Shown here one piece after another: positions 1 through 64,000 of a stretch of 64,000 bases of DNA. Position 1 is the first letter of the stretch. Each line of letters begins with the position of its first letter. The translations under genes were made by a program, and so were the position numbers. The notes under the pieces are model-generated. The model searched no databases. It worked only from the letters and a program-made list of their open reading frames with translations, and had not been told where the DNA came from. Source of the DNA: a virus; IMG/VR virus record IMGVR_UViG_3300034110_001237, positions 1 to 64,000 of that record; one strand, 5' to 3'.

Positions 1-321
1 ATGTCTCAACAACAAGGTCAACAAAAACAACAACCCATTCAAGTTCACCTGATTGGTAAAAACCTGAGCATGGTTGGTCATAGTTTTATGTTCCCAAAAG
101 GTTCAAAAGTTCACATTCAAAAACGTGTTGATGATCTGAAATCCAAAAGAAGTGTTTATCAAGGCGTTCACTTCGGGACTGGTTCAGTGGTTGAAGTTCA
201 GTTTGACGCGAAAACTCTTCGTCATATGCACTATGAAGACAAACCCCAGCAAGGTGCTTATCGTGTCTCATTGGTTGAAGCAGAACTTGAAGCACTTGAA
301 CTGCCAGCTATTCCATTCTAA
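1..321 (+). CDS. Hypothetical protein, 106 aa, Q-rich N-terminus
   Basis: Unrecognised. The reading frame begins with ATG on the first base of the window, so its ribosome binding site and any upstream extension cannot be seen and the true start is uncertain. The first 14 residues are almost all Gln, Lys and Ser (MSQQQGQQKQQP); the rest is a mixed alpha/beta-like sequence without Cys or membrane segments. Probably a small soluble cytoplasmic protein. It is followed by a TTCG hairpin and a 70-aa gene. Confidence 0.7.
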   Translation: MSQQQGQQKQQPIQVHLIGKNLSMVGHSFMFPKGSKVHIQKRVDDLKSKRSVYQGVHFGTGSVVEVQFDAKTLRHMHYEDKPQQGAYRVSLVEAELEALELPAIPF

Positions 322-334
322 TTACGCTTAAATC

Positions 335-352
335 AGTCCGGTTCGCCGGACT
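335..352 (+). terminator. TTCG tetraloop hairpin
   Basis: Seven base pairs (AGTCCGG/CCGGACT) closed by a TTCG loop lie between two genes. The T-run after it is weak (TTGAGG), so it may act as an attenuator or RNA-stabilising hairpin more than as a full terminator. Confidence 0.5.
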
Positions 353-366
353 TTGAGGGTTTGTTC

Positions 367-579
367 ATGACTAAGCATAAACATGCTGTATGTGTCTGTT
401 TTGAAGACTTGCAACTGGATGATGAAGTTGTCATTTGGGATCGCAATCATAATGCTCACGGAGCTAGTGGTGTTATCTATCACCTTGATGGTACTACAAA
501 GATGGTATCAGTTGTTACAAAAGGCATGGTGGATACATGGGAAGGTTTGTCGGATGGACTTCAAAAAATTGTAAAATGA
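367..579 (+). CDS. Hypothetical protein, 70 aa
   Basis: Unrecognised small acidic protein. ATG at 367 is chosen over the upstream TTG at 361 because GAGG at 355-358 lies about 8 nt before it. The sequence (starting MTKHKHAVCVCFEDL) has a beta-rich look with a central segment, VVIWDRNHNAHGASGVIYHL, that could be a small barrel. No Cys pair arrangement suggests zinc binding. Ends just before a strong terminator. Confidence 0.7.
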   Translation: MTKHKHAVCVCFEDLQLDDEVVIWDRNHNAHGASGVIYHLDGTTKMVSVVTKGMVDTWEGLSDGLQKIVK

Positions 580-597
580 ATATATATCTTTATTTAG

Positions 598-625
598 AAC
601 CTCACCTTGTTGTGGGGTTTTTTGT
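598..625 (+). terminator. Rho-independent terminator
   Basis: Stem AACCTCAC/GTGGGGTT (one G-T pair), 6-nt loop, followed by a run of T. Ends the 367-579 transcript. Confidence 0.85.
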
Positions 626-634
626 TTTTTAATA

Positions 635-772
635 TTTGACTTTTTCTTTATTTATTATAATTTAGTATTAATCAAGGCATCTTGTAGATATGCCTACCTA
701 ATCACTAACTGGGAAGCCAACGCCATCTACCAAAACTAAATAACAGATAAAGTGATATCGGAGCATATACAC
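635..772 (+). promoter_or_regulatory. Promoter and structured leader with possible pseudoknot
   Basis: A weak promoter (TTTGAC at 635, TATAAT at 656-661) would give a leader of about 105 nt before the ATPase start. In it AGGCAT (675-680) pairs with ATGCCT (690-695). The loop contains GTAGAT (684-689), which is complementary to ATCTAC (725-730), the geometry of an H-type pseudoknot. The downstream arm lies about 30 nt before the ribosome binding site (GGAG 760-763), so the fold could control translation. Seen by base pairing only. Confidence 0.4.
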
Positions 773-2416
773 ATGAAAACGATCTATTTCATCGACAACG
801 AGTCGATCAAAAGAACAGCTAAGGCTATTCAAAAAACAAATCCAACCTTTAAATACACTGTCATATTAGATGACTTATCTAAAATTCTTGGATACTCATC
901 TTATAATCAATATGAACACTATCTTACCAATATAATGTTGTCTAATAGTTCTGGATTAGATAAAATCAAAGCATTAACCAAAATCAATTCAATCGAACTT
1001 GTCTTGTTGAAAAGAAAGTTTTTACAAGAACTCAGCGAAAAATCTTATTCAGTAGACACTTTACATTTTGTTGATAAAATTATAAGCAACCAACAACAAG
1101 GATTTTTGGAACATTCTTATTTAGATCTTAAAAGTTATGTTTACTATTTACCATTTGTTTTCAAAGATATAGACAGAATTAATTTTGCAGATTCCAACTT
1201 GATTAACAGTCATGAGTTACAAGACATTATTAAAATTGTCATGGATTATTATCAATCAATAGACATCTCAGCAGTGAAATCACTTGTTGAACAATTTAAA
1301 TCAAATCCTGATTGTGTAGACGATTCAAACTTTTGTTCTCAGTATAATAGTTACAATACAAACTTAAAAACACGAGGAATATATTATTATATCAAATCTG
1401 TTATTGAAGATTTTGATTATGACGAAGCCATACTGACTAAACTAATTTTAAATGGTGACAGTGTTGAAAAGATTGAGCATGAATTGAATTATAGAATAGA
1501 TAAAATCAACGACATTCAAATTCCAGTGTTTTTCAAAAAAGACAAACAATCATTTGTGAATGATTACTTCCCCTTCATACAATCATCAATAAGTGAAAAC
1601 AAACCGCTTATTTTTGGAAAGCATGTTGATAAGACACCTTTTTTTGCTGAGATTGATTATTTACGTTCAAACATTTCATTACTGGGTGTTCCGGGCACTG
1701 GTAAGGGTTCGTTTTTGTACACCTTTATATTTCAACTATTAATGAATAATAGAGGTGTTTGTATTATGAACACTGCTGGCGAAACATTTATGGATCGTTA
1801 CATTACGCATATTGCTAGTTTTTTCAATAAAAAGGATGATGTCTTTGTCTTTAATAAAGATTCTAATATCAGAACTATTGCAGGTGCTGTTCATAATGAC
1901 AAAATTCTTTTAACCAGTTGTGCTAGAAAAATGGACGCAAGACGTGGTATAGATATCCACGAAACAGGAAGAGAACGATTTGAGGCTATTTTAACAGGTT
2001 TAACTGAATACTTTTTCACCTCAAAATTTAGAACTAAGAAATTGCCATTTTACATTATTCTTGAAGAATCACATATGTTGACAGATATCAGCGTAAACGC
2101 GAAGATAATGATTGAAAAATTGAATGCTTTGAATATTTTCTTTTTGTTTGACAGTCAAGTCTATGAAAAATCTATTCATGAAATTTGTGATACTCAGCTT
2201 ATTTCCAATAGCTCATTTTGGTGTTTAACGAAGAGTGCTAATTTCGAATTCAGTCAACTTATGAAAAAAATGGACGCAAATACTACATTGATAGGTAAGA
2301 CTGGCCCATCAAAAGCGTTACCACCTGTATTCAGTCTGATACACAAAGAACAATACGTTGATCAGTTCATCATAGAAGTTGATGATGGTTTATTTGAAAA
2401 CCTTCCTAATCCATGA
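773..2416 (+). CDS. Conjugation-type P-loop ATPase (VirD4/TraG/HerA-like), 547 aa
   Basis: Likely an ATP-driven motor of the type IV coupling protein/HerA-FtsK class. The Walker A motif GVPGTGKGS lies near residue 305 and a Walker B-like stretch FYIILEES near residue 425, followed by a DSQ-type segment as in coupling ATPases. The N-terminal 55 residues (AKAIQ..DLSKILGYSSYNQYEHYL) resemble the glyoxalase-related domain found at the front of many plasmid proteins. No transmembrane helix is obvious, unlike classical VirD4. ATG at 773 is chosen because GGAG lies 9 nt upstream; an in-frame GTG at 752 has no binding site. Substrate unknown; no relaxase or other conjugation gene is seen nearby. Confidence 0.75.
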   Translation: MKTIYFIDNESIKRTAKAIQKTNPTFKYTVILDDLSKILGYSSYNQYEHYLTNIMLSNSSGLDKIKALTKINSIELVLLKRKFLQELSEKSYSVDTLHFVDKIISNQQQGFLEHSYLDLKSYVYYLPFVFKDIDRINFADSNLINSHELQDIIKIVMDYYQSIDISAVKSLVEQFKSNPDCVDDSNFCSQYNSYNTNLKTRGIYYYIKSVIEDFDYDEAILTKLILNGDSVEKIEHELNYRIDKINDIQIPVFFKKDKQSFVNDYFPFIQSSISENKPLIFGKHVDKTPFFAEIDYLRSNISLLGVPGTGKGSFLYTFIFQLLMNNRGVCIMNTAGETFMDRYITHIASFFNKKDDVFVFNKDSNIRTIAGAVHNDKILLTSCARKMDARRGIDIHETGRERFEAILTGLTEYFFTSKFRTKKLPFYIILEESHMLTDISVNAKIMIEKLNALNIFFLFDSQVYEKSIHEICDTQLISNSSFWCLTKSANFEFSQLMKKMDANTTLIGKTGPSKALPPVFSLIHKEQYVDQFIIEVDDGLFENLPNP

Positions 2417-2421
2417 TTCAT

Positions 2422-2446
2422 AAAGCTCCTATGGAGCTTTTGTTTT
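2422..2446 (+). terminator. Rho-independent terminator
   Basis: AAAGCTCC/GGAGCTTT stem with a 3-nt loop and trailing T-run directly after the ATPase gene. Confidence 0.85.
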
Positions 2447-2472
2447 ATCCCTTAATATAAGCATTTTCACAT

Positions 2473-2500
2473 TTGACAAAATCTTCATTTGATGTACATT
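2473..2500 (+). promoter_or_regulatory. Sigma70-type promoter for the four-gene family array
   Basis: TTGACA (2473-2478), 16-nt spacer, TACATT (2495-2500), upstream of the operon 2520-6111. Confidence 0.55.
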
Positions 2501-2519
2501 ATCTGTGGAGGTATTTTCT

Positions 2520-3359
2520 ATGTGGCTAACTAAATATTTTAATAAAAAACAAAATAAAGAAAACTCATTGATAAATCATATTAAGGATAACTATGATTTC
2601 GATGAAGTCTTTTTAATTAAAGAAACTGATGAATGTTTTTCATTAAGTATTAATCTTTTAGCGGCATCCATTATTGAGCGTAACAATAGTTCAATGGGAG
2701 TAGTAACTGTTGATCCAGTTCATATAGAAAAGTTAGTTAATCAAATAAAATCAGAAGGTGATTGTTTAATAATTAAATTTTCACGTCGATATGTCATGTC
2801 TACAGCATATTATTATGCTGTTTTGTTAAATAATTCTGAAGGCTATACAATCCCTTCTAGGTATATAACTGATCCACGATTATTTTCTACATTTCCTTCA
2901 CTTAGAGGATTTGACTACAAATTTATTGAAAACTTAATAAAATTTAAAAGTTATAGATATGTAAAAACTAACAACCATATTAACATAATACCTTCTTATT
3001 CCATTCGATTTCCTGTGAAACCCACTGGGTTACTGGAAAATTTTAGAGATAGCTATTCATTAAGAAATCTACAATCAACATGTTCTCGTGATTTAGAAGT
3101 TATTGTTGATATCGAAACCATTGATAAAATTGTTAATTACTCAGTTAAATTATTTTACGGAAATCTATTGTTGAAAGAAAAAAATGTTTTAGAAATTCCT
3201 GATCTTGAAGCTTTCTTTGACGACTTTTTATTTCCTTACAATATGAAATATGAATTAATTAATGAACTAGGTATATCATTACCTTTACAATTTACACCCG
3301 AGTTTTTAAAATCTATGGATGATGATTTTAAGCTTACCGTTGACATGTTAAAGATATAG
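2520..3359 (+). CDS. Tag-family protein, array copy 1, 279 aa
   Basis: Unrecognised. First of four tandem paralogues. The N-terminus holds the family segment LINHIKDNYDFDEVFL (compare the next genes), the C-terminal third holds FLFPYNMKYELI, and the protein ends in DMLKI, the shared C-terminal motif. Soluble, Asn/Lys/Ile/Tyr-rich, no membrane helix. ATG at 2520 has GGAGG 8 nt upstream; the in-frame GTG at 2505 overlaps that site and is rejected. The four genes are co-directional with gaps under 17 nt or overlaps, so one operon. Confidence 0.8.
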   Translation: MWLTKYFNKKQNKENSLINHIKDNYDFDEVFLIKETDECFSLSINLLAASIIERNNSSMGVVTVDPVHIEKLVNQIKSEGDCLIIKFSRRYVMSTAYYYAVLLNNSEGYTIPSRYITDPRLFSTFPSLRGFDYKFIENLIKFKSYRYVKTNNHINIIPSYSIRFPVKPTGLLENFRDSYSLRNLQSTCSRDLEVIVDIETIDKIVNYSVKLFYGNLLLKEKNVLEIPDLEAFFDDFLFPYNMKYELINELGISLPLQFTPEFLKSMDDDFKLTVDMLKI

Positions 3360-3372
3360 GAGAACATCAATC

Positions 3373-4254
3373 ATGGATTCATCTGTAAAAAAAAATTTAT
3401 CTACAGTAGATATTCTGTCTACTGAAAATAAAAGTTATGTTGATATTTTTTTAAATCATTTGAAAACTCAATATGACTACGACAGCGTATCTCTTTATAC
3501 ATTTAAAGCACCCTTCGAAAATTACAATTTTAGTATTTTAACTGATGCCCTTAACTCAATTCTTTCTGTGCTTTTAAAAAATCCTACAAAAGAAGATATT
3601 GAACGACGTAAAGAATTTTTATTGAATTATTTTGATACTATTAATATTGTAAAACTTACTAGGTCTTATGAATTGGATGAAGAAAACTTATATTTAATTA
3701 TTTCAGTTCATTTCAATGAAGCAAATGAATTTATAATAAGTTTGCCAGAAAAATTTAATAATCTGAAAATTATTAACCATCATAATGTTATTAATGATCA
3801 AATGAAGAGTTATTATTTTGACGATTACATGTCTTATTTAAATTTCAAAATAGATGTTGTATCAAAATCATGTATTTTAGAGGAATCTTTAATTGTTAAA
3901 ATAAAGGTTGCCGATGAAACACCATTATTGAGTTATAGCTATGATTCTAGATCATCCATTCAAACTAACTATAATAGAAAAGCACAACTTACTATAAGTT
4001 TAATAAAAATAAATGATCTTGAACTATTAATAGGTTTAAAACTTAAATTAAACAAAATCACACTAAAACAATACTCAGGTCATATTAATATTAATAATTT
4101 CAATATTAACAAGGTTGTTGAAAGATTTATTTTTCCATTAAATGAAGGTATTGAGTTATTGAATAGTTGGAATATTAATCCTCAATTAACTTACGATTTT
4201 ATGAATGTTGATTACAGTAATTTCTGGGATATTAAAATGATGGTGCAAATATGA
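3373..4254 (+). CDS. Tag-family protein, array copy 2, 293 aa
   Basis: Unrecognised paralogue of its neighbours: FLNHLKTQYDYDSVSLYTF near residue 27, FIFPLNEGIELLNSWNINPQL near the end, and a C-terminus of MMVQI. The YNRKAQLTISL block recurs almost unchanged in copy 3 (YDRKAQVILIL). The binding site AGGAG overlaps the stop codon of copy 1, so translation is probably coupled. Confidence 0.8.
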   Translation: MDSSVKKNLSTVDILSTENKSYVDIFLNHLKTQYDYDSVSLYTFKAPFENYNFSILTDALNSILSVLLKNPTKEDIERRKEFLLNYFDTINIVKLTRSYELDEENLYLIISVHFNEANEFIISLPEKFNNLKIINHHNVINDQMKSYYFDDYMSYLNFKIDVVSKSCILEESLIVKIKVADETPLLSYSYDSRSSIQTNYNRKAQLTISLIKINDLELLIGLKLKLNKITLKQYSGHININNFNINKVVERFIFPLNEGIELLNSWNINPQLTYDFMNVDYSNFWDIKMMVQI

Positions 4255-4270
4255 AAAATAGGGAATTCAC

Positions 4271-5197
4271 ATGAAAGAAGGGCATGTATTTAGATCGTTT
4301 ACTGATACTGGTAACATCTATTCACACCAAGTATTACAGAACAAGACACTTGAGAACTTCCTTTCTCACTTGAAAACATCTCTTGATTATGAACAAGCAG
4401 CTATTTATATTTACGATAACATACAAAAAGATACTAACATAGAACTTATTAGGGATGCTATTCATTTTATATTGCATGCTCGTTTCAATATTGTCGATCC
4501 AGAACAATATAATGAATTTAAAGAACTTTTGTTTACTTATTCTGACATTATTCAAGTTGTGCAATTAACTCGTGTCTACAAACGTCATAAAGAGCATCAT
4601 TATTTATTTGTATGCAGTTATTTTGATGGAGAAGACCTAAATATCATTATCCCAGCACAGTTAAATTATTACTCTTTATTAAGGGTGCCATTAGTTAACA
4701 TTCCTTTTAGTAATTTAGGAAACTATCATGTTAGACCTAAGCCGACCTATGAAGATTGTAATCATTTTATTGAATTTAAAGAACGTAAAGTAAATGCTAA
4801 ACAAACAATATTTTTTTTTCAATCTGTCTGCGAAATAAATATGGAAGTGAGTGACTTTAGTCCTATTTTAAGTAATCGACTTAAAACAAAATATGCCCCA
4901 ATAAGTTATGATAGAAAAGCACAAGTCATTCTAATACTGTATCCAGATGATGCTGAGTTTCAACTCGACTATTTTCTTGATTTATCTCTAATCATTGGAC
5001 AACGGGTTATCAAAAATAATTTAATGACTCATAATAGTCAACTAGACTTGGAAAAAATTATTGATAAATTTATCTTTCCACTGAATGAATCTTATGATCT
5101 TATCTCGGAATGGAATTTAGATCCTGAGTTGACCGAAGAGTTTATGTCTAAAGATTACGAATCGTTCTGGCAATTAAAAGAAATGGTGCAAATATGA
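4271..5197 (+). CDS. Tag-family protein, array copy 3, 308 aa
   Basis: Closest relative of copy 2: FLSHLKTSLDYEQAAIYIY, YDRKAQVILIL, FIFPLNESYDLISEWNLDPEL, and the C-terminus SFWQLKEMVQI against copy 2's NFWDIKMMVQI. The similarity at both ends with a more variable middle suggests recent duplication followed by drift. AGGGA about 9 nt before the ATG. Its stop overlaps the start of copy 4 (ATGA). Confidence 0.8.
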   Translation: MKEGHVFRSFTDTGNIYSHQVLQNKTLENFLSHLKTSLDYEQAAIYIYDNIQKDTNIELIRDAIHFILHARFNIVDPEQYNEFKELLFTYSDIIQVVQLTRVYKRHKEHHYLFVCSYFDGEDLNIIIPAQLNYYSLLRVPLVNIPFSNLGNYHVRPKPTYEDCNHFIEFKERKVNAKQTIFFFQSVCEINMEVSDFSPILSNRLKTKYAPISYDRKAQVILILYPDDAEFQLDYFLDLSLIIGQRVIKNNLMTHNSQLDLEKIIDKFIFPLNESYDLISEWNLDPELTEEFMSKDYESFWQLKEMVQI

Positions 5198-6111
5198 TTA
5201 AATCTTTTTTAAACCTGTTTAGGACTGTAAAAAAAGATGAATTCGTTATTGAACCTTTGCCAGTATCTGATGTTGATAACTTTTTCATGAAATTACAAAA
5301 ACCTTTAAATAACCTTGTGTCTTTTTTAAAAGAGACTTATTCATATGACCGAGTAACTTATTATTCTTTTGACCAGCCGTTTTCTAATTATTCAAAAAAA
5401 GCTAGAATAATTCTTGAAGATGCATTGATTAATATTTTTGGGGTTGATCATGTATCTTCAAAATTAGAAAGGTTAAGTAATTTTCAGTTTATTGTATGTG
5501 ATAGGGTTTATGATAACACTCATACATCCGATTACATACAGCTTTATCATTTTGATAATCCTGATGGCAAGTTGAGGATTCTTCTTGATGGAGATGAATC
5601 CCATCTAGGTTTTTTACGAATACCATTTATTAGTTTAAATGGGGTCATTGGATTAGAAAATCGAAAATTTTTAGAATATAGGGAAATATATGATGAAAAT
5701 TTATCTGAATTTCCAGTTTTTAGAACTCTTGATAATATTTACAGTAAAGTCATTTCTGTAAGAAAAACTCCACCTATTCTTGACATCCTTTATTATCCTT
5801 ACAATGAATCTGATTATCCATTGTATGAATATAGAGAAGCAGACTTTATCATTAAAAAGTATTTTGATCCATCTGGGTTTGAATATTGCTTATTTGAGTT
5901 ACGCTATGTCAAGGAAATTATAAAGACAAAAACGATCAAGATTGATTGTTTAGTTTTTGACATTAATAAAGAAGTTGATGAATTCTTATTTCCATTATTA
6001 GAAAAAACAGAAATGTTAGACGCTATCCATCTTGTTCCAACGCTTTCTGTTGAATTCATGAGTCAAGACTTTTCTGATTTTATTGCCGTAAAAAATATGA
6101 CCGTTATTTGA
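5194..6111 (+). CDS. Tag-family protein, array copy 4, 305 aa
   Basis: Fourth and most diverged member: LVSFLKETYSYDRVTYYSF near residue 40, EFLFPLLEKTEML near the end, and the C-terminus VKNMTVI. It starts inside the stop codon of copy 3 (ATGA overlap), so its translation depends on the upstream gene. Function unknown; no catalytic motif seen. Confidence 0.8.
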   Translation: MIKSFLNLFRTVKKDEFVIEPLPVSDVDNFFMKLQKPLNNLVSFLKETYSYDRVTYYSFDQPFSNYSKKARIILEDALINIFGVDHVSSKLERLSNFQFIVCDRVYDNTHTSDYIQLYHFDNPDGKLRILLDGDESHLGFLRIPFISLNGVIGLENRKFLEYREIYDENLSEFPVFRTLDNIYSKVISVRKTPPILDILYYPYNESDYPLYEYREADFIIKKYFDPSGFEYCLFELRYVKEIIKTKTIKIDCLVFDINKEVDEFLFPLLEKTEMLDAIHLVPTLSVEFMSQDFSDFIAVKNMTVI

Positions 6112-6120
6112 AGAATACCT

Positions 6121-6148
6121 TTGACGAAAATATTTTTTAAGGTATTCT
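6121..6148 (+). promoter_or_regulatory. Sigma70-type promoter
   Basis: TTGACG (6121-6126), 16-nt spacer, TATTCT (6143-6148), before the 71-aa gene. Confidence 0.5.
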
Positions 6149-6176
6149 GACAACTACATACAAGGAGATTACAGAT

Positions 6177-6392
6177 ATGACGATTTTTAATTCAAAAGGC
6201 GAAAATCACTCTGGTAAAGAGCTTTTTGACCGTGATGGTTTTGTAAAAGTAGATGTTCAACAAGAAATTTCAAAGGCAATACTCAACGATTTTCCAGCCA
6301 GTTCAGAGCTTGTTCGTTGTTATTACTCACTTAAATTCTGGCAAAGTCATCCCAATGAAACACCACAGATGATTTTCTCTCGAATCAAGTGA
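6177..6392 (+). CDS. Hypothetical protein, 71 aa
   Basis: Unrecognised. AAGGAG 9 nt before the ATG, its own promoter and its own terminator make it a stand-alone gene. The C-terminal half (ASSELVRCYYSLKFWQSHPNETPQMIF) is predicted helical; no known motif. Confidence 0.75.
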   Translation: MTIFNSKGENHSGKELFDRDGFVKVDVQQEISKAILNDFPASSELVRCYYSLKFWQSHPNETPQMIFSRIK

Positions 6393-6397
6393 AAAAG

Positions 6398-6418
6398 ACC
6401 TCCTAGTGAGGTTTTTTT
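6398..6418 (+). terminator. Rho-independent terminator
   Basis: ACCTC/GAGGT stem, 5-nt loop, seven T. Confidence 0.85.
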
Positions 6419-6419
6419 A

Positions 6420-6448
6420 TTGCATAAACCTTTAAAACTGTGTATAAT
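6420..6448 (+). promoter_or_regulatory. Sigma70-type promoter
   Basis: TTGCAT (6420-6425), 17-nt spacer, TATAAT (6443-6448), upstream of the membrane protein at 6485. Confidence 0.7.
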
Positions 6449-6484
6449 CGCTCCATCAACCTTCATCCACTTAGGAGTTAAATA

Positions 6485-7588
6485 ATGGAGTTGTTTCTAA
6501 TCGGCATTCCTTGTGCTTTCTTGCTTCCATTGATTTGCAAATTTATCTTTCCACATGACGTGACTGTGAAAGAATACCTGTTTGTTTCTTTTGTGAACGT
6601 GGTTTGTGTGACTATTTTCTATGCACTCATTAACCTTCATGCCACATGGGATACCGAAATTTGGAGCGGTCAGGTGACCAGCAAACAATCCGAACGTGTT
6701 TCGTGTGAGCACTCATACCAATGTAATTGCCGCCAGCAACGTTCAGGCACCGACAGTAAGGGTAATGCTACCTATACTACTGTATGTGATACCTGCTATG
6801 AGCATAGCTATGATGTGGATTGGCAAGTAGACAGTAACGTAGGTCGTGAACTGATTAATCGTGTTGACCGCCGTGGTCTTAAAGAACCACCACGTTTCAG
6901 CAAAGTTGAAGTGGGTGAACCTTTTGCAACAACCCGTAACTTCACCAACTACATTAAAGCAGCACCTGATACATTGTTTGTTGAAGCCGCTTCGATGAAA
7001 GATAAATATGTGGGCAGATTGCCAGAATACCCTGATATTTATGATTACTATCGTATCAACCGTGTTATCACGTTGGGTAAGGTTGGGGTTCCGGCGAATG
7101 ATTTAAACATCATGCTCAATGAGCAAATGCGTAAATGGGGGCCATTGAAACAAGGTAACGTGATTGCTGTGTTTGTTGATGATACTTATCAAGAAGACTT
7201 CTACCATGCTTTGCAGGCTCACTGGCTGGGTGGTAAAAAGAATGATATTATTGTGATTACGCAAGTTGATAGCACTGGTAAAGTGGGTTGGACACGTTTG
7301 TTCTCTCGGGCAGATACAGCAACTTTCGATAAATCAGTTGAATTTGATATTGTTGACATGAAACAGTTTGACAAAGTTAAATATGTTGAAATCTTGAACC
7401 AAAACATTGGTGAACGTTTTCACAGGATGGACTTCGAACAATTTAAATACTTGTTGGAAGAACTAAAACCCTCGACAACAGCGTTGATTGTTGGTATCTT
7501 CTTCGCTCTTATCATCAACGTGGGTTTGAACTTCTTGATTGTTAAACAAGATCTGTTTGGTGAAGGTTTCCGCAGACGTTTTCGCTAA
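6485..7588 (+). CDS. Phage-type membrane protein with Cys cluster, 367 aa
   Basis: Two N-terminal membrane helices (about residues 2-22 and 30-50), a soluble domain, and a C-terminal helix (about 330-353) followed by a basic tail. A Cys/His cluster directly after the second helix (C74, H76, C80, C82, C101, C104, H107; including SYQCNC and CDTCYEHSYDVDW) looks like a metal-binding or disulfide module. I recognise this cluster-plus-VDW arrangement from proteins of large phages that are often encoded beside LemA-like proteins, as here. Function unknown; perhaps an envelope-associated complex with the 7723 gene product. AGGAG lies upstream of the ATG. Confidence 0.75.
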   Translation: MELFLIGIPCAFLLPLICKFIFPHDVTVKEYLFVSFVNVVCVTIFYALINLHATWDTEIWSGQVTSKQSERVSCEHSYQCNCRQQRSGTDSKGNATYTTVCDTCYEHSYDVDWQVDSNVGRELINRVDRRGLKEPPRFSKVEVGEPFATTRNFTNYIKAAPDTLFVEAASMKDKYVGRLPEYPDIYDYYRINRVITLGKVGVPANDLNIMLNEQMRKWGPLKQGNVIAVFVDDTYQEDFYHALQAHWLGGKKNDIIVITQVDSTGKVGWTRLFSRADTATFDKSVEFDIVDMKQFDKVKYVEILNQNIGERFHRMDFEQFKYLLEELKPSTTALIVGIFFALIINVGLNFLIVKQDLFGEGFRRRFR

Positions 7589-7592
7589 AATT

Positions 7593-7612
7593 AGCCCTTC
7601 GGGGCTTGTTTT
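7593..7612 (+). terminator. Rho-independent terminator
   Basis: AGCCC/GGGCT stem on a TTCG loop, then TTGTTTT. Confidence 0.75.
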
Positions 7613-7652
7613 AAATAGTTGTAAAAAAGCTTCAAAAAAGTAAAAAAATATA

Positions 7653-7681
7653 TTGCTACACAATCATTTACTTGCTATAAT
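7653..7681 (+). promoter_or_regulatory. Sigma70-type promoter, extended -10
   Basis: TTGCTA (7653-7658), 17-nt spacer, TATAAT (7676-7681) preceded by TGC. Confidence 0.7.
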
Positions 7682-7722
7682 CATCACCTAACTTAAATAA
7701 CTCTTAAAGGAGAGTGGAAAGA

Positions 7723-8325
7723 ATGAATACAATTAATAAACAACGCGGTAGTGCAGTAGCTTGGGTTCTTGGTGGTCTTTTTCTGTTTATTTTCGTAGCC
7801 AGTTTTATCAGTGTAGGTTTGGTCATTTCAAAACGTAATGCTTTTGTAAGAATTGAAAACAACATTGTGATTGGTTACGATGAATCGAAAAACGTTCACT
7901 CCAACTACGTGCTTCGTATTCAGGAAATGGCACAGGTTCCTAAAATGGCAACCAAGCAGTTGAGTGAAGTCATTAAAGCGAGTAACGAAGGTCGTTATGG
8001 TGCTGATGGTTCTAAAGCCGTGTTCCAGTTCTTGAAAGAGCAGAATCCGAATATTCCAGATAGCCTGTATACGAATATTCAAAAAGAAGTAGTGGGTGGA
8101 CGACTTGATTTCCAGTCCAAGATTACCCGAGTGAACGACAACAAGAAAGTCGCTTACAACATGCTTGATGATACCGTTGGTGGTTTTATCTTGAAAGACA
8201 TTTTGGGTATGCCACGTAAAAACATCGGTTACGATGGTGGTAAAGACGATTACCCAGTGATTATGTCTGAAACTTCTGTTGAGACGTTCAAAACTGGTGT
8301 AGATAAAGGTGTCAATATGCTCTAA
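7723..8325 (+). CDS. LemA-like phage membrane protein, 200 aa
   Basis: One N-terminal membrane helix (about residues 12-34) and then a long helical domain, the layout of LemA proteins. The closing segment SETSVETFKTGVDKGVNML matches the ending I know from LemA-type proteins of large phages (ETGKDDDV-like). Family role in cells is unclear; the protein is thought to be periplasm-facing. ATG at 7723 is chosen because AGGAG lies 10 nt before it; the GTG at 7714 is too close to the site. The neighbour at 6485 is a typical companion gene in phages. Confidence 0.75.
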   Translation: MNTINKQRGSAVAWVLGGLFLFIFVASFISVGLVISKRNAFVRIENNIVIGYDESKNVHSNYVLRIQEMAQVPKMATKQLSEVIKASNEGRYGADGSKAVFQFLKEQNPNIPDSLYTNIQKEVVGGRLDFQSKITRVNDNKKVAYNMLDDTVGGFILKDILGMPRKNIGYDGGKDDYPVIMSETSVETFKTGVDKGVNML

Positions 8326-8342
8326 CCAGCGTATAAATAAAA

Positions 8343-8365
8343 GGGAGCCGAAAGGCTCCTTTTTT
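8343..8365 (+). terminator. Rho-independent terminator
   Basis: GGAGCC/GGCTCC stem with GAAA loop and a T-run. Confidence 0.9.
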
Positions 8366-8366
8366 G

Positions 8367-8396
8367 TTGCTTGTCAGAATGTTTTTATGGTATAAT
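8367..8396 (+). promoter_or_regulatory. Promoter with extended -10
   Basis: TTGCTT (8367-8372), 18-nt spacer, TATAAT (8391-8396) preceded by TGG. Confidence 0.55.
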
Positions 8397-8424
8397 CAAG
8401 TTATGTTCATTAATGGAGATACGA

Positions 8425-8814
8425 ATGTCAGCACAAAAATTCAGCAAACATCCAGAACACAAAATGGATGAAATCTATTTCGTAGCCGATGAAATGGGTC
8501 TGCAACGTCAAGACCTTGCTTATGAACATAGTAAAAGCTGTCGCTCACCTTACTGGAAACACTTTGAATCTGGTCGCCAGTTCCGTTACAACGAACAAAC
8601 GAACACGCTGGATGTGTCATCTACCGATATGGATCGTTGGGCCAACTCCACTGTATTGAGTGTTGAAGTGCCTGAACGACTGGATCGCTTTCGTCAATTG
8701 CTACTAGAATGCATTGTAATGACACACAACACCCCTATTTGGGACGATGAAGATGATGTTAAACGTAAACAACCACACACTCGTAAATGTCGTAATATTC
8801 GTCGTAAGCCTTAA
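8425..8814 (+). CDS. Hypothetical protein, 129 aa
   Basis: Unrecognised. ATG at 8425 follows a GGAG site; a longer frame back to 8371 would cover the promoter and is rejected. The protein starts MSAQKFSKHPEHKMDEIYF, is charged and soluble, and ends in a very basic tail (KRKQPHTRKCRNIRRKP) that could bind nucleic acid. Followed 12 nt later by a small membrane protein with its own GGAG site. Confidence 0.75.
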   Translation: MSAQKFSKHPEHKMDEIYFVADEMGLQRQDLAYEHSKSCRSPYWKHFESGRQFRYNEQTNTLDVSSTDMDRWANSTVLSVEVPERLDRFRQLLLECIVMTHNTPIWDDEDDVKRKQPHTRKCRNIRRKP

Positions 8815-8826
8815 TGGAGATAAACT

Positions 8827-9108
8827 ATGAACCCTAGTATACTAAGTCATTTTGTAGGCCGTGAGTTAAATATTACTCTTGCCATTTTCTTTTCATTGAT
8901 CTTGGTAGGAATTATGAGTTGGCCTTTTATTAAGCGTTGGTACTACAGTCGCTTGAAAAATCCTTTTGAAGTAACGCTGAAGGGTCGCACTTACCTCATT
9001 GACAAAAAATCAGGTGAATGGATTGTTGATCAAATGGCAAGACAAGACAAGGTGTTTGATGAACTAGAAGAAAAAGCTAGATCGTCCAAGGAAAATCGTT
9101 CATCATAA
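8827..9108 (+). CDS. Small single-pass membrane protein, 93 aa
   Basis: One membrane helix (about residues 15-35) then a basic cytoplasmic stretch and an acidic/basic helical tail (DELEEKARSSKENRSS). GGAG upstream. The size and layout are compatible with an accessory lysis or envelope protein, but nothing specific supports that. Confidence 0.7.
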   Translation: MNPSILSHFVGRELNITLAIFFSLILVGIMSWPFIKRWYYSRLKNPFEVTLKGRTYLIDKKSGEWIVDQMARQDKVFDELEEKARSSKENRSS

Positions 9109-9140
9109 TCTTATTATTTTATAATATTATTCGAAAATTA

Positions 9141-9168
9141 TTGATTATTTGTAAAAATTGTGTTAGAT
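9141..9168 (+). promoter_or_regulatory. Sigma70-type promoter
   Basis: TTGATT (9141-9146), 16-nt spacer, TTAGAT (9163-9168), for the two membrane-protein genes 9195 and 9867. Confidence 0.45.
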
Positions 9169-9194
9169 TCTCCATGACTTCAGAGGATCTAACC

Positions 9195-9863
9195 ATGTCA
9201 AATACAAATTCTAAAAACATTACCGGAATTGAAGGCGTTTTTGTTACTCTTTTATTTTCATTTTTAGGCTATATTGTTGCTAGTTTTATAGTTTTTATCT
9301 TATCGATCAACTATCTTGATCAGCCTATAAGTTCAAGTCTCGCTTGGAATATTTTGTTGGCGAATTTTATAGTTTTGTTTTGCATTCTTCTATTCCTGCA
9401 TACATCCCCAGTGGCTAAATTAATCGGTTTATTACTCTTTTTCTCAATTAGTTTTTATTTGGGAACATATAAGCAGTCTACAGCTCGCTACTATCTCAAC
9501 GCTGGGTTTTACATGAATCCAGAACTCTATCCCGAAAATTCTAATCAACGTAAACTGGTGACAGATGTTATTGCACACAAAGACATTTCTTTGTTGGGCC
9601 AGTATGATACGACTTATTTTACTAAGGTTGATATTAACAAGCTGGGTAATATGACCAACTTTTTCATGACTTATGGTCAACGTAATGAGCAAATGAAACT
9701 GTATGAAACCAAGTTTAAAGAATTATTGAATTCTCAGTTTTTAACAGAGTGGGACTATACTCAATTTGAAAATGAAGTGGTTTCCTATTTGACTAATAGT
9801 GAGACGGCATTAAAACAAAACGAAAGCGTTTCAATGATTCACACAATAAAATTTGGAGCTTGA
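9195..9863 (+). CDS. Membrane protein with three helices, 222 aa
   Basis: Start at ATG 9195 (AGAGG about 9 nt upstream); a longer frame to 9141 overlaps the promoter. Membrane helices at about residues 13-37, 47-67 and 72-90, followed by a soluble C-terminal domain with YTQFENEVVSYL. Similar layout to the next gene (three helices, then a soluble tail of about 130 residues), so the two may form one complex. Function unknown. Confidence 0.75.
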   Translation: MSNTNSKNITGIEGVFVTLLFSFLGYIVASFIVFILSINYLDQPISSSLAWNILLANFIVLFCILLFLHTSPVAKLIGLLLFFSISFYLGTYKQSTARYYLNAGFYMNPELYPENSNQRKLVTDVIAHKDISLLGQYDTTYFTKVDINKLGNMTNFFMTYGQRNEQMKLYETKFKELLNSQFLTEWDYTQFENEVVSYLTNSETALKQNESVSMIHTIKFGA

Positions 9864-9866
9864 TTT

Positions 9867-10664
9867 ATGAATATTTTAAAATTTTCAGTTATCCTTTTAA
9901 TCGCTATCTTTTTCTGTATCCTTGGTGGATTTGGAATTGGCAACATCTATTACCAATCACTCATTTCTGATTATGGTTATAAGTTTGGTAGTGGTGATAC
10001 TCTTTTCATCATGTCTGCCTGTACATTGATTGGATTGCTTACTTTTGTACACGCTTGTTCATTTTTAGAGAACCCTAAAAAAGCTATTTTATGGCTGGTA
10101 GGTATTGTTATTGTTGTTTCACCGATTATTTATTTCACAACCAGCTCATTGAGTAAAGACGATAAAGTTTATCAGCAAGCTCTTATTAATTATGGTTCTC
10201 GATTTAATGTATTGCTTTCAAAGACAGAAAATGATTTGAAAAAGCACCCGGATTACATTGCTTACAAATATCAACTTGATAATTTTGAAAAAGATAAAGA
10301 AAGTCGAGCAGCTTATGTGACATTGCTTAATGAAAAAGTTGATAAATATAATAAATATATAAGCGAACAGGCTCCGGGTCTATCATTTTCAGCCAGTCGC
10401 TATTATATCTATGGGCCAGAGTTTAATAAATTTGTCATGAGGTATAAAGGGGTTGAAGATCCAGTTGTTCAAAAAAATCTCTATGGAATAACTAAAAGTG
10501 GTGTTGTTTCCTACAATGACATGATGGACTTTCAGGTTAAATTTGTAGATAACTATAAAAACGTAATCAATAAAGATAGTCCGGTGGTTGAACATCCATC
10601 AGTTCCTGTTATCGTCACACCAGCAGTGACAGAAGAAAATAAAGAAACACCCGCCATTGAATAA
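9867..10664 (+). CDS. Membrane protein with three helices, 265 aa
   Basis: Starts 3 nt after its partner's stop, with GGAG 8 nt before the ATG. Helices at about residues 5-24, 42-62 and 72-92; then a helical soluble part and a Pro/Val/Glu-rich tail (VVEHPSVPVIVTPAVTEENK) that looks disordered and extracytoplasmic or linker-like. No enzymatic motif. Confidence 0.75.
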   Translation: MNILKFSVILLIAIFFCILGGFGIGNIYYQSLISDYGYKFGSGDTLFIMSACTLIGLLTFVHACSFLENPKKAILWLVGIVIVVSPIIYFTTSSLSKDDKVYQQALINYGSRFNVLLSKTENDLKKHPDYIAYKYQLDNFEKDKESRAAYVTLLNEKVDKYNKYISEQAPGLSFSASRYYIYGPEFNKFVMRYKGVEDPVVQKNLYGITKSGVVSYNDMMDFQVKFVDNYKNVINKDSPVVEHPSVPVIVTPAVTEENKETPAIE

Positions 10665-10705
10665 TCAATTAATTGTTGTTTCTAGTTAAACTCAAAGCCC
10701 TATAT

Positions 10706-10731
10706 AAATGCCTTTCAAAAGGCATTTTTTT
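10706..10731 (+). terminator. Rho-independent terminator
   Basis: Nine base pairs, AAATGCCTT/AAGGCATTT, TCAA loop, T-run. Confidence 0.9.
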
Positions 10732-10740
10732 ATATAATGA

Positions 10741-10768
10741 TTGTAATTTTTAGCGATTGTGGTATAAT
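10741..10768 (+). promoter_or_regulatory. Promoter with extended -10 for NAD kinase
   Basis: TTGTAA (10741-10746), 16-nt spacer, TGG-TATAAT (10763-10768). The TGTGGTATAATA form recurs many times in the window. Confidence 0.7.
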
Positions 10769-10797
10769 AAACCAAATCAAAAAAGCGAGATACGATC

Positions 10798-11646
10798 ATG
10801 AATAACATCTATAAAGTTTGCATTAAACTCAACTATTCACAAGAATCAGTCACCAAACAAGCTGAAATCACCAAATTGATTTCGTTTATTCATTCAGTCA
10901 TGAGTAAAGCGGGTTGGCGTGAAGCCATTGAATCCGATTCAGTGATTGATTATGTGTTCTCTATCGGTGGTGATGGCACTATGCTGCACACCATGCAAGA
11001 TCATGTTATCACCAAATCCATTGTCGTTGGTATCAACGCTGGTAACGTAGGCTTCTTGACCCCTTACAACATTGAAAATGTCTATGACATGAGCGTCTTC
11101 AAATTCCTTGAAGAAAACGCCAATACCCGTGTTGAACATCGTAGCATTCTCAAACACAGTTTTGACACCCGTTCCGAACAAGGTATGGCAGTGAACGAAT
11201 ATACCTTTACGGCTGACCAAGTGAACCATGTTCTGGACTTCTCCATTGAAGTTGATTACAAAGGCCAAGTCAGTAAAGCAGGTCACTACAAAGCTAATGC
11301 CTTGTTGATTTCTGGCCCTTGTGGTTCTACTGCTTATAACATGAACTCTGGCGGGGCGATTGTTGACCCGACTGTTCGTTGCATGCAGATTATGATGGTT
11401 GCTCCTACTATCTTGGGTATCCGCCCATTGATTATTGGTCGTAACTCCATTATCCGTTTGAAGTTCCATAACAATGCAAAAGTCTTCATTGATGGTCAAC
11501 CACATACTGATATTCCAGTAACCGAAGATGAAACATTCAGTATTGAATTGCTGTCCGAAGAATCTCGTGTGCTGTTGCCTGACGACTTCAACTTTTACAG
11601 CATGCTTAGCACTAAGCTTCACTGGAACAATGGGAGTGGTGTATGA
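10798..11646 (+). CDS. nadK: NAD kinase
   Basis: Phosphorylates NAD+ to NADP+ using ATP in the cytoplasm. The diagnostic GGDGTM motif is at residues 57-62, the following strand/turn gives GINAGNVGFL (about 78-87), a VNEYTF segment matches the conserved NE of the family, and GPCGSTAYNMNSGG matches the glycine-rich substrate loop. Length (282 aa) is normal for bacterial NadK, so the enzyme looks intact. It has its own promoter and is translationally coupled to the next gene by an ATGA overlap. A phage copy may raise NADPH for nucleotide synthesis or offset NAD-depleting defence; that is inference. Confidence 0.93.
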   Translation: MNNIYKVCIKLNYSQESVTKQAEITKLISFIHSVMSKAGWREAIESDSVIDYVFSIGGDGTMLHTMQDHVITKSIVVGINAGNVGFLTPYNIENVYDMSVFKFLEENANTRVEHRSILKHSFDTRSEQGMAVNEYTFTADQVNHVLDFSIEVDYKGQVSKAGHYKANALLISGPCGSTAYNMNSGGAIVDPTVRCMQIMMVAPTILGIRPLIIGRNSIIRLKFHNNAKVFIDGQPHTDIPVTEDETFSIELLSEESRVLLPDDFNFYSMLSTKLHWNNGSGV

Positions 11647-11882
11647 GTGATTATGATGACGCCAAAGCTGCAGGCTTAACTGATGTTGATCGTTGGACAG
11701 AAGGTGTTGAACACCATCCTATGTCTGAACGGTTGATGGCTTTTTTGGAAAGCCATGACTTAAAAGACTATGGTGATTATTTTGGTTGGAAAGTCGGTGG
11801 TGATGGCGACAATGGCGAAACATTGATGTATCAAATGGACGCTTTTTTTGAACTCTTGGATAAACAAAAAACTCAACCATAA
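11643..11882 (+). CDS. Hypothetical acidic protein coupled to nadK, 79 aa
   Basis: Starts inside the nadK stop codon (ATGA), so it is translated by coupling. Asp/Gly-rich and acidic (for example KVGGDGDNGETLMYQMDAFF), no recognised domain. The tight coupling suggests a partner or regulator of NAD kinase, but that is inference from position only. Confidence 0.75.
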   Translation: MSDYDDAKAAGLTDVDRWTEGVEHHPMSERLMAFLESHDLKDYGDYFGWKVGGDGDNGETLMYQMDAFFELLDKQKTQP

Positions 11883-11910
11883 TGTTTTAATAGAAACTAA
11901 GCTGAAAGAA

Positions 11911-11937
11911 AAGGTGACTTTCAAAGTCACCTTTTTT
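11911..11937. terminator. Bidirectional terminator
   Basis: AAGGTGACT/AGTCACCTT stem with A-run before and T-run after, between the rightward nadK unit and the leftward operon ending at 11942. Confidence 0.9.
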
Positions 11938-11941
11938 GTTG

Positions 11942-12385
11942 TTACCATATTTTTAAACCACAGTATGGATATTCTAAAAAACCTGCTGGTATTTTTTTTT
12001 TGTCCAACGTAAATGCAGCTCCATTGCGGCAATCATTAAACAACGTGTGTTCCGTAGCTTGTGGATCATGAGACATTCTATATGCTTTGACCAATCCTGT
12101 TTTGCTGGCCTTGATAACCAGTGGAATGCCATAGCCATTGTTATTAGGATGATAATCAAAAGCTGCATACAAGTAGCCTTGTTTCAAAATCTTTTTTAAA
12201 TCTTTGTCATCAACAAACACAGTAACACATTTACCTTGTTCAATTGAATCTTTAACACTTAATCCTGTTATTCGTTTTTTGATACGATCTTCGATTACAT
12301 CAAAAGCTTCTTGCTCAGTTAAGCAAATGGTTTCGATACATGCTATACCGTTGTGTTGTTGCATTAAAACTGTCAGTTGTCCCAT
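11942..12385 (-). CDS. Hypothetical protein, 147 aa
   Basis: Last gene of the leftward operon 13767-11942. Two adjacent ATGs exist; the second (12385) sits at a better distance from AGGAG. Mixed alpha/beta, with GYLYAAFDYHPNNNGYGIPLVI in the middle and two Cys near the C-terminus (EYPYCGLKIW). Unrecognised; unlike its operon partners it lacks the (D/E)-M-x-x-(I/V/Y) tail. Confidence 0.75.
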   Translation of the reverse strand: MGQLTVLMQQHNGIACIETICLTEQEAFDVIEDRIKKRITGLSVKDSIEQGKCVTVFVDDKDLKKILKQGYLYAAFDYHPNNNGYGIPLVIKASKTGLVKAYRMSHDPQATEHTLFNDCRNGAAFTLDKKKIPAGFLEYPYCGLKIW

Positions 12386-12398
12386 CATTTTCTCCTAA

Positions 12399-13121
12399 TT
12401 AGATAATAAGCATTTCAACTACTTTTAAAGCTGCTTTTGTTCTTCTTGACATATTGAACTCTTCTTTTAAGTAGAGGTCGTAGAAACATTGTTCAAATGC
12501 TTTCGCTGAATACTTTTCCAATGTAACTTCTTTATATGAAGTCTTAGTTATTCTACCGTCTGTTGTTTTTGAATTTGTTTTGTAATAGCCTAGAGTAACC
12601 TTGTCCTCATTAGCTAACAAATCTATTGAAACAGATACTAATCTGTCATTAAATTTAAAGGTTGACTTTAAACAGATAGCAGGTTTCTTGGCTTGTATAG
12701 GCATTAGTATTGTGTGATTGTCGATCAGTGATGCATACGCTAAAGAACCAAGATCTTCATATTTTCTTTCCATTTGAAACTTTGATTTTAAATTATATGT
12801 TTTGATTATATCGATCAACGAGTTTTGAATCTTTTTAATTTTTTTAAAATTTAGCAAATGTTTCAAATTGTTTGCAGGCACATCTTTAAGAATTATTCTA
12901 TTATATTCTGGATTGTAGTTAATCACTATCGTTTCTAAATATTGTGTGACTATATCAATACTTATCGCCAATCCATGTCCAATCTTGTTCTGGCTAATGT
13001 TATAAGATTTAAACAACAACTTATCGTCAAAGATGGTTCTGAGTTGTTGTGTCATCAATTCAAACTGTTCGCCTTCTGAAAGATATTGAAAAGTAAATGA
13101 GTTAATTTTTTCTGGGAGCAT
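12399..13121 (-). CDS. Tag-bearing hypothetical protein, 240 aa
   Basis: Soluble protein ending in EMLII, the C-terminal motif shared by 19 proteins here. Beta-rich middle (AIVSIDIVTQYLE-type segments, KSTFKFNDRLVSVSIDLL) resembles the general look of the array proteins at 2520-6111, though identity is low by eye. GAGG before the ATG. Middle gene of the leftward operon. Confidence 0.75.
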   Translation of the reverse strand: MLPEKINSFTFQYLSEGEQFELMTQQLRTIFDDKLLFKSYNISQNKIGHGLAISIDIVTQYLETIVINYNPEYNRIILKDVPANNLKHLLNFKKIKKIQNSLIDIIKTYNLKSKFQMERKYEDLGSLAYASLIDNHTILMPIQAKKPAICLKSTFKFNDRLVSVSIDLLANEDKVTLGYYKTNSKTTDGRITKTSYKEVTLEKYSAKAFEQCFYDLYLKEEFNMSRRTKAALKVVEMLII

Positions 13122-13131
13122 TGGGTATTCC

Positions 13132-13767
13132 TCAATATTTCAACATTTCAATTGTTTTCAAACTGTCTTTATTGAAATCTTTAATGGTTTGAAAAGATTC
13201 TGCCATGTATTTTTTGACATCATCAAAACTGTATTCAGTGTTTTTAATACCTTTATGATCAAATACAATTTCATTATTAATGTAAGTGTACATTTCATTG
13301 CTGAACTTAATTTTTTTATCTTCTTTTTTTCGTTTTAACAAATTAAGAAGTCCGTCATCAAAAAACAGTGTATATTCTGGTTTGTTTTCTGTATTCTTGA
13401 TGAAATCATTTTCATTAATCAGTCTTTTGGCTACTTTAAATTCATAAGTATAGAGCAAGAGGATACCAACTGACATTAGTACACTGGATGTGCTTCCAAA
13501 ATTATAGTTCCCTTCTCCAATACTATTCATGAACAAGCATGCTCCCACTATCAAAAAATTAGACATTGAACGAATGACCATTGATTTTGACAATAGTAAA
13601 TAGATGTATATGATAATGTTGCCTAAAAAGAAAGAAATCCCCGTCAACACCATGTATTTATTTTCGCCATATTCATATTGAGCATAAGCTGCCGATAATC
13701 CTAAACAGGCTATAAGTAGGTAAGGTTGAAAGACAATCGCTAATTTCGCCTTAGTATTAAAATTCAT
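13132..13767 (-). CDS. Multi-pass membrane protein with C-terminal tag, 211 aa
   Basis: About four membrane helices (roughly residues 10-29, 38-58, 66-82 and 92-108), then a soluble C-terminal half ending in EMLKY. It shows the shared tail can sit on a protein of a completely different architecture, so the tail is not just family resemblance. First gene of the leftward operon with a good promoter at 13796-13824; AGAGG before the ATG. Confidence 0.75.
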   Translation of the reverse strand: MNFNTKAKLAIVFQPYLLIACLGLSAAYAQYEYGENKYMVLTGISFFLGNIIIYIYLLLSKSMVIRSMSNFLIVGACLFMNSIGEGNYNFGSTSSVLMSVGILLLYTYEFKVAKRLINENDFIKNTENKPEYTLFFDDGLLNLLKRKKEDKKIKFSNEMYTYINNEIVFDHKGIKNTEYSFDDVKKYMAESFQTIKDFNKDSLKTIEMLKY

Positions 13768-13795
13768 CAGTTAAGCCTCTTTATAAGATGGTATT

Positions 13796-13824
13796 ATTTT
13801 AACAGCTATCACGTAATTAATCAA
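13796..13824 (-). promoter_or_regulatory. Leftward sigma70-type promoter
   Basis: On the minus strand TTGATT (13824-13819), 17-nt spacer, TAAAAT (13801-13796). Drives 13767-11942 and faces away from the promoter at 13833. Confidence 0.65.
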
Positions 13825-13832
13825 CAAAAAGC

Positions 13833-13861
13833 TTGATTTGTGTGGTCTTTTTTGCTATTAT
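13833..13861 (+). promoter_or_regulatory. Rightward promoter for the RNA ligase unit
   Basis: TTGATT (13833-13838), 17-nt spacer, TGC-TATTAT (13856-13861). Divergent with the leftward promoter only 9 nt away. Confidence 0.6.
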
Positions 13862-13888
13862 TTACAAAATTATTTAGAGATTGTTATC

Positions 13889-14587
13889 ATGAGCACTATT
13901 AAAACATCCAAGCAAAAATATCCCAAGACCTACCATGTTCCTTGGAGTTTGGCTATTCAATCTGATGACAAAGTTTTTAAATCCATGAACCATTTTCATG
14001 GTAAATTTATTGTAGCTACTGAAAAGCTTGATGGTGAAAACACTACGTTGTCTTCAACCTACTACCATGCACGTAGCCTTGATAGTACATTCAACTGGAC
14101 TCGCTCTTGGGTTGCAACTATGCACGCTTGCCTTCGCTATGATATTCCAGAAGGTATAAAGCTTGTAGGGGAGAACTTGTTTGCTAAACACGCGATTGAA
14201 TATCCAGATTATTCGTTGGAAGGTTATTTCTATCTGTTTTCTATGTGGGAGGACATTATAGGTAGTGAAGAAGACTATTGCCTTGATTACGACGATATTG
14301 TGAGCTATGCCAATCTGTTTGATTTGCCTATGCCGAAAGTACTCTATCGTGGTATTTATGATGAAGTCGCTTTACAAAAAATTGCTAAGGAGCTGGATAC
14401 TTCTCGTTGTGAAGGTTATGTTATTCGCACGGTTGATGGTTTCATGCGGAGTGAGTTTACCAAATGTGTGGCAAAATTTGTTCGTGCTAACCATGTTCAA
14501 GACGCTTCGGAACATTGGTTGAAAAATGCTGTTCAAAATGGTAAATTACAACCTACTGTCCGTCCAAGCTATATGGGAAAAATTTAA
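13889..14587 (+). CDS. RNA ligase (nucleotidyltransferase family), 232 aa
   Basis: Joins RNA ends through a lysine-AMP intermediate. Motif I is KLDGEN with the nucleotidyl lysine at K46; KLVGENLF resembles motif III; CEGYVIRT is motif IV; KCVAKFVRANH is motif V, whose lysines contact the phosphates. The length fits a minimal catalytic core of the Rnl2/PF09414 type without a large C-terminal domain. ATG at 13889 is used; a longer frame to 13838 would lie inside the promoter. Next gene starts directly after the stop. In phages such ligases repair tRNA cut by host defences; the tRNA-Arg at 42459 fits but is far away. Confidence 0.9.
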   Translation: MSTIKTSKQKYPKTYHVPWSLAIQSDDKVFKSMNHFHGKFIVATEKLDGENTTLSSTYYHARSLDSTFNWTRSWVATMHACLRYDIPEGIKLVGENLFAKHAIEYPDYSLEGYFYLFSMWEDIIGSEEDYCLDYDDIVSYANLFDLPMPKVLYRGIYDEVALQKIAKELDTSRCEGYVIRTVDGFMRSEFTKCVAKFVRANHVQDASEHWLKNAVQNGKLQPTVRPSYMGKI

Positions 14588-15010
14588 ATGTCTTCTATTG
14601 AAACCTATTTGAGTAATGTTAAAAATTCACTGGATGAGTTTCGTTTTGTTAGTGGTGATTGTCATCACTTGGCTGTCGCCCTTCAAAAACTCTTTCAAGG
14701 CGAGCTTTGTGCGATTATTCGAGAAGAATTTGATGAAGATGGTGAGCCTTATTCTATCACCTACTCCCATATGTTGTTTATTGACACCCAAGGTGTTGAA
14801 TGGGATATCGATGGTAGCGGTGCTGATGAACGTTGGGTTGAACAGTGGCCGGAAGATGGTGATGAAGATGGACATACTTCGGAGTTTAGCTATGCCTCTT
14901 TGACTTTTGAAGAGCTTCCTGCTTTTTTGAGCAAGCATGACTGCAAACTTAATGATGAACTCATAAAAGAATTGTTAATCTTGCATGAACCTGTTATAAT
15001 GACAGTGTAA
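14588..15010 (+). CDS. Hypothetical protein, possible cysteine-peptidase-like fold, 140 aa
   Basis: Starts on the base after the RNA ligase stop, so probably co-translated with it. It contains GDCHHLAVAL, then YSHMLFID, then EWDIDGSG: a Cys, His, Asp order that resembles the catalytic order of papain/transglutaminase-like folds. This is a weak motif reading, and the protein could equally be non-enzymatic. Acidic C-terminal half. Confidence 0.75.
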   Translation: MSSIETYLSNVKNSLDEFRFVSGDCHHLAVALQKLFQGELCAIIREEFDEDGEPYSITYSHMLFIDTQGVEWDIDGSGADERWVEQWPEDGDEDGHTSEFSYASLTFEELPAFLSKHDCKLNDELIKELLILHEPVIMTV

Positions 15011-15031
15011 TCAATTCATAGGAGTATCTTC

Positions 15032-15235
15032 ATGAGCGAACAAAATGTGGTTGGCATTCCTTACAAAGACCCTGAATCCTTTTTCAAGTTAAGGGCTATG
15101 ATTGGTGGTATTTATGATTCTATGAATCGTGACAATCAACCCAACACCAGCAATAATCATGTGGGTAGATTCGATCCAGAATTGACTGATTTCATGAATA
15201 TTACACCACCTTCCAACTCTTTCTTTGGTAAATAA
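15032..15235 (+). CDS. Hypothetical protein, 67 aa
   Basis: Unrecognised; AGGAG upstream. The second half is Asn/Pro-rich (DNQPNTSNNHVGRFDPEL) and likely disordered. Part of the RNA ligase transcription unit; next gene begins 2 nt after its stop. Confidence 0.7.
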   Translation: MSEQNVVGIPYKDPESFFKLRAMIGGIYDSMNRDNQPNTSNNHVGRFDPELTDFMNITPPSNSFFGK

Positions 15236-15237
15236 TC

Positions 15238-15423
15238 ATGAGTAGCAAATACGCACAAAAAGCTAAAAAAAAGAGTCATACAGATCGTCGTAAGGAACAG
15301 TTTAAACCTAAATATTCCTATTGTTCTAACTGTGGTCGAGAATCAAGTATTTCCGACAAACACTTAACTTTTTCTAAGTGCTATTGTGGTGGCACTTATC
15401 AATCTTATCGTCCATCCGTTTAA
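15238..15423 (+). CDS. Small zinc-ribbon protein, 61 aa
   Basis: Very basic N-terminus (KYAQKAKKKSHTDRRKEQFK) followed by CSNCGRE and later KCYCGG, four cysteines spaced as a zinc ribbon. Likely binds nucleic acid or a protein partner. Last gene of the unit before a hairpin terminator. Confidence 0.75.
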   Translation: MSSKYAQKAKKKSHTDRRKEQFKPKYSYCSNCGRESSISDKHLTFSKCYCGGTYQSYRPSV

Positions 15424-15425
15424 CT

Positions 15426-15482
15426 TTGACCCGATGGTATTATTCTGTTATTATGAATGCCGCTTAATGTGGCATTTTTTTT
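15426..15482 (+). promoter_or_regulatory. Promoter overlapping a terminator hairpin
   Basis: TTGACC (15426-15431), 17-nt spacer, TGT-TATTAT (15449-15454). The terminator stem AATGCC (15456-15461)/GGCATT (15471-15476) with T-run begins right after the -10, so a start near 15461 leaves the 5' arm out of the new transcript. One of several such nested units. Confidence 0.6.
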
Positions 15483-15494
15483 GGAGATTTTTAA

Positions 15495-16244
15495 ATGAGA
15501 GTTAGGATTGATTTAAAAACTATTGATCTGGTGAAGGTGTTTAACCCGAAGGTTAATGTCAACGATCTCTATTTGCCTGTTGAAAATGTCTACGAAACCC
15601 GTGAACCATCTATTCGTAGAAAATCAGTGCGTCGTGGAAAAGACATTTATGAAGAATATGATTTCATTTTTTACTATGCAAAAAAAAGTTTTGTTAATTT
15701 TAAAATATTGAGTGATAAAACCACTTATTATGTGATTGTCGATGGTGTTGTGATTACTGTGCCTCATGATATTGAGCTTGATTATAATTTCACGCTTCAT
15801 GAGATGTTGGTAAAAGATTTCGTTAACCAATCAAAACACCTAAATAACCTCCAAAAAGCGTCAATGATTAACCTTTACCTTACACAACTTCATAAGTCTT
15901 CAAAACATGCCTTTAAATCAATTTTTGTTGACTTTTTCACCAATAAGCAATTCAGTGAGCGAAACGTGCTATCGGGTGGTGGATTGGTTCGTAATTTTGT
16001 TTGTGAATTTACTTATGCCGGTCACCGGTTTTCACTGTATGCTCATTCTAGTAAAAATGAGGTTTATGTTGAATACTTATTTGCAGATTTTAAATTCAAA
16101 CGATCCTATCCAGCGTCATCCAGTAATATTGATAAATTTATTCTTGATTTTGTGAATGAGCACGAGTATAATTGTAAGACTGCCAAGGAAGCTGTCAAAC
16201 ACCTTGATGATTTTATTCTAATTCGTAAAATGTCTAGCATTTAA
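15495..16244 (+). CDS. Tag-bearing hypothetical protein, 249 aa
   Basis: Unrecognised, soluble, beta-rich (TTYYVIVDGVVITVPHDIEL) with a second repeat-like half (GHRFSLYAHSSKNEVYVEYL). Ends RKMSSI, matching the C-terminal motif except for Lys in place of the acidic residue. TTGGAG upstream of the ATG. Confidence 0.75.
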   Translation: MRVRIDLKTIDLVKVFNPKVNVNDLYLPVENVYETREPSIRRKSVRRGKDIYEEYDFIFYYAKKSFVNFKILSDKTTYYVIVDGVVITVPHDIELDYNFTLHEMLVKDFVNQSKHLNNLQKASMINLYLTQLHKSSKHAFKSIFVDFFTNKQFSERNVLSGGGLVRNFVCEFTYAGHRFSLYAHSSKNEVYVEYLFADFKFKRSYPASSSNIDKFILDFVNEHEYNCKTAKEAVKHLDDFILIRKMSSI

Positions 16245-16272
16245 ATTAATTCAATTATTTTCGGGAGAGACT

Positions 16273-16644
16273 ATGAGTGATGCAAATAAAGCAAAAAAAC
16301 TACTTGAAACCCATGATGCCTACTTTCGTTCGAAACACTGGTTTGCTGACACCTATGTGAAGACTGATGGTTTTCATTTCAGCATTCGTAATCAACTGAA
16401 TGGTTGCAGCATTGTGGACTGTTATCAGGCTCTTCAATTTCTGTATGAATCTCTTCGTGAAGCCGATGAAGATGATGCTCCAACGAAGCCCCGATTGACT
16501 GATGAAGAGATCTTGTTGCAACATGGCTATGAAATGTTGTGTGAAAGTCCACTGGAAATTACATCTATTTCAGAAGATCACGTCTTTGTGAGTGGAGAAG
16601 CTGCTGTTATTTTGCTATCTTCTTTGCGTAGTATCACAAAATAA
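16273..16644 (+). CDS. Hypothetical protein, 123 aa
   Basis: Unrecognised small soluble protein with GGGAG before its ATG. Helical N-terminus, acidic centre (SLREADEDDAPTKPRL), hydrophobic C-terminal end (GEAAVILLSSLRSITK). No known motif. Probably co-transcribed with 15495. Confidence 0.7.
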   Translation: MSDANKAKKLLETHDAYFRSKHWFADTYVKTDGFHFSIRNQLNGCSIVDCYQALQFLYESLREADEDDAPTKPRLTDEEILLQHGYEMLCESPLEITSISEDHVFVSGEAAVILLSSLRSITK

Positions 16645-16667
16645 AGAATGCGTGATGTGTTCTATTG

Positions 16668-16676
16668 TGATATAAT
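16668..16676 (+). promoter_or_regulatory. Extended -10 promoter
   Basis: TGA-TATAAT with no convincing -35, before the gene at 16709. Confidence 0.45.
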
Positions 16677-16708
16677 AGCCACATCTTAAATCAGTGGAGT
16701 TACCAGTA

Positions 16709-17158
16709 ATGACAACTAAGCGTAAAGCTTCCAATGTTTCAAAAGATGGTTACATTAATCCATACACCAATTATGGTGTAGATGGTAAACTCATTTCGCT
16801 TGATTTTGAAAACAATGTCATTGAGCGAACTGAATATGACCACCCTTATTCGTTTTCTACTCATTGCTCTTGGGCCATTCTCGGTAAAAAGCGTGAAGCT
16901 ATTGAAAAGCTTGATACTCTGAGCGGTGTTTACAGTGATCGCTTGTTTCAAGCCGATGCTTTGGCCTACAACATGGCTTGCCGCTCTGTATGGGGGAATG
17001 AAGGTCAGTATTTTGACTCCCGCCGTCCAAAGGATGTTGAGAAAATGCTTCAACTCATCTACTCAAATCCAAAATTGAAGCTATATAGAATTCTTAAAGG
17101 TTGTAATGTTGGCAATGGCTACCCTGTTTGGTATTTTCATTACTATACCGAAGAATAA
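16709..17158 (+). CDS. Hypothetical protein, 149 aa
   Basis: ATG at 16709 with GGAG 9 nt upstream; the longer frame from 16694 includes that site. N-terminus MTTKRKASNVSKDGYINPYT; aromatic C-terminal end (GNGYPVWYFHYYTEE). Two central Cys (THCSWAIL, NMACRSVW). Unrecognised. Own promoter and terminator. Confidence 0.75.
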   Translation: MTTKRKASNVSKDGYINPYTNYGVDGKLISLDFENNVIERTEYDHPYSFSTHCSWAILGKKREAIEKLDTLSGVYSDRLFQADALAYNMACRSVWGNEGQYFDSRRPKDVEKMLQLIYSNPKLKLYRILKGCNVGNGYPVWYFHYYTEE

Positions 17159-17188
17159 GAAACCATCCAGTGTAGTTAGAGTTTTAAC

Positions 17189-17218
17189 AAAAGAGGGCAT
17201 TTACTCTCTTTTTTTTAT
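17189..17218 (+). terminator. Rho-independent terminator
   Basis: AAAAGAG/CTCTTTT stem, 10-nt loop, long T-run. Confidence 0.7.
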
Positions 17219-17228
17219 TGTTCTTTTG

Positions 17229-17237
17229 TGATATAAT
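17229..17237 (+). promoter_or_regulatory. Extended -10 promoter
   Basis: TGA-TATAAT (17232-17237); -35 not clear within a T-rich terminator tail. Confidence 0.45.
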
Positions 17238-17266
17238 AGAGCCATACTCAACATAGGCAAACAATT

Positions 17267-18016
17267 ATGAAAGCACAAACACCAATGAGTGTGATGAAAC
17301 CAGAACTTGATAAACTCCGAGAATTTTCGTTGTTGAATTTCTTTGCCCTCAATGGACGACCTAAAAAAACCATCTATGTTGGCAGTGAAGATTTTGGACT
17401 TGAAAAGCTGGTGGCAGGAGCTATTACATTCGACTACATGGCAATCTTTGGTCTAGGTGGTCATATCACTCGCACTGAGAAAGGTCATGCTCGTTATGCT
17501 CAAAGTATGGCTGTTTGTATCAACTACAAAACAGAACAAGCCGTTCGAGCCAGTGTGGTGCTCAGCACCGAAGGTAATATCGAGTATTCAAAATCGTATA
17601 CAGTTCCAGAGTTTAGAACTGTCCTTAAACAATTTGTAGAAGAAAATAAAGCGTGTATTGATCGAGATGTGCTTTTGAAGAATTATATTAAGGCTTTCGG
17701 CATCATCACCAGTGCGTCTTTGAATAAAGCAGAACTGAATAAGATTAAAGAGCATTATGTCAAAAAGGCAACTGATTTGCAAAGCACAAGAAATCGTGCT
17801 GAACGTTCTCAGCATGATGCCCGCAAAGGTATTGCAAATGCTCAAACAGAAACAGAGAAGGCTATTCATATTCAGCGATTGAAAGATTTGGCGGTGGTTG
17901 TTGAGCATTCCATAATGGAGATCCTTCATATTGTGAAACAGGAATCAAAAGACATGCCAGCCATTGCACGGCATCACTTTTTTGAAGAACTTCAAAAAGC
18001 CCGAATTTACAATTGA
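17267..18016 (+). CDS. Hypothetical protein with coiled-coil C-terminus, 249 aa
   Basis: N-terminal alpha/beta half containing FGLGGHITRTEKGHARYAQ and a beta hairpin (QSMAVCINYKTEQAVRASVVL), C-terminal half almost all helix (LNKIKEHYVKKATDLQ, then RNRAERSQHDARKG) and likely coiled coil. Unrecognised. Followed 35 nt later by a basic small protein with its own AGGAG. Confidence 0.75.
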   Translation: MKAQTPMSVMKPELDKLREFSLLNFFALNGRPKKTIYVGSEDFGLEKLVAGAITFDYMAIFGLGGHITRTEKGHARYAQSMAVCINYKTEQAVRASVVLSTEGNIEYSKSYTVPEFRTVLKQFVEENKACIDRDVLLKNYIKAFGIITSASLNKAELNKIKEHYVKKATDLQSTRNRAERSQHDARKGIANAQTETEKAIHIQRLKDLAVVVEHSIMEILHIVKQESKDMPAIARHHFFEELQKARIYN

Positions 18017-18051
18017 TATGTTTATTAATTAATCTTAATAGGAGATTTACC

Positions 18052-18372
18052 ATGTCTAAGACTGTCAATAATCAGCGTAATTGGAAATACCATCACCTTT
18101 TTAAACAGGCGGCTGCAAATTTTAAACTTTATCGTGCTGATCCCGTTTTGTCGAAAGACGCTATGCGACTGTATCAAGAAGATCTTAACAAACTGTTGGA
18201 CGACTCTCATTTTACAAAAGAAGAAACTATTAAAGTATCATTCAGAGAAGGTTTTCGTCGTGATTCGAAAGCTAAATTGAAAGTACGTAATCGTCGTATT
18301 GAGAAACGTTCCAGTCGTCAAAAAGCTATGATAGAAGTACGTTATGCTGTATCCGAACCAATTGATGAATAA
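18052..18372 (+). CDS. Hypothetical basic protein, 106 aa
   Basis: ATG at 18052 follows AGGAG; upstream in-frame starts overlap the previous gene. Strongly basic C-terminal half (RRDSKAKLKVRNRRIEKRS), suggesting RNA or DNA binding. No recognised fold. Confidence 0.7.
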   Translation: MSKTVNNQRNWKYHHLFKQAAANFKLYRADPVLSKDAMRLYQEDLNKLLDDSHFTKEETIKVSFREGFRRDSKAKLKVRNRRIEKRSSRQKAMIEVRYAVSEPIDE

Positions 18373-18417
18373 TATCTTTTGGTTTGGTTATTCTATTTTA
18401 ATATAACAAAAGAAATA

Positions 18418-18446
18418 TTGCCATATAGCCACTACTTTGATATACT
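18418..18446 (+). promoter_or_regulatory. Sigma70-type promoter, extended -10
   Basis: TTGCCA (18418-18423), 17-nt spacer, TGA-TATACT (18441-18446), driving the HD hydrolase gene. Confidence 0.7.
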
Positions 18447-18481
18447 AAATCCACATTAAACAGAAATAGAGGGATAATACC

Positions 18482-19003
18482 ATGAGCAATCAAACCAAGA
18501 AAACTCAGCAACAGCAACTTGCAAAAGCTATTCAAATTGCAGCCACTGCTCATGTGAATCATTTTGATAAAGGTGACAATGCCTATATCCTTCATCCACT
18601 TCGTGTCATGGAAGGTCTTGAAAGTAAAGATCCAGAAGTGATGCAAATTGCTATCTTGCATGACGTGATTGAAGACTGTCCAGAGTGGACTATCGAACGT
18701 CTTCGTAGTGAAGGTTTCTCGGAGCGTGTGTTGCTTGGTTTATCTTACATGAGTAAGACTGAAGAAGATTTGGCTGCTGGTGATGAAGGTTACTACAATT
18801 ACATTCGCCGTATGTTTGAAAACATTGATGCACTGTTGGTCAAAATGTCAGACATCCGTGATAACAGTCAGGTTACTCGTTTGAAAGGTCTTCGTGATAA
18901 AGACCAGAAGCGTATGGTGAAATATGCTCGTGCTTACAGCATGTTGGCTGAACGTCTTGAAGAAATTCGAGCGGCTTGTTACACTGGTGTTTCGAAAGTC
19001 TAA
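18482..19003 (+). CDS. HD-domain hydrolase, SpoT/Mesh1-like (putative ppGpp hydrolase), 173 aa
   Basis: Stand-alone HD phosphohydrolase resembling the hydrolase half of RelA/SpoT proteins: H24 and AYILHPLRV (H38) for the first metal/substrate motif, ILHDVIEDCPE (H60, D61, E64, D65) for the HD and ED motifs, and LLVKMSDIRDN for the late KxxDxxDN motif. Length is typical of small alarmone hydrolases. Expected to remove the 3' diphosphate of (p)ppGpp, which would oppose the stringent response; other nucleotide substrates are possible. Own promoter and terminator. Confidence 0.87.
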   Translation: MSNQTKKTQQQQLAKAIQIAATAHVNHFDKGDNAYILHPLRVMEGLESKDPEVMQIAILHDVIEDCPEWTIERLRSEGFSERVLLGLSYMSKTEEDLAAGDEGYYNYIRRMFENIDALLVKMSDIRDNSQVTRLKGLRDKDQKRMVKYARAYSMLAERLEEIRAACYTGVSKV

Positions 19004-19020
19004 TGTTGATTACGTTTGAC

Positions 19021-19045
19021 AAAGCAACCTTCGGGTTGCTTTTTT
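19021..19045 (+). terminator. Rho-independent terminator
   Basis: AAAGCAACC/GGTTGCTTT, TTCG loop, T-run. Confidence 0.9.
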
Positions 19046-19046
19046 G

Positions 19047-19074
19047 TTGACTTTAAAAAAGTGATTGATATGAT
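19047..19074 (+). promoter_or_regulatory. Sigma70-type promoter
   Basis: TTGACT (19047-19052), 16-nt spacer, TATGAT (19069-19074). Confidence 0.6.
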
Positions 19075-19096
19075 ATCTATCTAAAAAGGATATATT

Positions 19097-19891
19097 ATGA
19101 GCTTAATGAGCATTATTAACAGCCATCGTAGTAAACACTACTGTTATTTAGAAAACGACCCTAATGCAACAGACCCACCTGAATATTTCATACCGGGAGC
19201 AACGTCTATCCCTGTTGTTAGGGATAAAACAGTTCCCTTCAGGAATATTCAACCAATTGATGAACGAAGAGAATCTATAAAACATATTGAAATCAAAGAC
19301 AATTCAGATAGTTTTTTATTGTTTTTATTTTCAAATAAAATTTTTTCAATAGACATTTATGACTATGATTATATAATATCGTTAATAGATGAAGGTATTA
19401 ATAGATTAAATTATATAGGATTAATTGTTCATTTGACTTTTAGTTTAGAAGAAAATGGAACATATTTATTAAAAAGTAAAAATTTTTTAAATAGCGATTT
19501 TAAACCCTATTATTTTGAAAACAACATATCGTCTGTTTTTAGTATTCATTACAACGATAAAAATCCTCATTCAACTTTTTTTCAAAAAATTTTTGATGGG
19601 GTTTCTATTAGAAATTACATGACAAAAGAAACACATAAAAAGAGTATTTACCTTTTTGATGAACGTATTTATCTTGATGTTATTGTCAATTCCGAATTAA
19701 AAGATGTTCTTACTCCCTTAATTATTGCTTATGATGAGTTTGGTATTTTATATACTGAATACTATTATAATTCGACAATTATTTCTACGGATATTTTGAA
19801 ATCACTTGATCCATTTTTTGATGAGAAAATTGCTGACTTTTACTACCTAACCCCAGAAGAAGTGGATACACTTGAAATGTTATTAGTTTAA
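19097..19891 (+). CDS. Tag-bearing hypothetical protein, 264 aa
   Basis: Unrecognised, soluble, Asn/Ile/Tyr-rich. Ends in TLEMLLV, matching the shared C-terminal motif. Its N-terminus (MSLMSIINSHRSKHYCYLEN) differs from the 2520 array, but length and composition are similar. AAAGGA before the ATG; own promoter; stop codon runs into a complex hairpin array. Confidence 0.75.
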   Translation: MSLMSIINSHRSKHYCYLENDPNATDPPEYFIPGATSIPVVRDKTVPFRNIQPIDERRESIKHIEIKDNSDSFLLFLFSNKIFSIDIYDYDYIISLIDEGINRLNYIGLIVHLTFSLEENGTYLLKSKNFLNSDFKPYYFENNISSVFSIHYNDKNPHSTFFQKIFDGVSIRNYMTKETHKKSIYLFDERIYLDVIVNSELKDVLTPLIIAYDEFGILYTEYYYNSTIISTDILKSLDPFFDEKIADFYYLTPEEVDTLEMLLV

Positions 19892-19969
19892 AAGTAACCT
19901 ATGCAGGTTACTTTTCGAAATGTAACCTAATTAGGCTACTTTAGCGAAAGTAGCCTTCAAAGGCTACTT
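19891..19969. repeat. Alternating 10-nt inverted repeats, multiple terminator
   Basis: Consecutive arms AAAGTAACCT (19891-19900), AGGTTACTTT (19905-19914), GTAACCT, AGGCTACTTT (19933-19942), AAAGTAGCCT (19947-19956) and AGGCTACTT (19961-19969). The fifth arm can pair with the fourth or the sixth, so the folds are mutually exclusive. It lies between convergent genes and probably terminates both. Confidence 0.7.
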
Positions 19970-19979
19970 AATTATACAT

Positions 19980-20528
19980 TTATATTGTATTTCTATTTTT
20001 TCGCTGATTGCTATCAACTACTGGAATACTTAATGCTTCTTTGTTAATACTCGCTTTGTATGCCATGTCTGACGCTTTGTTGACAAGTGCTGCTATTCCT
20101 TTATATACGGCATACCCAACAACTAATGGGATTGCAATGGCTTGTGCGTTACCTAATGCAGAAAGAACGCTTGATTCAGCTCCTATATCAAACTTACCTT
20201 TAACGCCTAATTTTATCTGTTTGAAACGACCAGCATCCTCACTGTTTGGTAAGCCACTTAGTTGACCCACTCCTGATATGATTTCATTTATTCTATCAGT
20301 TTGTTTGTGAGCAATGGATTCTTTTAAAATATGCATTTGTGTTTTTGAAACATTTACGCCCAATGATTCCATCTGTTCTTTTGCTTTTTTTACAAATAAT
20401 AACCCATCAAGACCTACTAGGCTCCCTTCTTTTGCTTCTTCTTTCTGAATGGATTTTTCAAATTGTTCAACTAGTTTCAATAGTTTATCTTCAACTTGGT
20501 CGGCTGTTCTTGCTTTGAATAGATTCAT
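19980..20528 (-). CDS. Hypothetical protein with glycine/alanine-rich hydrophobic segment, 182 aa
   Basis: N-terminal helical half (MNLFKARTADQVEDKLLKL, then a long charged helix), a central LSGLPNSEDAGRF region, and one hydrophobic segment (AQAIAIPLVVGYAVYKGIAALV, about residues 130-151) that could insert in a membrane. C-terminal basic tail. Ribosome binding site is weak. Unrecognised; a pore-like or membrane-associated protein is possible but unproven. Confidence 0.7.
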   Translation of the reverse strand: MNLFKARTADQVEDKLLKLVEQFEKSIQKEEAKEGSLVGLDGLLFVKKAKEQMESLGVNVSKTQMHILKESIAHKQTDRINEIISGVGQLSGLPNSEDAGRFKQIKLGVKGKFDIGAESSVLSALGNAQAIAIPLVVGYAVYKGIAALVNKASDMAYKASINKEALSIPVVDSNQRKNRNTI

Positions 20529-20588
20529 AATAATTTCTCAGGTCATTTATTATAGTATATCACTCAATACTAAAATACCAAAATAAAC

Positions 20589-20617
20589 CTGACAATCCTT
20601 GTCATTTGTGGTATAAT
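20589..20617 (+). promoter_or_regulatory. Sigma70-type promoter, extended -10
   Basis: CTGACA (20589-20594), 17-nt spacer, TGG-TATAAT (20612-20617). Confidence 0.7.
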
Positions 20618-20645
20618 AACACTACTAAAAAATAGGAGATTGACA

Positions 20646-21221
20646 ATGGAACTTGCCTACATTAAAGCGTCTATTTTTTTTGCTCTTGTCATTATTCTGC
20701 CAGTCTTGTATATCATGATACATGAAGGCGTATTTGATTCGAAGAAAAAAACTATCAAAAAGATCAGTAAAGATGGTGAATGTATTGATTTCTTTGATGA
20801 ACTGCTCGCTCATATGTCTGATGTGGTAGGCTCAACACTTGATTATGCGTCCGGTTCTGTTATGCGAGGTCTTGTAATCAAGAATCTATCGCATAAGAAA
20901 CCTTTTAATGGTAAACAATTGGCATGTGCCAGTGTGCAAATTCGCTTTATGTTGAAAATTTATCCAAAGGGTGTTCGTAAGATTGTGGCTTATGTTGAAA
21001 GCAGCTATGGCGAACCACGTTGGGATGGTAAGGAAATGCATTACAATTATCCAATCAATACAGATGAGTTTGAATGCGATGTTAATGATTTTGCTACCAT
21101 GTGGGAATCCATTGTGGCTAAGTGTTATGTAATTGACGTGGACGTAGATGAAACAACAGAACGTGTTAGAAATGGAACTATGTCTTACTGGACTGAAAAG
21201 CGATATGGTCACCTACTTTAA
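20646..21221 (+). CDS. Membrane-anchored hypothetical protein, 191 aa
   Basis: ATG at 20646 with AGGAG 8 nt upstream. N-terminal membrane helix (about residues 6-26), then a soluble domain with basic segments and an aromatic C-terminus (GTMSYWTEKRYGHLL). Unrecognised. Own promoter and terminator. Confidence 0.75.
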   Translation: MELAYIKASIFFALVIILPVLYIMIHEGVFDSKKKTIKKISKDGECIDFFDELLAHMSDVVGSTLDYASGSVMRGLVIKNLSHKKPFNGKQLACASVQIRFMLKIYPKGVRKIVAYVESSYGEPRWDGKEMHYNYPINTDEFECDVNDFATMWESIVAKCYVIDVDVDETTERVRNGTMSYWTEKRYGHLL

Positions 21222-21240
21222 GCAAATAGTGAACAATAAA

Positions 21241-21264
21241 AAAGTGGCTTGGGCCACTTTTTTT
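21241..21264. terminator. Bidirectional terminator
   Basis: AAAGTGGC/GCCACTTT with TTGG loop, A-run before and T-run after; separates convergent genes. Confidence 0.9.
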
Positions 21265-21273
21265 ATTTCTCTG

Positions 21274-21489
21274 TTACTCTCTAAATTTTTCTGCCATCCT
21301 ATTCGGCATGACATACACACAAAATAGGTATTGTAAACTTAACGCAATCCAATGCATCAAATCCATTTTACCTGCGTCCATGTCTATCATAATGGCTTTA
21401 ACAAAAATAGGAGTCGCCATTGCAAAGCACAATAAGAACGTTATTGTGAATGCTTTGTTTTTGAAAAATTTTTTAATTGATGATAACAT
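21274..21489 (-). CDS. Small membrane protein, tandem paralogue B, 71 aa
   Basis: Two membrane helices, with the segment FVKAIMIDMDAGKMDLMHW between them. Clearly related to the upstream gene 21500-21709 (shared FKN, TPIF, AGKM and MQYLFC/LQYLFC positions), so a tandem duplication. AGGAG before the ATG. Function unknown. Confidence 0.75.
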   Translation of the reverse strand: MLSSIKKFFKNKAFTITFLLCFAMATPIFVKAIMIDMDAGKMDLMHWIALSLQYLFCVYVMPNRMAEKFRE

Positions 21490-21499
21490 TTCCTATCTC

Positions 21500-21709
21500 C
21501 TATGAGCCTTGTTTACTGAAAAAACTTGGCAATGATACTATACAAAACAAATATTGCATTACCATAACAGTACCATGCATAACTGTCATTTTACCCGCTT
21601 CTATATCTTCAAGTCCTATTTTAATGAATATAGGTGTTGAAAGCGAAAAACAAATGGCGAAGTATATTCTAAATGTCCTGTTCTTGAATGCATTTTTTAT
21701 AGACTCCAT
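21500..21709 (-). CDS. Small membrane protein, tandem paralogue A, 69 aa
   Basis: First gene of the leftward pair. Two membrane helices flanking IKIGLEDIEAGKMTVMHG. About 40 percent similar by eye to its partner. Such small duplicated two-helix proteins could be regulators of envelope complexes, but nothing specific is visible. GAGG before the ATG. Confidence 0.75.
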   Translation of the reverse strand: MESIKNAFKNRTFRIYFAICFSLSTPIFIKIGLEDIEAGKMTVMHGTVMVMQYLFCIVSLPSFFSKQGS

Positions 21710-21736
21710 CGAAAAACCTCTTTTAATAATCTCTTT

Positions 21737-21765
21737 ATTTTACACATTTAAATAGATTTTGTCAA
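21737..21765 (-). promoter_or_regulatory. Leftward sigma70-type promoter
   Basis: Minus strand TTGACA (21765-21760), 17-nt spacer, TAAAAT (21742-21737). Its -35 abuts that of the divergent rightward promoter. Confidence 0.7.
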
Positions 21766-21766
21766 T

Positions 21767-21795
21767 TTGATTTAATCTTTAAAATACTGTATAAT
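21767..21795 (+). promoter_or_regulatory. Rightward sigma70-type promoter
   Basis: TTGATT (21767-21772), 17-nt spacer, TATAAT (21790-21795). Back to back with the leftward promoter; only one base separates the -35 boxes, so polymerase binding may be exclusive. Confidence 0.7.
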
Positions 21796-21829
21796 AGCTA
21801 CATTATCCACCTATTTAGGAGTTAGCCTT

Positions 21830-22159
21830 ATGAGTTTACTACAAGCCTTCGTTATTTGCTTTATCGCTTATTTGATTTATAAACTTTTATCATCTAGTGG
21901 TGGTGTTCCTAAATCTGTTATTGACCAAATGACTGTCACATTGGCAAAAGGTTTTAAAAAAGTATCTCAAGATCATAAGGAAACTTTGGCTGGATGTTAT
22001 GCTGATTTGCATTCAGGTGATAGTGCTCGCATTGATGCTGCTATTAAAAAACTTGATGATAAATTCAATGAAGAAATTACTGAAGCCGATGAGATAATTG
22101 CGAAACATGAAAAAAATCCAGTGACGGCTACGTCTGATATTTCTACTCAAAAGCCTTAA
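21830..22159 (+). CDS. Membrane-anchored hypothetical protein, 109 aa
   Basis: N-terminal membrane helix (about residues 3-20), then a charged helical region and a C-terminal acidic/Thr-rich tail. AGGAG before the ATG. Followed 8 nt later by a tag-bearing gene. Confidence 0.75.
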   Translation: MSLLQAFVICFIAYLIYKLLSSSGGVPKSVIDQMTVTLAKGFKKVSQDHKETLAGCYADLHSGDSARIDAAIKKLDDKFNEEITEADEIIAKHEKNPVTATSDISTQKP

Positions 22160-22167
22160 GGATAATT

Positions 22168-22929
22168 ATGATTAGTCAAGGATTCAAAGAAAAAGTTAAA
22201 GAACTGTTGTATCTTTATTACAAAATTCAATGTGATAAGATTGTCTCATTATCAGATATGCTTTACACCATAAATGCTAAAAGTCAGTCAGGCCAAAGCC
22301 TTTATTTAACACTTGATATTTATGGTAATGAATTTGGTTCATCAACATCCACCTATTTTAAAGTGTATATTGATGGAGATGATGTTATTAATCAAAAATT
22401 ATTCATGATTGATAAAATTCAAAATGCCATGAATAAATCTTTGGAACTTTTAAAATCTGTTAAAGCCTGCAGCATTAATTCTTTAAAATTAGATAGTCGT
22501 AATGAAAAGTATGTACTTCTCTCAGGTGGTTGCTCTATGGGACGAAGTTATATGAATATTACATACACTATCCCATACTCAGAAGACAATGGTCTTACTT
22601 TGCTTGGTAATAATTCGCTTTACAACATAGCTGACATTGATATGAAAGTTTTTGACTGCAATTTTAAAGTATTAGATGAAGCAAAATCTTTTGTTTCTAG
22701 CAATTACTTGACAGATTTCAACTGTAATTTAAAAGATGGTAATCAAACGGACTTAGACGATTATCTTCTGAAAATTATTGTCTGTTATGATTTGGCACTT
22801 TACAGCTATAATTTTACAGACGTAGAGACATTAAATTTTTTCAAAGGTTTAAAATACGACTTAATTTCTTATGAAAATGTTGAATATATAAAAGATTTCT
22901 ATACAGTCATTAGCATGGTTGAAGTTTGA
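22168..22929 (+). CDS. Tag-bearing hypothetical protein, 253 aa
   Basis: Soluble, mixed alpha/beta, ending in ISMVEV, a variant of the shared tail with Ser before Met. Contains a Gly-Cys segment (LLSGGCSMGRSYMNITY). AAGGA before the ATG. Unrecognised. Confidence 0.75.
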   Translation: MISQGFKEKVKELLYLYYKIQCDKIVSLSDMLYTINAKSQSGQSLYLTLDIYGNEFGSSTSTYFKVYIDGDDVINQKLFMIDKIQNAMNKSLELLKSVKACSINSLKLDSRNEKYVLLSGGCSMGRSYMNITYTIPYSEDNGLTLLGNNSLYNIADIDMKVFDCNFKVLDEAKSFVSSNYLTDFNCNLKDGNQTDLDDYLLKIIVCYDLALYSYNFTDVETLNFFKGLKYDLISYENVEYIKDFYTVISMVEV

Positions 22930-22980
22930 TGATAAGTTATTCATCGGCAGATATTAGAGTTAAATTTTAATTGAATTAAA

Positions 22981-23003
22981 AAAGGTACTTAGGTGCCTTT
23001 TTT
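22981..23003 (+). terminator. Rho-independent terminator
   Basis: AAAGGTAC/GTGCCTTT (one G-T pair), TTAG loop, T-run. Confidence 0.85.
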
Positions 23004-23023
23004 CTTTTAAAACTATTTAATTA

Positions 23024-23032
23024 TGTTATAAT
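23024..23032 (+). promoter_or_regulatory. Extended -10 promoter
   Basis: TGT-TATAAT (23027-23032), giving a very short leader before 23058. No clear -35. Confidence 0.45.
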
Positions 23033-23057
23033 TATATTATTAACAAAAAAAGTATTC

Positions 23058-24884
23058 ATGGATATATTATTAGCAGATAGATTGAGATCTTACTCATTAG
23101 GTCACAGCATATACAGTTTAGAAGCCTTTCATTCCGAAGTTTTTGCATTGGGTGGTTTTGAAGAGTTTTTTGAAAAAAACTATGGCAGTCAAAATCGTTT
23201 TCTTGATGATTTAAGTCATGGAATTGTAAGTCATCGTGTTAAAAAAATGCAATTATTTGAAGATTCTGTTAATGAGCCAGAAGGATTCAAAAAAGGTGAC
23301 GCAGTTCATGACATTAAAAAATTAAACTTGTTACAAATTTTCACACCGTTTGAAAAAAAGAAATTTAAAATAGGTACTGATATTATTTTTCATCAATGGT
23401 TGATGGAAGCTCAAAAGCACGGTGTGGATATCAGCGAAGAACATAATAGATTTATTGCTTTACAACATAAAGCGTTTGAATCCATTAAAAAAGTTGAACA
23501 ACACAAACGAATTTTTGATACTGCTGTTTTCAAAACGTCTAATATACAACAGTCTTTTGATTCAAAAGCTAATGATAATGGGAGAGTTACAGATCTTATT
23601 AAATATTACTCAGATAACTTAGGCTATTTAACAATAAATTCACTTTGCAATTTAGCCAGCACTGGTGGTTATGGATTACTTAATCTTAAAAATGAGTTCA
23701 ATGACATCACTATGTCCATTGTTCAAAAAATCCGTCAAGAACAGCCTTATGCTTATGGTTCTTTAGCAGAAACTTATTCTCAGTTTCTTAAAAATGGAAC
23801 TGGCCCATTAACGTCTTTCTTCGCTACTAAACTAGACAGTGCAATGGATCATAATTTGGAGTTGAGCAAGGCTCAGTCTATTAAAAGAGCATCACTCTTT
23901 GTTGATGGTAGTATTTTGTTTATAGATAAAAATGACCAACATATCATTCCAGAGAATAGCCATGAATTAAAAAAATATATTACTCAATTCAATTTGGATT
24001 TGATTGATTTTAAATTTAGAAAACAACCTACCTTTGGTAAAATATTTAAAAATAAATTTCTTGAGGATCAGGACAATATCAATATCACATTATCAACCGC
24101 TAATTCATTCTTGATTAATTATGATATCTTGAAACAAATTAAATTTGATAAAAACATTCTGGATAAGGACTTTGAATCGATTAACGACTACATTGAAAAC
24201 TCTGTTAAAACTTATAAAGTGTATAAATATGCAAATAGCATATTAAGCTCTAAAAACAAACATTTAATGACAGAGAGTGCTTATCCATTTTTTGAAAAAT
24301 TTTATGATGAAAAACTTAAAGATGATTTTATTCAAGAGTATATTGGTAAAAAGCTCTCCATGTTAACAACACCAGAAGAGTTTACGGCGTTTGTAAAAAA
24401 CGTTCATGATAAACTTTATGATTTTGGTAAGCATGCCACTATTGCGTTACTTGATTCTATTGATAAGAAGGCTCTTGAATTAAATGACAAAGAAGGCATT
24501 GTTCATATTGAAACCTTTGCAGAAAGTAGAAAACTAGGTACAAGCAACTGGTGTATTTCTCGTAACAGTAGTTATTTTGATGATTACGTCAAAAATGACA
24601 GAAGACAGTATTTCTTTTATGACTATACCAAAGAATCCAGTGACACCATGTCTATGATTGGTATTACAATAAGAGAAGATGGTTTAATCCATGCTGCTCA
24701 TAAAAAGAATGATGATTCTGTTAAATATCATAGTTCAATGGATGAATTGAGATTGAAAATTATTTGTTTGGATTACGATTTCTATAAAGACAACTTAGAT
24801 GAAACACTCAAAAAAGAAGTTGAAGCTGAGTTACAACAAAGAGAACGTAAGAAAACAAGAACACTTAAAAATAATAGTATCTAA
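23058..24884 (+). CDS. Large protein with C-terminal WC-type domain, 608 aa
   Basis: Mostly helical N-terminal 450 residues of unknown function. The C-terminal part holds LGTSNWCISRNSSYFDDYV (near residues 493-511) followed by MIGITIREDGLIHAAHKKNDD, a pattern I associate with a widespread phage domain in which Trp-Cys is followed by a Tyr-rich strand and a GxIxxAxxKxD hairpin. Charged tail (ELQQRERKKTRTLKNN). No Shine-Dalgarno is visible before the ATG and the predicted leader is under 25 nt. Forms an operon with 24896. Possibly delivered with the virion given its size; that is inference. Confidence 0.75.
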   Translation: MDILLADRLRSYSLGHSIYSLEAFHSEVFALGGFEEFFEKNYGSQNRFLDDLSHGIVSHRVKKMQLFEDSVNEPEGFKKGDAVHDIKKLNLLQIFTPFEKKKFKIGTDIIFHQWLMEAQKHGVDISEEHNRFIALQHKAFESIKKVEQHKRIFDTAVFKTSNIQQSFDSKANDNGRVTDLIKYYSDNLGYLTINSLCNLASTGGYGLLNLKNEFNDITMSIVQKIRQEQPYAYGSLAETYSQFLKNGTGPLTSFFATKLDSAMDHNLELSKAQSIKRASLFVDGSILFIDKNDQHIIPENSHELKKYITQFNLDLIDFKFRKQPTFGKIFKNKFLEDQDNINITLSTANSFLINYDILKQIKFDKNILDKDFESINDYIENSVKTYKVYKYANSILSSKNKHLMTESAYPFFEKFYDEKLKDDFIQEYIGKKLSMLTTPEEFTAFVKNVHDKLYDFGKHATIALLDSIDKKALELNDKEGIVHIETFAESRKLGTSNWCISRNSSYFDDYVKNDRRQYFFYDYTKESSDTMSMIGITIREDGLIHAAHKKNDDSVKYHSSMDELRLKIICLDYDFYKDNLDETLKKEVEAELQQRERKKTRTLKNNSI

Positions 24885-24895
24885 TTGAGGAAGAT

Positions 24896-26614
24896 ATGGA
24901 AATTAATGATTATTTAAAAATAGCCAATGAATATGCAGTTAAGCATAATAAAACTGATGATTTTATTGTAATAGGACTCTATAAACTCATGCAAGAAACT
25001 GATTTGAACCGTGTGTATGCTCACACGTTGTTAAGTCAGCATGGGGATAATTCATTTGGATTTACAACACCACAAAGCAACCCAGTCAGTAGTGGTGTTC
25101 AAACACTCACACGTATTGTGACTGACCCATCAGGAAAAACGGGGACAACTGTTTATTCAGTGGATAGAGACAACAACAGCAATGTTAGTGATATTTTTTT
25201 TGGCAGTGAACACGATCATGATTTGGTGAAAAGGTTTAATGATGACTTACAAAGTGTAGACAGTTTATTTGATTTAAAAGATGTGTATACCTTTGATGAA
25301 ATAAGTCGTATCAAACATTTAACAGCAGCTAATCTTTCTACTGGATTGGCATTAGAGTTGATTTCTCAAAATAATGAATCCTTTGAAACTGGTAAATATA
25401 ATACTATTCAACAATCCTATTTTAATCAAATTTCCTTAGCTGAAGAATTAAACTATGGTAAAAGTCAAAAATTTGATTTTTTCTCAAAAGATCCACTTTA
25501 TGAATTAATGCACTTAGATGTTGATCTACCACTTACACCAGAAGGTTTTTTTGAGCATTTAAATCCAACTGCACAAGCTAAGATTATTGAGATTTCAGGT
25601 TTTGGTCACATTACGTTTATTGAAGAAGTTTTTCAGGATTTGATTGACAGTAATTCACCGTTTATTACTGATTCCTTTGTAGGTTCTTTATTCACGTTAG
25701 ATTCACTTCGTGATGTAGTTCTTTCTTATTATGATTACAATGAATTAGATGATTTGAAATTTGAATTTAGCTTAATGACTGATAGATTCTTGTCCAACCC
25801 AACTATTGAACAACTTTTGGAAAGTGACGAGAAATTTGCTAATGTGGATGATATGCTGATGTATGTCTATGCCAAACACCCAGAATTGAATTATTCTATT
25901 CAGGATATTTCTATCATTACAGATAAAGAAATAGAAGATCGTAAGGAAGTGATAGAACATCAAGTAGATAAATTCCATATGTATGAATCAGTCAGAGAAA
26001 TTAGTGATCTTGGCCCCGATCAAAGTGCTAGAAAAACATTCTTGTCTAAATTTAAAATGTATGGTGAAGACATCTTAAAACGTGGTGATCACAGAATGCG
26101 TTTTATTTCTAGTAATCAATTTGCTGCAGATGCTGTATTATCGGCTAGCTATTATTTCGATGAATCTGTTCATAATGAAATATTGATTGATGCTGTTACC
26201 ATTAATCCACAATTATCTGATCAACATATTGCTGAGCTTTTTGACGCTGTTGTAGATTATGCACAAAAGAATAAAAGCATTTTGATGTTGACTTATGATA
26301 AGAAAACACCTTGGGGTGGTATCGATAAAGATCGTTTAATTAATATTGTGAATTCAGTGGTTGAGCAATCTTCTGATAAAGTTCCTTTCCTTTGTAACTT
26401 TGGTGCAGAAAAAGATAGACATCACTATGCATGTAATTACCTTGTAAACACAGACACGATGAAATATGAAGAATTGCCAAAATTGTTTGACCAATTGAAA
26501 ACGTTTATTGACAGTCACCCTGACCTTGATGATTTGCAACTAGAATTAAAAATGGACGAATTCATTGCCAAAGAACGCAATAAATTAAAAATAGATAACA
26601 AAGCAACGATTTGA
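24896..26614 (+). CDS. Large hypothetical protein, 572 aa
   Basis: Co-transcribed with 23058 (11-nt gap, GAGG before the ATG). Soluble, acidic, mostly helical; contains SGVQTLTRIVTDPSGKTGTT near residue 65 and RHHYACNYLVNT near the C-terminus. No recognised catalytic motif. The pair of large uncharacterised proteins stands out in a region of short genes. Confidence 0.75.
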   Translation: MEINDYLKIANEYAVKHNKTDDFIVIGLYKLMQETDLNRVYAHTLLSQHGDNSFGFTTPQSNPVSSGVQTLTRIVTDPSGKTGTTVYSVDRDNNSNVSDIFFGSEHDHDLVKRFNDDLQSVDSLFDLKDVYTFDEISRIKHLTAANLSTGLALELISQNNESFETGKYNTIQQSYFNQISLAEELNYGKSQKFDFFSKDPLYELMHLDVDLPLTPEGFFEHLNPTAQAKIIEISGFGHITFIEEVFQDLIDSNSPFITDSFVGSLFTLDSLRDVVLSYYDYNELDDLKFEFSLMTDRFLSNPTIEQLLESDEKFANVDDMLMYVYAKHPELNYSIQDISIITDKEIEDRKEVIEHQVDKFHMYESVREISDLGPDQSARKTFLSKFKMYGEDILKRGDHRMRFISSNQFAADAVLSASYYFDESVHNEILIDAVTINPQLSDQHIAELFDAVVDYAQKNKSILMLTYDKKTPWGGIDKDRLINIVNSVVEQSSDKVPFLCNFGAEKDRHHYACNYLVNTDTMKYEELPKLFDQLKTFIDSHPDLDDLQLELKMDEFIAKERNKLKIDNKATI

Positions 26615-26623
26615 CGAATAAAA

Positions 26624-26650
26624 AAAAGAGAACATTGGTTCTCTTTTTTA
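26624..26650. terminator. Bidirectional terminator
   Basis: AAAAGAGAAC/GTTCTCTTTT, ATTG loop, flanked by A- and T-runs, between convergent genes. Confidence 0.9.
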
Positions 26651-26665
26651 TTACTCTCATTTAAA

Positions 26666-27043
26666 TCAACCGATTTGAGACACGATAGTCAATGTAGGTT
26701 CCTTACTGACAACTCCATATTTTTCAAGCAACGGCTTAGCAAATTCGTTGAAAACTTCAATGCTATCTATTAATTGATGACTTGGTTCTTCTGGTTTGTT
26801 TAAATACTGTTTAATCTCATTTCTATCTTCTGTAATCGCCACACCTAGAAAATGTGGGACGGATGGATCTTCATCATACACATAACCGACTTCTTTATAC
26901 ATGTTCTGACTGTCAGTAAACATCAAGACTTCATTATCTTCGTCATAATTATCGTCTTCGTAAATATCCTTATACAACGCAGTGGCTTGCTGGTGCGTTA
27001 ATGGAACGGCTAGAATTAAAATATCTGTTTTGTTAACACTCAT
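26666..27043 (-). CDS. Hypothetical acidic protein, 125 aa
   Basis: Acidic (KDIYEDDNYDEDNEVLMF), begins with a hydrophobic strand (DILILAVPLTHQQATALY). AGGAG before the ATG and a good promoter at 27083-27111. Unrecognised single-gene unit. Confidence 0.75.
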   Translation of the reverse strand: MSVNKTDILILAVPLTHQQATALYKDIYEDDNYDEDNEVLMFTDSQNMYKEVGYVYDEDPSVPHFLGVAITEDRNEIKQYLNKPEEPSHQLIDSIEVFNEFAKPLLEKYGVVSKEPTLTIVSQIG

Positions 27044-27082
27044 AATTAGGCTCCTGTATATTGATAGACAACGTAGCTCTTG

Positions 27083-27111
27083 ATCATACTTAGGTTTAAT
27101 CTATAAGTCAA
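27083..27111 (-). promoter_or_regulatory. Leftward sigma70-type promoter
   Basis: Minus strand TTGACT (27111-27106), 17-nt spacer, TATGAT (27088-27083). Confidence 0.65.
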
Positions 27112-27184
27112 TGTATTTTTGTCTTTATACCACTTTTTTATAACAAAAAAACCTATGCTTTTTCTTTTACTCTCAATATTTTCG

Positions 27185-27193
27185 TGTTATAAT
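27185..27193 (+). promoter_or_regulatory. Extended -10 promoter
   Basis: TGT-TATAAT (27188-27193) before the 65-aa gene and the tag-family genes after it. Confidence 0.45.
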
Positions 27194-27223
27194 AAGTACA
27201 TCGAAAACAACGAGGGTTTACCA

Positions 27224-27421
27224 ATGACTAACAAAACCATTGATGTTACCAAAATTGCTTGCCAACTTGAAGAAAAAACACTCGAAATCAACAAAATTGA
27301 TGAATTGATTTCTCGTGAGAAAAAAGAGAGCTGCATTAGCACTTTCAAAGTTGCTCGTAAAATTGCTTTCAAAGAGCTTAAAAAGCTTGAAAAAATTCTT
27401 CAAAAGAACGTATTCGCTTGA
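27224..27421 (+). CDS. Hypothetical basic helical protein, 65 aa
   Basis: ATG at 27224 with GAGGG about 8 nt upstream; the longer frame to 27119 includes the promoter. Almost entirely helical and Lys/Glu-rich (FKELKKLEKILQKNVFA), probably a coiled coil. Its stop lies 2 nt before the next start. Confidence 0.75.
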   Translation: MTNKTIDVTKIACQLEEKTLEINKIDELISREKKESCISTFKVARKIAFKELKKLEKILQKNVFA

Positions 27422-27423
27422 AC

Positions 27424-28311
27424 ATGCCGTTATTCGACAACATTAAAACACTCGATAAGCGTCCTCATCTCACTGTAGAGCAGCACGCTTATTTTCGATC
27501 TATGCTTCTCAATTCTTTTGTGGCGATTAACAATAACCCAGCCATGACAGAAGAAGCTATTTCACAAAAACTTGTTCTTGTTGAAGATCTTACTGTTGTT
27601 AAACGAGAACTTCGACACAAAAAACTATTGATTGAAATTCATTATCTTTTTAATAATGTTCCATTTTTGTTAGAAGTCTATGCATATTTCGATAAAGCTG
27701 GTGATTATCTTCATTATCTAGTTTTAGATGGTGAGCCTACTGGTTCGAGTGTTAACCATGTTCTTGATTTGTTGCCTATCCATCGCGGCGATTTTAGCAT
27801 TCAATTAGATATCGGCACTAATCCTATCTACTCTACCAGTGGTAAAGAAAACCGCTATATGGCTCAATTTGCTAATGTTTTTAATTTTGAAGAACAGAAA
27901 AACATTCCCCACTTAACCGTTAACTATGAAATTCATAATAAAGCCATTGTTAGGAAATATTTAAAATATAAGAAAGGCTGTTCTTGGGAAAGAGTAAGAG
28001 ATTGTGATTTTAATATCGAGCATGAACCTTACTTTATTGATTTCATGAATTTATTGTTTTCAGGTGAATCTGCACTCATCAATCATTATATTCATAGTAA
28101 ATTTTTTAATCATTATGATAGATTGAATGGTTTTATTCTGTCTTCACTGGATAGCGTGTTAATGAATCTACATAATCATCCAGATATTCTTGACTCTACT
28201 GTTTCTCTTGCTTTAAAAGGAGCTGGTGACCTTTTCATTGCTATTATGGATAGTCCACTTAAAAATGAGCTTATTGATGAATTAAAACTGTATGAAATGG
28301 CAACCTATTAA
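27424..28311 (+). CDS. Tag-family protein, 295 aa
   Basis: First of three related genes (27424, 28376, 29595). Ends ELKLYEMATY. Soluble, beta-rich. The distance to the preceding stop (2 nt) and lack of a strong ribosome site suggest translational coupling to the 65-aa gene. The third gene of the set ends ELKIFEMYYI, so the last 10 residues match closely. Confidence 0.78.
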   Translation: MPLFDNIKTLDKRPHLTVEQHAYFRSMLLNSFVAINNNPAMTEEAISQKLVLVEDLTVVKRELRHKKLLIEIHYLFNNVPFLLEVYAYFDKAGDYLHYLVLDGEPTGSSVNHVLDLLPIHRGDFSIQLDIGTNPIYSTSGKENRYMAQFANVFNFEEQKNIPHLTVNYEIHNKAIVRKYLKYKKGCSWERVRDCDFNIEHEPYFIDFMNLLFSGESALINHYIHSKFFNHYDRLNGFILSSLDSVLMNLHNHPDILDSTVSLALKGAGDLFIAIMDSPLKNELIDELKLYEMATY

Positions 28312-28314
28312 ACA

Positions 28315-28358
28315 TTGAGTTACCATCAGGTTTGTGCTATACTTGATGGTATATTTTT
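28315..28358 (+). promoter_or_regulatory. Promoter inside a terminator hairpin
   Basis: TTGAGT (28315-28320), 17-nt spacer, TGC-TATACT (28338-28343). The same stretch forms a hairpin, TACCATCA (28321-28328)/TGATGGTA (28344-28351), followed by TATTTTTAT. The -10 therefore lies in the hairpin loop and a transcript from it would start just past the 3' arm. Confidence 0.55.
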
Positions 28359-28375
28359 ATAAAGGTTTCTTTCCC

Positions 28376-29584
28376 ATGTCATTATCCCTTATTGAACAAT
28401 TCGTCACTGTTGATCAGATTGAATCTGTTATTGATTCATTGCCTTTGAATAAAGTTAACCTTATTTCTGATAGCGGTGATGTTACGTTCAAAGATGACAA
28501 CATTGCTGGGTTTCGCCAACAAAATTTTAAAATCATGTTTAACACTTTGCAAGAAAGCCTAATCTTTATGTTTTCTAACTTCTCTTTGTCTGAGATTAAA
28601 AGCATTGAATCTATGATGCAATTTTATGTTCGGTTGTTTCCCTATGACTTAATGGTCGAAGCCAATAAAACACCAGAAACTGTTGTGACCATGTATCGAC
28701 GGGACGATTCATGCATTATCAACTTCAAGCTGTTTTCAATTGCTTATCGTTACAATAAATGGTTATTTCAAATCAATGATAAGTATAACAATGATATAAA
28801 GATGTATGACATGAGCTTTAAATCATTGCAAATGGCCATCATCACTGCCATTGATACTATGTTTCTGGATATTTTTAGAGATACATCACTTGTTATCAAT
28901 AATCAACTCGCTCTCACTGTTGCAAACAATCAAACCAATTTTGGTTTCAGCACTATGCGTTATAAACATCTGTTTACCTATGAAACTGATATGTCTTTTG
29001 CCATGCATATTAAAGACTATGATAATTTTCATGTGGTGACAGACAAAAATGTTAAGTCTCGGATTGTGCCAAGGGATGTCATGGTGGTGTCTGGCAACCA
29101 GCGAGTGGAACATAATATTTTGAATGTTGCTAAATTAACTGAAACGCATATTTCTATTCATAATGAATCTATCGAATTGATGGATAAATTATTCAGTGTT
29201 ACTTTTTCTCCTGTTGAATTAGAGTATTTAAAAAAGACCTTCGAAGTTATGCGACTTTCTGATTGTTGCTATCCACGTCAACCTGATACCGAAATACAGA
29301 TTATCAGAGCCAATACTGGAAAGAAAACTATTTTCAATCTAATTCGAGAAAAAATTCCTTTTCAATTTAGAACAGGACGACATAGTGTTTCCATTAGTTC
29401 ATCTATATCAATCGGATTCTATATTGAAGATGAATACCTTTCATGTCAAAAAATTAAGTCCTTTAAAGATGCCTATCATTTGTGCTACAATAAGTTCATT
29501 GAACATGTGAGTAAAACATTCGACATTCCACCAGAAGAAGTAACTGAACTTCATTTTAAAACACTAGAAATGTCTAGTTATTAG
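28376..29584 (+). CDS. Tag-family protein, long member, 402 aa
   Basis: ATG at 28376 (AAAGG site upstream); the frame continues to 28334 without support. At 402 aa it is the longest tag-bearing protein. Ends FKTLEMSSY. Two halves may be related to one another (both contain a Phe-rich strand before a helix), but this is not certain. Function unknown. Confidence 0.75.
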   Translation: MSLSLIEQFVTVDQIESVIDSLPLNKVNLISDSGDVTFKDDNIAGFRQQNFKIMFNTLQESLIFMFSNFSLSEIKSIESMMQFYVRLFPYDLMVEANKTPETVVTMYRRDDSCIINFKLFSIAYRYNKWLFQINDKYNNDIKMYDMSFKSLQMAIITAIDTMFLDIFRDTSLVINNQLALTVANNQTNFGFSTMRYKHLFTYETDMSFAMHIKDYDNFHVVTDKNVKSRIVPRDVMVVSGNQRVEHNILNVAKLTETHISIHNESIELMDKLFSVTFSPVELEYLKKTFEVMRLSDCCYPRQPDTEIQIIRANTGKKTIFNLIREKIPFQFRTGRHSVSISSSISIGFYIEDEYLSCQKIKSFKDAYHLCYNKFIEHVSKTFDIPPEEVTELHFKTLEMSSY

Positions 29585-29594
29585 GAGCTATTTT

Positions 29595-30398
29595 ATGTTT
29601 ACATTTCAGAAGTTTCAACAATGTGCCGCTTTAACTGAATTGACAGATAAACAAATTTCTAAAATTACGGCTAAACTGGCTGTTCATTTGTCTAAATACA
29701 ATAATAATCCTGATATTTCTTTGGAATATTTGTTGCGTAACTTAAAGATAGATCCAACATCAGTTCAAGTTAGTAAAAATGATAATCCATCGCGGCCTTT
29801 TGTTTTTATTGATGTCAACTTCATGTTAAATTCTACCTTGATTGAGACTCGTGTATCGGCTGAATTTAACAATTCTTCTTGTTATATTCCTTATACCTAC
29901 AGTCATTTTGAAATTGCTGTTCAGCGTACTGAACGGTCTGAACTGTATTCTGTCTTAGGTCTTTATCGACCAAAAGTAGGTGTCAGTTATTTTTATCTTT
30001 CAGAATATGATAAGGAAGCTGTTTGCACTGTATCAGTAAGAGATGCTTTTAAGTTTTCACACTATTTTTCACCGACTCGTAACCGTTTCCATATTGAATA
30101 CAAGATGAAAAAAGGGAAACTTTTTTCCAGTTCAATTATTAACGATGAAAATGATGATTACATCACTTACAAAAACAAACTATTGTCTGCAGAAGATGAA
30201 ACAGCGTATATCAATTTTGCAAACCTTGCCTACACTAAGGATTCAGAGTGGGTTAACTCTTTTGTCAAAAATAGCATCAATTTTAAAAAGATGGATTGCT
30301 TTGCTGAATTGAAAAATATTTTCTTGTCTCTTTATGAAGGTGAACATCGAGAAATGATTATCAATGAATTAAAAATTTTTGAAATGTATTACATCTAG
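29595..30398 (+). CDS. Tag-family protein, 267 aa
   Basis: Paralogue of 27424 by position and tail (MIINELKIFEMYYI). AGGAG before the ATG. Middle segment KVGVSYFYLSEYDKEAV is beta-like. Last gene of the 28376-30398 unit. Confidence 0.78.
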   Translation: MFTFQKFQQCAALTELTDKQISKITAKLAVHLSKYNNNPDISLEYLLRNLKIDPTSVQVSKNDNPSRPFVFIDVNFMLNSTLIETRVSAEFNNSSCYIPYTYSHFEIAVQRTERSELYSVLGLYRPKVGVSYFYLSEYDKEAVCTVSVRDAFKFSHYFSPTRNRFHIEYKMKKGKLFSSSIINDENDDYITYKNKLLSAEDETAYINFANLAYTKDSEWVNSFVKNSINFKKMDCFAELKNIFLSLYEGEHREMIINELKIFEMYYI

Positions 30399-30416
30399 TC
30401 AGTCTAAAAACTTTTG

Positions 30417-30445
30417 TTGTGAATAATCCTAATTTGTAGTATAAT
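30417..30445 (+). promoter_or_regulatory. Sigma70-type promoter
   Basis: TTGTGA (30417-30422), 17-nt spacer, TATAAT (30440-30445). Confidence 0.65.
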
Positions 30446-30476
30446 AGACTCATTCAAAATGATAGAGGCTTTTACC

Positions 30477-30968
30477 ATGACAAAGTATTGGGTCAACACA
30501 AATCAACCCGTTATCACAAAGGCGTTCATGACATTCGCTCATAATAACTTTTCTAAGTATAAAGGTTTCGATGGGTATGAAACTTATGCAGAAATAGACG
30601 ATAAAAGTCGTTTAGCTTATGTTTATGAAGTCTCTAATCATTACCAGTCCTCTTGGACTGGCCGTAATGAAATGACTCATGAAAATATGTGTGACTATGA
30701 AGAACTTGACCGTGTTGTTCGTTTTTATGTCGGGCTTGTTGTTCCGAAATTGAAAAAAGAACATGTTGCAGTTGTTTCTAAACTTGTTATAACTGCTATG
30801 ACAACACAACATCATAAAAATAAGTGTGACTGGTATAACACCTATGGTTTTGATTCAAAAGCTATTGAATTTTCTCGTTTGATTGATATTGTTGTTGCTT
30901 ATTTGAAAGAACACTCAATGTATCGAGAAAAAACAGAATATGTTCAAAAATCAACACACACTGTTTAA
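30477..30968 (+). CDS. Hypothetical protein, 163 aa
   Basis: ATG at 30477 with AGAGG about 9 nt before it. Soluble, with HYQSSWTGRNEMTHENMCDYEEL near the middle and a C-terminal helix. His/Tyr/Trp-rich but no ordered metal motif. Own promoter and terminator. Confidence 0.75.
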   Translation: MTKYWVNTNQPVITKAFMTFAHNNFSKYKGFDGYETYAEIDDKSRLAYVYEVSNHYQSSWTGRNEMTHENMCDYEELDRVVRFYVGLVVPKLKKEHVAVVSKLVITAMTTQHHKNKCDWYNTYGFDSKAIEFSRLIDIVVAYLKEHSMYREKTEYVQKSTHTV

Positions 30969-30993
30969 TCTTATTGTCAATTGTTGTATAAAA

Positions 30994-31018
30994 AGTCCTC
31001 TTCGGAGGATTTTTTTTA
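30994..31018 (+). terminator. Rho-independent terminator
   Basis: AGTCCTC/GAGGATT, TTCG loop, T-run. Confidence 0.85.
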
Positions 31019-31210
31019 CTTAAGATTTACTAATTTCTTATTCTTTTTTTAGACTTTGATTAAAGAACATTTATTGTAATTACTCTAAAACTTTTATATA
31101 TCTTTATTGATAAAATGCTATAAAATGTAATTCTTTTATTGTTATATTGTTTGACAATATATAAATGGAGGCATAAAATAAAAGTACGGATAACTACTCC
31201 TATGGAGGCT
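31019..31210 (+). promoter_or_regulatory. AT-rich leader with inverted repeat and doubled binding site
   Basis: About 190 bases without a gene. They hold several possible -10 boxes (for example TATAAAAT near 31110), a perfect hairpin TATATTGT/ACAATATA with TTG loop (31143-31161), and two near-identical ATGGAGGC boxes: one near 31166 with no start codon behind it, the other just before the ATG at 31215. Confidence 0.4.
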
Positions 31211-31214
31211 CAAA

Positions 31215-31673
31215 ATGTCTAAGACCTTTAATCAATTACTTATTGAAGATGTTCTAGAAAGTGACAACAAAGAGTTCTTTAAACTGGTGGCTTGTCACAA
31301 CAAGACTCGATTTAGATGGCAAACTGGTGTTTTCTTCTTTATCTTTTTCGGGTACCTCATTCAACGTTCTGTTTTTGGAAATCCATTTCCATACCTTTGG
31401 ATAGCTCTCGCAGCTCTTGCAGTTTTCATTTTGTTTAACTTTGCAAAACAACACTTAACTTTTATCAAATTCTTTAATTTAAAGTATAGAATTAATCACC
31501 TTGAACATGTGTGTGATTGTGCTATTGCAGGGGATGATGAAGAAATCAAAGCGGATGCACGTTCTATCAAAGCTGACATTGAAAAAGGAATTGTTGATAG
31601 CAAGTATTTAGAAAAGTTGTTGTTAGATAGAAAACATTTGGAAGAATACATTGACCAAAAATATGGTGATTAA
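31215..31673 (+). CDS. Two-helix membrane protein with coiled tail, 152 aa
   Basis: Membrane helices at about residues 35-52 and 57-77 separated by a short loop, then a charged helical C-terminal domain (ADARSIKADIEKGIVDSKYL). GGAGG before the ATG. Unrecognised. Confidence 0.78.
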   Translation: MSKTFNQLLIEDVLESDNKEFFKLVACHNKTRFRWQTGVFFFIFFGYLIQRSVFGNPFPYLWIALAALAVFILFNFAKQHLTFIKFFNLKYRINHLEHVCDCAIAGDDEEIKADARSIKADIEKGIVDSKYLEKLLLDRKHLEEYIDQKYGD

Positions 31674-31699
31674 GCCTTATTATTAAAAGTAAACCTCTT

Positions 31700-31737
31700 A
31701 GCCAGACCTTGAAAGTTTGGCTTTTTAATGTTATAAT
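31700..31737 (+). promoter_or_regulatory. Terminator overlapping a promoter
   Basis: Terminator stem AGCCAGAC (31700-31707)/GTTTGGCT (31715-31722), then TTTTT. The promoter for the next gene uses TTGAAA (31709-31714) inside the loop, 17-nt spacer, and TGT-TATAAT (31732-31737). Confidence 0.6.
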
Positions 31738-31768
31738 TAGGCAATTATTCAATAAAGGAGCATTCATT

Positions 31769-31954
31769 ATGTCTTCAAGAGCCGAACGATTTGCTAATTG
31801 CAAACATGAAAAAGTTCAAGATTTTACAGATATTTGCCTTCAGTGTGGCGAAAGCATTTATGCTACGGTTGGCGAAATCAATCTGGAAGAGCACCGTAAA
31901 GATCGTGAAAAAAGAGAAAAGTCCAAATTCGATCCTGATGATACTGGTTGGTAA
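31769..31954 (+). CDS. Small zinc-binding protein, 61 aa
   Basis: ATG at 31769 with AAGGAG upstream. NCKHEKV followed by ICLQCGE gives Cys-x-His and Cys-x-x-Cys, a likely zinc knuckle, and then a charged helix (EEHRKDREKREKSKF). Probably nucleic-acid or protein binding. Confidence 0.75.
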   Translation: MSSRAERFANCKHEKVQDFTDICLQCGESIYATVGEINLEEHRKDREKREKSKFDPDDTGW

Positions 31955-32000
31955 TCGAATTACTCATAATCCAGAACAGCTTCTCTTTTGAGTTGCTTTG

Positions 32001-32009
32001 TGGTATAAT
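32001..32009 (+). promoter_or_regulatory. Extended -10 promoter
   Basis: TGG-TATAAT (32004-32009), the recurrent TTGTGGTATAATA form. Confidence 0.5.
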
Positions 32010-32035
32010 AACCTATCAATTCAGGAGTTATCCCT

Positions 32036-32794
32036 ATGCCTAATTACACGTCTATTTCCAAACAAGAAGCCATCGCTAAATTTGGACACTATTTTGTACT
32101 GGAAAGCTCTAATAATCGTTGGGGGTATGATATTGTTGAAAAACTTGGTCAGAATCATTCTATTTTTGGTGATGATGATGACACAATGGATTTTGACGAG
32201 GCGTGTGGTTCATTAGCTGGAAAAGTACGGATTACATCTCATAAAACTATCGCTAACAATGACTGCAGACTGAATTCGCTGTCTCATAAGTGGGATCTTT
32301 TCTTGTATCGTAAAGGATGGCTCAATGCACAAACGAGTGAGAAAATTTACAATTTCCTTGTAAAAGATGAGATTGCTCGTAAAAATTTAGTGGATGAAAT
32401 TCCATTTCAAGAATTGCTTAAACCACTTCCTGAACAGTTTCATTTGCCGGAAACCTGTTTTGAGAAAGATAAAGTCTATTATCAGTTTAACCATGCTCAC
32501 AGTGTTTATCAAAAAAGCGAAGTAACAGAAATCATTCCAGATGAAATTGACGTGTCTGTTGATGACAATAATGTTATTTCCATGAGCGTTTCATTTACCA
32601 AAAAAGATGGTGAAAAAGTAAATGGTTCTGTTTCACGTCAAAACTTTAAAAAACATAATGAACAATCTTACTTTGAAACAGGCTACACTGGTATTTATGT
32701 GTTCACTGACAAAGATGAATGCAAGAAATTTGCAATCAGTCAACTCAATAAAGACATTGAGCATTTTCAAAAATCAATTGAAGCATTGTCTTAA
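32036..32794 (+). CDS. Hypothetical protein, 252 aa
   Basis: Soluble. N-terminal domain with GHYFVLESSNNRWGYDIVE, central helical part, and a beta-rich C-terminal part (EIDVSVDDNNVISMSVSFTKKDGEKV-like) ending in a charged helix. AGGAG before the ATG. Unrecognised; lacks the shared tail. Confidence 0.75.
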   Translation: MPNYTSISKQEAIAKFGHYFVLESSNNRWGYDIVEKLGQNHSIFGDDDDTMDFDEACGSLAGKVRITSHKTIANNDCRLNSLSHKWDLFLYRKGWLNAQTSEKIYNFLVKDEIARKNLVDEIPFQELLKPLPEQFHLPETCFEKDKVYYQFNHAHSVYQKSEVTEIIPDEIDVSVDDNNVISMSVSFTKKDGEKVNGSVSRQNFKKHNEQSYFETGYTGIYVFTDKDECKKFAISQLNKDIEHFQKSIEALS

Positions 32795-32816
32795 TTATTT
32801 TTCTTTGTGTTAACAA

Positions 32817-32840
32817 AAAGCCTGATTGATTTCAGGCTTT
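32817..32840. terminator. Bidirectional terminator
   Basis: AAAGCCTGA/TCAGGCTTT stem between convergent genes. Confidence 0.85.
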
Positions 32841-32846
32841 ATTGTT

Positions 32847-33713
32847 TTAGATTTTCAGCATGTCTAAACATTCAATGTCTCTACTGGTGAAATAATCACT
32901 ATCTCTAAAATTATCTTGCAATATATTGGGCTTCAATTCAAATAATACGTCTTTATTAATTAGTTCATTTTCGTAGTAACAGAACACTTCAAGTGCATTG
33001 CCTTTCATATCTTCTACAATAACAGCCGGAATGACCTTATTTTTGTCCGGGTTTATTGTTGTATAGACTTGAACACCTAGTTGGATGTAATGATGAATTT
33101 TAAGATAAGTCCCCTTATTTTCTTCAAAAACAAAATGTTGATGACCCGAAATAACATTATATTCTGATATTTCAAAGATACTTGCTGTTTTTTCATCATA
33201 GTAAGGAACTAACCTGTCATCTATTTTTCTTTTAATCGTTTTCTTAACTAGGCTCATTACCCCTTTACTTGATATAAATTCCATATCAAACACCATATCA
33301 TTTTTTAAATTCATTTGATCAAAATATTGTTGAATGATGGCGTCTTCTTGTATATCGAATGAAACAGAATTGTTTTTCAGTATAAGATCTTCAAATTTTT
33401 CTAAATTAAGTGTCCCTTTATATTCAGGAGCACATTTATTTTTATCATAGTTACTGAATTCAATGAGTTCTACTTTTCTTGTATTCGCCCTGTTGTTTTT
33501 TATATTTTGATAATAGAGTGTTTTCATTCCCATGTTAGGCATAAAACCCACCACCAAATTTTGCAGCATTTGAGGCGACCCATGAGCGAATGGGTTAATG
33601 GTATTAGACATTTTGCTATGTTTGTCATTGATTGCAATTAATCCATCATAAACATCATTACTTATTTCATAATCTGGATATATATTTACCTTGTGTTTTG
33701 GTTTTGTTGACAT
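32847..33713 (-). CDS. Tag-family protein, leftward pair member 2, 288 aa
   Basis: Paralogue of the upstream gene: PDKNKVIPAVIVEDMKGNAL matches PDTEKLVPAIVVSDLDNRPL, and ALEVFCYYENELI matches PLEVHCYYKNKYI. Ends RDIECLDMLKI. The start at 33713 is used because GGAG of an upstream ATGGAG serves as its binding site; the ATG at 33725 would lack one. Soluble, function unknown. Confidence 0.8.
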   Translation of the reverse strand: MSTKPKHKVNIYPDYEISNDVYDGLIAINDKHSKMSNTINPFAHGSPQMLQNLVVGFMPNMGMKTLYYQNIKNNRANTRKVELIEFSNYDKNKCAPEYKGTLNLEKFEDLILKNNSVSFDIQEDAIIQQYFDQMNLKNDMVFDMEFISSKGVMSLVKKTIKRKIDDRLVPYYDEKTASIFEISEYNVISGHQHFVFEENKGTYLKIHHYIQLGVQVYTTINPDKNKVIPAVIVEDMKGNALEVFCYYENELINKDVLFELKPNILQDNFRDSDYFTSRDIECLDMLKI

Positions 33714-33727
33714 ATTTTTCTCCATTT

Positions 33728-34564
33728 TTAAATCATTGCCATGTCAATAAACTCAAGATCACGTTTATCAAAATAGCCATTCACAAGAAAATCTTCTATT
33801 AATAAGTTTGGTTTTATTTCTTTTATCAAATCATTTGGAATATACTTATTTTTATAATAACAGTGAACTTCAAGTGGACGATTGTCAAGGTCAGACACTA
33901 CAATAGCAGGTACCAGTTTTTCAGTGTCTGGGTTTTTTATTATATCTACGAATAGACTCAGTTCATTGTAGTAATGACGTTCCATGTAACTCTGTTTTGT
34001 TTGGTGATTAAACACATTGTTACTATCGAGAGTATCTGAACTTTTTAGCTCAATTACACTGGGTTTTGACGTATCGTAGTAATAAACTAATTGGTCACCT
34101 ACGGTTTTAAAGAATTTTTTTCTGTTTGAAAAAAGCTTTTCGGAAACTTTTAAAAATTGGAGATGAATTATCATATCTTCATGAGCAGCGGAATTTTTCA
34201 ACAGAGCAAGAAGTGTGCCTTTATCTTCGCTTACGGTTATAAAATCATTGCTATACAAAAATTGTTTAAACTGATCAATGTTAACATCCATGATATATTC
34301 ACATTTCTTTTTATTCTTTGGATAGCTATTAAACCTAGGAAAAGAATCAATCCACGAATCAAATAGAGACATATTCATTGTTTGAAGAGGTGGCATATTT
34401 AAGATAGGTAATGAGAATGTCGATTTACTTCGAGGTTGCACCACATTTTGATTTAAGCTGGGTTTTGGATTATTCCAAAATTGTGAAGGTGCCGGTGCAT
34501 TTAATAAAAGATCGTCCACATCCCAATAAAACCCTTCATGTATTATGATTTCGTGTTTTGACAT
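33728..34564 (-). CDS. Tag-family protein, leftward pair member 1, 278 aa
   Basis: Tandem paralogue of 32847-33713. Ends RDLEFIDMAMI. ATG at 34564 with GGAG upstream; the in-frame TTG at 34576 overlaps the site. Begins MSKHEIIIHEGFYWDVDDLL; the partner begins MSTKPKHKVNIYPDY. Confidence 0.8.
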   Translation of the reverse strand: MSKHEIIIHEGFYWDVDDLLLNAPAPSQFWNNPKPSLNQNVVQPRSKSTFSLPILNMPPLQTMNMSLFDSWIDSFPRFNSYPKNKKKCEYIMDVNIDQFKQFLYSNDFITVSEDKGTLLALLKNSAAHEDMIIHLQFLKVSEKLFSNRKKFFKTVGDQLVYYYDTSKPSVIELKSSDTLDSNNVFNHQTKQSYMERHYYNELSLFVDIIKNPDTEKLVPAIVVSDLDNRPLEVHCYYKNKYIPNDLIKEIKPNLLIEDFLVNGYFDKRDLEFIDMAMI

Positions 34565-34658
34565 AATTTTCTCCAAAGACCTTATACCTTATCATATTTT
34601 TTACTAAAAATCCATGATTTTATTGTATTTTTTATTTATTAAATAACTAAAAAAAATG

Positions 34659-34687
34659 TTGCCATTTTCAAAAAACATTGATAAAAT
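34659..34687 (+). promoter_or_regulatory. Sigma70-type promoter for a candidate RNA gene
   Basis: TTGCCA (34659-34664), 17-nt spacer, TGA-TAAAAT (34682-34687). The -35 and spacer match those of the ncRNA promoter at 48136. No protein start follows for about 250 nt. Confidence 0.6.
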
Positions 34688-34693
34688 ACAAAC

Positions 34694-34842
34694 ACTTAAA
34701 CAAAAGCAGCAAATATAGGGTTGAAAACACCAAAGGTCATAAACGCTAGTCGCCACAAACCATCTTGTAGGCAAGCGATTCAGTAGAATACTTTATGACA
34801 TCTTAACTATTTATTAACGTGATATTGGAGTATTTTGAGATG
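34694..34842 (+). ncRNA. Candidate structured RNA with three-way junction
   Basis: A closing stem GTCATAAA (34736-34743)/TTTATGAC (34792-34799) encloses two hairpins. The first is CGCT/AGCG with inner GCC/GGC and ACAA/TTGT (34744-34777); the second is ATTC/GAAT with loop AGTA (34778-34789). Another pairing, CATCTTAA (34799-34806)/TTGAGATG (34835-34842), may close the transcript. Neither strand has a credible gene here, and a promoter sits at the right distance. It could instead be a long leader of the 39-aa gene at 34935, though that gene has its own TTGACA promoter. Confidence 0.5.
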
Positions 34843-34860
34843 TAAATTTTAAAAATAATA

Positions 34861-34889
34861 TTGACAAAAAGACAAAATAGAGATAAAAT
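34861..34889 (+). promoter_or_regulatory. Strong sigma70-type promoter
   Basis: Perfect TTGACA (34861-34866), 17-nt spacer, TAAAAT (34884-34889). Confidence 0.75.
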
Positions 34890-34934
34890 TAACCCGCAAC
34901 AAAATAAACTTTAACAGAATTGGAGATCTACAAC

Positions 34935-35054
34935 ATGGCACAAAGCGAAAAAGTAAAACGTGAAATTGAACTGGCTTACCGTAAACGTGAGTCTGAAATC
35001 GAAGCTCAAATCGAACGTGAGTGGACACGTCATGAGAAAAAAAATCGCAAGTAA
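34935..35054 (+). CDS. Small charged helical protein, 39 aa
   Basis: Short gene with a strong promoter, TTGGAG about 10 nt before the ATG and a strong terminator, so very likely real. The product is a single highly charged helix (for example REIELAYRKRESEIEAQIE) with alternating Glu and Lys/Arg and no Cys or Gly. Possibly an inhibitor or adaptor peptide; function unknown. Confidence 0.75.
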   Translation: MAQSEKVKREIELAYRKRESEIEAQIEREWTRHEKKNRK

Positions 35055-35075
35055 GTCTTGATTGAGACATCAAAA

Positions 35076-35097
35076 AAAGCCCCTTCTGGGGCTTTTT
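35076..35097. terminator. Bidirectional terminator
   Basis: AAAGCCCC/GGGGCTTT, TTCT loop, A-run and T-run on the two sides. Confidence 0.9.
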
Positions 35098-35118
35098 CTT
35101 TATTTCTATTTTTTTCTA

Positions 35119-35541
35119 TTACCCTTTGCTACTTAAGTCTGTTATCAACTCATAACGTCCTTCATTTAATGCTTTTTTGTATGTTTCTAAAATTTCTTTT
35201 TCTAATTCTTGTCTTTTCATTTTGCCTATTTTAAGAACGCTTAACAACTCTTTGACATGAATGGTGTAGAAGTCTTGTTTTTTTAGTCCATTTACCACAT
35301 AATTTTTAATTTCATTATCTCTTAACATTTTTATTTCTTTTTTCTTTTCTTCCACTATCTTCTTATATTTTCTCATAGCTATCTTACGACTTACAGCACT
35401 GCTAAATATTGCTAAAATAAACAGCACCACAAATAAAGCAATAGCTTCTGGCATCTTTTCTGGTGCTGCATGATAAACAGTGGTAAAAGCCATACAAACC
35501 ACCATTACAATCATCGTGATTGCCACTACTAAATGAAACAT
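35119..35541 (-). CDS. Two-helix membrane protein with coiled tail, 140 aa
   Basis: Membrane helices at about residues 3-23 and 32-50, then a long Lys/Glu-rich helix (MRKYKKIVEEKKKEIKML). Architecture like the 31215 product (two helices then charged tail), without clear sequence identity. AGGAG before the ATG. Confidence 0.78.
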   Translation of the reverse strand: MFHLVVAITMIVMVVCMAFTTVYHAAPEKMPEAIALFVVLFILAIFSSAVSRKIAMRKYKKIVEEKKKEIKMLRDNEIKNYVVNGLKKQDFYTIHVKELLSVLKIGKMKRQELEKEILETYKKALNEGRYELITDLSSKG

Positions 35542-35679
35542 ATAAATCTCCTTTAAAATTGTCTATTTAAAAGACTATCACTCAAAATTTATATTTCAAA
35601 TTTTATTTATTATATTATAGTAATTTTTATACAATCATCATTTAAAAACCATTTAATATATTCAACTATTTTAAAATTA

Positions 35680-35688
35680 TGATATACT
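35680..35688 (+). promoter_or_regulatory. Extended -10 promoter
   Basis: TGA-TATACT (35683-35688) with a leader of about 20 nt before 35714. Confidence 0.4.
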
Positions 35689-35713
35689 GTTAAAAACAAT
35701 AACAGATTTTATA

Positions 35714-37189
35714 ATGAATCGCTTTCATAAACTTCAAAATATAAAAGAAACGTTCGATGATAAACTATACCAGACAGATGACTTTAAAATCACAAAGGGG
35801 TTACTGTATAATTTTGGAGCTTACATTGAAGCAAATAAAGGTATTTTGTATGATTTGTTAGGTGCTTCTCTATTCAATATGGCTACTAATTCCATGCCGG
35901 TAAATAACGCTGTTACAACACCCGCTTTTAATAATCCTGTTGTCATTTCACAAATGAAAAACAAGCTTGACTCTAATTTGATTAATAGCCGTGGCATGGA
36001 TGTTTATTCTAAGATAGAAGAATTCAAAAAAAATTCACAATTAGGCAATACCATTCAAAATCATCGCTATGCTGGTCAAGTAATACACAAGTTAAATGCT
36101 GATTCAATTAAAGATTTGAAAAATGGAGCAGAAGGTTCTGTTAAAATTTTCGAGAACCCTTTCTGGAAAGGTAACGTGGTTGAGATAGAATCATCTAATT
36201 ATTACATGAATAAATTTGTATTTTCCAATTACTATCTGATTAATGACATCAAAGTTAATACTGACAACTCACTCTTGTTAACCGATAATAGTGAGCAAAA
36301 ATTATATTACAACCATCAAGATGTTAATGAATTTGCACGTTACAGTGACACAAAAAACATAGAATTGATGACTAAATATATCGTTTATCATGAAGCAGCA
36401 CATGGAGCTTTTAGACAAGCCTATACATTAGGACGTGATTCTAATGTGTTAAAAAATGAAGTTCATTCTGATATATCTTCATTGACCATGATAGGTGTTG
36501 AATCTAAAAGTTTAGCCGAATTCAATGAAGCCGTTGATATGATCATGCAAATGCGAGTTAAATCTTTGAAAGACGGTGATTATGGTCACAACGACTCTTA
36601 TGCCATCAGCGAACTGAAGAAAGTTATTAATGACAATCCTGATTTGTTAAAAATGAAAGTAGAAGACATTTCAGAGTTTTCTTATATTTTAACAGATACA
36701 TTGTTTAAAGAAAACGTTAAAAAAAATAATGCTGACTTACTTGAAAAAATGGGTATAAATCTTGATCAAAAAAGTATTTTCAATGATTTAAAAGCGTACA
36801 GAAATTTAGATCTGTATGATTCTGTTGGTGTTAAAATCACAAGTCAGTATATGTTTAAAACGTCAGAAATGATCAAAGAAGGAATGGACTCTAGAATAGA
36901 TAAATTTGCCGAAAGAATTGCAAAAACTCTTGACAATCAAATGCAATTTGATACAACAAGCACCTTAATGTTCAGAGAAAATGGTGGTAATGTGGCTAAA
37001 ACTACTCAGGCTATCCATGATAGGGTTGAAAAGAATCCAATCATCTCTAAAAGCGTTATTGATCCTATTAAACAAAAAGTTCATATAGATGGTTTAGAAT
37101 ATGACTTATCAAAGGTCAATGACATTCGATTGAATCAGATTGCAAAAGAGTCTCAAGCGTATGTCAATAAACACAACTACAAAATTTAA
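35714..37189 (+). CDS. Putative zinc metallopeptidase (zincin motif), 491 aa
   Basis: YHEAAHGAF at residues 225-233 is an HExxH motif (H226, E227, H230), and NEVHSD at 248-253 supplies a downstream Glu or Asp as third ligand, about 19-23 residues later as in gluzincins. The rest is mostly helical and unrecognised. No signal peptide, so it acts in the cytoplasm or is delivered with the particle. No visible Shine-Dalgarno and a very short leader, like the large protein at 23058. The substrate is unknown, and activity is inferred from the motif alone. Confidence 0.75.
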   Translation: MNRFHKLQNIKETFDDKLYQTDDFKITKGLLYNFGAYIEANKGILYDLLGASLFNMATNSMPVNNAVTTPAFNNPVVISQMKNKLDSNLINSRGMDVYSKIEEFKKNSQLGNTIQNHRYAGQVIHKLNADSIKDLKNGAEGSVKIFENPFWKGNVVEIESSNYYMNKFVFSNYYLINDIKVNTDNSLLLTDNSEQKLYYNHQDVNEFARYSDTKNIELMTKYIVYHEAAHGAFRQAYTLGRDSNVLKNEVHSDISSLTMIGVESKSLAEFNEAVDMIMQMRVKSLKDGDYGHNDSYAISELKKVINDNPDLLKMKVEDISEFSYILTDTLFKENVKKNNADLLEKMGINLDQKSIFNDLKAYRNLDLYDSVGVKITSQYMFKTSEMIKEGMDSRIDKFAERIAKTLDNQMQFDTTSTLMFRENGGNVAKTTQAIHDRVEKNPIISKSVIDPIKQKVHIDGLEYDLSKVNDIRLNQIAKESQAYVNKHNYKI

Positions 37190-37190
37190 T

Positions 37191-37210
37191 AAGACACTTC
37201 GGTGTTTTTT
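37191..37210 (+). terminator. Rho-independent terminator
   Basis: AAGACAC/GTGTTTT, TTCG loop. Confidence 0.8.
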
Positions 37211-37231
37211 CTCGTAATCGAATTATTCTTC

Positions 37232-37260
37232 TTGTTTGAATACTCTATCAATGCTATAAT
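37232..37260 (+). promoter_or_regulatory. Sigma70-type promoter, extended -10
   Basis: TTGTTT (37232-37237), 17-nt spacer, TGC-TATAAT (37255-37260). Confidence 0.65.
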
Positions 37261-37289
37261 TTAGTCTCTTAAACAGTGGAGTTAGTGAC

Positions 37290-37520
37290 ATGACAATTAA
37301 ATTGAAAGACGAAGTAGTTATGAAAGCGGCTGTCATTAAACGCACCAACCATTCAGCATTCGCTAAAAACTTTAAAGGTATTGTTGTTAATATTGTTGGA
37401 AAGACTGCTGATGTTCAAACCAGTGCAGGTGTTCGTTCTATTCCCACTGCAAACCTTACAGCCATTCGCAGTGTGTATGACGCCAGAACTGAACAGACAG
37501 CTTGCATTATTATTGATTAA
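37290..37520 (+). CDS. Hypothetical small barrel-like protein, 76 aa
   Basis: Beta-rich with KNFKGIVVNIVGKTADVQTS, a spacing that resembles SH3/KOW-type barrels. GGAG upstream of the ATG. The 3' end overlaps the convergent lipoprotein gene by 4 bases and no terminator separates them. Confidence 0.7.
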   Translation: MTIKLKDEVVMKAAVIKRTNHSAFAKNFKGIVVNIVGKTADVQTSAGVRSIPTANLTAIRSVYDARTEQTACIIID

Positions 37521-38083
37521 TGTTCTTGAATATACAACATAGGCTTGCCAGACCATACATCTTTGTTTGATAGCATACGAACAATCATATAGGCTTCTGG
37601 TTGGTCGTAGTTTTCAAATTTTCTGGTCGTGTATTCCGTTTTTGTTTTGCCATCTAGATTGAATTCGAACGATGCCAACTTGAACCCTTTCTTAACAGCA
37701 AGCCTTTCAATAGCTTTTGATATTTCAATCTTAGTGAAAGTTTTTGAATCTAGATTGTAGTTATTGTCATCTGCTGGTTTTTCTACAAGACATGTCATTA
37801 ACTTAGGTTTTTGATTAATAACTCTTGAAATACATATGGTTTCATAGTTGTCAGTGCTTTGTCTATCCCGCATACTAAATGATGACCCAGAAACGCTGGT
37901 CATAAATCCAATACTTTCCGATTTTTTATTGGCCGGTATTATAATCATTTCAGCACCACTGTCCAATGTCGTTATTTTGTATTCAGGATTAGAAGATTTT
38001 TCAACAGCTTTTTCTTGTTGATGAGAACACGCTGACGTTAGCAATATTAAAAACATCACCCCAAGCATTTTTTTTATGTTCAT
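37517..38083 (-). CDS. Predicted lipoprotein, 188 aa
   Basis: Typical type II signal: MNIKKMLGVMFLILLTSACS with lipobox TSAC, cleavage before C19. The mature part is soluble and contains IPANKKSESIGFM and FSMRDRQSTDNYETICISRV. Anchored in a membrane of the host envelope; could act in superinfection exclusion, which is inference. GAGG before the ATG. Confidence 0.8.
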   Translation of the reverse strand: MNIKKMLGVMFLILLTSACSHQQEKAVEKSSNPEYKITTLDSGAEMIIIPANKKSESIGFMTSVSGSSFSMRDRQSTDNYETICISRVINQKPKLMTCLVEKPADDNNYNLDSKTFTKIEISKAIERLAVKKGFKLASFEFNLDGKTKTEYTTRKFENYDQPEAYMIVRMLSNKDVWSGKPMLYIQEH

Positions 38084-38155
38084 TAATTTAACCCTCTTAT
38101 ACTATATTTTGCCATATATCCTATCACTTATTACTGTTAAGTCAATGAAAATCTA

Positions 38156-38184
38156 TTGATGTGGCATAGAAAATATGCTATAAT
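38156..38184 (+). promoter_or_regulatory. Sigma70-type promoter, extended -10
   Basis: TTGATG (38156-38161), 17-nt spacer, TGC-TATAAT (38179-38184). Confidence 0.7.
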
Positions 38185-38216
38185 TTTCAATCGAAACTTT
38201 AATTTGAGTATTGTGA

Positions 38217-38714
38217 ATGACAATGGATATAATGAACGGAAAAAATACAAAATTTAATCGCTTGCTGTTTGGTGAATGCAATGTATTGATATTGAGTAAC
38301 AAACACATGCAAGTTCATAAGGATGTGTATCCATTGCTTCATGAAGCATTTACCATGTTCACGCCAACAAAAGAAATCATTCAAAAAACAGTGATTAAAT
38401 TTGATAGAATTATAGGCTCCACTATTTGTGTTGAAACAACTCCAGAAGATGAAATCGTGTATGCAAAGAGGAAGGGACGTAAATGGGCGTCTAGAATGGT
38501 CAAAAATAGAACTCCTATGCCATCAGATAAACTAACCATTGTTGTGAAACGATGCAAAAATAACATTTATCGCTTGCTGACAGCTTATGTTGGTGGTCAA
38601 TCTGAAAGAGAACCCGATGATATTAATATTCGTTCTGATGAAGAATATGATCGTTGTGTTTATTTCTGGTCAAATCATGCTTTGGTGTACATCGAACAAG
38701 ACATTGCTCATTAA
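38217..38714 (+). CDS. Hypothetical protein, 165 aa
   Basis: Soluble, basic centre (YAKRKGRKWASRMVKNRT) followed by a KLTIVVKRCKNNIYRLL strand-helix segment. Weak ribosome site; an alternative ATG lies 6 nt downstream. Followed by a 312-base control region. Confidence 0.72.
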   Translation: MTMDIMNGKNTKFNRLLFGECNVLILSNKHMQVHKDVYPLLHEAFTMFTPTKEIIQKTVIKFDRIIGSTICVETTPEDEIVYAKRKGRKWASRMVKNRTPMPSDKLTIVVKRCKNNIYRLLTAYVGGQSEREPDDINIRSDEEYDRCVYFWSNHALVYIEQDIAH

Positions 38715-38757
38715 ATTTTTTTTCAATAATGGAAAAATATTTTAATATCCTTTTTTC

Positions 38758-39026
38758 TGTTACTTTGTGTTACGGCACGATTTTATCTTGCTAATGTGTT
38801 ACCTTGCCATAAAAAACACCAAAATAGTGTTACATGTCTGAATTGTGTAACTATATGACACATTACAGTAGTTGATTTCCCTAAAATACTTGATATAATA
38901 GGGTTACAAATTAAACATTTTCCATTCTTACACAAAAAATGTAACTATTTAATATAATTTATTGAGCTGTTGGTATAACCATAGCTCTGCTTGATTAACT
39001 AAACTAAAAAATAAAGGTGATATAAA
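38758..39026 (+). promoter_or_regulatory. Control region with repeated TGTTAC boxes and leader hairpin
   Basis: No gene in about 310 bases. TGTTAC boxes start at 38758, 38768, 38797 and 38828, that is 10, 29 and 31 bases apart (near whole helical turns); GTGTAAC follows at 38845-38851 and GGTTAC near 38902. A promoter TTGATT (38872-38877), 16-nt spacer, TGA-TATAAT (38894-38899) lies just downstream of the boxes. The leader of about 120 nt then contains a hairpin, GAGCT/AGCTC with inner TGGT/ACCA (about 38964-38987). Looks like an operator array plus a structured leader for 39027. Confidence 0.5.
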
Positions 39027-39278
39027 ATGTTCTTAAATACTATCAGTATAACTAAACAACTTTTGAAGACTGGCCGTCTTGAAATGAACTACAATGAAAA
39101 AAATTTCCGCAAGAAATATGAGCTTGGCTTCTGGGAAGTTTATCAAGATGTTCATACTGTCTCAAAAAACATTGTCAGTGGGCCATACAGAGTATTCCGT
39201 CCTATCTACAAAACTGGTAATCTTGATAAGTTGAATTCAAAACTGGCTAAATTGACTGCACAGTCATCACTCTATTAA
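39027..39278 (+). CDS. Hypothetical protein, 83 aa
   Basis: Basic and aromatic (NYNEKNFRKKYELGFWEVYQ), with AAAGG before the ATG. Its elaborate upstream control region suggests tightly regulated expression. Unrecognised. Confidence 0.75.
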   Translation: MFLNTISITKQLLKTGRLEMNYNEKNFRKKYELGFWEVYQDVHTVSKNIVSGPYRVFRPIYKTGNLDKLNSKLAKLTAQSSLY

Positions 39279-39316
39279 TTATCAGTTGAAATAGTAGTTG
39301 TATTTCATAATTTAAA

Positions 39317-39340
39317 AGCACCTTCTTTTAGGTGTTTTTT
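39317..39340 (+). terminator. Rho-independent terminator
   Basis: AGCACCT/AGGTGTT stem with 6-nt loop and T-run. Confidence 0.8.
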
Positions 39341-39341
39341 G

Positions 39342-39370
39342 TTGACTAAATATTGTTAAAATGATATAAT
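39342..39370 (+). promoter_or_regulatory. Strong promoter, extended -10
   Basis: TTGACT (39342-39347), 17-nt spacer, TGA-TATAAT (39365-39370). Confidence 0.8.
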
Positions 39371-39400
39371 TAAAATCCAATAATTATTAAGGGTCTAACA

Positions 39401-39607
39401 ATGTTAATCAAAGAAACTTACAAAGTGCTTGGAAATAATTGGTGGAAAGTTCCTAACGGTGAATTCGTTGTAACTACAGATACGCTTGTTGTCACCGATG
39501 TCACAGAAGAAAAAGCTATATTTAATGTTTTTCGTGATGGTGTTGTTATTGGTGAAATTCGTGTTCAACATGCTTTTGTAAATGAAGATTTTGAAAAAAT
39601 TAACTGA
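39401..39607 (+). CDS. Hypothetical protein, 68 aa
   Basis: Beta-rich (GEFVVTTDTLVVTDVTEEKA, then FRDGVVIGEIRV), probably a small barrel or sandwich. AAGGG before the ATG; strong own promoter. Unrecognised. Confidence 0.75.
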   Translation: MLIKETYKVLGNNWWKVPNGEFVVTTDTLVVTDVTEEKAIFNVFRDGVVIGEIRVQHAFVNEDFEKIN

Positions 39608-39697
39608 ATGTGCTTATTATGATGTTAGTATCTACATTGATCACTAAAAACAGCATTTACACTAATTTTAATATATAATCAACTAAATGGAGAAAAT

Positions 39698-39982
39698 ATG
39701 GACTTTATAAGCAGATCTAAAGGTTTTATTCGTTTTGCTTTTTGGGGATTTTTTTCAATGTGTTTCCTTTTTATTCAAAACTTCTTTTATCACATTTACT
39801 ACAAGGGTAAATACAAACTGCAAGAAAGCAAAATTCAGTTATTTATTTTTATTGTGTTTACGGTGGTGACATTGAATCTAGCTTGTTTGATTCATTTTTG
39901 GCGACAAGCTAAAGAAATGCTACCAAAAATCTATCGTATCAGTCAGTATCCAGCGGATAACTCAGTCGAGATTAAATTATGA
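39698..39982 (+). CDS. Two-helix membrane protein, 94 aa
   Basis: Helices at about residues 9-29 and 44-64. GGAG before the ATG; possible -10 TATAAT at 39674-39679. Overlaps the next gene by ATGA, so co-translated. Unrecognised. Confidence 0.75.
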   Translation: MDFISRSKGFIRFAFWGFFSMCFLFIQNFFYHIYYKGKYKLQESKIQLFIFIVFTVVTLNLACLIHFWRQAKEMLPKIYRISQYPADNSVEIKL

Positions 39983-40317
39983 AAATTAAATTCTTGTGGT
40001 TGAAATTTGTTTTGACATTTATGGGCTTTAATGTGGTCGCTGTTCGGTGTGTTGATTCGTCTCGGAAAGTATTGAGTTATACCTTGAACAACGATTACAA
40101 CACTCAATCTGGATCGTGTATCAATTACCCATTTCTCAGTATTTCTATTGATCAAAATGGTTTATACTCTACTCAAATTTATCAAGATACACCGATTTTT
40201 GATAACAAGGTTTACACCAATAAATCGCCATATCCATTAATTAAATTGTGGTTAAAGTCTCAACATCACTACCGTTCAACACGAAATAATAAATTTAAAT
40301 GGAGTATATTTAATTGA
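39979..40317 (+). CDS. Exported or membrane-anchored protein, 112 aa
   Basis: N-terminal hydrophobic segment (about residues 5-22) that reads as a signal or anchor, with two Cys after it (RCVDSS, SGSCIN). Begins in the stop of 39698 (ATGA). Its own stop overlaps a TTG start of the next gene, so the three genes form a coupled set. Confidence 0.7.
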   Translation: MKIKFLWLKFVLTFMGFNVVAVRCVDSSRKVLSYTLNNDYNTQSGSCINYPFLSISIDQNGLYSTQIYQDTPIFDNKVYTNKSPYPLIKLWLKSQHHYRSTRNNKFKWSIFN

Positions 40318-40718
40318 ACTATTCTCATGCAACAATTATGAATTCTAAAATCTTAGAACCTTATCATCATCATAATGAACGACTTTTTAATAAGTTGCGG
40401 GAAGCACACGACTATGCTCCACAAGTCGCACAACAGATGGCTTATCAGGCATTGCTGGTTGATGATGGGGCTTTTGCTTCGTTGTTTAAAAAAATCACCG
40501 CCTTTGTATTGCAAAATCCTTATGAACCTTTGACATTAATCGAATATTCTGTCTTGGATAGAGCCGTTGATTTTTATAAAAAAGGAATTGAAGAAACCAA
40601 AACAGATTTGGCCGCTCATATGGTCACATCTGATGTGATTAATGCCTATGTTGAAAGTCAGCAATCAACAGTGATACTTGCCAACAAAATATTGAATAGA
40701 ATGCTTAAAATTGTGTAA
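40314..40718 (+). CDS. Hypothetical helical protein with TTG start, 134 aa
   Basis: TTG at 40314 is preferred: GGAG lies 9 nt upstream and the codon overlaps the previous stop (TTGA). The first in-frame ATG (40338) has no binding site. Helical, with HHHNERLFNKLREAHDYAP near the N-terminus. Its last 14 bases overlap the convergent gene 40705-41148. Confidence 0.7.
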   Translation: MNYSHATIMNSKILEPYHHHNERLFNKLREAHDYAPQVAQQMAYQALLVDDGAFASLFKKITAFVLQNPYEPLTLIEYSVLDRAVDFYKKGIEETKTDLAAHMVTSDVINAYVESQQSTVILANKILNRMLKIV

Positions 40719-41148
40719 TTTCAAGCGTTATTTTTTCTTTTTCAACGTCTTTGAATAGTTGGTTAAAATCAAATAATATTTTGGTAATGTCCAATACCTT
40801 GTATGTCTTTTTAATTTCCATTTTCTCGTAACATGATAAGTTCATACGAGGATTTGGATGTGTCTTGTTGCTATCAATAATAAATACATCGCCATAGTGT
40901 TTTTTACCTTTATAAATTTCATTAATGTGTGAACGTCCAGTAATAACATGGTAGGTATCGTTTTCTTTGTAAATGTATATTCCAAAATAATGAATCAATT
41001 CTAAATCTGAATGCATTTCTATTCTGGATAAGTCTAGTATCTTTTCATAATAGTTTAATTTAAGTTGTATATATAGTTCATGGACACTTTTGTCATTCTC
41101 TGTATCTATGTTCGTTGTTAACTTTGAAACTCTTGGTGTTACTTTCAT
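40705..41148 (-). CDS. Hypothetical protein, 147 aa
   Basis: Soluble, beta-rich (YHVITGRSHINEIYKGKKHY in the centre). Ends LEITQF, which may be a decayed form of the (D/E)-M-x-x-hydrophobic tail. Weak ribosome site; convergent overlap with 40314-40718 and no terminator between. Confidence 0.72.
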   Translation of the reverse strand: MKVTPRVSKLTTNIDTENDKSVHELYIQLKLNYYEKILDLSRIEMHSDLELIHYFGIYIYKENDTYHVITGRSHINEIYKGKKHYGDVFIIDSNKTHPNPRMNLSCYEKMEIKKTYKVLDITKILFDFNQLFKDVEKEKITLEITQF

Positions 41149-41224
41149 GTTTAACCTATTTATTTATTAATCTTTTAACGGTACCACTATTTTCTACTAT
41201 GTAAACAGTCTAGTGGATAATGAT

Positions 41225-41253
41225 TGATAATAATCTCTTTTTGATGTATAATA
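41225..41253 (+). promoter_or_regulatory. Sigma70-type promoter
   Basis: TTGATA (41225-41230), 17-nt spacer, TATAAT (41248-41253). Confidence 0.7.
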
Positions 41254-41302
41254 AACTAAATGTTTTATCAAGATTATTCTCATAAAAATTGTGGAGATTA
41301 AA

Positions 41303-41788
41303 ATGACTTTGAGTAAAAAAGAAATAGCAATTCAAGTAATCAATGAATCCTTTGAAGCCAGTTTAACCAATAAAGAAGCTGATTTTGCATGGGAACTTTT
41401 TTGGAAATTTGGGGTATTCAGTAAACTATCTGATTACAATTTAAACCTGATGAGAAATGCCCTTGCCGAAAAACGTAAGGACTTTGATAAGATTGAACTG
41501 TTGGATGAAAAAGATCCTGCGATTGTTGAAGCCATCAAAGAACGCAAAAAAGCTTTGAACAAACAGCATGGCATTAAACGTATTAAGTTTGCCGTTTATC
41601 GTGAACAAGTGGTCGAATTCTTCAAAGAAAAACGTAACATCGATTTTAATTCGTTGGACGAAACTGCAGCACAAAAACTGTTGCAATATGAAGACATCAT
41701 GAGCAATGATTCGCCTATTTATGATTTCTTGAACGTAACCCATATGCAGTTTAAATACCTCTATCAACACGGTTCTGTTTATAAGTAA
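41303..41788 (+). CDS. Hypothetical helical protein, 161 aa
   Basis: ATG at 41303 with GGAG about 8 nt upstream; the in-frame GTG at 41291 overlaps that site. Almost wholly helical and highly charged (LAEKRKDFDKIELLDEKD, EAIKERKKALNKQHGIKR). No known motif. Confidence 0.75.
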   Translation: MTLSKKEIAIQVINESFEASLTNKEADFAWELFWKFGVFSKLSDYNLNLMRNALAEKRKDFDKIELLDEKDPAIVEAIKERKKALNKQHGIKRIKFAVYREQVVEFFKEKRNIDFNSLDETAAQKLLQYEDIMSNDSPIYDFLNVTHMQFKYLYQHGSVYK

Positions 41789-41878
41789 GCAGATATCTCT
41801 GTTGTCTTTTGTTGATAACTTATTGACTTCATGCTTTAATGCCTTAGACTTTATTTATTAACAATAGACGGCGGTTTG

Positions 41879-42400
41879 ATGTTGGAATTAATGATAAAGC
41901 TTATTTTGGTCAGTTTTTATGCCATAGTTACAGGTTGTAGTCCTGATGGACACCTAACTGATAATTTAGAACCACAAGGCAAGGCGTTTTTCAATCCTGA
42001 AAATAGAACCCTACTTGATTACAAGCTCTATGACAAAATGGACAACATCTCAAAAGATCCCCATTATACTTTTTTGAAAAAAGAAGATGATGTCACTTAT
42101 TATACCGTCAACAATCAAAAGAATGATCCACGACAATTATTGCTTACGGTCAGTGTGCGAAACGGTAAAATCTATTCGATAGAAACTCGTTACCAATATC
42201 CACATTTCAGTAATTGTAATGCGGCGACTCAACAAATCTATGATGAAACTAAAGATGTCTTCCCACTTTCAAAAAGACCTGATGTTAATGATAAAGGATA
42301 TCATTTCGATGGTGTTCATAATAATTTTATCTTTGTCACTGCGTGTACTGACCTCCTTGAATCAGATAAAATTATCCATAGTACTATTTATACACGATAA
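41879..42400 (+). CDS. Predicted lipoprotein, 173 aa
   Basis: MLELMIKLILVSFYAIVTGCS has a lipobox VTGC with cleavage before C20, shorter and less basic than usual. The mature part has paired Cys (SNCNAA, TACTD). ATG at 41879; ribosome site poor. Second lipoprotein of the window with 37517-38083. Envelope role unknown. Confidence 0.65.
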   Translation: MLELMIKLILVSFYAIVTGCSPDGHLTDNLEPQGKAFFNPENRTLLDYKLYDKMDNISKDPHYTFLKKEDDVTYYTVNNQKNDPRQLLLTVSVRNGKIYSIETRYQYPHFSNCNAATQQIYDETKDVFPLSKRPDVNDKGYHFDGVHNNFIFVTACTDLLESDKIIHSTIYTR

Positions 42401-42407
42401 GTGGTTG

Positions 42408-42435
42408 TTGACTGATGATGTAATTCGTTGATACT
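42408..42435 (+). promoter_or_regulatory. Promoter upstream of tRNA-Arg
   Basis: TTGACT (42408-42413), 16-nt spacer, GATACT (42430-42435), about 24 nt before the tRNA. Confidence 0.5.
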
Positions 42436-42458
42436 AGTGTTGGATACTTTCTAAAAAT

Positions 42459-42535
42459 CTCTGCGTAGCTCAGTTGGATAGAGTGCCCGCTTCCGAAGCG
42501 GTCGGTCGTTGGTTCGAATCCAACCGTAGAGGCCA
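42459..42535 (+). tRNA. tRNA-Arg (anticodon CCG)
   Basis: 77 nt with encoded CCA. Acceptor CTCTGCG/CGTAGAG (one G-T pair), U8-A9, D-arm GCTC/GAGT, anticodon loop TTCCGAA giving CCG (reads CGG), 5-nt variable loop, T-arm GTTGG-TTCGAAT-CCAAC, discriminator G, CCA. The first anticodon-stem pair is a C-T mismatch. CGG is expected to be rare in so AT-rich a genome, so the tRNA may serve a few genes, an altered host pool, or replace a cleaved host tRNA. The gene at 42557 follows closely and may share its transcript. Confidence 0.93.
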
Positions 42536-42556
42536 TATCATTATAGGAGACTACTT

Positions 42557-42901
42557 ATGAGCATTCAAAAATATCTATACCTTGCTGTTCTTATTGATAC
42601 TTCGCATGATTCTGTTTGTGTAGCCGCTGTAACCAAAGATACATGGGACAACCACAAGATGTATGACAATACTGATGATATTGAAGATGTAGTTGCTCGT
42701 ATTCAAGTCTCTGGTTATTTCTTAGAGTCCAGCGGATTAGATTTTTCCTTTCTAGATATCATTGAAAAAAACGAGATCCCTTTAACTCCAAAAGATGCCC
42801 CTGCCTTAATGAATGAAATTAAAAAAAGTGGTTTTGTTATCAATCATGATTTTGCTCATAAAATATACGAAGATTCTAATGGTCAATACACCGTCCCTTA
42901 G
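42557..42901 (+). CDS. Hypothetical acidic protein, 114 aa
   Basis: AGGAG before the ATG, 21 nt after the tRNA CCA, so possibly a tRNA-mRNA dicistron. N-terminal strand (YLYLAVLIDTSHDSVCVAAV) then acidic helical part. Unrecognised. Confidence 0.75.
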   Translation: MSIQKYLYLAVLIDTSHDSVCVAAVTKDTWDNHKMYDNTDDIEDVVARIQVSGYFLESSGLDFSFLDIIEKNEIPLTPKDAPALMNEIKKSGFVINHDFAHKIYEDSNGQYTVP

Positions 42902-42929
42902 ACTAAATTCAACAAATAACCTCTAAAAA

Positions 42930-42949
42930 GAAACACTTTATAGTGTTTC
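42930..42949 (+). terminator. Hairpin, probable terminator
   Basis: GAAACACT/AGTGTTTC with TTAT loop; the T-run is short. Confidence 0.6.
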
Positions 42950-42954
42950 ACCCT

Positions 42955-42982
42955 TTGACAATTAATTATAAAGTGATTAAAT
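42955..42982 (+). promoter_or_regulatory. Sigma70-type promoter
   Basis: TTGACA (42955-42960), 16-nt spacer, TGA-TTAAAT (42977-42982), with a leader of about 20 nt. Confidence 0.55.
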
Positions 42983-43008
42983 GAAAATATAAATAATTGT
43001 ATAAAATT

Positions 43009-43449
43009 ATGTTTGCACTTATTATTACCATCGTCTCAATCGCAATGGTCACTGCATTGTCAGCCGCCACTCTCTATTACATGAGCACTGTTACATTCTC
43101 CCAAACTGTTAAAGTTGATGCTTCCGTTTTTATTTCGGGGGCTGAGCAAATCGCGGCAGCTTTTGTCCTTCACAATCTCAACGGAGTTGATAACACGCCT
43201 ACGCTGGATAGTTTACTGCCTGACTATTTAACCATCGTTCCTAACTACAAAGGAGCTGAATATTTATTTCATGCGACTTATAAAAACTACTTAACAACAC
43301 ATGTTTCGAGAGATGTGTGCTTGGAATTGAATAGTCGAAATGGAATAACTGTTGAAACTCCAGATGTAACCCAATATACTTATTCTTGTTTAGTAGGGGA
43401 TGATGTTGAACCACCACTGGCTTTTTACAAAGTTCTGGAGAACCATTGA
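43009..43449 (+). CDS. Pilin-like or anchored extracytoplasmic protein, 146 aa
   Basis: A hydrophobic N-terminal helix (MFALIITIVSIAMVTALSAA) runs into FSQTVKVDASVF and SGAEQIAAAFVLHNLNG, the feel of a type IV pilin-like stem helix, then a soluble domain with two Cys (DVCLELN and YSCLVG) near the C-terminus as in pilin disulfide loops. There is no prepilin cleavage site of the classical kind. No ribosome binding site is visible before the ATG. Alternative: an ordinary signal-anchored protein. Confidence 0.65.
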   Translation: MFALIITIVSIAMVTALSAATLYYMSTVTFSQTVKVDASVFISGAEQIAAAFVLHNLNGVDNTPTLDSLLPDYLTIVPNYKGAEYLFHATYKNYLTTHVSRDVCLELNSRNGITVETPDVTQYTYSCLVGDDVEPPLAFYKVLENH

Positions 43450-43456
43450 TTGTATT

Positions 43457-44236
43457 TTAGATTCCTGCCATTTCTAATACCGTCATGTTTTCATTGAGTC
43501 CATTATCAAAAATTCCTTTTAAATATAAATCTTTTAGTTCCATGTAAAAAATTTCACAGTTTTCTGATGTTCTTATATCACTTATCGAAAAGTGAGGATA
43601 CATTTCTAAAAATGTTTGATTATATAAGAAAGCTTTCCAACTAATTTTATTAAAAAATTGATCAAATTTGTCAATTTCTCCATGAGATATTATATTTAAT
43701 GGATCAAATGATCTACTAAAATCAATATTTATTTTTTTTTCTATATTGCCTAGCTCATTAAATTTATATTTAATAATGACTACATCAATATCATCATTAT
43801 TTATATCTAAAATTCGACTGATTGAATGCTTAATTTTATTAAATTTCGTATCAATAGTGATATTAAAATCAAACATATTGTGTGTTTCTTTAAAATTCTC
43901 TTTATTATCAAAAATGTCTCTTTGACCAATTAATCTATAACCTTCGATTTGTTGATTTTTATCATATTCAAAATGAAGAGTTCCAGCAGAATCTTTGACA
44001 CCAAATGTAGAGGAAGCATGATTTTTATCACCCACCATATAACGATTAATTCGAATATTTTCAAAGTTAATCGAATCGTCATAATGTTCATTTATTTCAT
44101 TTAACCAGTGGATGATTCTATGTTTAAAATAAAAAATGTATTCAGGTTGCATCGCAACCATACAAATCCTTCTACCTTTCAGGATAGAAAAGTCTGGTTT
44201 CATATAGTCAAATTCAACAGTTTCATCAGTTTTCAT
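43457..44236 (-). CDS. Tag-bearing hypothetical protein, 259 aa
   Basis: Soluble, ends NMTVLEMAGI. Contains DINNDDIDVVIIKYKFNELG and a C-terminal helical segment. Unrecognised; related to the other tag proteins in tail and composition. Weak AGGA site before the ATG. Confidence 0.75.
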   Translation of the reverse strand: MKTDETVEFDYMKPDFSILKGRRICMVAMQPEYIFYFKHRIIHWLNEINEHYDDSINFENIRINRYMVGDKNHASSTFGVKDSAGTLHFEYDKNQQIEGYRLIGQRDIFDNKENFKETHNMFDFNITIDTKFNKIKHSISRILDINNDDIDVVIIKYKFNELGNIEKKINIDFSRSFDPLNIISHGEIDKFDQFFNKISWKAFLYNQTFLEMYPHFSISDIRTSENCEIFYMELKDLYLKGIFDNGLNENMTVLEMAGI

Positions 44237-44314
44237 TTTCGCATAATCCTATTTAATTACATTGCTGCTATTCGAATGACTTCAAAAATATCATATAAGT
44301 CATTGAGAAAACTC

Positions 44315-44785
44315 TTACAATCCTTTCTGTTGAAGATCTTCACGTTTAACGCTTTCTTCGAGCGACTTTCGAAATTTTTCAACCATGATATCAACACCAT
44401 TAGGATTTTTACGGAAGAAAGCTTCCATACGTTCCACGTTGATGTCATCATCTCCCTTACGATTATAGAATAGCAATTCGGACACTGCTTGATCAGCCAG
44501 TCCAGTCAGATCTTCATCAGAAAGGTCGTAACCTTGTAAAAGATCATGAAGCTTGTGAGCGTAAGCGTATTCAGTGATTGCTTTCACAATCAATTCGCTG
44601 CCATTTTCCATGTAATAATCATAGAGCATAGAAATATCTTTGTAAGCAACTTCATCCTTTACGAGTTCTAAAACACTCCAAATGTAGCCACCATTCGATT
44701 TTTTAAGATTTTGTTTAACCACAGAAGGTTCATACAAGCCATCAATGAACTCTTTCATTTCTTCAAAACTTTTCATTTCTGCCAT
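44315..44785 (-). CDS. Hypothetical helical protein, 156 aa
   Basis: Almost all helix, acidic N-terminal half (MAEMKSFEEMKEFIDGLYEP) and charged C-terminus (EKFRKSLEESVKREDLQQK). AGGAG before the ATG and a good promoter at 44812-44840. Unrecognised. Confidence 0.78.
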   Translation of the reverse strand: MAEMKSFEEMKEFIDGLYEPSVVKQNLKKSNGGYIWSVLELVKDEVAYKDISMLYDYYMENGSELIVKAITEYAYAHKLHDLLQGYDLSDEDLTGLADQAVSELLFYNRKGDDDINVERMEAFFRKNPNGVDIMVEKFRKSLEESVKREDLQQKGL

Positions 44786-44811
44786 GATCCATCTCCTAAA
44801 TAATTTCGAGA

Positions 44812-44840
44812 ATTATACCATATTGCTTCAATTCTCGCAA
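44812..44840 (-). promoter_or_regulatory. Leftward promoter, extended -10
   Basis: Minus strand TTGCGA (44840-44835), 17-nt spacer, TGG-TATAAT (44817-44812). Confidence 0.7.
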
Positions 44841-44853
44841 CGAAAATATAGGC

Positions 44854-44882
44854 TTGTCATTTGTTGGATATTTTGTTAGAAT
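44854..44882 (+). promoter_or_regulatory. Rightward sigma70-type promoter
   Basis: TTGTCA (44854-44859), 17-nt spacer, TAGAAT (44877-44882); divergent with the leftward one. Confidence 0.65.
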
Positions 44883-44913
44883 ACACACCACACTTTAAGA
44901 GGATACGCTTACC

Positions 44914-45237
44914 ATGTCTACACTTATTGATCTTGCTTTGAAAGACGCTTCTGATAGTATCGGCACATCTTCATCTGCCCAATATCAGATTAAACATTAT
45001 TTGGAAAGTACTCTTAGACAGTTACAAGAAGAGTGTCTCACACTCCAAAATGTCATTTCAATGCTAAATATCGAAACTGATGTCAAAGCATTGGAAAAAC
45101 TTAATAAAGCAGTCGAACTGAACCGTTCTCGTTATACTGATACGATTAAAGCCTCTGACCAGTTAGATAAAGCTATTGATGCACTTAGTCGTGGAAGTCG
45201 CTGGTTGACAGCAGTTTCTGATGAAGTTAAAGCCTGA
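44914..45237 (+). CDS. Hypothetical coiled-coil protein, 107 aa
   Basis: AGAGG before the ATG. Predicted helical hairpin (HYLESTLRQLQEECLTLQN, then a Lys/Glu-rich helix). No motif. Own promoter and terminator. Confidence 0.78.
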   Translation: MSTLIDLALKDASDSIGTSSSAQYQIKHYLESTLRQLQEECLTLQNVISMLNIETDVKALEKLNKAVELNRSRYTDTIKASDQLDKAIDALSRGSRWLTAVSDEVKA

Positions 45238-45260
45238 ATACACCTTTTAATGAACGATAA

Positions 45261-45287
45261 AAAACCATCTTAGGATGGTTTTTTTAT
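45261..45287. terminator. Bidirectional terminator
   Basis: AAAACCATC/GATGGTTTT, TTAG loop, flanking A- and T-runs. The stop codon of the leftward gene 45270-45830 lies inside it. Confidence 0.85.
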
Positions 45288-45830
45288 TGTCATCATTAAA
45301 TTTTTTTGATGTTTAATGTAGTTGATTAATTGATCTTCATTCAAATCAATTTTGTCTTGTTGTAATTGAGTAATTAGTTGTTCTTTATTGTTTTCATGTT
45401 GATATTTGGTGTTAACTATTTTTAATAGCTCTTTGTAACCTTTATCAATTTCAGCTTGATGATTACTGTTAAAAAATACAAGTTGATAGCTCGACAAAAC
45501 TATTAAGTAAAAAACTATAACACACTTTATAATTTTTATCCCATTTTTACTTGTAATATTAGATGATAAAAATGAAATAGTGTAGAAAAGTGTTAATGAT
45601 ACGGATAACACACTGCATAATATCAATATTCTTAATGTTTTATTGGTGTTTATCTGGTAGCTGTATGCAAATCCATTGATGTGTAAAAATATATCGCCTA
45701 TCAATGAAGCCGATATGTAAAAACCAAACATAAAAATTAATCCAGCGATTATAATGTTTTTTCTTTTGATTTTAAATATTGAAGTATTTCTATCATCTTG
45801 TGTGATGTTGGGTTCCATTTTAATGCTCAT
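45270..45830 (-). CDS. Membrane protein with coiled tail, 186 aa
   Basis: About four membrane helices between residues 25 and 125, then a charged helical tail (QHENNKEQLITQLQQDKIDL). The 3' end runs into the terminator hairpin. Weak ribosome site. Unrecognised. Confidence 0.75.
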   Translation of the reverse strand: MSIKMEPNITQDDRNTSIFKIKRKNIIIAGLIFMFGFYISASLIGDIFLHINGFAYSYQINTNKTLRILILCSVLSVSLTLFYTISFLSSNITSKNGIKIIKCVIVFYLIVLSSYQLVFFNSNHQAEIDKGYKELLKIVNTKYQHENNKEQLITQLQQDKIDLNEDQLINYIKHQKNLMMTIKKPS

Positions 45831-45929
45831 TTATTCTTATTATTATACGAAGTATTTCATGCAACCATTAAAAGTCAAATCATTAATTTACATTATTTTA
45901 TAGAAATTATTAAAAGACAGACGAAAAAA

Positions 45930-45951
45930 AAGGAACTCTTTCAAGTTCCTT
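45930..45951 (-). terminator. Leftward Rho-independent terminator
   Basis: AAGGAACT/AGTTCCTT stem with a T-run when read leftward, ending 46342-45950. Confidence 0.85.
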
Positions 45952-46342
45952 ATTCTTGTCTTACTGATACCGACACTGATTCAGAGTAATAACCGTTTGA
46001 TGACCCGAAGAATCGTAACACCACCAATCCTCGCTCAGTCGCCATTCGATAATAAGTCCAAGTAAATGATTCACCCTGATAGCAAGATACTCCAACAACC
46101 TCATCATTGCTACAAGTTTCCTCAGCCATAACAACAGTGTGTCCGATTAAATCATCAATGTCGCCAATGATCTCTTCCAAATACACGTCTTCACAGCAAT
46201 CTTGGGAGTGATAGAACGTAAACACTAAACCACTTGTTGTACGTACTACAAACTCTTCATCGTGACGGTTACCGCTCACAGATACGATAGTTTCACCCAC
46301 CATTCTGTTCAATGTTTCGTTTACTTCGTTTTGCATATTCAT
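45950..46342 (-). CDS. DUF7448-like protein, 130 aa
   Basis: The pattern GETIVSVSG.., FTFYHSQDCCEDVYLEEI and GDIDDLIGHTVVMAEE matches what I know as the DUF7448 family of small phage and bacterial proteins (YHxQDCCExVxIExI signature). Function of the family is unknown. The first nine residues (MNMQNEVNE) are extra. AGGAG before the ATG; promoter at 46411-46439 and own terminator. Confidence 0.78.
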   Translation of the reverse strand: MNMQNEVNETLNRMVGETIVSVSGNRHDEEFVVRTTSGLVFTFYHSQDCCEDVYLEEIIGDIDDLIGHTVVMAEETCSNDEVVGVSCYQGESFTWTYYRMATERGLVVLRFFGSSNGYYSESVSVSVRQE

Positions 46343-46410
46343 AATAATTCTCCTATTCGTTAATCTACGAATGCATAAGAGTTTTATTTATTATTGATGA
46401 ATATGTCGCT

Positions 46411-46439
46411 ACTATACCACGATGTAATTTTGAACGCAA
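46411..46439 (-). promoter_or_regulatory. Leftward promoter, extended -10
   Basis: Minus strand TTGCGT (46439-46434), 17-nt spacer, TGG-TATAGT (46416-46411). Leader of about 60 nt. Confidence 0.65.
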
Positions 46440-46522
46440 GCCATTATTTTAGAATTTTAGTTATGCTTTCGTGTTGTTCATCGGTATTGTATGGATTTAA
46501 GGACTAAAACACCTTTAAAACA

Positions 46523-46551
46523 TTGCAATGATGGATGATTTCTTGTACAAT
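46523..46551 (+). promoter_or_regulatory. Rightward sigma70-type promoter
   Basis: TTGCAA (46523-46528), 17-nt spacer, TACAAT (46546-46551). Confidence 0.65.
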
Positions 46552-46557
46552 ACAGAC

Positions 46558-46654
46558 AGAGTTAAGCCAATGAGTATGGCTATAAAACAGGCTTAGTTCT
46601 TGTATTGGAGCTGATTTCAGACTTTAAATCATAAACCTATTTGGAGATAAAACC
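46558..46654 (+). promoter_or_regulatory. Leader with alternative hairpins and short upstream ORF
   Basis: AGCCA (46565-46569) can pair with TGGCT (46577-46581), or TAAGCC (46563-46568) with GGCTTA (46590-46595); the two folds exclude each other. An eight-codon ORF (46570-46596, MSMAIKQA) runs through both, so its translation could choose the fold. An attenuator-like control of 46655 is possible. Confidence 0.35.
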
Positions 46655-47059
46655 ATGTATCAATCTTATCAAGACTTTTTAAAAGCTACCGAAGACTCCC
46701 ATAAGGCTATGGTGACTTCTGGTGAAAAAATGAGTTTGGATGCCTATCGTGAAACAGTTGCCAAACTGTTTGGCTACGAGACAGTTGAAGCGTTCAAGGA
46801 CGTATTGGACAGCAATTATCAGCCCGGTTATGTGTTGGTGTATATGTGGCAAGGTGTGACGGACACTGTTCGAGCTTACAAAGACACCGAATCAGGAAAA
46901 GCTCAAATGCTGGAAGATTTTGTGGATAAGGTCAAAGATCGTCTGGATGTTTTGCCCGATGGTTCACTGTCGAGTGAAGACCAATGCATTCTGGATGATT
47001 CCGTAGATTCCCTGTTCTACGAAGATTCAAAAGTTACTGTGACATGCTACAAGGTGTAA
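46655..47059 (+). CDS. Hypothetical acidic protein, 134 aa
   Basis: TTGGAG before the ATG. The segment YRETVAKLFGYETVEAFKDV recalls the glyoxalase-related domain at the start of the ATPase at 773 (an LGY/FGY helix turn). Acidic C-terminal half. No catalytic motif. Confidence 0.75.
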   Translation: MYQSYQDFLKATEDSHKAMVTSGEKMSLDAYRETVAKLFGYETVEAFKDVLDSNYQPGYVLVYMWQGVTDTVRAYKDTESGKAQMLEDFVDKVKDRLDVLPDGSLSSEDQCILDDSVDSLFYEDSKVTVTCYKV

Positions 47060-47077
47060 CATCAACCAGTTAAAAAT

Positions 47078-47100
47078 AAACCATCTTCGGATGGTTTTTT
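47078..47100 (+). terminator. Rho-independent terminator
   Basis: AAACCATC/GATGGTTT, TTCG loop, T-run. Confidence 0.9.
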
Positions 47101-47132
47101 CATGATAAAATGTTCCATTTTAATGAATATTA

Positions 47133-47141
47133 TGATATAAT
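47133..47141 (+). promoter_or_regulatory. Extended -10 promoter
   Basis: TGA-TATAAT (47136-47141) upstream of 47181; no good -35. Confidence 0.45.
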
Positions 47142-47180
47142 TTCGATATTAACCAATTGTTTTTTATTGAGGATTTATCA

Positions 47181-48116
47181 ATGAAAGTTATCCAGCATAA
47201 TACACATTTTAATCGCTCTCTGCCAAAAGATGGCATTTCCGATAACTTGGTTTCATTTTTAGAGATGATTAATCAACAATTTTCATTTGATCACGCCCAT
47301 CTCTATCATCTGACAAATGCAAATATCAGTGATTACAAAAGTGTTATCATTGAGGCTATTGGTAATCGTATTAAATTGCTTCGTGGTGTTGGGCCAAGAG
47401 ATAACCAAGATTCATTGGTTAAGGAAATTAATTCTGATTTTGATGAGATTATGGATGCAAATATTTTTCCAGTATCTTTGATTATTTTTGATTATGTCTA
47501 TGGTTCAACAGTAGAATCTTCAATGGTATTTTTTCATGAACATAATAACATGTTAATGATTAATACTAAATTTTCTACATTAGTTTTTGAAAATAAATAC
47601 TTTCATGCTCCAAATATTTCTTCATCTGATGGTCTTTATTATTCCCCTGCTGTAGAATCGCTTGCTTATGAAAGTTCTACCACAAAGGGAACTTTTCCTT
47701 TTGCATCATTTTTAATCCCTGTTAATATAGAAAAAAATCATTTTGAATCGCCATACAGAGAAATTCATCAGAAAAAAGCAGAATTTCAAGTAAGAGAGCT
47801 TGATGGTGGTCAAGATAAATTTCAACAAGTAACAATTCCACCTAATTTTGATATGAATAAATTTATGTTTCGATCTAATGGTCAGCCAAAGATTCTTAAT
47901 ACGAGACTTATCTATAACAATGAAGTTATTTTTAATGATTATGATATTATTGTTTGTGATCCACAAAAAATAGTTATGCAAAAGTTACTACCCTTTTTGA
48001 CTGACTTTAAATCACAATATGAGATTATTGATAGCATGCCTGTACAGGTTTCTTCCGAATATTATGAACATTTCAAAGCCAATATCTTGCCTGTTATTGA
48101 TATGGCTAAATGTTAA
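47181..48116 (+). CDS. Tag-family protein, 311 aa
   Basis: ATG at 47181 with GAGG 8 nt upstream. The N-terminal LVSFLEMINQQFSFDHAHLYHL matches the start of the 2520 array members (LVSFLKETYSYDRVTYYSF in copy 4), so this is a dispersed fifth member. Ends PVIDMAKC, the tail motif with a terminal Cys. Lies directly before the unusual non-coding RNA. Confidence 0.8.
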   Translation: MKVIQHNTHFNRSLPKDGISDNLVSFLEMINQQFSFDHAHLYHLTNANISDYKSVIIEAIGNRIKLLRGVGPRDNQDSLVKEINSDFDEIMDANIFPVSLIIFDYVYGSTVESSMVFFHEHNNMLMINTKFSTLVFENKYFHAPNISSSDGLYYSPAVESLAYESSTTKGTFPFASFLIPVNIEKNHFESPYREIHQKKAEFQVRELDGGQDKFQQVTIPPNFDMNKFMFRSNGQPKILNTRLIYNNEVIFNDYDIIVCDPQKIVMQKLLPFLTDFKSQYEIIDSMPVQVSSEYYEHFKANILPVIDMAKC

Positions 48117-48135
48117 TATTTTTTCAAAAAAAGTA

Positions 48136-48164
48136 TTGCCAAAGTGATCGAAATGTCGTATAAT
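48136..48164 (+). promoter_or_regulatory. Near-consensus promoter for the ncRNA
   Basis: TTGCCA (48136-48141), 17-nt spacer, TATAAT (48159-48164). Predicted start about 48170-48172. No start codon or Shine-Dalgarno sequence follows. Confidence 0.85.
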
Positions 48165-48187
48165 AGTCCCGTTGTTAAGCAATAAGG

Positions 48188-48509
48188 TAATCTTGGGAAG
48201 TTGGCTTAGAAGCAGCCATCTTATAATGAGTAGAGCGGTTGCCATAGGTGTTTGGGATTAAGTGATGGTAAGCATCGGGTTTAAATGATTTAGCGGTCAT
48301 TTAAAGGTATCGGTGACAAGTGAGCCACGGTTTGTCGAAATCGAATCCACATTAAAGTAGATTTTGCAGATCAAAACGCCTCAGCCAAAAGCTCCCAGTT
48401 CTTGCAATAATGTAAGAATTCGCCGTGGTTGTGGTCTTGGTCAAGTAAGGAGGCACCCCAGAAATGGTAAGGCTGAATTCTCTTTTGGCGTAATAGCACA
48501 CCATGATTA
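48188..48509 (+). other. GTPase-associated-centre mimic within the ncRNA (split H42/H43/H44)
   Basis: In 23S rRNA helices 43 and 44 follow one another and are closed by helix 42; uL11 and thiostrepton bind there. Here H43 (48200-48220) keeps the loop with the equivalent of A1067, and H44 (48488-48497) keeps the equivalent of A1095. The GG-GA-x-GTTGG junction 5' of H43 and GC-x-CAC 3' of H44 are also kept. The closing stem differs in sequence but still pairs, as expected for selection on structure. The direct H43-H44 link is replaced by a large insertion. Confidence 0.8.
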
Positions 48510-48533
48510 TGATTGTTTTTGCAACAAAACCTG

Positions 48534-48599
48534 CCACTAAGGCTGACCTTGGCCCTCTAAAAGCTAAAGGGAACGGTTCGACTCCGTTGTGGTGGACCA
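48534..48599 (+). other. tRNA-like 3' domain of the ncRNA
   Basis: T-arm AACGG-TTCGACT-CCGTT (48572-48588), acceptor 3' strand GTGGTGG (48589-48595), discriminator A and CCA (48597-48599). The nearest partner is CCACTA (48534-48539), giving 6 pairs, followed by a mini D-arm (AGG/CCT around CTGA) and a CCCT/AGGG stem with an 11-nt loop in place of the anticodon arm. An alternative partner, CCGTTGT at 48169-48175, would join the 5' and 3' ends as in tmRNA but needs five wobble pairs and overlaps the start site. Confidence 0.6.
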
Positions 48600-48609
48600 A
48601 CTTCTAAAT

Positions 48610-48645
48610 AATGCCAGCTCATAGTGATATGATGTTGGCATTTTA
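48610..48645 (+). terminator. Terminator of the ncRNA
   Basis: AATGCCA (48610-48616)/TGGCATT (48636-48642) with a 19-nt loop and TTTTATT after it. The next promoter begins immediately. Confidence 0.65.
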
Positions 48646-48674
48646 TTGTCTTTATTTTATTTTTATGATATACT
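48646..48674 (+). promoter_or_regulatory. Sigma70-type promoter, extended -10
   Basis: TTGTCT (48646-48651), 17-nt spacer, TGA-TATACT (48669-48674), for the three-gene operon 48701-50674. Confidence 0.65.
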
Positions 48675-48700
48675 TATCCAAATTTTTGGAGATCTGTTAA

Positions 48701-49357
48701 ATGCCTAATCCCGATAGAATTGCTCAGTTAACTGCAGTGGCTAATATGAGCCAGCTTGACAAAATTGAGCGGTTGACCACTACCATTAAAAAAGTCTACG
48801 GCATTGATGTGTCAGACGTAAAACTGGTTAAGAATCAAACCGCCCAGTACAAAGCGAAAACATCACTTGGTCCTGCTCGTATCTATGTTTATTCGCAGTG
48901 CATTGATATTAAATTCACATCGACTGTAGCATTTGATGGTCAACAACTCACTTTGAAAAAATCCACGGACGTGATTCAAACTATTTTTGATGACATCAAT
49001 AAACGAACGGTTATTTTTAATGTCGTCAAATTACGTCAACAAAATAATAAAGATGTCCATTTTTATGGTAATACCAAATTCAGTATTAAGATTGTGGTGC
49101 GATTTTCTGCGACTAATCCACAACTGTATTTTAAAGCGACACCTTATTCAACGTATTCTTTCTTTAACTACATGAATGAATGTGCCATGTCGGGTTATAA
49201 AAAGACGCTTGAAGTGTATTATTTGAAAGCTGAATTTGATTCCATAACAGGCGTTGAGCAAGCATTCTCTTTTATTAAAGATTACTTTAAAGGTCGGAAT
49301 CTCACGCTTGATGATGCGAAACGTTTAGCTGACTTGCAGGATATGGTAAAAATATGA
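48701..49357 (+). CDS. Tag-family protein, trio member 1, 218 aa
   Basis: First of three tandem paralogues of about 217 aa. Ends ADLQDMVKI. N-terminal helix, then a beta-rich core (ARIYVYSQCIDIKFTSTVAF) and IQTIFDDINKRTVIFNVVKL, which recurs as QLILDDVNKTLHITEALRF in member 3. GGAG before the ATG; overlaps member 2 (ATGA). Confidence 0.8.
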   Translation: MPNPDRIAQLTAVANMSQLDKIERLTTTIKKVYGIDVSDVKLVKNQTAQYKAKTSLGPARIYVYSQCIDIKFTSTVAFDGQQLTLKKSTDVIQTIFDDINKRTVIFNVVKLRQQNNKDVHFYGNTKFSIKIVVRFSATNPQLYFKATPYSTYSFFNYMNECAMSGYKKTLEVYYLKAEFDSITGVEQAFSFIKDYFKGRNLTLDDAKRLADLQDMVKI

Positions 49358-50007
49358 GCATCTTAGATGAAACAAATTCTTCATTTTACAGTGACGGCAT
49401 TTATGCCTCTAGATCTCTATTAAATGAACACTTTAATCTTACATTTTCTAATGTAACTAAATACACTGACCATGACTATAAAGCAGATGGAGATTATGCT
49501 GTTGATATTTACATTTCAAACAGTGATGTTATCTATCTAACTTTTAAAGAAATGATTTCATTAAATGATGGTATCTTGGTATCTGTATTTGATCATCCAT
49601 TGATTAATAAATATCTAGCAGATATGAACGGTTTGTTTTGTATTTTTGATGCTGTTCGATTTACAACTGACGAAAAGAAATTTTTTTATCCTGTTATTGA
49701 AAACCTGAAACCATCCATTGTTTTTAAATATAGTATTCTTAATAGAGAAATGACAATTTCTGTTCAGTTACTTAACACCATTCAAAAAGATGGTGAATCT
49801 ATTTGCACAATAACAAAAAATACTATTATTCAAAATACTTATGAACCAGCAAAGTTTGATCATGTGTATGGATTAAAAAGCCCATTTTATCACAGTGATC
49901 TTTTAATTTATAAAGAAAGAATTTTAAAGGTTTGGGGGATCTCTCCTGACTCTCCAACCATTGACTATAAACAAATGGGACAATTAACCGATATGATTCA
50001 TATTTAA
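49354..50007 (+). CDS. Tag-family protein, trio member 2, 217 aa
   Basis: Close paralogue of member 3: NTYEPAKFDHVYGL against NAYEPSGFKKIYSM, and KVWGISPDSPTIDYKQMGQL against AIWGIPEDSTDIDYHRLGVL. Ends TDMIHI. Translationally coupled to member 1. Confidence 0.82.
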   Translation: MSILDETNSSFYSDGIYASRSLLNEHFNLTFSNVTKYTDHDYKADGDYAVDIYISNSDVIYLTFKEMISLNDGILVSVFDHPLINKYLADMNGLFCIFDAVRFTTDEKKFFYPVIENLKPSIVFKYSILNREMTISVQLLNTIQKDGESICTITKNTIIQNTYEPAKFDHVYGLKSPFYHSDLLIYKERILKVWGISPDSPTIDYKQMGQLTDMIHI

Positions 50008-50017
50008 GGCCATTGTG

Positions 50018-50674
50018 ATGACTGATGAGATAACCTATATTGATAAACTGCCTGTTGAATATAATATCTTACAGAATATTGTAAGTAATCAATTTGGACT
50101 TGTTGTTTCTAAATTTAAACAAGCTCATTATGATGGTTATATTGGACAATCTCAGTATAATGAAACAGTTAATATTTTCACAGCACGTTCAGTCTATTAT
50201 ACTTTTTCATTTGAAAACATTATTACTATTGAGAATAATCAAGTTGTTACTCGATTAAATTCACCCGTTATTCAGCTTATTCTGGATGACGTTAATAAGA
50301 CACTTCACATAACAGAAGCTTTGCGTTTTAGCCATGATGGAATCATCCATATTCCTGTTCTACCTAATGTTAAATCTTGGCTTGTTTTTAAATATAATAA
50401 TAAACTTGAATTCATGACCATTGAAATACACTTTGCAGTAATTCGTGAAGAAGGCTGCGATGCCCCTTATGAATTAACCACAAAAAATGTATTCATCCAA
50501 AATGCCTATGAACCATCAGGTTTTAAGAAAATCTATTCCATGACAGGTGAACTAATTAAAGATGATTTAGCCGGGTATCATAGTAAATTATTAGCCATAT
50601 GGGGTATTCCAGAAGATTCTACTGATATTGATTATCACCGATTAGGCGTATTAAGCGATATGATCACTATTTGA
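50018..50674 (+). CDS. Tag-family protein, trio member 3, 218 aa
   Basis: ATG at 50018 with AAGG about 8 nt upstream; GTG at 50015 is in frame but too close. Ends SDMITI. Beta-rich; last gene of the operon. Function unknown. Confidence 0.82.
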   Translation: MTDEITYIDKLPVEYNILQNIVSNQFGLVVSKFKQAHYDGYIGQSQYNETVNIFTARSVYYTFSFENIITIENNQVVTRLNSPVIQLILDDVNKTLHITEALRFSHDGIIHIPVLPNVKSWLVFKYNNKLEFMTIEIHFAVIREEGCDAPYELTTKNVFIQNAYEPSGFKKIYSMTGELIKDDLAGYHSKLLAIWGIPEDSTDIDYHRLGVLSDMITI

Positions 50675-50703
50675 TTGCTTGATTTTTAATATTCTGCTAT
50701 AAT
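50675..50703 (+). promoter_or_regulatory. Sigma70-type promoter, extended -10
   Basis: TTGCTT (50675-50680), 17-nt spacer, TGC-TATAAT (50698-50703). Confidence 0.7.
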
Positions 50704-50729
50704 TGTGTACCTTATTGGAGATATCAATC

Positions 50730-50879
50730 ATGAAAAAATCCCTGTTGGCTATTTGTCTTATGTTTACTGTAAATCAAGCTCATTCTGCTGATCGTGTGGT
50801 CATTGATATTTTTATGCCACTGACAGTTTGCATTCCTAAACTGACTCCTGTTTTGTCGTTGAAAAAATGTGAGATTTAA
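50730..50879 (+). CDS. Small secreted protein, 49 aa
   Basis: MKKSLLAICLMFTVNQAHSA reads as a clear Sec signal peptide with cleavage after AHSA; the mature peptide of about 29 residues holds two Cys (PLTVCIPK, LKKCEI) that may form a disulfide. TTGGAG upstream and its own promoter. First gene of a run of exported proteins. Confidence 0.75.
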   Translation: MKKSLLAICLMFTVNQAHSADRVVIDIFMPLTVCIPKLTPVLSLKKCEI

Positions 50880-51371
50880 GTGACTCATTATATCATTTTT
50901 AAAGAATTGCTTGACTATCCTGTTCAATCAGTTGTAGATGAGACTTATGCAGTAAAAGATTATTTAGGTGTTCATCTTTGTAATTTGGTTGAATTTCCTA
51001 TTGATTTTAAAGTCAATCAAACAATTAAGGTACATATCATTCAAGATTTTTGTTATGATGGTCGGCGTGTCTGGCAACTTTTCTATGTTACTTTCAAAGA
51101 CGAACTGGTGATGTTTTGCTATTCAGCAGGACGAGAAGGTCGTGATAGTTATTCTAGTAGAATTTTTAATATAAAGGCTTTTACTGATATGTTGCTTTTC
51201 ATTGCGGAACAAGATGATTATTATGACGAATCATTTAAATTATCTGAATTGAATACTATTTGTAATCTCGTCCATCGACAAAATATTACAATCACGTCTC
51301 TTGATGAAAAAGCAGATGATTTCATTAATTTTTACAGCAATAAACTCAATGATGTCTTTAGTAGTTGGTAA
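50880..51371 (+). CDS. Hypothetical protein with GTG start, 163 aa
   Basis: The GTG lies directly after the stop of the 49-aa gene; no ATG occurs in the first hundred codons, so a GTG start by coupling is required. Beta-rich N-terminal half (YPVQSVVDETYAVKDYLGVH), helical C-terminus. Unrecognised. Confidence 0.75.
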   Translation: MTHYIIFKELLDYPVQSVVDETYAVKDYLGVHLCNLVEFPIDFKVNQTIKVHIIQDFCYDGRRVWQLFYVTFKDELVMFCYSAGREGRDSYSSRIFNIKAFTDMLLFIAEQDDYYDESFKLSELNTICNLVHRQNITITSLDEKADDFINFYSNKLNDVFSSW

Positions 51372-51376
51372 CTTTG

Positions 51377-51385
51377 TGGTATAAT
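51377..51385 (+). promoter_or_regulatory. Extended -10 promoter
   Basis: TGG-TATAAT (51380-51385), the recurrent form TTTGTGGTATAAT. Confidence 0.5.
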
Positions 51386-51415
51386 GCAAGCCACAGATGA
51401 GAGTAGAGGCATATC

Positions 51416-51940
51416 ATGACACTATCTATCCGCAAAGAATACGAAACATTAGGGGTTGATACCTATTACAGCGACCATGCTGAAACGTATCACAATCCTC
51501 ATGCTGCCTTTGCTTTGACCTGTCTTGACCAGCTTTGGAAACCAAGCTTTAAAAACATTCTGGATTTTGCTTGTGGGGACGGTCTTGTTTCTAAACATCT
51601 CTCCAAAACAAAACAGGTTAATTCGGTTGTAGGTTGTGATAAATTTCTATTTTCCCGTTATCAGAGAGAAACCCATAATCAATGCTTTGACTATTCGTTT
51701 GAAGACGTTGCTAATGGTGAGTTTGAAATGCCTAAAGTTGATGTGATTGTATTAAGTTATGCCATTGACCTTGTTGAAGCGTCGTATTTGAGTACCATGC
51801 TTTATGGCTTGTCTACGATTGCTGATAATTTGATTGTTATTCGTCCGAATAATCATGTTGTTGAACATTTTGCTTGGCAGTTGGAACAATCGGTAAAAGT
51901 AGAAAAATCTCGTGGAATGTTGTACACAAAAACTATTTAA
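51416..51940 (+). CDS. SAM-dependent methyltransferase, 174 aa
   Basis: Class I methyltransferase fold: motif I ILDFACGDGLVSKHL (about residues 47-61), acidic end of strand 2 in VVGCDKF, and strand 4 VDVIVLSYAIDLVE. The catalytic site after strand 4 is not of the DPPY or NPPY type, so DNA adenine methylation is unlikely; small-molecule or protein methylation is more probable. AGAGG before the ATG. Shorter than many in the family but with a complete core. Confidence 0.8.
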   Translation: MTLSIRKEYETLGVDTYYSDHAETYHNPHAAFALTCLDQLWKPSFKNILDFACGDGLVSKHLSKTKQVNSVVGCDKFLFSRYQRETHNQCFDYSFEDVANGEFEMPKVDVIVLSYAIDLVEASYLSTMLYGLSTIADNLIVIRPNNHVVEHFAWQLEQSVKVEKSRGMLYTKTI

Positions 51941-51954
51941 CTAGGAGTTATAAA

Positions 51955-52389
51955 ATGATGAAGAAAATTGTTGGCGTTATGTTCATGACTTTGGGTTTGA
52001 TGAGTATGAGTGCTCATGCAAATATGGCAGTTATGACGGCTACTAATACAGCTATCATTAATACAGTGGCCGCTTCTAGTGTGATTGATGAACCCGAAGC
52101 AGAACAAGCATCTGAACCCGTTGTGGAAGCTGTTAAGGTTGAAGCCAAGGAAAAAACGTATAATGTTGAACCAGCCGGAAGCTATATGTTAACTATTTGT
52201 AATTCTTCACAAGTGCAAACTGCTCTTGCTTGGCAAACCGTTTGTACCGCTGACAAAAATCGTTCTTTTAGAAGCAATATGTGTCCGGTCATGTCTTTTT
52301 TACGGTTTTGCCAACCAGCGACAGCACAAGAAGTTAAAGGTCTGAATCCTGTAAAAGCCAACTACAACAACATATTCTTAAAAGATTAA
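51955..52389 (+). CDS. Secreted protein with four cysteines, 144 aa
   Basis: MMKKIVGVMFMTLGLMSMSA-HA is a signal peptide with likely cleavage after AHA. The mature protein begins with an Ala/Val/Glu-rich linker (EPEAEQASEPVVEAVKVEAK) and ends in a domain with four Cys (TICNSS, TVCTAD, NMCPVM, RFCQPA), probably disulfide-bonded in the periplasm. AGGAG before the ATG. Confidence 0.8.
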   Translation: MMKKIVGVMFMTLGLMSMSAHANMAVMTATNTAIINTVAASSVIDEPEAEQASEPVVEAVKVEAKEKTYNVEPAGSYMLTICNSSQVQTALAWQTVCTADKNRSFRSNMCPVMSFLRFCQPATAQEVKGLNPVKANYNNIFLKD

Positions 52390-52399
52390 AGGTGCCATT

Positions 52400-52882
52400 A
52401 TGAACACGACACCACTCATGTATTCGATTACTTTTAAGAAAACTAATGAGGCTTCCGTGGCTCATGACGATTTGAAACGAGTCACCAATACAATCATTGA
52501 TAATTGGGCGAGTGAAAGCGACTTAACGCTTACCAATGCAAAGCCAGAAGTCTATGAAAATGCTTGGAATTATGTAGATCTTAATCGTCACTTGATTTCT
52601 AGTAAGCTTTTGCAGTATAATAGCCGTGTTGATGGCGATGACCTTGTGATTGAATTCAATCTGAATGCGATTCTGGATAGTTCAGCCGAAATTAAGGCTG
52701 ATTACTGGGAAGACAAGTATCTTCAAGATTACAATGATGTGGAAAAATTGTTTCATCCATTGATTGATGGATTTTTCAATAATTTTGATGGAGCCTTTGC
52801 TTTCCTGATGTTTAAAGAAATGTCTGCCAATAAAGATTTTAAAGAATATCCACAAATGCAACACAAATTGTTTAACAAATAA
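52400..52882 (+). CDS. Hypothetical protein, 160 aa
   Basis: Soluble, no signal peptide, although it lies between two exported proteins. AAAGG before the ATG. Acidic, with DDLVIEFNLNAILDSSAEIK in the centre. Could be a cytoplasmic partner or chaperone of the neighbours; not shown. Confidence 0.75.
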   Translation: MNTTPLMYSITFKKTNEASVAHDDLKRVTNTIIDNWASESDLTLTNAKPEVYENAWNYVDLNRHLISSKLLQYNSRVDGDDLVIEFNLNAILDSSAEIKADYWEDKYLQDYNDVEKLFHPLIDGFFNNFDGAFAFLMFKEMSANKDFKEYPQMQHKLFNK

Positions 52883-52913
52883 ATTTAACTATCTTAATAA
52901 AGGAAAAACTAAA

Positions 52914-53240
52914 ATGCGTAAAATGATTAGTCTCATGTTTTCGGTTGTTGCTCTGGTTCTGTGTGGTTTTCAAACTGCTGCTCTTGCAGGCCCGATTATT
53001 GTCATGCCACGAGTATATATTCCACCTGTCCGTGTCGCCACACCTGCACCGGCTGTTAAAGTTACTCCACCACCGGCCCGCGTTGCGACTCCTAAAACCA
53101 ATCAGTCTGAATCAACGACCAATAGTCTTGTTCCTATTATGACAGGTATTGCTGTTATGAACGCTACATCGTCAGCAAATGCGGCATCTAATCAAGATGA
53201 AGATGATAATAACAATACTGCAGAAGATTCTGACGAATAA
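52914..53240 (+). CDS. Secreted proline-rich protein, 108 aa
   Basis: Signal peptide MRKMISLMFSVVALVLCGFQ..ALA with cleavage near residue 25. The mature part is Pro/Val/Ala-rich (VYIPPVRVATPAPAVKVTPP) and ends in an acidic tail (SNQDEDDNNNTAEDSDE). Likely extended and disordered in the periplasm. AAAGGA before the ATG. Confidence 0.8.
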   Translation: MRKMISLMFSVVALVLCGFQTAALAGPIIVMPRVYIPPVRVATPAPAVKVTPPPARVATPKTNQSESTTNSLVPIMTGIAVMNATSSANAASNQDEDDNNNTAEDSDE

Positions 53241-53299
53241 CCTTTTTGTCTAAAGTGACTAGATTTCTTTAGTGAATGATAGTCACCAAGGCATGATTG

Positions 53300-53308
53300 T
53301 GGTATAAT
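53300..53308 (+). promoter_or_regulatory. Extended -10 promoter
   Basis: TGG-TATAAT (53303-53308), recurrent TTGTGGTATAATA form. Confidence 0.5.
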
Positions 53309-53363
53309 ACGGCCAATGAAGTAAATAACCCTTTTTACACTTGTGCCTATGAAGGTGAATGAC

Positions 53364-53984
53364 ATGACTAACCAAAAAGAATATCCGTTGATTGAAAACC
53401 TTGAAGCGGTGAAACGTAAAAAATTCGCCACTGTCGAAGATCGGTTAACCTCTATTATCGCTGTATTGGATGAAGAAGTGTTGTCGCGTGGTATTGAACA
53501 CAATCCAGACAGAACTGTTCCAGAAGATATGGTTCGACAATCTAAATTTCGTTGGGATGTTGCGGGTTGTGTTTTTACTGGTAAAAAAATGCTCAATGCT
53601 ATGCAAAAGCAAGAAGTCACCAATATTGTTACTAAAAATTATCTGCTTTGTGTTCATCAGCCAGAAGTTTTCTATGATATGGCTGCAATGATGTTTTATA
53701 ATTTCTATAATAAAGACAGCGGTAGTGGTTTGACTGCTGACGAAAATAACGAAATCATTAGAAATATTTTTGGTAATGACTTTGATAAATTGCAAGAAGC
53801 ATTTGATGAGTGGTTGGTGGAACATATTGAAAAGATGTTGATTCCACACCCAACTTGGACAAGTATTGACCCTGTTAAGCATTTAGCAAGCCAATCCAAA
53901 TATTATCAAGAATCGTATAAAGGTGCTTTTTTTATGTCTTCTATTGAAAAAGCCATTCAAAATGTAACTAATGCAATAGTTTGA
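53364..53984 (+). CDS. Hypothetical helical protein, 206 aa
   Basis: ATG at 53364 with AAGG about 8 nt upstream; earlier in-frame codons overlap that site. Mostly helical, soluble (VRQSKFRWDVAGCVFTGKKM, then FNEIIRN-type helices). Ends QNVTNAIV, not the shared tail. Unrecognised. Own terminator. Confidence 0.75.
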   Translation: MTNQKEYPLIENLEAVKRKKFATVEDRLTSIIAVLDEEVLSRGIEHNPDRTVPEDMVRQSKFRWDVAGCVFTGKKMLNAMQKQEVTNIVTKNYLLCVHQPEVFYDMAAMMFYNFYNKDSGSGLTADENNEIIRNIFGNDFDKLQEAFDEWLVEHIEKMLIPHPTWTSIDPVKHLASQSKYYQESYKGAFFMSSIEKAIQNVTNAIV

Positions 53985-54006
53985 TCGTTATTTTGTTTGA
54001 AAACAG

Positions 54007-54027
54007 AGCCTCTTCGGAGGCTTTTTT
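54007..54027 (+). terminator. Rho-independent terminator
   Basis: AGCCTC/GAGGCT, TTCG loop, T-run. Confidence 0.9.
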
Positions 54028-54096
54028 TATAAATTTTTATTTACTTGATTTTTTATCGTTTAGTGCTACTCTTTTAGATACACTAATGGAGCCACT

Positions 54097-54681
54097 ATGT
54101 TCAGTAAATTTATTAATTACATTAAATTAGACAAAACAACGATTCTTATTCTTATTGCAATCTTGTCCTTTAAATCGTTTGCTTATAATCCATCTTATGT
54201 CCCAACTGGCTCAATGATCCCGACGATTGATGAGAAGTCATTCATTTTGGTGGATGTTCATAGCTATGGTATTAAGATCCCTTTCACTAAAATTGAACTG
54301 TTGAAAACAGGTCATCCAGAACGTGGTGATATTGCTGTTTTTAGAATGCCTTTAGACGAAAGAACCAATTATGTGAAACGTATTGTGGCTGTTGCTGGTG
54401 ATACTGTTTATTTCAATGACAACTCTTTCAAGATCAATGAAGTCCCAACGGATATGCCTAACATGAAGAAAGCTGTTGTGCCTGTTGGTTATTATTTTGC
54501 AATCGGTGATAACATCAAACATTCTTATGATAGCCGTTTCTGGGGTTACGTTCCAGAAGCTAATCTTGTGGGTAAATATGTCACTACCCTACTCAGCTTG
54601 AACAAAATATTACCACAATCAGATAAGCCTGCAGAACATGAAAAACATGGCGAAGACAAGCTGAAGTTGCAAAAACAATAA
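54097..54681 (+). CDS. Signal peptidase I (S26 family), 194 aa
   Basis: Cleaves signal peptides of exported proteins on the periplasmic side of the inner membrane. One N-terminal anchor (about residues 13-29), catalytic Ser in PTGSMIPTI (S39), catalytic Lys in NYVKRIVAVAGD (K94), and the later GDNIKHSYDSRFWGYV box (SRxxG type). Compact size resembles TraF-like or phage and plasmid versions. GGAG before the ATG. Lies just after three signal-peptide genes (50730, 51955, 52914), so it may process them. Confidence 0.92.
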   Translation: MFSKFINYIKLDKTTILILIAILSFKSFAYNPSYVPTGSMIPTIDEKSFILVDVHSYGIKIPFTKIELLKTGHPERGDIAVFRMPLDERTNYVKRIVAVAGDTVYFNDNSFKINEVPTDMPNMKKAVVPVGYYFAIGDNIKHSYDSRFWGYVPEANLVGKYVTTLLSLNKILPQSDKPAEHEKHGEDKLKLQKQ

Positions 54682-54719
54682 ATTATGTTATACTTGGCTC
54701 CAACAAAGGAGCCTTTTTT
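54667..54719 (+). promoter_or_regulatory. Promoter, terminator and ribosome site in one element
   Basis: TTGCAA (54667-54672), 16-nt spacer, TGT-TATACT (54689-54694). Right after it, GGCTCC (54696-54701)/GGAGCC (54708-54713) with a T-run ends the peptidase message; the 3' arm is also the ribosome site of the gene starting at 54720. A new transcript starting near 54701 lacks the 5' arm, leaving the site open, while read-through RNA would hide it. Confidence 0.6.
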
Positions 54720-54995
54720 ATGTCCAACAAAATTTTTATTGCATTCGTCAACTTGGTTGATAAATATGAAAAAACGTTGAATGAACTCGATGACCCAGAA
54801 CTGATGAAGTCTGATAAGTTGTTTGCTGGTATGATGGCAGACTTTAAGAAAGAATTTGTGAGCTATTGGTTGCTGATCGAGCAATATGGCCGACTTAAAG
54901 TATTTGGTAATCAAGAAGAAATGTTGGCAACTGTCACTGAAATGCAGAAAATCATCACGGCCAAGAATGCTCCTTCTGATGAAATCTTCTCTTGA
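54720..54995 (+). CDS. Hypothetical helical protein, 91 aa
   Basis: ATG directly follows the T-run of the terminator, with AAAGGAG in the hairpin arm. Helical, acidic (DKYEKTLNELDDPELMKSDK). Unrecognised. Confidence 0.75.
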   Translation: MSNKIFIAFVNLVDKYEKTLNELDDPELMKSDKLFAGMMADFKKEFVSYWLLIEQYGRLKVFGNQEEMLATVTEMQKIITAKNAPSDEIFS

Positions 54996-55020
54996 TGTAA
55001 ATTAATAATAGGAACCCATT

Positions 55021-55143
55021 ATGGATAAAAAGCCAGAAAAACCAACAAGATCTACTGAGCCTCCTGTCAGACGTGTTGTTAATGAGAAAGTTATCAACAA
55101 AAAAGAAATTGATGATTGGTGTAAAAACCGAAAACAGAAATAA
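55021..55143 (+). CDS. Small basic protein, 40 aa
   Basis: Short gene with AGGA before the ATG, 25 nt after the previous stop. Pro/Lys/Arg-rich first half (MDKKPEKPTRSTEPPVRRVV) then KKEIDDWCKNRKQK. Probably real from its ribosome site and position; function unknown. Confidence 0.6.
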   Translation: MDKKPEKPTRSTEPPVRRVVNEKVINKKEIDDWCKNRKQK

Positions 55144-55169
55144 ACACTGTAGACGCCAGTTCGCATTCG

Positions 55170-55178
55170 TGGTATAAT
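55170..55178 (+). promoter_or_regulatory. Extended -10 promoter
   Basis: TGG-TATAAT (55173-55178); a poor -35 (TAGACG, 55150-55155) lies 17 nt upstream. Confidence 0.5.
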
Positions 55179-55208
55179 ACGCCCATATTTCGAATAGAGT
55201 GAATTACT

Positions 55209-56102
55209 ATGAAAGCTTCCGATTTCAATAAAAACTTCATTAAAGACTTGAAACTGCCTATAGCCGTGGACAAGTCTCCCTATTTTGAACATTATCTCGC
55301 ATTGACGAGTCCTTACTATGGTTCTGTTGAGAAATACGAAACCTTCAAACGTGACTTTGATGCATTTGGCAGTCAGTTCTTTTTTGAACACAACCGCAAA
55401 ACAGTCAACGCTACGCTGGATGCGATTTCGGCTTCTACTGAGTATGCTCGTTTCAATGCAATGGACATGAGCGTATTCAACAAAGAAATTAAAATCAGTG
55501 CAAAAGAACTTTACAAATCGGATAAAGCGGATAAAAAGTTTTACAGCATTGATTTGGTTAAAGCCAACTTCCAGTCGCTGTTGCTGGTAGAGCCGACTAT
55601 TTTTGGTGGTCATACCGATTACACTGAATTTGCGGTTAGCCGGGGTTTCAACGATTATATGCTAATCAGTAAGCTGACTCGCCAAATCTTGTTTGGTAAC
55701 TTGAACCCAAAACGTCAACAAAAGGTTCAATACTTCATGATGAACCAAATTGCTGACCGGTTGATCAAGTCTGGAATTGATGTATCGTCTGTTTACAGCC
55801 TGTCTTCTGATGAACTTGTTTTTGAACAAGGCGACTACAAGAAAGAGGCTATTTGGGATGCTATTGCACCACTTGGTTACAATGTTCGTGTTGAAGCGTT
55901 TACGCTTCGCAAACCATTCGACAAGCCCTTTTATGTAAAGGAACGTGATGATGGTAGTGTAGAGTTTAAGATGGTTCCAACGGCTGTTATGGCTGAGTTC
56001 ATCAAACGCTTTGAAGGTCGGGCTGTTGAAGATATTGACCTTTACTTCTACGATGAAAGCAAAAGGTTGTCTAAATTTATCGAACCCGCCATCGAGAGTT
56101 AA
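55209..56102 (+). CDS. Hypothetical protein, 297 aa
   Basis: Well-formed gene with more balanced codon use than the tag proteins. Contains IADRLIKSGIDVSSVYSLSS followed by DELVFE, a strand-turn-acidic segment that superficially recalls polymerase palm motifs, and VEDIDLYFYDESKRLSKF near the end. I have the impression of having seen this family in large phages but cannot name it. Own promoter and terminator. Confidence 0.75.
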   Translation: MKASDFNKNFIKDLKLPIAVDKSPYFEHYLALTSPYYGSVEKYETFKRDFDAFGSQFFFEHNRKTVNATLDAISASTEYARFNAMDMSVFNKEIKISAKELYKSDKADKKFYSIDLVKANFQSLLLVEPTIFGGHTDYTEFAVSRGFNDYMLISKLTRQILFGNLNPKRQQKVQYFMMNQIADRLIKSGIDVSSVYSLSSDELVFEQGDYKKEAIWDAIAPLGYNVRVEAFTLRKPFDKPFYVKERDDGSVEFKMVPTAVMAEFIKRFEGRAVEDIDLYFYDESKRLSKFIEPAIES

Positions 56103-56118
56103 TATCAGATGGTTAATT

Positions 56119-56143
56119 AAAGCAGTCTTCGGGCTGCTTTTTT
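56119..56143 (+). terminator. Rho-independent terminator
   Basis: AAAGCAGTC/GGCTGCTTT (one G-T pair), TTCG loop, T-run. Confidence 0.9.
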
Positions 56144-56164
56144 CTTTCCATACTTCTTAAACTA

Positions 56165-56173
56165 TGGTATAAT
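56165..56173 (+). promoter_or_regulatory. Extended -10 promoter
   Basis: TGG-TATAAT (56168-56173). Confidence 0.5.
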
Positions 56174-56204
56174 CACCACCTTAATCAAACAAACAGGTGA
56201 CAAC

Positions 56205-56903
56205 ATGATCGGTAGAAAAGTTTATTTCCGCTATGCTGATAAAGTGATGGCTGTTGAAGTCTATGCAGAAACCCCAGAAGCATTTAAAGACCGTACAGGC
56301 ATTGATGTCATTGATCATACAGTAGCCGAAGTCGCCAGCTTGGTGGATTACACTGGTGTTGTTTCCGAAGCTCGTGTTGGTAAGTCTGTTGAAAAACTTC
56401 GTTATGCAGAAGGGATTGCAGAAGTCATTACACGTCCAAGATTGATGATGGCTCAACAAGATATTGATGATGCAATTTCTCGCTCGACTATTTCTTTGGA
56501 GTTGAAGCAAGTTTCAGACATTCCTGATATGCCTGAAAATTTCAAAAATTATTTAACTTCTTCATTCTATTTTAATACAAATGATAAAAAAAGTTTTGTG
56601 GGTTTTGTTGAAATCCCTAACAAAAATCATTTTATTTTGAATAATTTAGTTACATTACATTCTGCATCTTTTATTATGCCTGATCAAAGGGAGTTTGTTT
56701 CTGTGCATGTTTTTAAAAGTGGAACTTTTGAATTTGATACAGAAAAGGACATTATTGAAAAAGGTGAGTGGATTGTCTTAATTTATGGTGTTGATAACTA
56801 TTCGTTAGGTAAACGCTTTCATACCGAACAGGAAGCAAATGATTTTGTGCGTCTTGGTTGGAAGATGGAATTCGAAAATGATTTGCTCTACTACAATTCA
56901 TAA
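56205..56903 (+). CDS. Hypothetical protein, 232 aa
   Basis: N-terminal ubiquitin-like or barrel-like segment (MIGRKVYFRYADKVMAVEVY), middle helix, and a beta-rich C-terminal domain ending in KMEFENDLLYYNS. The second half is more AT-rich than the first, which could mark a fusion of two origins. CAGGTG site before the ATG. Unrecognised. Confidence 0.75.
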   Translation: MIGRKVYFRYADKVMAVEVYAETPEAFKDRTGIDVIDHTVAEVASLVDYTGVVSEARVGKSVEKLRYAEGIAEVITRPRLMMAQQDIDDAISRSTISLELKQVSDIPDMPENFKNYLTSSFYFNTNDKKSFVGFVEIPNKNHFILNNLVTLHSASFIMPDQREFVSVHVFKSGTFEFDTEKDIIEKGEWIVLIYGVDNYSLGKRFHTEQEANDFVRLGWKMEFENDLLYYNS

Positions 56904-56918
56904 GTATTAAAATACGAC

Positions 56919-56946
56919 AAAAGGACTATCGCTAGTCCTTTTTTTA
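56919..56946 (+). terminator. Rho-independent terminator
   Basis: AAAAGGACTA/TAGTCCTTTT, TCGC loop, T-run. Confidence 0.9.
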
Positions 56947-56975
56947 TTGACGAATTTTGCTAAAAGTGATATAAT
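56947..56975 (+). promoter_or_regulatory. Strong promoter, extended -10
   Basis: TTGACG (56947-56952), 17-nt spacer, TGA-TATAAT (56970-56975), starting where the terminator ends. Drives 57017-58679. Confidence 0.75.
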
Positions 56976-57016
56976 TCTCCCCATTAACTACCATATAAGG
57001 TAGATGGAGGCGTGAA

Positions 57017-57196
57017 ATGCGTATGTTTCTTTTGAAAGTTCTCATTGTTGTCAGTGTTTTGTCCCTTATTGTGACGGGTAGTGTTTGGGCTGCAATTCTT
57101 TCAGTTGCTTTCGCATCTCTATTGGCATTGGAAAAAAATGAAGTAACTCACTTGTGCCACAAACAATGCACTTATAAATTCAGCCAAAATTACTAA
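57017..57196 (+). CDS. Small membrane or exported protein, 59 aa
   Basis: GGAGG before the ATG. A long hydrophobic N-terminal segment (MRMFLLKVLIVVSVLSLIVT to about residue 42) that could be one signal plus one helix or a hairpin of two, then a short tail with two Cys (HLCHKQCTY). First gene of a three-gene operon. Confidence 0.72.
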   Translation: MRMFLLKVLIVVSVLSLIVTGSVWAAILSVAFASLLALEKNEVTHLCHKQCTYKFSQNY

Positions 57197-57207
57197 GGAT
57201 TAACATA

Positions 57208-57525
57208 ATGACTATTCAATATGTGATGACCCACAATGAATGGATTGCTCACACAGTCAGTTTGATTCCAGATGCTTGTGCAAAACATGACACAAAGGAC
57301 AGTATTGCTTTTGATTTAGCACTGGAATTTGGTATTTTGAGTGGTCTTGTGCCTAGTGGTTGGTATCCTGATGAAGCAGTTGGTCATCTGGTTGAGCGTG
57401 AAGAAGAAAAAGGAAATCTTGACGACAGTGACCTTGATGAATATGAAGCAAAGGTTGCTGTTTATCATGAAAAAATGAAAGCCAAATATGAAGCCGAAGC
57501 TGCGGCACAAAAAGGATCTGTATAA
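57208..57525 (+). CDS. Hypothetical acidic protein, 105 aa
   Basis: AAGGA before the ATG. Acidic helical tail (DEYEAKVAVYHEKMKAKYEA). Its stop overlaps the next start (TAATG). Unrecognised. Confidence 0.75.
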   Translation: MTIQYVMTHNEWIAHTVSLIPDACAKHDTKDSIAFDLALEFGILSGLVPSGWYPDEAVGHLVEREEEKGNLDDSDLDEYEAKVAVYHEKMKAKYEAEAAAQKGSV

Positions 57526-58679
57526 TGTCCCATCAAGCTAACAAACACGTTGTCGATATTGTTAATACATTGACTGCCTATCTTTTTTCAGATCGTTTTG
57601 ATCAAAGTTTGATTGAGAGTAAAGAACATCATATGCGTGCTCCGCGTGTTGAAATGACAATGGAGCTGATGAGGGCTATTATTGATAAGACTGCTACACC
57701 AGAGCAGTTTGAATTGATGGACCAGATCGCACGCCAAAGTTTGAATAAAATTAATAATGTTCATAACTCTCTTGTTTTTCATCTTGATGGTATTCGTTAT
57801 CAGGTTAAACAAGAATATGATCAATATACAGTCTACTCTAAATACAAAGCTCCTAACTTCTCCGGCTTACCCGATGAATTTAAAGAATCTGTAGTCGATG
57901 ATGTTGACGTTATTCATGAAAAATTTATTAAATTGACAAGCCTTTATCCTGCACAAGATTTCATGAAGTTTAAAAATAAAGACCGATACAGTAGCAATGA
58001 ATTTTCAGAATATTGCATTGTGCGTTTGAGCAGTGCATACCCTGTTGCTTATGCGTCGAAAGATTTATTTGAACTATGTGATCATTTTCCAGAAGCGTTC
58101 ACGGCTGAACAGCTCGCCTTCATTGAAATGAACCGAGTTGAAAGCTTTCAAACTATCGATAAATCTCAAAAATCGCTTGAAGTTATGTTTGCAGAATGGA
58201 AAAAACTGCTCAAGCGGAAAAAAGCTACACCTAATAAACAGTTTTCTTTCAATGACATGGACAACTATGCGTTCTTGAATGAGAATGAAACCCATCTGTT
58301 GATGTCTCAACGTAGTCAAAATACACTTTATGCATATGTTCTTGAAAAAGCTACGGGTCATTATAAAGTGTGGACAGCGGCCCATGAAGTGAATGCAGCT
58401 CCTGATGATTTCTATTATTCAGAAATGGTCGAAGACTGTGCTAATTACTTAGAAATGGTTCAATATTACATTGGGCGTGACTACGGCCCTAAAAGCTATC
58501 CAGTAATGATTTCCCATGATGGTTATATCAAATCGGCTCAATATCATTTGGAGAACTTCAATGATGATGATGGCTTGGTGTATGACTCGGTGCGTGGTTT
58601 TAATCTTCATTCACCTGATTGTGGTAACTTGTTAGGTGATTTTGACCTCTTATTGAGTGTTATTGACCATTATCGTTAA
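57525..58679 (+). CDS. Hypothetical protein, 384 aa
   Basis: Large soluble protein coupled to the previous gene. Mostly helical with a Lys-rich stretch (AEWKKLLKRKKATPNKQF) and a C-terminal strand-rich part (YIKSAQYHLENFNDDDGLVY). No recognised motif. Confidence 0.75.
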   Translation: MSHQANKHVVDIVNTLTAYLFSDRFDQSLIESKEHHMRAPRVEMTMELMRAIIDKTATPEQFELMDQIARQSLNKINNVHNSLVFHLDGIRYQVKQEYDQYTVYSKYKAPNFSGLPDEFKESVVDDVDVIHEKFIKLTSLYPAQDFMKFKNKDRYSSNEFSEYCIVRLSSAYPVAYASKDLFELCDHFPEAFTAEQLAFIEMNRVESFQTIDKSQKSLEVMFAEWKKLLKRKKATPNKQFSFNDMDNYAFLNENETHLLMSQRSQNTLYAYVLEKATGHYKVWTAAHEVNAAPDDFYYSEMVEDCANYLEMVQYYIGRDYGPKSYPVMISHDGYIKSAQYHLENFNDDDGLVYDSVRGFNLHSPDCGNLLGDFDLLLSVIDHYR

Positions 58680-58770
58680 TGCTTATTTTCTTACTGAAAA
58701 AAGCCCTTAATGACTTTTTTTGTTATTCAAAACGTGTTATTATAGTATCTCTTAATTTAGGATATAAATC

Positions 58771-59202
58771 ATGTCTAGAACATATAATGGTGGTCAGTAT
58801 ACATTTTCATTTGAAGTCAGTGGAGCTGTTAATCCAGAGAATCTTTCAAGAGACTTCTTCAAAAAATTGAGAAATCCAGAATCATTGAAACCGCTTTTGA
58901 CTGATGAGCAATATATTGTCTATGACACGCTTATCTTATTCAAAGAGTATGTTGAAGATGATTATGTCTATCGCACGCTGGATGGCATTGAACGACTTGA
59001 TGACTTTGATGAGAGTGGGTTCTCCGTTGGTTTTGCATCTCCACGGTTTTTCACCACTGAACAAGTGAAAGATCTCTATCTCAATGTGGTCATTCCAATC
59101 TTCACTTCATGTGACATTGCCAGCAAACCTACTGGTGAATTTACTGAACATCACACCTATACAGAAACGACAGCGAAGTCTCATAAAATTGCTTTCTGTT
59201 AA
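58771..59202 (+). CDS. Hypothetical protein, 143 aa
   Basis: AGGA before the ATG. N-terminal beta segment (YNGGQYTFSFEVSGAVNPEN), acidic middle, C-terminal Thr-rich strand. Unrecognised. Confidence 0.75.
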   Translation: MSRTYNGGQYTFSFEVSGAVNPENLSRDFFKKLRNPESLKPLLTDEQYIVYDTLILFKEYVEDDYVYRTLDGIERLDDFDESGFSVGFASPRFFTTEQVKDLYLNVVIPIFTSCDIASKPTGEFTEHHTYTETTAKSHKIAFC

Positions 59203-59207
59203 TATAA

Positions 59208-59264
59208 AAACAAGCCGAAAACATAGCTCTCATGCTTGATTTGGCTTGTTTAAAATGGTAGAAT
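59208..59264 (+). promoter_or_regulatory. Promoter folded into a terminator
   Basis: Terminator stem AAACAAGCC (59208-59216)/GGCTTGTTT (59243-59251). The promoter -35 TTGATT (59236-59241) lies in the loop, and the -10 TAGAAT (59259-59264) follows a 17-nt spacer. Confidence 0.6.
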
Positions 59265-59288
59265 TACTCCATCTTTGGAGCTTCTTAT

Positions 59289-59483
59289 ATGGTTCGTATT
59301 TTGAAATCATTTCGATCTATTTACAGCAAAAAAACATTGATCTTGGGCACCTTTCAACTGCATAATAATCAAGTGATCTATACCGTCATTGAAAAAGATG
59401 TGGTTCATAAGCTGTTTGGTTTTCCTGTTTTAAAACATGCTGGTATGATTACCCCAGACGATTGGAAGCGTATTATCTCTTAA
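59289..59483 (+). CDS. Hypothetical protein, 64 aa
   Basis: TTGGAG before the ATG. Basic N-terminus then beta-rich (NNQVIYTVIEKDVVHKLFGF). Unrecognised. Confidence 0.72.
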   Translation: MVRILKSFRSIYSKKTLILGTFQLHNNQVIYTVIEKDVVHKLFGFPVLKHAGMITPDDWKRIIS

Positions 59484-59500
59484 CATTTTAGGTATCGACA

Positions 59501-59710
59501 GTGAATCATTTTCTCAAAAATTATGCAATGCTTATTGAATCCCATGCCGGGATTTTTTTTATTGTCTTTTTCATGTGCTTTTCAGTGTTCTGGAACCTGC
59601 AAGACAAAAGCTGTGTCAATTTCATCCTCACTTTCATTTTTCCGTTCGTCGGCCTTTCAGCTTTTATTAAAATTTTGATGTTTTTCTTTGAAAAAGACGA
59701 GTTTAATTAA
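59501..59710 (+). CDS. Two-helix membrane protein with GTG start, 69 aa
   Basis: Start at GTG 59501 with AGG about 8 nt upstream; ATG 59528 is an alternative. Two hydrophobic helices (about residues 17-35 and 41-62) and an acidic tail (FFEKDEFN). Unrecognised. Confidence 0.65.
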   Translation: MNHFLKNYAMLIESHAGIFFIVFFMCFSVFWNLQDKSCVNFILTFIFPFVGLSAFIKILMFFFEKDEFN

Positions 59711-59736
59711 TTGATTTTTGGCGGTTTTTTTATGCT

Positions 59737-59822
59737 CTAAAAATAGATGAAAAATTTTAAAATATTTTGTAAGTATTTGATTTTAAAAGGTTTTAAACAT
59801 CTAAAAATATGAGAAAAATTTG
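59737..59822 (+). repeat. Imperfect direct repeat in an AT-rich intergenic stretch
   Basis: CTAAAAATAGATGAAAAATTT (59737-59758) recurs as CTAAAAATATGAGAAAAATT (59801-59822), 64 bases apart, just upstream of the KTSC promoter. Could be a regulator site or leftover of a small duplication. Confidence 0.5.
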
Positions 59823-59848
59823 CTTTTTTATGATTTTCTTGGTATAAT
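59820..59848 (+). promoter_or_regulatory. Sigma70-type promoter, extended -10
   Basis: TTGCTT (59820-59825), 17-nt spacer, TGG-TATAAT (59843-59848). Confidence 0.7.
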
Positions 59849-59874
59849 ACTTACACATAAACAGGAGAGCAAAT

Positions 59875-60084
59875 ATGACTATTACTATGAACACCGTTGA
59901 ATCCAGCTCAATCTTCAAAGTTGGCTATCGTCGTCGCGTCATGCAAGTGCAGTTTAATTCCGGTCGTGTTTATGAGTTTCGTAAGGTGCCTCGTGCCACT
60001 TATGATCAGTTGATGCGTTCTCATTCAAAAGGTGAGTTCTTCAACCGCGAAATCAAAGATTCTTTTGTTTCGACTGAAATCTAA
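59875..60084 (+). CDS. KTSC-domain protein, 69 aa
   Basis: Matches the small KTSC family: short N-terminal strand with ESSSI, then RRVMQVQFNSGRVYEFRKVP, YDQLMRSHSKGEFFNREIKD and a final strand. The family is named after a Lys-Thr-Ser-Cys motif of lysyl-tRNA-synthetase-related proteins and is common in phages; its function is not known to me. AGGAG before the ATG; own promoter and terminator. Confidence 0.85.
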   Translation: MTITMNTVESSSIFKVGYRRRVMQVQFNSGRVYEFRKVPRATYDQLMRSHSKGEFFNREIKDSFVSTEI

Positions 60085-60094
60085 CGCTTTGTAG

Positions 60095-60119
60095 ACAAAG
60101 GCACTTCGGTGCCTTTTGT
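60095..60119 (+). terminator. Rho-independent terminator
   Basis: AAAGGCAC/GTGCCTTT, TTCG loop, then TGTTATT. Confidence 0.85.
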
Positions 60120-60121
60120 TA

Positions 60122-60149
60122 TTGTTACCTTTAAAATCTGTGCTATAAT
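60122..60149 (+). promoter_or_regulatory. Promoter, extended -10
   Basis: TTGTTA (60122-60127), 16-nt spacer, TGC-TATAAT (60144-60149). Confidence 0.6.
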
Positions 60150-60174
60150 ATCTCAAAATTCGTAGGAGAATACC

Positions 60175-60498
60175 ATGTCGAATGCAAGCCCTTGTAATGA
60201 GTGTCCTTTCAAACAATCAATTCCCGGTGATTGTCACTCAGCGTGCGGCCATCCAGTAGCTGTTGAAAAACAGATGTTGCTGATGTCTCTCGTATTCACT
60301 GGTCGTCTTGGCGTGATTGAGCAAGCCTTGGGACTTCGAATTGAACCTCATGCAGTAAGCCAAGGTTGGGCGAACTTCCCTGTTAATTTTGACCCTATTT
60401 GGGTAACAGGGACTTGTTCGATGTTGGACAGTTATAAACAATCAGTAGCGAAGTTTACAGCACAACGAGAATCAGAACTTATTCATAAAGAATCCTGA
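60175..60498 (+). CDS. Cys-rich small protein (phage CNECPF type), 107 aa
   Basis: N-terminal SPCNECPFKQ plus DCHSACGHP gives four Cys and two His within 25 residues, a probable zinc or iron-sulfur site. A later Cys occurs in VTGTCSMLD. I recognise the CNECP start from small proteins of large phages without knowing the function. AGGAG before the ATG. Confidence 0.78.
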   Translation: MSNASPCNECPFKQSIPGDCHSACGHPVAVEKQMLLMSLVFTGRLGVIEQALGLRIEPHAVSQGWANFPVNFDPIWVTGTCSMLDSYKQSVAKFTAQRESELIHKES

Positions 60499-60521
60499 CT
60501 CTTTTTCAATGAGTTAATATT

Positions 60522-60556
60522 AAAGGCTTGAGCGATCAAGCCTTTTTTGTTATAAT
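60522..60556 (+). promoter_or_regulatory. Terminator abutting an extended -10 promoter
   Basis: Terminator AAAGGCTTGA/TCAAGCCTTT (60522-60545) with T-run; TGT-TATAAT (60551-60556) follows at once and its -35 must lie inside the hairpin. Confidence 0.6.
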
Positions 60557-60591
60557 ACTTCCTACTATTCACATATAACGGTTTATTCACG

Positions 60592-61050
60592 ATGATTGAT
60601 ACTATTACTGACAAAGAACGCCTTCATATTGATAAGGTTGTAAACTTTGCCAAACACATTGATGATAACGGCTTTCAGCATAAAGTCGCTGCAGCTATTG
60701 TGTACAAAAATAAAATCATCAGTCTTGAACACAATCTCGATAAAAGCCATACCTTTCAAAAACGTTTTGCGAAAAACGAACATGCCATTTTTTTTCATGC
60801 TGAAACCAGTGCTATTCATACCGCTCTCAAAATCTTGGGTGAAGACAAGCTTAGTAAAGCCACTCTGGTGGTTGTTCGCCTTTCTGCTGTTAAGAGTAAG
60901 TATCGTCAACGCTTGTTGCACCACACACTAGCCACCAGTAAGCCTTGTGAGGGGTGTGCATCGTGCATTAACTACTATGGCATCAAGAAAGTTATTCACA
61001 GTGTGATTGATGGATTTGAAGTGTATGACACCTTGAAGATGATCAATTAA
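60592..61050 (+). CDS. Zinc-dependent deaminase (dCMP/cytidine deaminase-like), 152 aa
   Basis: FFHAETSAI (H69, E71) supplies the zinc His and catalytic Glu; SKPCEGCASC supplies the two zinc Cys (PCxxC). The length and spacing are typical of the ComEB/dCMP deaminase superfamily, which makes dUMP for thymidylate synthesis; nucleoside or tRNA substrates are possible. Weak ribosome site; the start is supported by the absence of better ones. Confidence 0.87.
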   Translation: MIDTITDKERLHIDKVVNFAKHIDDNGFQHKVAAAIVYKNKIISLEHNLDKSHTFQKRFAKNEHAIFFHAETSAIHTALKILGEDKLSKATLVVVRLSAVKSKYRQRLLHHTLATSKPCEGCASCINYYGIKKVIHSVIDGFEVYDTLKMIN

Positions 61051-61055
61051 GTAGC

Positions 61056-61084
61056 TTGATGATTTTTCATTTTCATGTTATAAT
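61056..61084 (+). promoter_or_regulatory. Promoter, extended -10
   Basis: TTGATG (61056-61061), 17-nt spacer, TGT-TATAAT (61079-61084). Confidence 0.7.
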
Positions 61085-61114
61085 TGCCTTCAATTTACAA
61101 TTATGGTGATTACA

Positions 61115-61309
61115 ATGTCATACAACTTTGATGAAGCCTCCGGCACTTATGTGATTGCAGACAATCTGACTGAAAATGAACTTTATGACGCTCTGTTGGC
61201 CGTAGCAAAAGATAACGACCTTATTGAAGCCAATCATGCTTCGGATAGTTCTCATATCATGGCTATCTTGCGAAATAATTCAGTTGAAGTTGAGTTTGAT
61301 ACGGTATAA
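61115..61309 (+). CDS. Hypothetical acidic protein, 64 aa
   Basis: ATG at 61115 has GGTG just upstream; the in-frame ATG at 61103 has no site. Acidic, mixed alpha/beta (FDEASGTYVIADNLTENELY). Unrecognised. Confidence 0.7.
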   Translation: MSYNFDEASGTYVIADNLTENELYDALLAVAKDNDLIEANHASDSSHIMAILRNNSVEVEFDTV

Positions 61310-61336
61310 GCAATCCATTTAACAAAGGTATACACA

Positions 61337-61654
61337 ATGACTTTCACGCCTAGAATTCCTACTGATACTGTTGCGATTGTTGGAGCATTTAACAAGAAAT
61401 GGCTTATTCAGTTTCAGAATCGTCGTAAACATCATCGAGAGTTCTTGTGTGACGTATTCAACATGTTTACGCCTGTTTCGTTTGAAACCTTGGATGAAGC
61501 TTTCGAGATTGCTGACTATTATCAGTTAAAGGTGGTCGATGTTCGTATTCATCATGCATATCAGCAACATGACCAAGTGGATGCCAACATGCAAGAAAAA
61601 ATTAAAAAAATGAGAGCCGAATTTGATGGCACTTATGTTAAAAAAATAGCTTGA
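61337..61654 (+). CDS. Hypothetical protein, 105 aa
   Basis: AAAGG before the ATG. Starts with a strand-rich region (TDTVAIVGAFNKKWLIQFQN) and ends in a charged helix (QEKIKKMRAEFDGTYVKK). Unrecognised. Confidence 0.75.
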   Translation: MTFTPRIPTDTVAIVGAFNKKWLIQFQNRRKHHREFLCDVFNMFTPVSFETLDEAFEIADYYQLKVVDVRIHHAYQQHDQVDANMQEKIKKMRAEFDGTYVKKIA

Positions 61655-61688
61655 TTATTACCTTTAACTATTATATAAGGATTGGTTT

Positions 61689-62267
61689 ATGAAGAAGATT
61701 GCATTAATTATATTCTCTTGGTTAATTGCCTTTTCGACCGCATTTGGTGATGAATTCAAAAGTATCAGAGACTTTTCCTATAAGGGGATTAGCTTTTCAT
61801 CCACTGTGGATGATTTGAAGGCTCATGGCTTTAACTGTCAAGATAATACTTGCATTGTTGGTGATGATTTTTTCAAATATAAATCACCGGGATTATTTTC
61901 TGTTCAGCAATTGGCTCGTAATGGTAAAACAGTGACTTTTCATGAAAACCATGTCATTAAAATTACGATTGATCAACTATATCCTTATATGGGTGAAGGG
62001 TGTCAGAATATTATGACTGATCTTCAAACTAGATTTAATGCTAAGTACAAGGCAGACATTAAATTTCATACTTATGCCAGTCGGGCTGGGCCAGTCACTG
62101 ATTATGATAACCTTATTGGATCGGTAAAGTTAGGTGAAGATCTTTTAAGAGTTCATTTTTCTTGTGATGAAGTCAAAAAACCAGACACAACAGAAAATTT
62201 AACCTTTATTCATGCTTTATTTCATTATGAAAACTTAGCATCAAGATTGCTTATTGATGATATTTAA
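61689..62267 (+). CDS. Secreted protein with Cys pairs, 192 aa
   Basis: Signal peptide MKKIALIIFSWLIAFSTAFG with cleavage near residue 20. The mature part has four Cys in pairs (FNCQDNTCIV, then EGCQNI and FSCDEV), likely disulfides. Beta-rich; periplasmic. AAGGA before the ATG. Candidate substrate of the signal peptidase at 54097. Confidence 0.8.
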   Translation: MKKIALIIFSWLIAFSTAFGDEFKSIRDFSYKGISFSSTVDDLKAHGFNCQDNTCIVGDDFFKYKSPGLFSVQQLARNGKTVTFHENHVIKITIDQLYPYMGEGCQNIMTDLQTRFNAKYKADIKFHTYASRAGPVTDYDNLIGSVKLGEDLLRVHFSCDEVKKPDTTENLTFIHALFHYENLASRLLIDDI

Positions 62268-62311
62268 AAAGCCTTTAGAACGATTTCAACCATTTAGTAA
62301 GGAGAAAGATC

Positions 62312-62887
62312 TTGAATACATTTGAAAGATTTAAACAGGATTGTAAGAAATTACTTACCGATGAGAAGTTTTATACAGAACCAAAAGATGATGGTAAACG
62401 CATTATCGTCAAAGCACATCTAAAACGAGCACGTAATGGATTGGCAGTCGGAACTATCATCTATATTGATCGAAATGACTGGCTTAATCCTAATGATGAC
62501 CGAGTTTGGGGCTATACGAAGCTTGAACACTTTGGACAAGGAAATCATGCGTATAGTGGAATGGAAAAAGCTGATCTTGAATATTCACCCACCAATGAGC
62601 CGTCTTATTCTGTTGTTATTGAACATGTTAAGAAAAGCATGGCTGGATTTACTCCAGATCCCGATTATCCTGAAGATAATATTGCCAATGTTAAGGAATC
62701 AGTCGTTTCTTCTATTGTCATTGAAAGCTGTCTATCGGAGAATGAAGCCGTTTCAAGAGCATCAGTGGTTGCAACAGCCTTTAAAATTCCAAGAATTGAG
62801 TCTCCTAAGCATGTAGGTAATCTATATATTTGGAATACTCTTGATGATATTGGAACAGGTATTAAAATCTATGTTAGGCCGGATTAA
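62312..62887 (+). CDS. Hypothetical protein with TTG start, 191 aa
   Basis: TTG at 62312 with a strong AAGGAG 8 nt upstream; no in-frame ATG occurs before residue 80. Soluble, basic N-terminal half (HLKRARNGLAVGTIIYIDRN), acidic centre. Unrecognised. Confidence 0.75.
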   Translation: MNTFERFKQDCKKLLTDEKFYTEPKDDGKRIIVKAHLKRARNGLAVGTIIYIDRNDWLNPNDDRVWGYTKLEHFGQGNHAYSGMEKADLEYSPTNEPSYSVVIEHVKKSMAGFTPDPDYPEDNIANVKESVVSSIVIESCLSENEAVSRASVVATAFKIPRIESPKHVGNLYIWNTLDDIGTGIKIYVRPD

Positions 62888-62959
62888 AGTTTAAATTAAT
62901 AGTATCATTGACTTTTTTTATAAAATTGAGTAACCTACCTTATTTTAAGGAGTGTAGCT

Positions 62960-63259
62960 ATGACTGGTGATGAATTACGGACCCTTTTTCAAGAATATGG
63001 TGAAACAGATGAGTCTCACAAATTTGATAGAGTTGCGGTAAAATTTAGTAAACGTGATGATTTACATGCTTTTATTTTACTTGATAAAATAATGCCTGAT
63101 GGTCATACAATGGTTTCTGCTGCTGCACATGATGAAATCTTTTTGGGCTTTGATATGGAAGAGCTGGCCGCTGTCATTACGCAAGAACAGGTCTTGGAGC
63201 TTGTACGCTGTGGTGTTTCTTATGACAGTCATCATGACTGTTTGTATATGTTCGTTTAA
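62960..63259 (+). CDS. Hypothetical acidic protein, 99 aa
   Basis: AAGGAG before the ATG. Helical; His-rich C-terminus (YDSHHDCLYMFV). No recognised motif. Confidence 0.75.
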   Translation: MTGDELRTLFQEYGETDESHKFDRVAVKFSKRDDLHAFILLDKIMPDGHTMVSAAAHDEIFLGFDMEELAAVITQEQVLELVRCGVSYDSHHDCLYMFV

Positions 63260-63266
63260 CGATGAT

Positions 63267-63295
63267 TTGCTTTTTGACGGCTCATTTGATATAAT
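63267..63295 (+). promoter_or_regulatory. Promoter, extended -10
   Basis: TTGCTT (63267-63272), 17-nt spacer, TGA-TATAAT (63290-63295). Confidence 0.65.
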
Positions 63296-63327
63296 GGGCC
63301 TTCTTAATTCAACAAGGTAAATTTATC

Positions 63328-63753
63328 ATGACGTTTAAATTGATCACTTCTAATGAGACTTCGCACCTTCATGGTCATTCTTATGAGACAACTGTTATGG
63401 TTGAGTGCTTGGATAAACTCTTTCCAGAGGAAAAAGGTAACTACCAATATCTGTCAAAAGCAAAAGTAGACAAGCTTAAAGAGCTTGTGGCTGCACAGTA
63501 TATTGTGCTTTATTTTGTTGACTCTTACACTTATCCAGTTGAAAATTACCATGACAAAGATGGTGATTACATTAATTCAGATTCGGAAACTAACTCATAC
63601 AAGTCTCCAACCGAAGAAATGATTGTAGCTTTGAATGAAATGGGGTATAATGACACCACTGAAATGATGAAGAATGCTGTTCGTGTTAATCACGACATTA
63701 ACCTTTATTATGGTGAGCGTATCTCGCTTGAATCCTACTGCATTAAAATTTAA
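63328..63753 (+). CDS. Hypothetical protein, 141 aa
   Basis: Soluble and acidic, with Tyr/Asp-rich centre (DSYTYPVENYHDKDGDYINS). Ends YCIKI, resembling the shared tail but with Cys where Met is expected; not counted. The next gene starts 10 nt later. Confidence 0.75.
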   Translation: MTFKLITSNETSHLHGHSYETTVMVECLDKLFPEEKGNYQYLSKAKVDKLKELVAAQYIVLYFVDSYTYPVENYHDKDGDYINSDSETNSYKSPTEEMIVALNEMGYNDTTEMMKNAVRVNHDINLYYGERISLESYCIKI

Positions 63754-63763
63754 GGATATTATC

Positions 63764-64000
63764 ATGGCTATTCATTTCGCAGCAGACATCAATGCAGAAC
63801 AAGGCACTGACCTTGGGTGGAAATTTGAAAATGGTGTTTTGTATGAGTCCGTCAGCTACATGCTAAAAGAGATCTTTCCTGAATTTCTTTCCATGCTTAA
63901 AGTGGACGATGAACATCGTTATATTCCAGAAGTTCATATTCAAAAGAAAATCGAATTCCATGACAAGATTGATGCCGAATTCTTCTTGTTCTACTATCCT
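63764..64000 (+). CDS. Hypothetical protein, partial at window end (79+ aa)
   Basis: ATG at 63764 with AAGGA before it; the frame stays open to the last base of the window. Acidic, starts MAIHFAADINAEQGTDLGWK. Unrecognised. Confidence 0.75.
   Translation, partial: MAIHFAADINAEQGTDLGWKFENGVLYESVSYMLKEIFPEFLSMLKVDDEHRYIPEVHIQKKIEFHDKIDAEFFLFYYP

Follow-up and report, generated by a model that had tools for sequence, protein, structure and literature searches.

The window analysed here is a stretch of 64,000 nt, positions 1 to 64,000 of virus record IMGVR_UViG_3300034110_001237, and it carries on its plus strand an RNA gene whose parts are given in Table 1. The gene reproduces much of the GTPase-associated centre (GAC) of 23S rRNA, with a fold which spans positions 48187-48509 and has its own closing stem. 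Two copies pointed out in a preliminary description of this DNA were found as described: an exact 21-nt copy of helix 43 (H43), GTTGGCTTAGAAGCAGCCATC, corresponding to 23S 1059-1079 and situated at 48200-48220, and a copy of the loop of helix 44 (H44), GCGTAATAGC, corresponding to 1091-1100 and situated at 48488-48497. The chance expectation of such an exact 21-mer is about 3e-8 per 64 kb. The near-consensus promoter is present as well, and the closing stem P1, said to differ from H42 and still to pair, forms 8 pairs with one T.T mismatch. The layout needed revision in two respects. H43 and H44 had been thought to be split by 267 nt, but the insert is 252 nt long and lies within the 5' strand of H44; the pairs G1087-C1102 and U1090-A1101 form across it. 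The RNA had been taken as an interval of about 430 nt, but the last 69 nt of this interval are a separate tRNA-like cloverleaf, set apart by a spacer of 21 nt, and the GAC RNA proper measures about 320 nt.

Table 1. Parts of the RNA gene in the window (helix and base numbers are those of 23S rRNA).
Feature	Position	Strand	Remarks
Sigma-70-like promoter, TTGCCA-17-TATAAT	48136..48164	+	11/12 consensus matches; start expected near 48171
P1 closing stem, 5' strand; stands where H42 would, sequence unrelated	48188..48196	+	
H43 stem-loop, 23S 1057-1081	48198..48222	+	sequence; covariation at 1057-1081 and 1058-1080
Junction 1082-1090, ATAATGAGT	48223..48231	+	1082-1086 pair, then G1087, A1088, U1090
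P3, an inserted domain of 252 nt with base stem AGAG/CTCT, which interrupts H44 between 1090 and 1091	48232..48483	+	
TTTG linker and H44 tip 1091-1100, plus A1101, C1102, A1103	48484..48500	+	
P1 closing stem, 3' strand	48501..48509	+	
tRNA-like element	48531..48599	+	predicted cloverleaf, MFE -21.1 kcal/mol
Intrinsic terminator: hairpin with a bulge (48610-48642), then a U-rich tract	48610..48650	+	-16.4 kcal/mol; kept in L088 and L181

As read from its sequence, the gene in the window is a self-contained unit of promoter, GAC RNA, tRNA-like cloverleaf and terminator. The whole of this unit is kept in the related phage contigs L088 and L181, with the same promoter hexamers and the same spacing between them. 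Between the window and L181, the P3 hairpin at 48280-48305 differs by two double (compensatory) changes. The energy of the predicted fold is unremarkable, since the window RNA is not more stable than its shuffled versions (z = -1.0), and the case therefore rests on comparison of related sequences. PHROGs gave matches for only one of ten proteins of the window phage and none for the next ORF (48701-49357), while megablast returned no named relative of this phage. That ORF begins a stretch at 48701-50674, 3' of the RNA, in which three similar-looking ORFs of 217-219 aa each lie in tandem.

The tRNA-like element has an acceptor stem of 7 bp (CTGCCAC/GTGGTGG, strands 48531-48537 and 48589-48595) with G3.U70, a D-like arm, an irregular anticodon arm, a normal T arm (AACGGTTCGACTCCGTT) and an ACCA 3' end. 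Its acceptor pair A6-U67 is replaced by G-C in L181. Neither ARAGORN nor Rfam reports 48531-48599 as a tRNA, although the cloverleaf and the T arm are kept. A tmRNA was considered and rejected: ARAGORN finds none, and the acceptor strands are local, where those of a tmRNA come from opposite ends of the molecule. Many relatives have a true tRNA beginning at about this same place, from which we infer that the GAC RNA owes its 3' end to RNase P. In pf16 the RNA is followed by tRNA-Pro. The element of the window is probably a signal for RNase P; it might have this role only, or might be alanylated.

A family of RNA genes in phages

IMG/VR was scanned with a pattern for the 3' motif, which matched at least 119 loci, nearly all of them with an H43 copy upstream. 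The second scan used the 5' motif alone, with no 3' pattern, and gave 84 loci; after removal of duplicates, the H44 piece was found downstream in 70 of 74 distinct sequences. Together the family comprises at least 175 loci with 182 scored pairs, a few of these pairs being alternative matches of one member. Nearly all the loci come from phages, many large ones among them, while the 5' pattern matched only twice among 84,980 prokaryotic species, each represented by one genome. BLAST added named relatives in Pseudomonas phages pf16, Astolliot, Milchi and UNO-G1W1, Aeromonas phage 4_4572, Serratia phage BF, Vibrio phage 2.275.O, Erwinia phages of the SNUABM group and Kaldavass, Cronobacter phage GAP32, Pectobacterium phage CBB, and Xanthomonas phages XacN1, XbC2 and XaC1; searches with the inserts only matched no further named phages. 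Known hosts belong to the Gammaproteobacteria and there are signs of the family in Bacillota. One further member found by BLAST, L012 (CP136011.1, 755707-758748), lies in a tRNA array on a "plasmid" of 910 kb from Pseudomonas sp. FeN3W, a megaplasmid which may be a giant phage or a phage-plasmid. Three candidates were discarded: L010 is a chance match within a coding sequence, and L011 and L013 are real 23S.

In the collected loci the gene belongs to phages and usually stands among tRNA genes arrayed on its own strand. Of 108 members 61 are at most 1 kb from a tRNA, in all 61 cases on the same strand, and 44 are at most 100 nt away, as compared with 15% of positions drawn at random from these loci. 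As 40% of such random positions are also within 1 kb of a tRNA, the nature of these phage regions accounts for part of the proximity.

At gathering threshold, Rfam reports in the window only a distant tRNA. Under relaxed thresholds the region of the RNA gave one irrelevant weak match and the bacterial LSU rRNA model (LSU_rRNA_bacteria, RF02541), the latter with 17.8 bits over 51 nt where the gathering score is 50 bits. Rfam 15 contains no family of this kind, and the literature searched, which included few subscription journals and no bioRxiv collection, holds no description of the RNA or of a close analogue class. This agrees with the earlier statement that no RNA class of such design had been described: these genes form a large and apparently undescribed family of phage RNAs.

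Covariation and base conservation of the core

The RNA is built in this order: the 5' strand of P1, H43, the junction 1082-1090, P3 after U1090, a TTTG or TTTA linker, 1091-1100, then A1101, C1102 and A1103, and the 3' strand of P1. MFE folding alone would not have disclosed the structure, which is brought out by covariation. This was counted in 68 members chosen for dissimilar inserts and compared with 1000 arm shuffles; the core columns were placed by hand, as an Infernal model would be swamped by the long variable inserts. P1 is paired in 85% (arm-shuffle maximum 60%), uses all four Watson-Crick pairs and has 211 doubly changed cells where shuffling gives at most 103. The preliminary description had named a lack of covarying homologues and a match to a known RNA family as refutations, and on both counts the outcome is the opposite. 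Pairing amounts to 99% in H43 (maximum 89%), 91% at 1082-1086 (maximum 65%) and 88% at the base of P3 (maximum 59%). In all four elements compensatory changes are numerous. We conclude that this is almost certainly a real class of RNA with a GAC-type fold. Chance similarity, a relic of rRNA or an assembly artefact would be in agreement with the ordinary stability of the window RNA, but the same two-piece design at no less than 175 loci, the strong covariation and the reciprocal search leave such explanations a negligible probability; the covariation refutes them, and the claim that the RNA is no rRNA fragment left by chance holds.

The longest inserts measure about 450 nt. The shortest, a hairpin of 23 nt, belongs to L144, the minimal member, which consists of the GAC and this hairpin and has a core of about 90 nt; L139 and L143 have inserts of near 35 nt. 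Since L144 is almost without P3, the GAC seems to be the essential part. A second insertion site is found at the bulged base U1078 of H43 in about a dozen members, and extra sequence at this base, often a hairpin, was noted in L018, L037, L051, L068, L078, L081, L099, L105, L112 and L121. Some phages (L002 and L009, 1153-1679; L080; L112) have tandem members with different inserts, and in L002 and L009 the first copy is strongly diverged, with only 4-5 of 9 P1 pairs. Certain insert types recur, namely CACCCCG.AA..GGTAAGG (the type of the window), GCGAAATG and ACCCTTAGA, in L002, L003, L026, L033, L041, L006 and others, which suggests several P3 subfamilies, each with its own partners. In XacN1 and L016 a terminator-like hairpin stands right behind P1, as expected of a free RNA gene.

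Two of the longest members contain hairpins that resemble the sarcin-ricin loop, AGTACGAGAGGAA in L119 and AGTACGAAAGGAAC in L130. A search for other pieces of rRNA in the inserts gave as its best match this loop of L119, with 26.3 bits, which is not above shuffles. In L072, a relative of L119, the GNRA tetraloop of the hairpin is lost, and the hairpins of L119 and L130 may accordingly be only a common bulged-G motif.

The family was set against 17 distinct genuine host 23S sequences, mostly from two phyla. The pair 1057-1081 is A-T in all 17 of them, while the 68 phage members have A-T in 58, C-G in 8 and G-C in 1; the pair 1082-1086 is T-A in all 17, and in the phage members T-A in 30, C-G in 24 and A-T in 8. 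Pairs that are fixed in the sampled 23S thus covary in the phages, which indicates that the compensating changes arose in the phage RNA. This comparison of sequences shows that the GAC fold is kept by selection outside the ribosome.

Base frequencies on the 5' side were counted in members from the 3'-motif search and those on the 3' side in members from the 5'-motif search, so they are not imposed by the search patterns, except through the limit of four mismatches in H43 and through the registration of the junction. G1059, U1060, A1077 and C1079 are present in 85 of 85 members. A1084, A1085, G1087 and A1088 are likewise found in 85 of 85, but these four are fixed by the TAA-GA pattern with which the junction columns were registered; of the 23 members set aside at this step most carry these bases too, shifted by one position or preceded by an insertion. 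All six bases of the tertiary core that binds uL11 (U1060, A1077, A1084, A1085, G1087 and A1088) are present in the window. The exposed tips behave differently. The preliminary description noted that A1067 and A1095 are kept, which is true of the window; across the family position 1067 is A in 66 of 85 members (19 have another base) and position 1095 in 37 of 42 (5 have another base), as against 17 of 17 host 23S in both cases. Further, 1068 is A in 15 of 85 and 1096 is G in 14 of 42, at positions with little or no variation in 23S, A1061 occurs in 21 of 85 members and in none of the 17 host sequences, and 1101 is A in the phage RNA where 23S has T. A1067 and A1095 are the drug and elongation-factor contacts. 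The core is thus kept while these contacts are relaxed, a pattern that speaks for uL11, or at least for the fold, more than for elongation factors and that weakens the emphasis first placed on contacts with EF-G, EF-Tu, RelA and thiostrepton.

Possible partners and uses of the RNA

Taken out of the ribosome, the 58-nt GAC is known to fold by itself and to bind uL11 in vitro, and A1061 is the variant used in that work (PMC4409310; PMC10161774). An RNA that mimics rRNA and so catches a ribosomal protein is already known from the autoregulation of uL1, and phages recruit bS1 (PMC10931766). Judging from the conserved core, uL11 probably binds the phage GAC RNA. As no uL11 gene was found in 32 carrier records, the window record included, a phage-encoded uL11 was rejected as the partner, which would then be that of the host. 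The explanation we put forward, at a little under an even chance, is that of a standalone GAC domain which binds host uL11 and whose most likely use is sequestering it. The window RNA would be transcribed from its own promoter through to the terminator, and a cut by RNase P at the tRNA-like element (at the real tRNA in relatives) would yield the mature 3' end. The core would fold as within 23S, and host uL11 would bind to it via its C-terminal RNA-binding domain. An abundant and stable RNA could then withhold uL11 from ribosomes that are newly made or exchanging, or bring it into a phage RNP, while the variable P3 arm might bear lineage-specific partners. The likeliest gain would be a damping of uL11-dependent steps, above all of RelA activation and (p)ppGpp synthesis. 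Activation of RelA requires uL11 (PMC7058999; PMC3372295), and damping of the stringent response is therefore the most useful consequence that we can name. That the purpose of the RNA is to sequester uL11, with an effect by way of RelA or some other step dependent on uL11, is a tentative proposal. Equally doubtful is the full account in which widespread phage RNAs took the GAC from 23S, rebuilt it with new stems and capture host uL11, thereby switching off the stringent response or other uL11-dependent functions. Sequestering requires amounts of RNA comparable to those of free uL11, and mature ribosomes hold this protein firmly. A core that is invariant for the sake of folding would look identical with another protein bound or with none, and the large lineage-specific inserts suggest functions beyond those of a simple decoy.

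In another explanation the GAC is a stable scaffold that presents P3 or binds a phage protein, with no role for uL11 or in translation. The size and diversity of P3, the second insertion site at U1078 and the tandem members whose inserts differ within one phage are all in accordance with it. Nevertheless, P3 is almost absent from the minimal member L144, and a scaffold alone has no need of near-exact rRNA sequence, for example at A1077, C1079 and U1060, so we regard it as unlikely, if the most serious of the alternatives. On the ribosome the GAC is contacted by translational GTPases and by RelA, and the RNA could imitate this factor-binding site as their decoy or docking platform. The sarcin-ricin-like hairpins of L119 and L130 would fit such a use, but their similarity to rRNA is not above shuffles and L072 has no GNRA loop; moreover the factor-contact bases A1067 and A1095 are relaxed and H42, the uL10 side, is missing, which makes this use improbable. 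Since H42 is not copied, the proposal that the RNA docks on the stalk base of the ribosome is left without support. Somewhat better placed, although still quite unlikely, is a substrate decoy, that is, a spare GAC offered to toxins, nucleases or modifying enzymes of the host or of competitors which attack this site of rRNA, much as the tRNA arrays of phages make good the tRNAs that defence systems destroy. The target bases of such a decoy should be kept, yet it is the exposed tips 1067, 1068, 1095 and 1096 that vary most, and we know of no anti-phage defence directed at the GAC. On the other hand, the RNA sits in phage tRNA arrays, and Tre23, a toxin that attaches ADP-ribose to the GAC of 23S, shows this site to be a real toxin target (PMC9990079). 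Against Septu, a defence that cuts tRNAs, phages are helped by tRNA genes of their own, so such arrays can be counter-defence, which keeps the toxin decoy alive as an explanation (PMC13096335).

Comparison with known systems

With the GAC of 23S, the 58-nt uL11-binding domain formed by H42-H44, the phage RNA shares the sequence and loop of H43, the junction 1082-1090, the tip of H44 and the bases of the tertiary core. It differs in being, by all appearances, a separate gene and transcript, in the replacement of H42 by unrelated stems, and in that H43 and H44 are not contiguous, an arm being placed between 1090 and 1091. In the phage RNA U1090-A1101 stands in place of A1090 or U1090 with U1101, and A1067 and A1095 are not fixed. 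A functional centre of the ribosome has apparently been lifted out, re-engineered and selected as an independent RNA in many phages, which suggests that phages use a piece of the ribosome as a separate tool. The family also provides natural variation, freed from the constraint of the ribosome, for a fold that is among the best-studied models of RNA folding. Behind the long non-coding RNA MALAT1, the tRNA-like mascRNA lets RNase P make the 3' end; the tRNA-like 3' element of the phage RNA is similar, here in a bacterial phage and with processing that is only presumed.

Autoregulatory mRNA sites for uL1 and other leaders of ribosomal protein genes are, like the RNA described here, non-ribosomal RNAs that imitate the rRNA site of a protein (PMC10931766). 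The phage RNA differs from them as a free-standing gene, not part of the mRNA of a ribosomal protein, and would serve uL11 rather than uL1. That it is no such leader is indicated by its own terminator, by a following ORF without a PHROG match and by a record which holds no uL11 gene. It would be a natural free-standing mimic of rRNA, outside the leaders of ribosomal proteins. The large OLE RNA, suggested to hold the ribosomal protein RpsU (PMC12286853), is unrelated to it in sequence and structure and is not a phage RNA. The Rfam models of ROOL and GOLLD match neither the window (at gathering threshold) nor 48120-48640 or 16 relatives (at relaxed E-values). These two classes are, like the present family, structured RNAs borne by phages, often near tRNA islands and of unknown function (PMC12286853), while the phage GAC RNA is shorter and contains a recognisable domain of rRNA. 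It would be a third class of tRNA-island phage RNA beside ROOL and GOLLD, and the first with a built-in guess at its partner, uL11, with a bearing on phage control of host translation and of (p)ppGpp signalling.

Follow-up and report, generated by a model that had tools for sequence, protein, structure and literature searches.

Organisation of the locus

The locus lies within a 64,000-nucleotide stretch of viral DNA (hereafter the window), whose source is a virus record of 161,697 bases (G000), and comprises an RNA gene copying the GTPase-associated centre of 23S rRNA (hereafter the mimic) and a 69-nt tRNA-like element, flanked by a single promoter-like and a single terminator-like site (Table 1). 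IMG/VR was scanned with a pattern made up of the D-loop, anticodon-loop and T-loop motifs of the element at near-fixed spacing; this retrieved four contigs, L056 (179 kb), L098 (152 kb), L111 (437 kb) and L118 (193 kb), which were aligned with the window as described below. The −10 hexamer TATAAT is retained in L056, L098 and L118, and the promoter-like site could serve a transcript common to the mimic and the tRNA-like element. The terminator-like hairpin is kept in the same three contigs, with L111 presenting a different T-tailed hairpin instead; a simple scan did not detect it. The flanking of both parts by one such pair of sites is seen in the window, L056 and L098. The largest ORF of G000 is only 608 aa in 161.7 kb, and among its six largest ORFs PHROG matched a single one, as virion structural, and Pfam matched none; G000 may be an accessory portion of some larger phage genome.

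Table 1 Features of the locus (feature, position in the window, strand, evidence)
Promoter-like site, sigma-70-type, TTGCCA-17-TATAAT	48136..48164	+	11/12 consensus matches; candidate by consensus only
Ribosome-mimic RNA, GTPase-associated-centre copy with closing stem	48171..48525	+	23S rRNA match; closing-stem permutations
Closing-stem base, GTTG/CAAC	48171-48174/48522-48525	+	Base pairing
23S helix-43-like hairpin, GTTGGCTTAGAAGCAGCCATC	48200..48220	+	Sequence; inside BLAST match 48194-48229
23S helix-44-loop-like motif, TTTGGCGTAATAGCACACC	48484..48502	+	Recurrence in viral and bacterial DNA
tRNA-like element, 69 nt	48531..48599	+	Pair conservation; RNAalifold; Rfam tRNA model register
Acceptor stem, 7 bp, CTGCCAC/GTGGTGG	48531-48537/48589-48595	+	7/7 pairs
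D-loop without stem, 9 nt	48538-48546	+	Comparatively supported fold
Anticodon-position helix, seven pairs, bulged A48566	48547-48553/48563-48570	+	Comparatively supported fold
Anticodon-position loop, nine bases, CUA at 48557-48559	48554-48562	+	Amber-type CUCUAAA
T-arm, AACGG-TTCGACT-CCGTT	48572-48588	+	Sequence
3' ACCA	48596-48599	+	Sequence
Terminator-like hairpin, AATGCCA...TTGGCATT, then T-rich tail	48610..48648	+	-16.8 kcal/mol

The ribosome-mimic RNA

The rRNA mimicry reported by the first-pass annotation is real, with positions 48194-48229 matching E. coli 23S rRNA at 89% identity (BLAST). The same segment matched 5,375 of 5,426 E. coli genomes at a median of 7 places each, in agreement with the seven rRNA operons expected, and an Rfam search of the window returned no match for the mimic. 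Its 3' motif was recovered from 109 viral stretches and 26 bacterial contigs, and the viral, bacterial and phage-record carriers group into about 97 clusters. A helix-43 equivalent lies upstream of the 3' motif in most of the viral sequences and, by the pattern used, is absent from many of the bacterial contigs. Across 56 clusters, the arms of the closing stem pair with their own partner at a mean of -16.7 kcal/mol, compared with -8.8 kcal/mol for the partners of other clusters, a specificity reached in none of 5000 permutations. In the window the closing stem ends near 48525, and the mimic therefore forms a closed domain, with the tRNA-like element outside it. Judged from these sequence comparisons, the mimic family looks real and widespread.

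Members of the family (L009-L144) are usually unannotated and combine a strongly partner-specific closing stem with a variable insert, and carriers among phages include Astolliot (L002), Aeromonas 4_4572 (L003), UNO-G1W1 (L004), Pseudomonas pf16 (L005), Kaldavass (L006), Serratia BF (L007) and XbC2 (L008). A literature search, outside which most subscription journals lay, found no report of a phage mimic of the GTPase centre. The sequence TAAGGCTGA occurs twice in the window, in the conserved 3' part of the mimic (48468-48476) and as the D-loop of the tRNA-like element (48538-48546); L111 carries it only in the element, so the repeat is probably a coincidence.

Fold and conservation of the tRNA-like element

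The T-arm, the 7-nt acceptor strand GTGGTGG and the ACCA end noted previously are all present in the sequence (Table 1), and a tRNA-like structure with CCA is upheld. The remainder of the fold differs from that drawn by the first-pass annotation, which had placed the 5' acceptor strand at CCACTA from 48534, giving 66 nt, and had assumed a reduced D-arm. With CCACTA, one pair is lost in L098 and covariation is not significant, the 5' strand being instead CTGCCAC from 48531, with 7 of 7 pairs, which extends the element to 69 nt; the D-loop is stemless and the anticodon-position helix is long. None of the slid registers of the fold approached the conservation score of the chosen register.

The five phage contigs (the window and its four relatives) align without gaps over 69 columns, and all 19 pairs are retained in all five sequences, with double-sided (compensatory) changes in 5 of them, a result matched by none of 500 shuffles. 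RNAalifold independently recovered the identical fold from the alignment. Of the five compensatory pairs, three belong to the anticodon-position helix, where the variation comes from L111 alone. Conservation of the T-arm and acceptor pairing in homologues, which had been put forward as a check, is borne out in the five contigs, with every pair kept. An encoded NCCA is likewise present in 5/5 sequences (ACCA in four, GCCA in L056). L056 has G in place of the discriminator base A73 and L111 has C in place of U8, and charging of the element is therefore not to be assumed. The anticodon loop is CUCUAAA or UUCUAAA, above a stem with a C.A mismatch that is extended as a longer helix. Conservation of the element is 97%, compared with 83-89% for the downstream gene, and is at least equal to that of the mimic. 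At the level of the alignment, the compensatory changes show ongoing selection on the element fold.

A conventional D-stem and cloverleaf fits the four close sequences, but two of its three D-stem pairs break in L111. Energy folding of the window sequence alone gave a cloverleaf-like alternative 3.2 kcal/mol better than the comparative fold, an energy minimum for which L111 gives no support. With a z-score of -0.04, the folding energy of the 66-nt stretch is uninformative, and the case for the element therefore rests on comparison. Modules combining a T-stem of five pairs, a T-loop, seven bases and NCCA occur six times in the 161.7-kb record, all on the + strand, and not once in 20 mononucleotide shuffles of it. 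These six consist of three ordinary tRNAs (Arg, Leu and Cys) and three aberrant modules that ARAGORN does not call, one of which is the element.

Relationship to tRNAs

The Rfam tRNA model (RF00005) aligns to 48531-48596 in the same register, skipping the D-arm and placing U33, a CUA anticodon and A37 in position, with a score of 18.4 bits against a cut-off of 29. ARAGORN did not call the element as a tRNA in the window, and its tmRNA search, like Rfam, was negative for a tmRNA. The element thus presents the 7-bp acceptor, canonical T-loop and NCCA of RF00005, with a sub-cut-off score, no D-stem and no tmRNA match, and is therefore classed as a variant rather than a member. When a covariance model of the element was run on the other loci searched, phage tRNAs with a CUA anticodon scored highest, including two not picked by the search pattern (L152 8556-8623 and L145 1805-1873), although these loci are a non-random set and the ranking is therefore a lead rather than a test. 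This kinship, seen in the model scores and in common loop and D-loop details, makes an amber-suppressor origin likely, and the element was probably derived from a phage amber-suppressor tRNA whose D-arm lost its 5' half.

Further candidates were sought and set aside. A looser pattern scan for members retrieved complete suppressor tRNAs and two matches not called by ARAGORN, and a second looser scan retrieved the known members together with matches resembling coincidences in coding sequence. The Vibrio phage sequences that BLAST matched to the element are ordinary tRNAs that have its T-arm in common.

Separability of the mimic and the tRNA-like element

The first-pass annotation regarded the tRNA-like structure as the end of the same RNA as the mimic, a view that is not confirmed, since L118 has the same promoter-like site, element and terminator-like hairpin and the mimic is absent there. 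The L118 element is identical to that of L098, and no mimic was found elsewhere in the L118 record at up to two mismatches. The lack of a mimic in L118 could be an assembly error; the distant relative L111 carries both mimic and element, which makes loss of the mimic in L118 the simpler reading. About 95 other mimic clusters are without this element, which is not an obligate 3' end of the mimic.

An ordinary tRNA lies directly downstream of the mimic in 19 of 96 clusters, where 2.7 would be expected from local tRNA density (P = 8e-11). These tRNAs are complete, of varied identity, and begin 26-52 nt from the point where the 3' motif starts; the window element, at 47 nt by the same measure, occupies the same slot. 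Taken together, the gene arrangements make the tRNA-like element and the mimic look like separable genes in one precursor, rather than one bipartite RNA. Because the parts are separable on all three counts (L118, the roughly 95 clusters and the ordinary tRNAs that follow the mimic), the suggestion that a single molecule would jointly recruit EF-Tu appears unsupported.

Two other ends were observed just 3' of the mimic motif. In L058 this is a minihelix-like end consisting of acceptor, six bases, T-arm and ACCA, and in L029 a tRNA-like end that has a nine-pair helix and no D-stem; either may be an attachment-site copy of a tRNA or tmRNA gene.

Other structured RNAs in the record

Two further aberrant tRNA-like RNAs were noted in G000. 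RNA B (G000:113138-113240; L162:9138-9240; 103 nt) has a perfect acceptor (GCGGATG/CATCTGC), a T-arm and CCA around a middle that is not tRNA-like, with conservation of 93% in the L056 record, 82% in that of L098 and 79% in that of L118. Within it, GCGTAATAG resembled the helix-44 loop of the mimic, a likeness that was discarded as the relatives do not conserve GCGTAATAG. RNA C (G000 about 113787-113960; L162:9787-9960) has a tRNA-like 5' half (GCCCTATAGTCTAATGGATAA), with T-arm, acceptor and CCA following at the 3' side after >100 nt of hairpins, and no clear match to it was found in the four related records. Candidate structured non-coding RNA stretches at G000 about 113285-113745 and 114210-114820 (L162:9285-9745 and 10210-10820) include a similar sequence in two copies, one beginning AAACGAATTAGGAGC and the other AAACGAATACGGAGC.

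Proposed function and alternative explanations

We consider it fairly probable that 48531-48599 is a stand-alone phage tRNA-like gene, co-transcribed with the mimic in one precursor, whose product is a minimal tRNA or a decoy. Transcription from the candidate promoter would yield a precursor covering both parts, from which an RNase P cut would release the 3' end of the mimic together with the tRNA-like RNA, whose own 3' end would mature at the CCA. From the position of the acceptor stem, the natural place for RNase P processing would be 48530/48531, rather than 48534 as previously suggested. The mature RNA may then meet readers of the top half of tRNA (RNase P, 3' processing enzymes, the CCA enzyme and possibly EF-Tu), acting either as a minimal tRNA or as a decoy. 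A more specific version is tentative and rather unlikely, namely that the element is an amber-anticodon tRNA lacking a D-stem which is charged and put to use, or else a decoy against a host defence that attacks tRNAs, while being co-transcribed with the mimic of the GTPase centre. If true, a single phage locus would yield mimics of both tRNA and ribosome.

That the element is a working amber-suppressor tRNA, charged and reading UAG without a D-stem, is unlikely: the positioned U33, CUA and A37 and the closeness to phage CUA tRNAs by model score favour it, but the score lies under the tRNA cut-off, the discriminator base varies among relatives, and no TAG recoding is visible among 229 long ORFs, since TAG closes only 14 of them, reading through it adds just short extensions and treating TAG as sense gives no longer ORFs. 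We regard as more doubtful still that mimic and tRNA-like end stay joined and act together on factors such as EF-Tu, EF-G or RelA, each of which, when on the ribosome, encounters tRNA as well as the GTPase centre. The shared promoter and terminator pair in three contigs and the presence of both parts in distant L111 are consistent with such a bipartite RNA, against which stand the element alone in L118, its absence from nearly all mimic clusters, the completion of the closing stem upstream of it and the signals for its own release that it carries. The least likely reading is that of a decayed, functionless tRNA remnant retained solely to signal 3' processing of the mimic; the element does occupy the slot often taken, downstream of the mimic, by complete tRNAs, but L118 keeps it intact despite having no mimic in need of processing, and the compensatory changes imply continuing selection on its fold.

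Comparison with known systems

A conserved tRNA-like gene without a D-stem would be unusual in a bacterial virus, and a literature search for D-armless tRNAs together with bacteriophage found no paper. The element could reveal the minimum tRNA needed for processing, charging or use as a decoy, while the mimic of the GTPase-associated centre, found in about 97 phage and bacterial clusters, is the larger discovery of the two; given their separability, they are best studied as two RNAs.

The element has in common with phage amber-suppressor tRNAs (CUA anticodon; labelled tRNA-Pyl by ARAGORN) the CCUCUAAAA loop, the C.A closing mismatch, the D-loop GG, the T-arm and the 7-bp acceptor, but these tRNAs have a full D-arm and a 5-bp anticodon stem, whereas the element has no D-stem and a longer, bulged helix. 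The tRNA-like domain of tmRNA consists of an acceptor, T-arm, CCA, a stemless D-loop and one helix replacing the anticodon arm. The element resembles it in each of these respects, and differs in being only 69 nt long, with a loop closing the helix in place of the mRNA-like part. GOLLD and ROOL are large phage RNAs found near tRNA islands, GOLLD sometimes with covalently linked tRNAs (PMC12286853). Their Rfam models gave no match to the joined RNA, either at the gathering score or at E-values up to 10, and the partner RNA here differs from them in copying the 23S GTPase-associated centre. The hairpin sequence of helix 43 and the loop sequence of helix 44, which form that centre in 23S rRNA, both recur in the mimic, but here the two helices are parted by an insert of about 260 nt and lie outside a ribosomal RNA operon.
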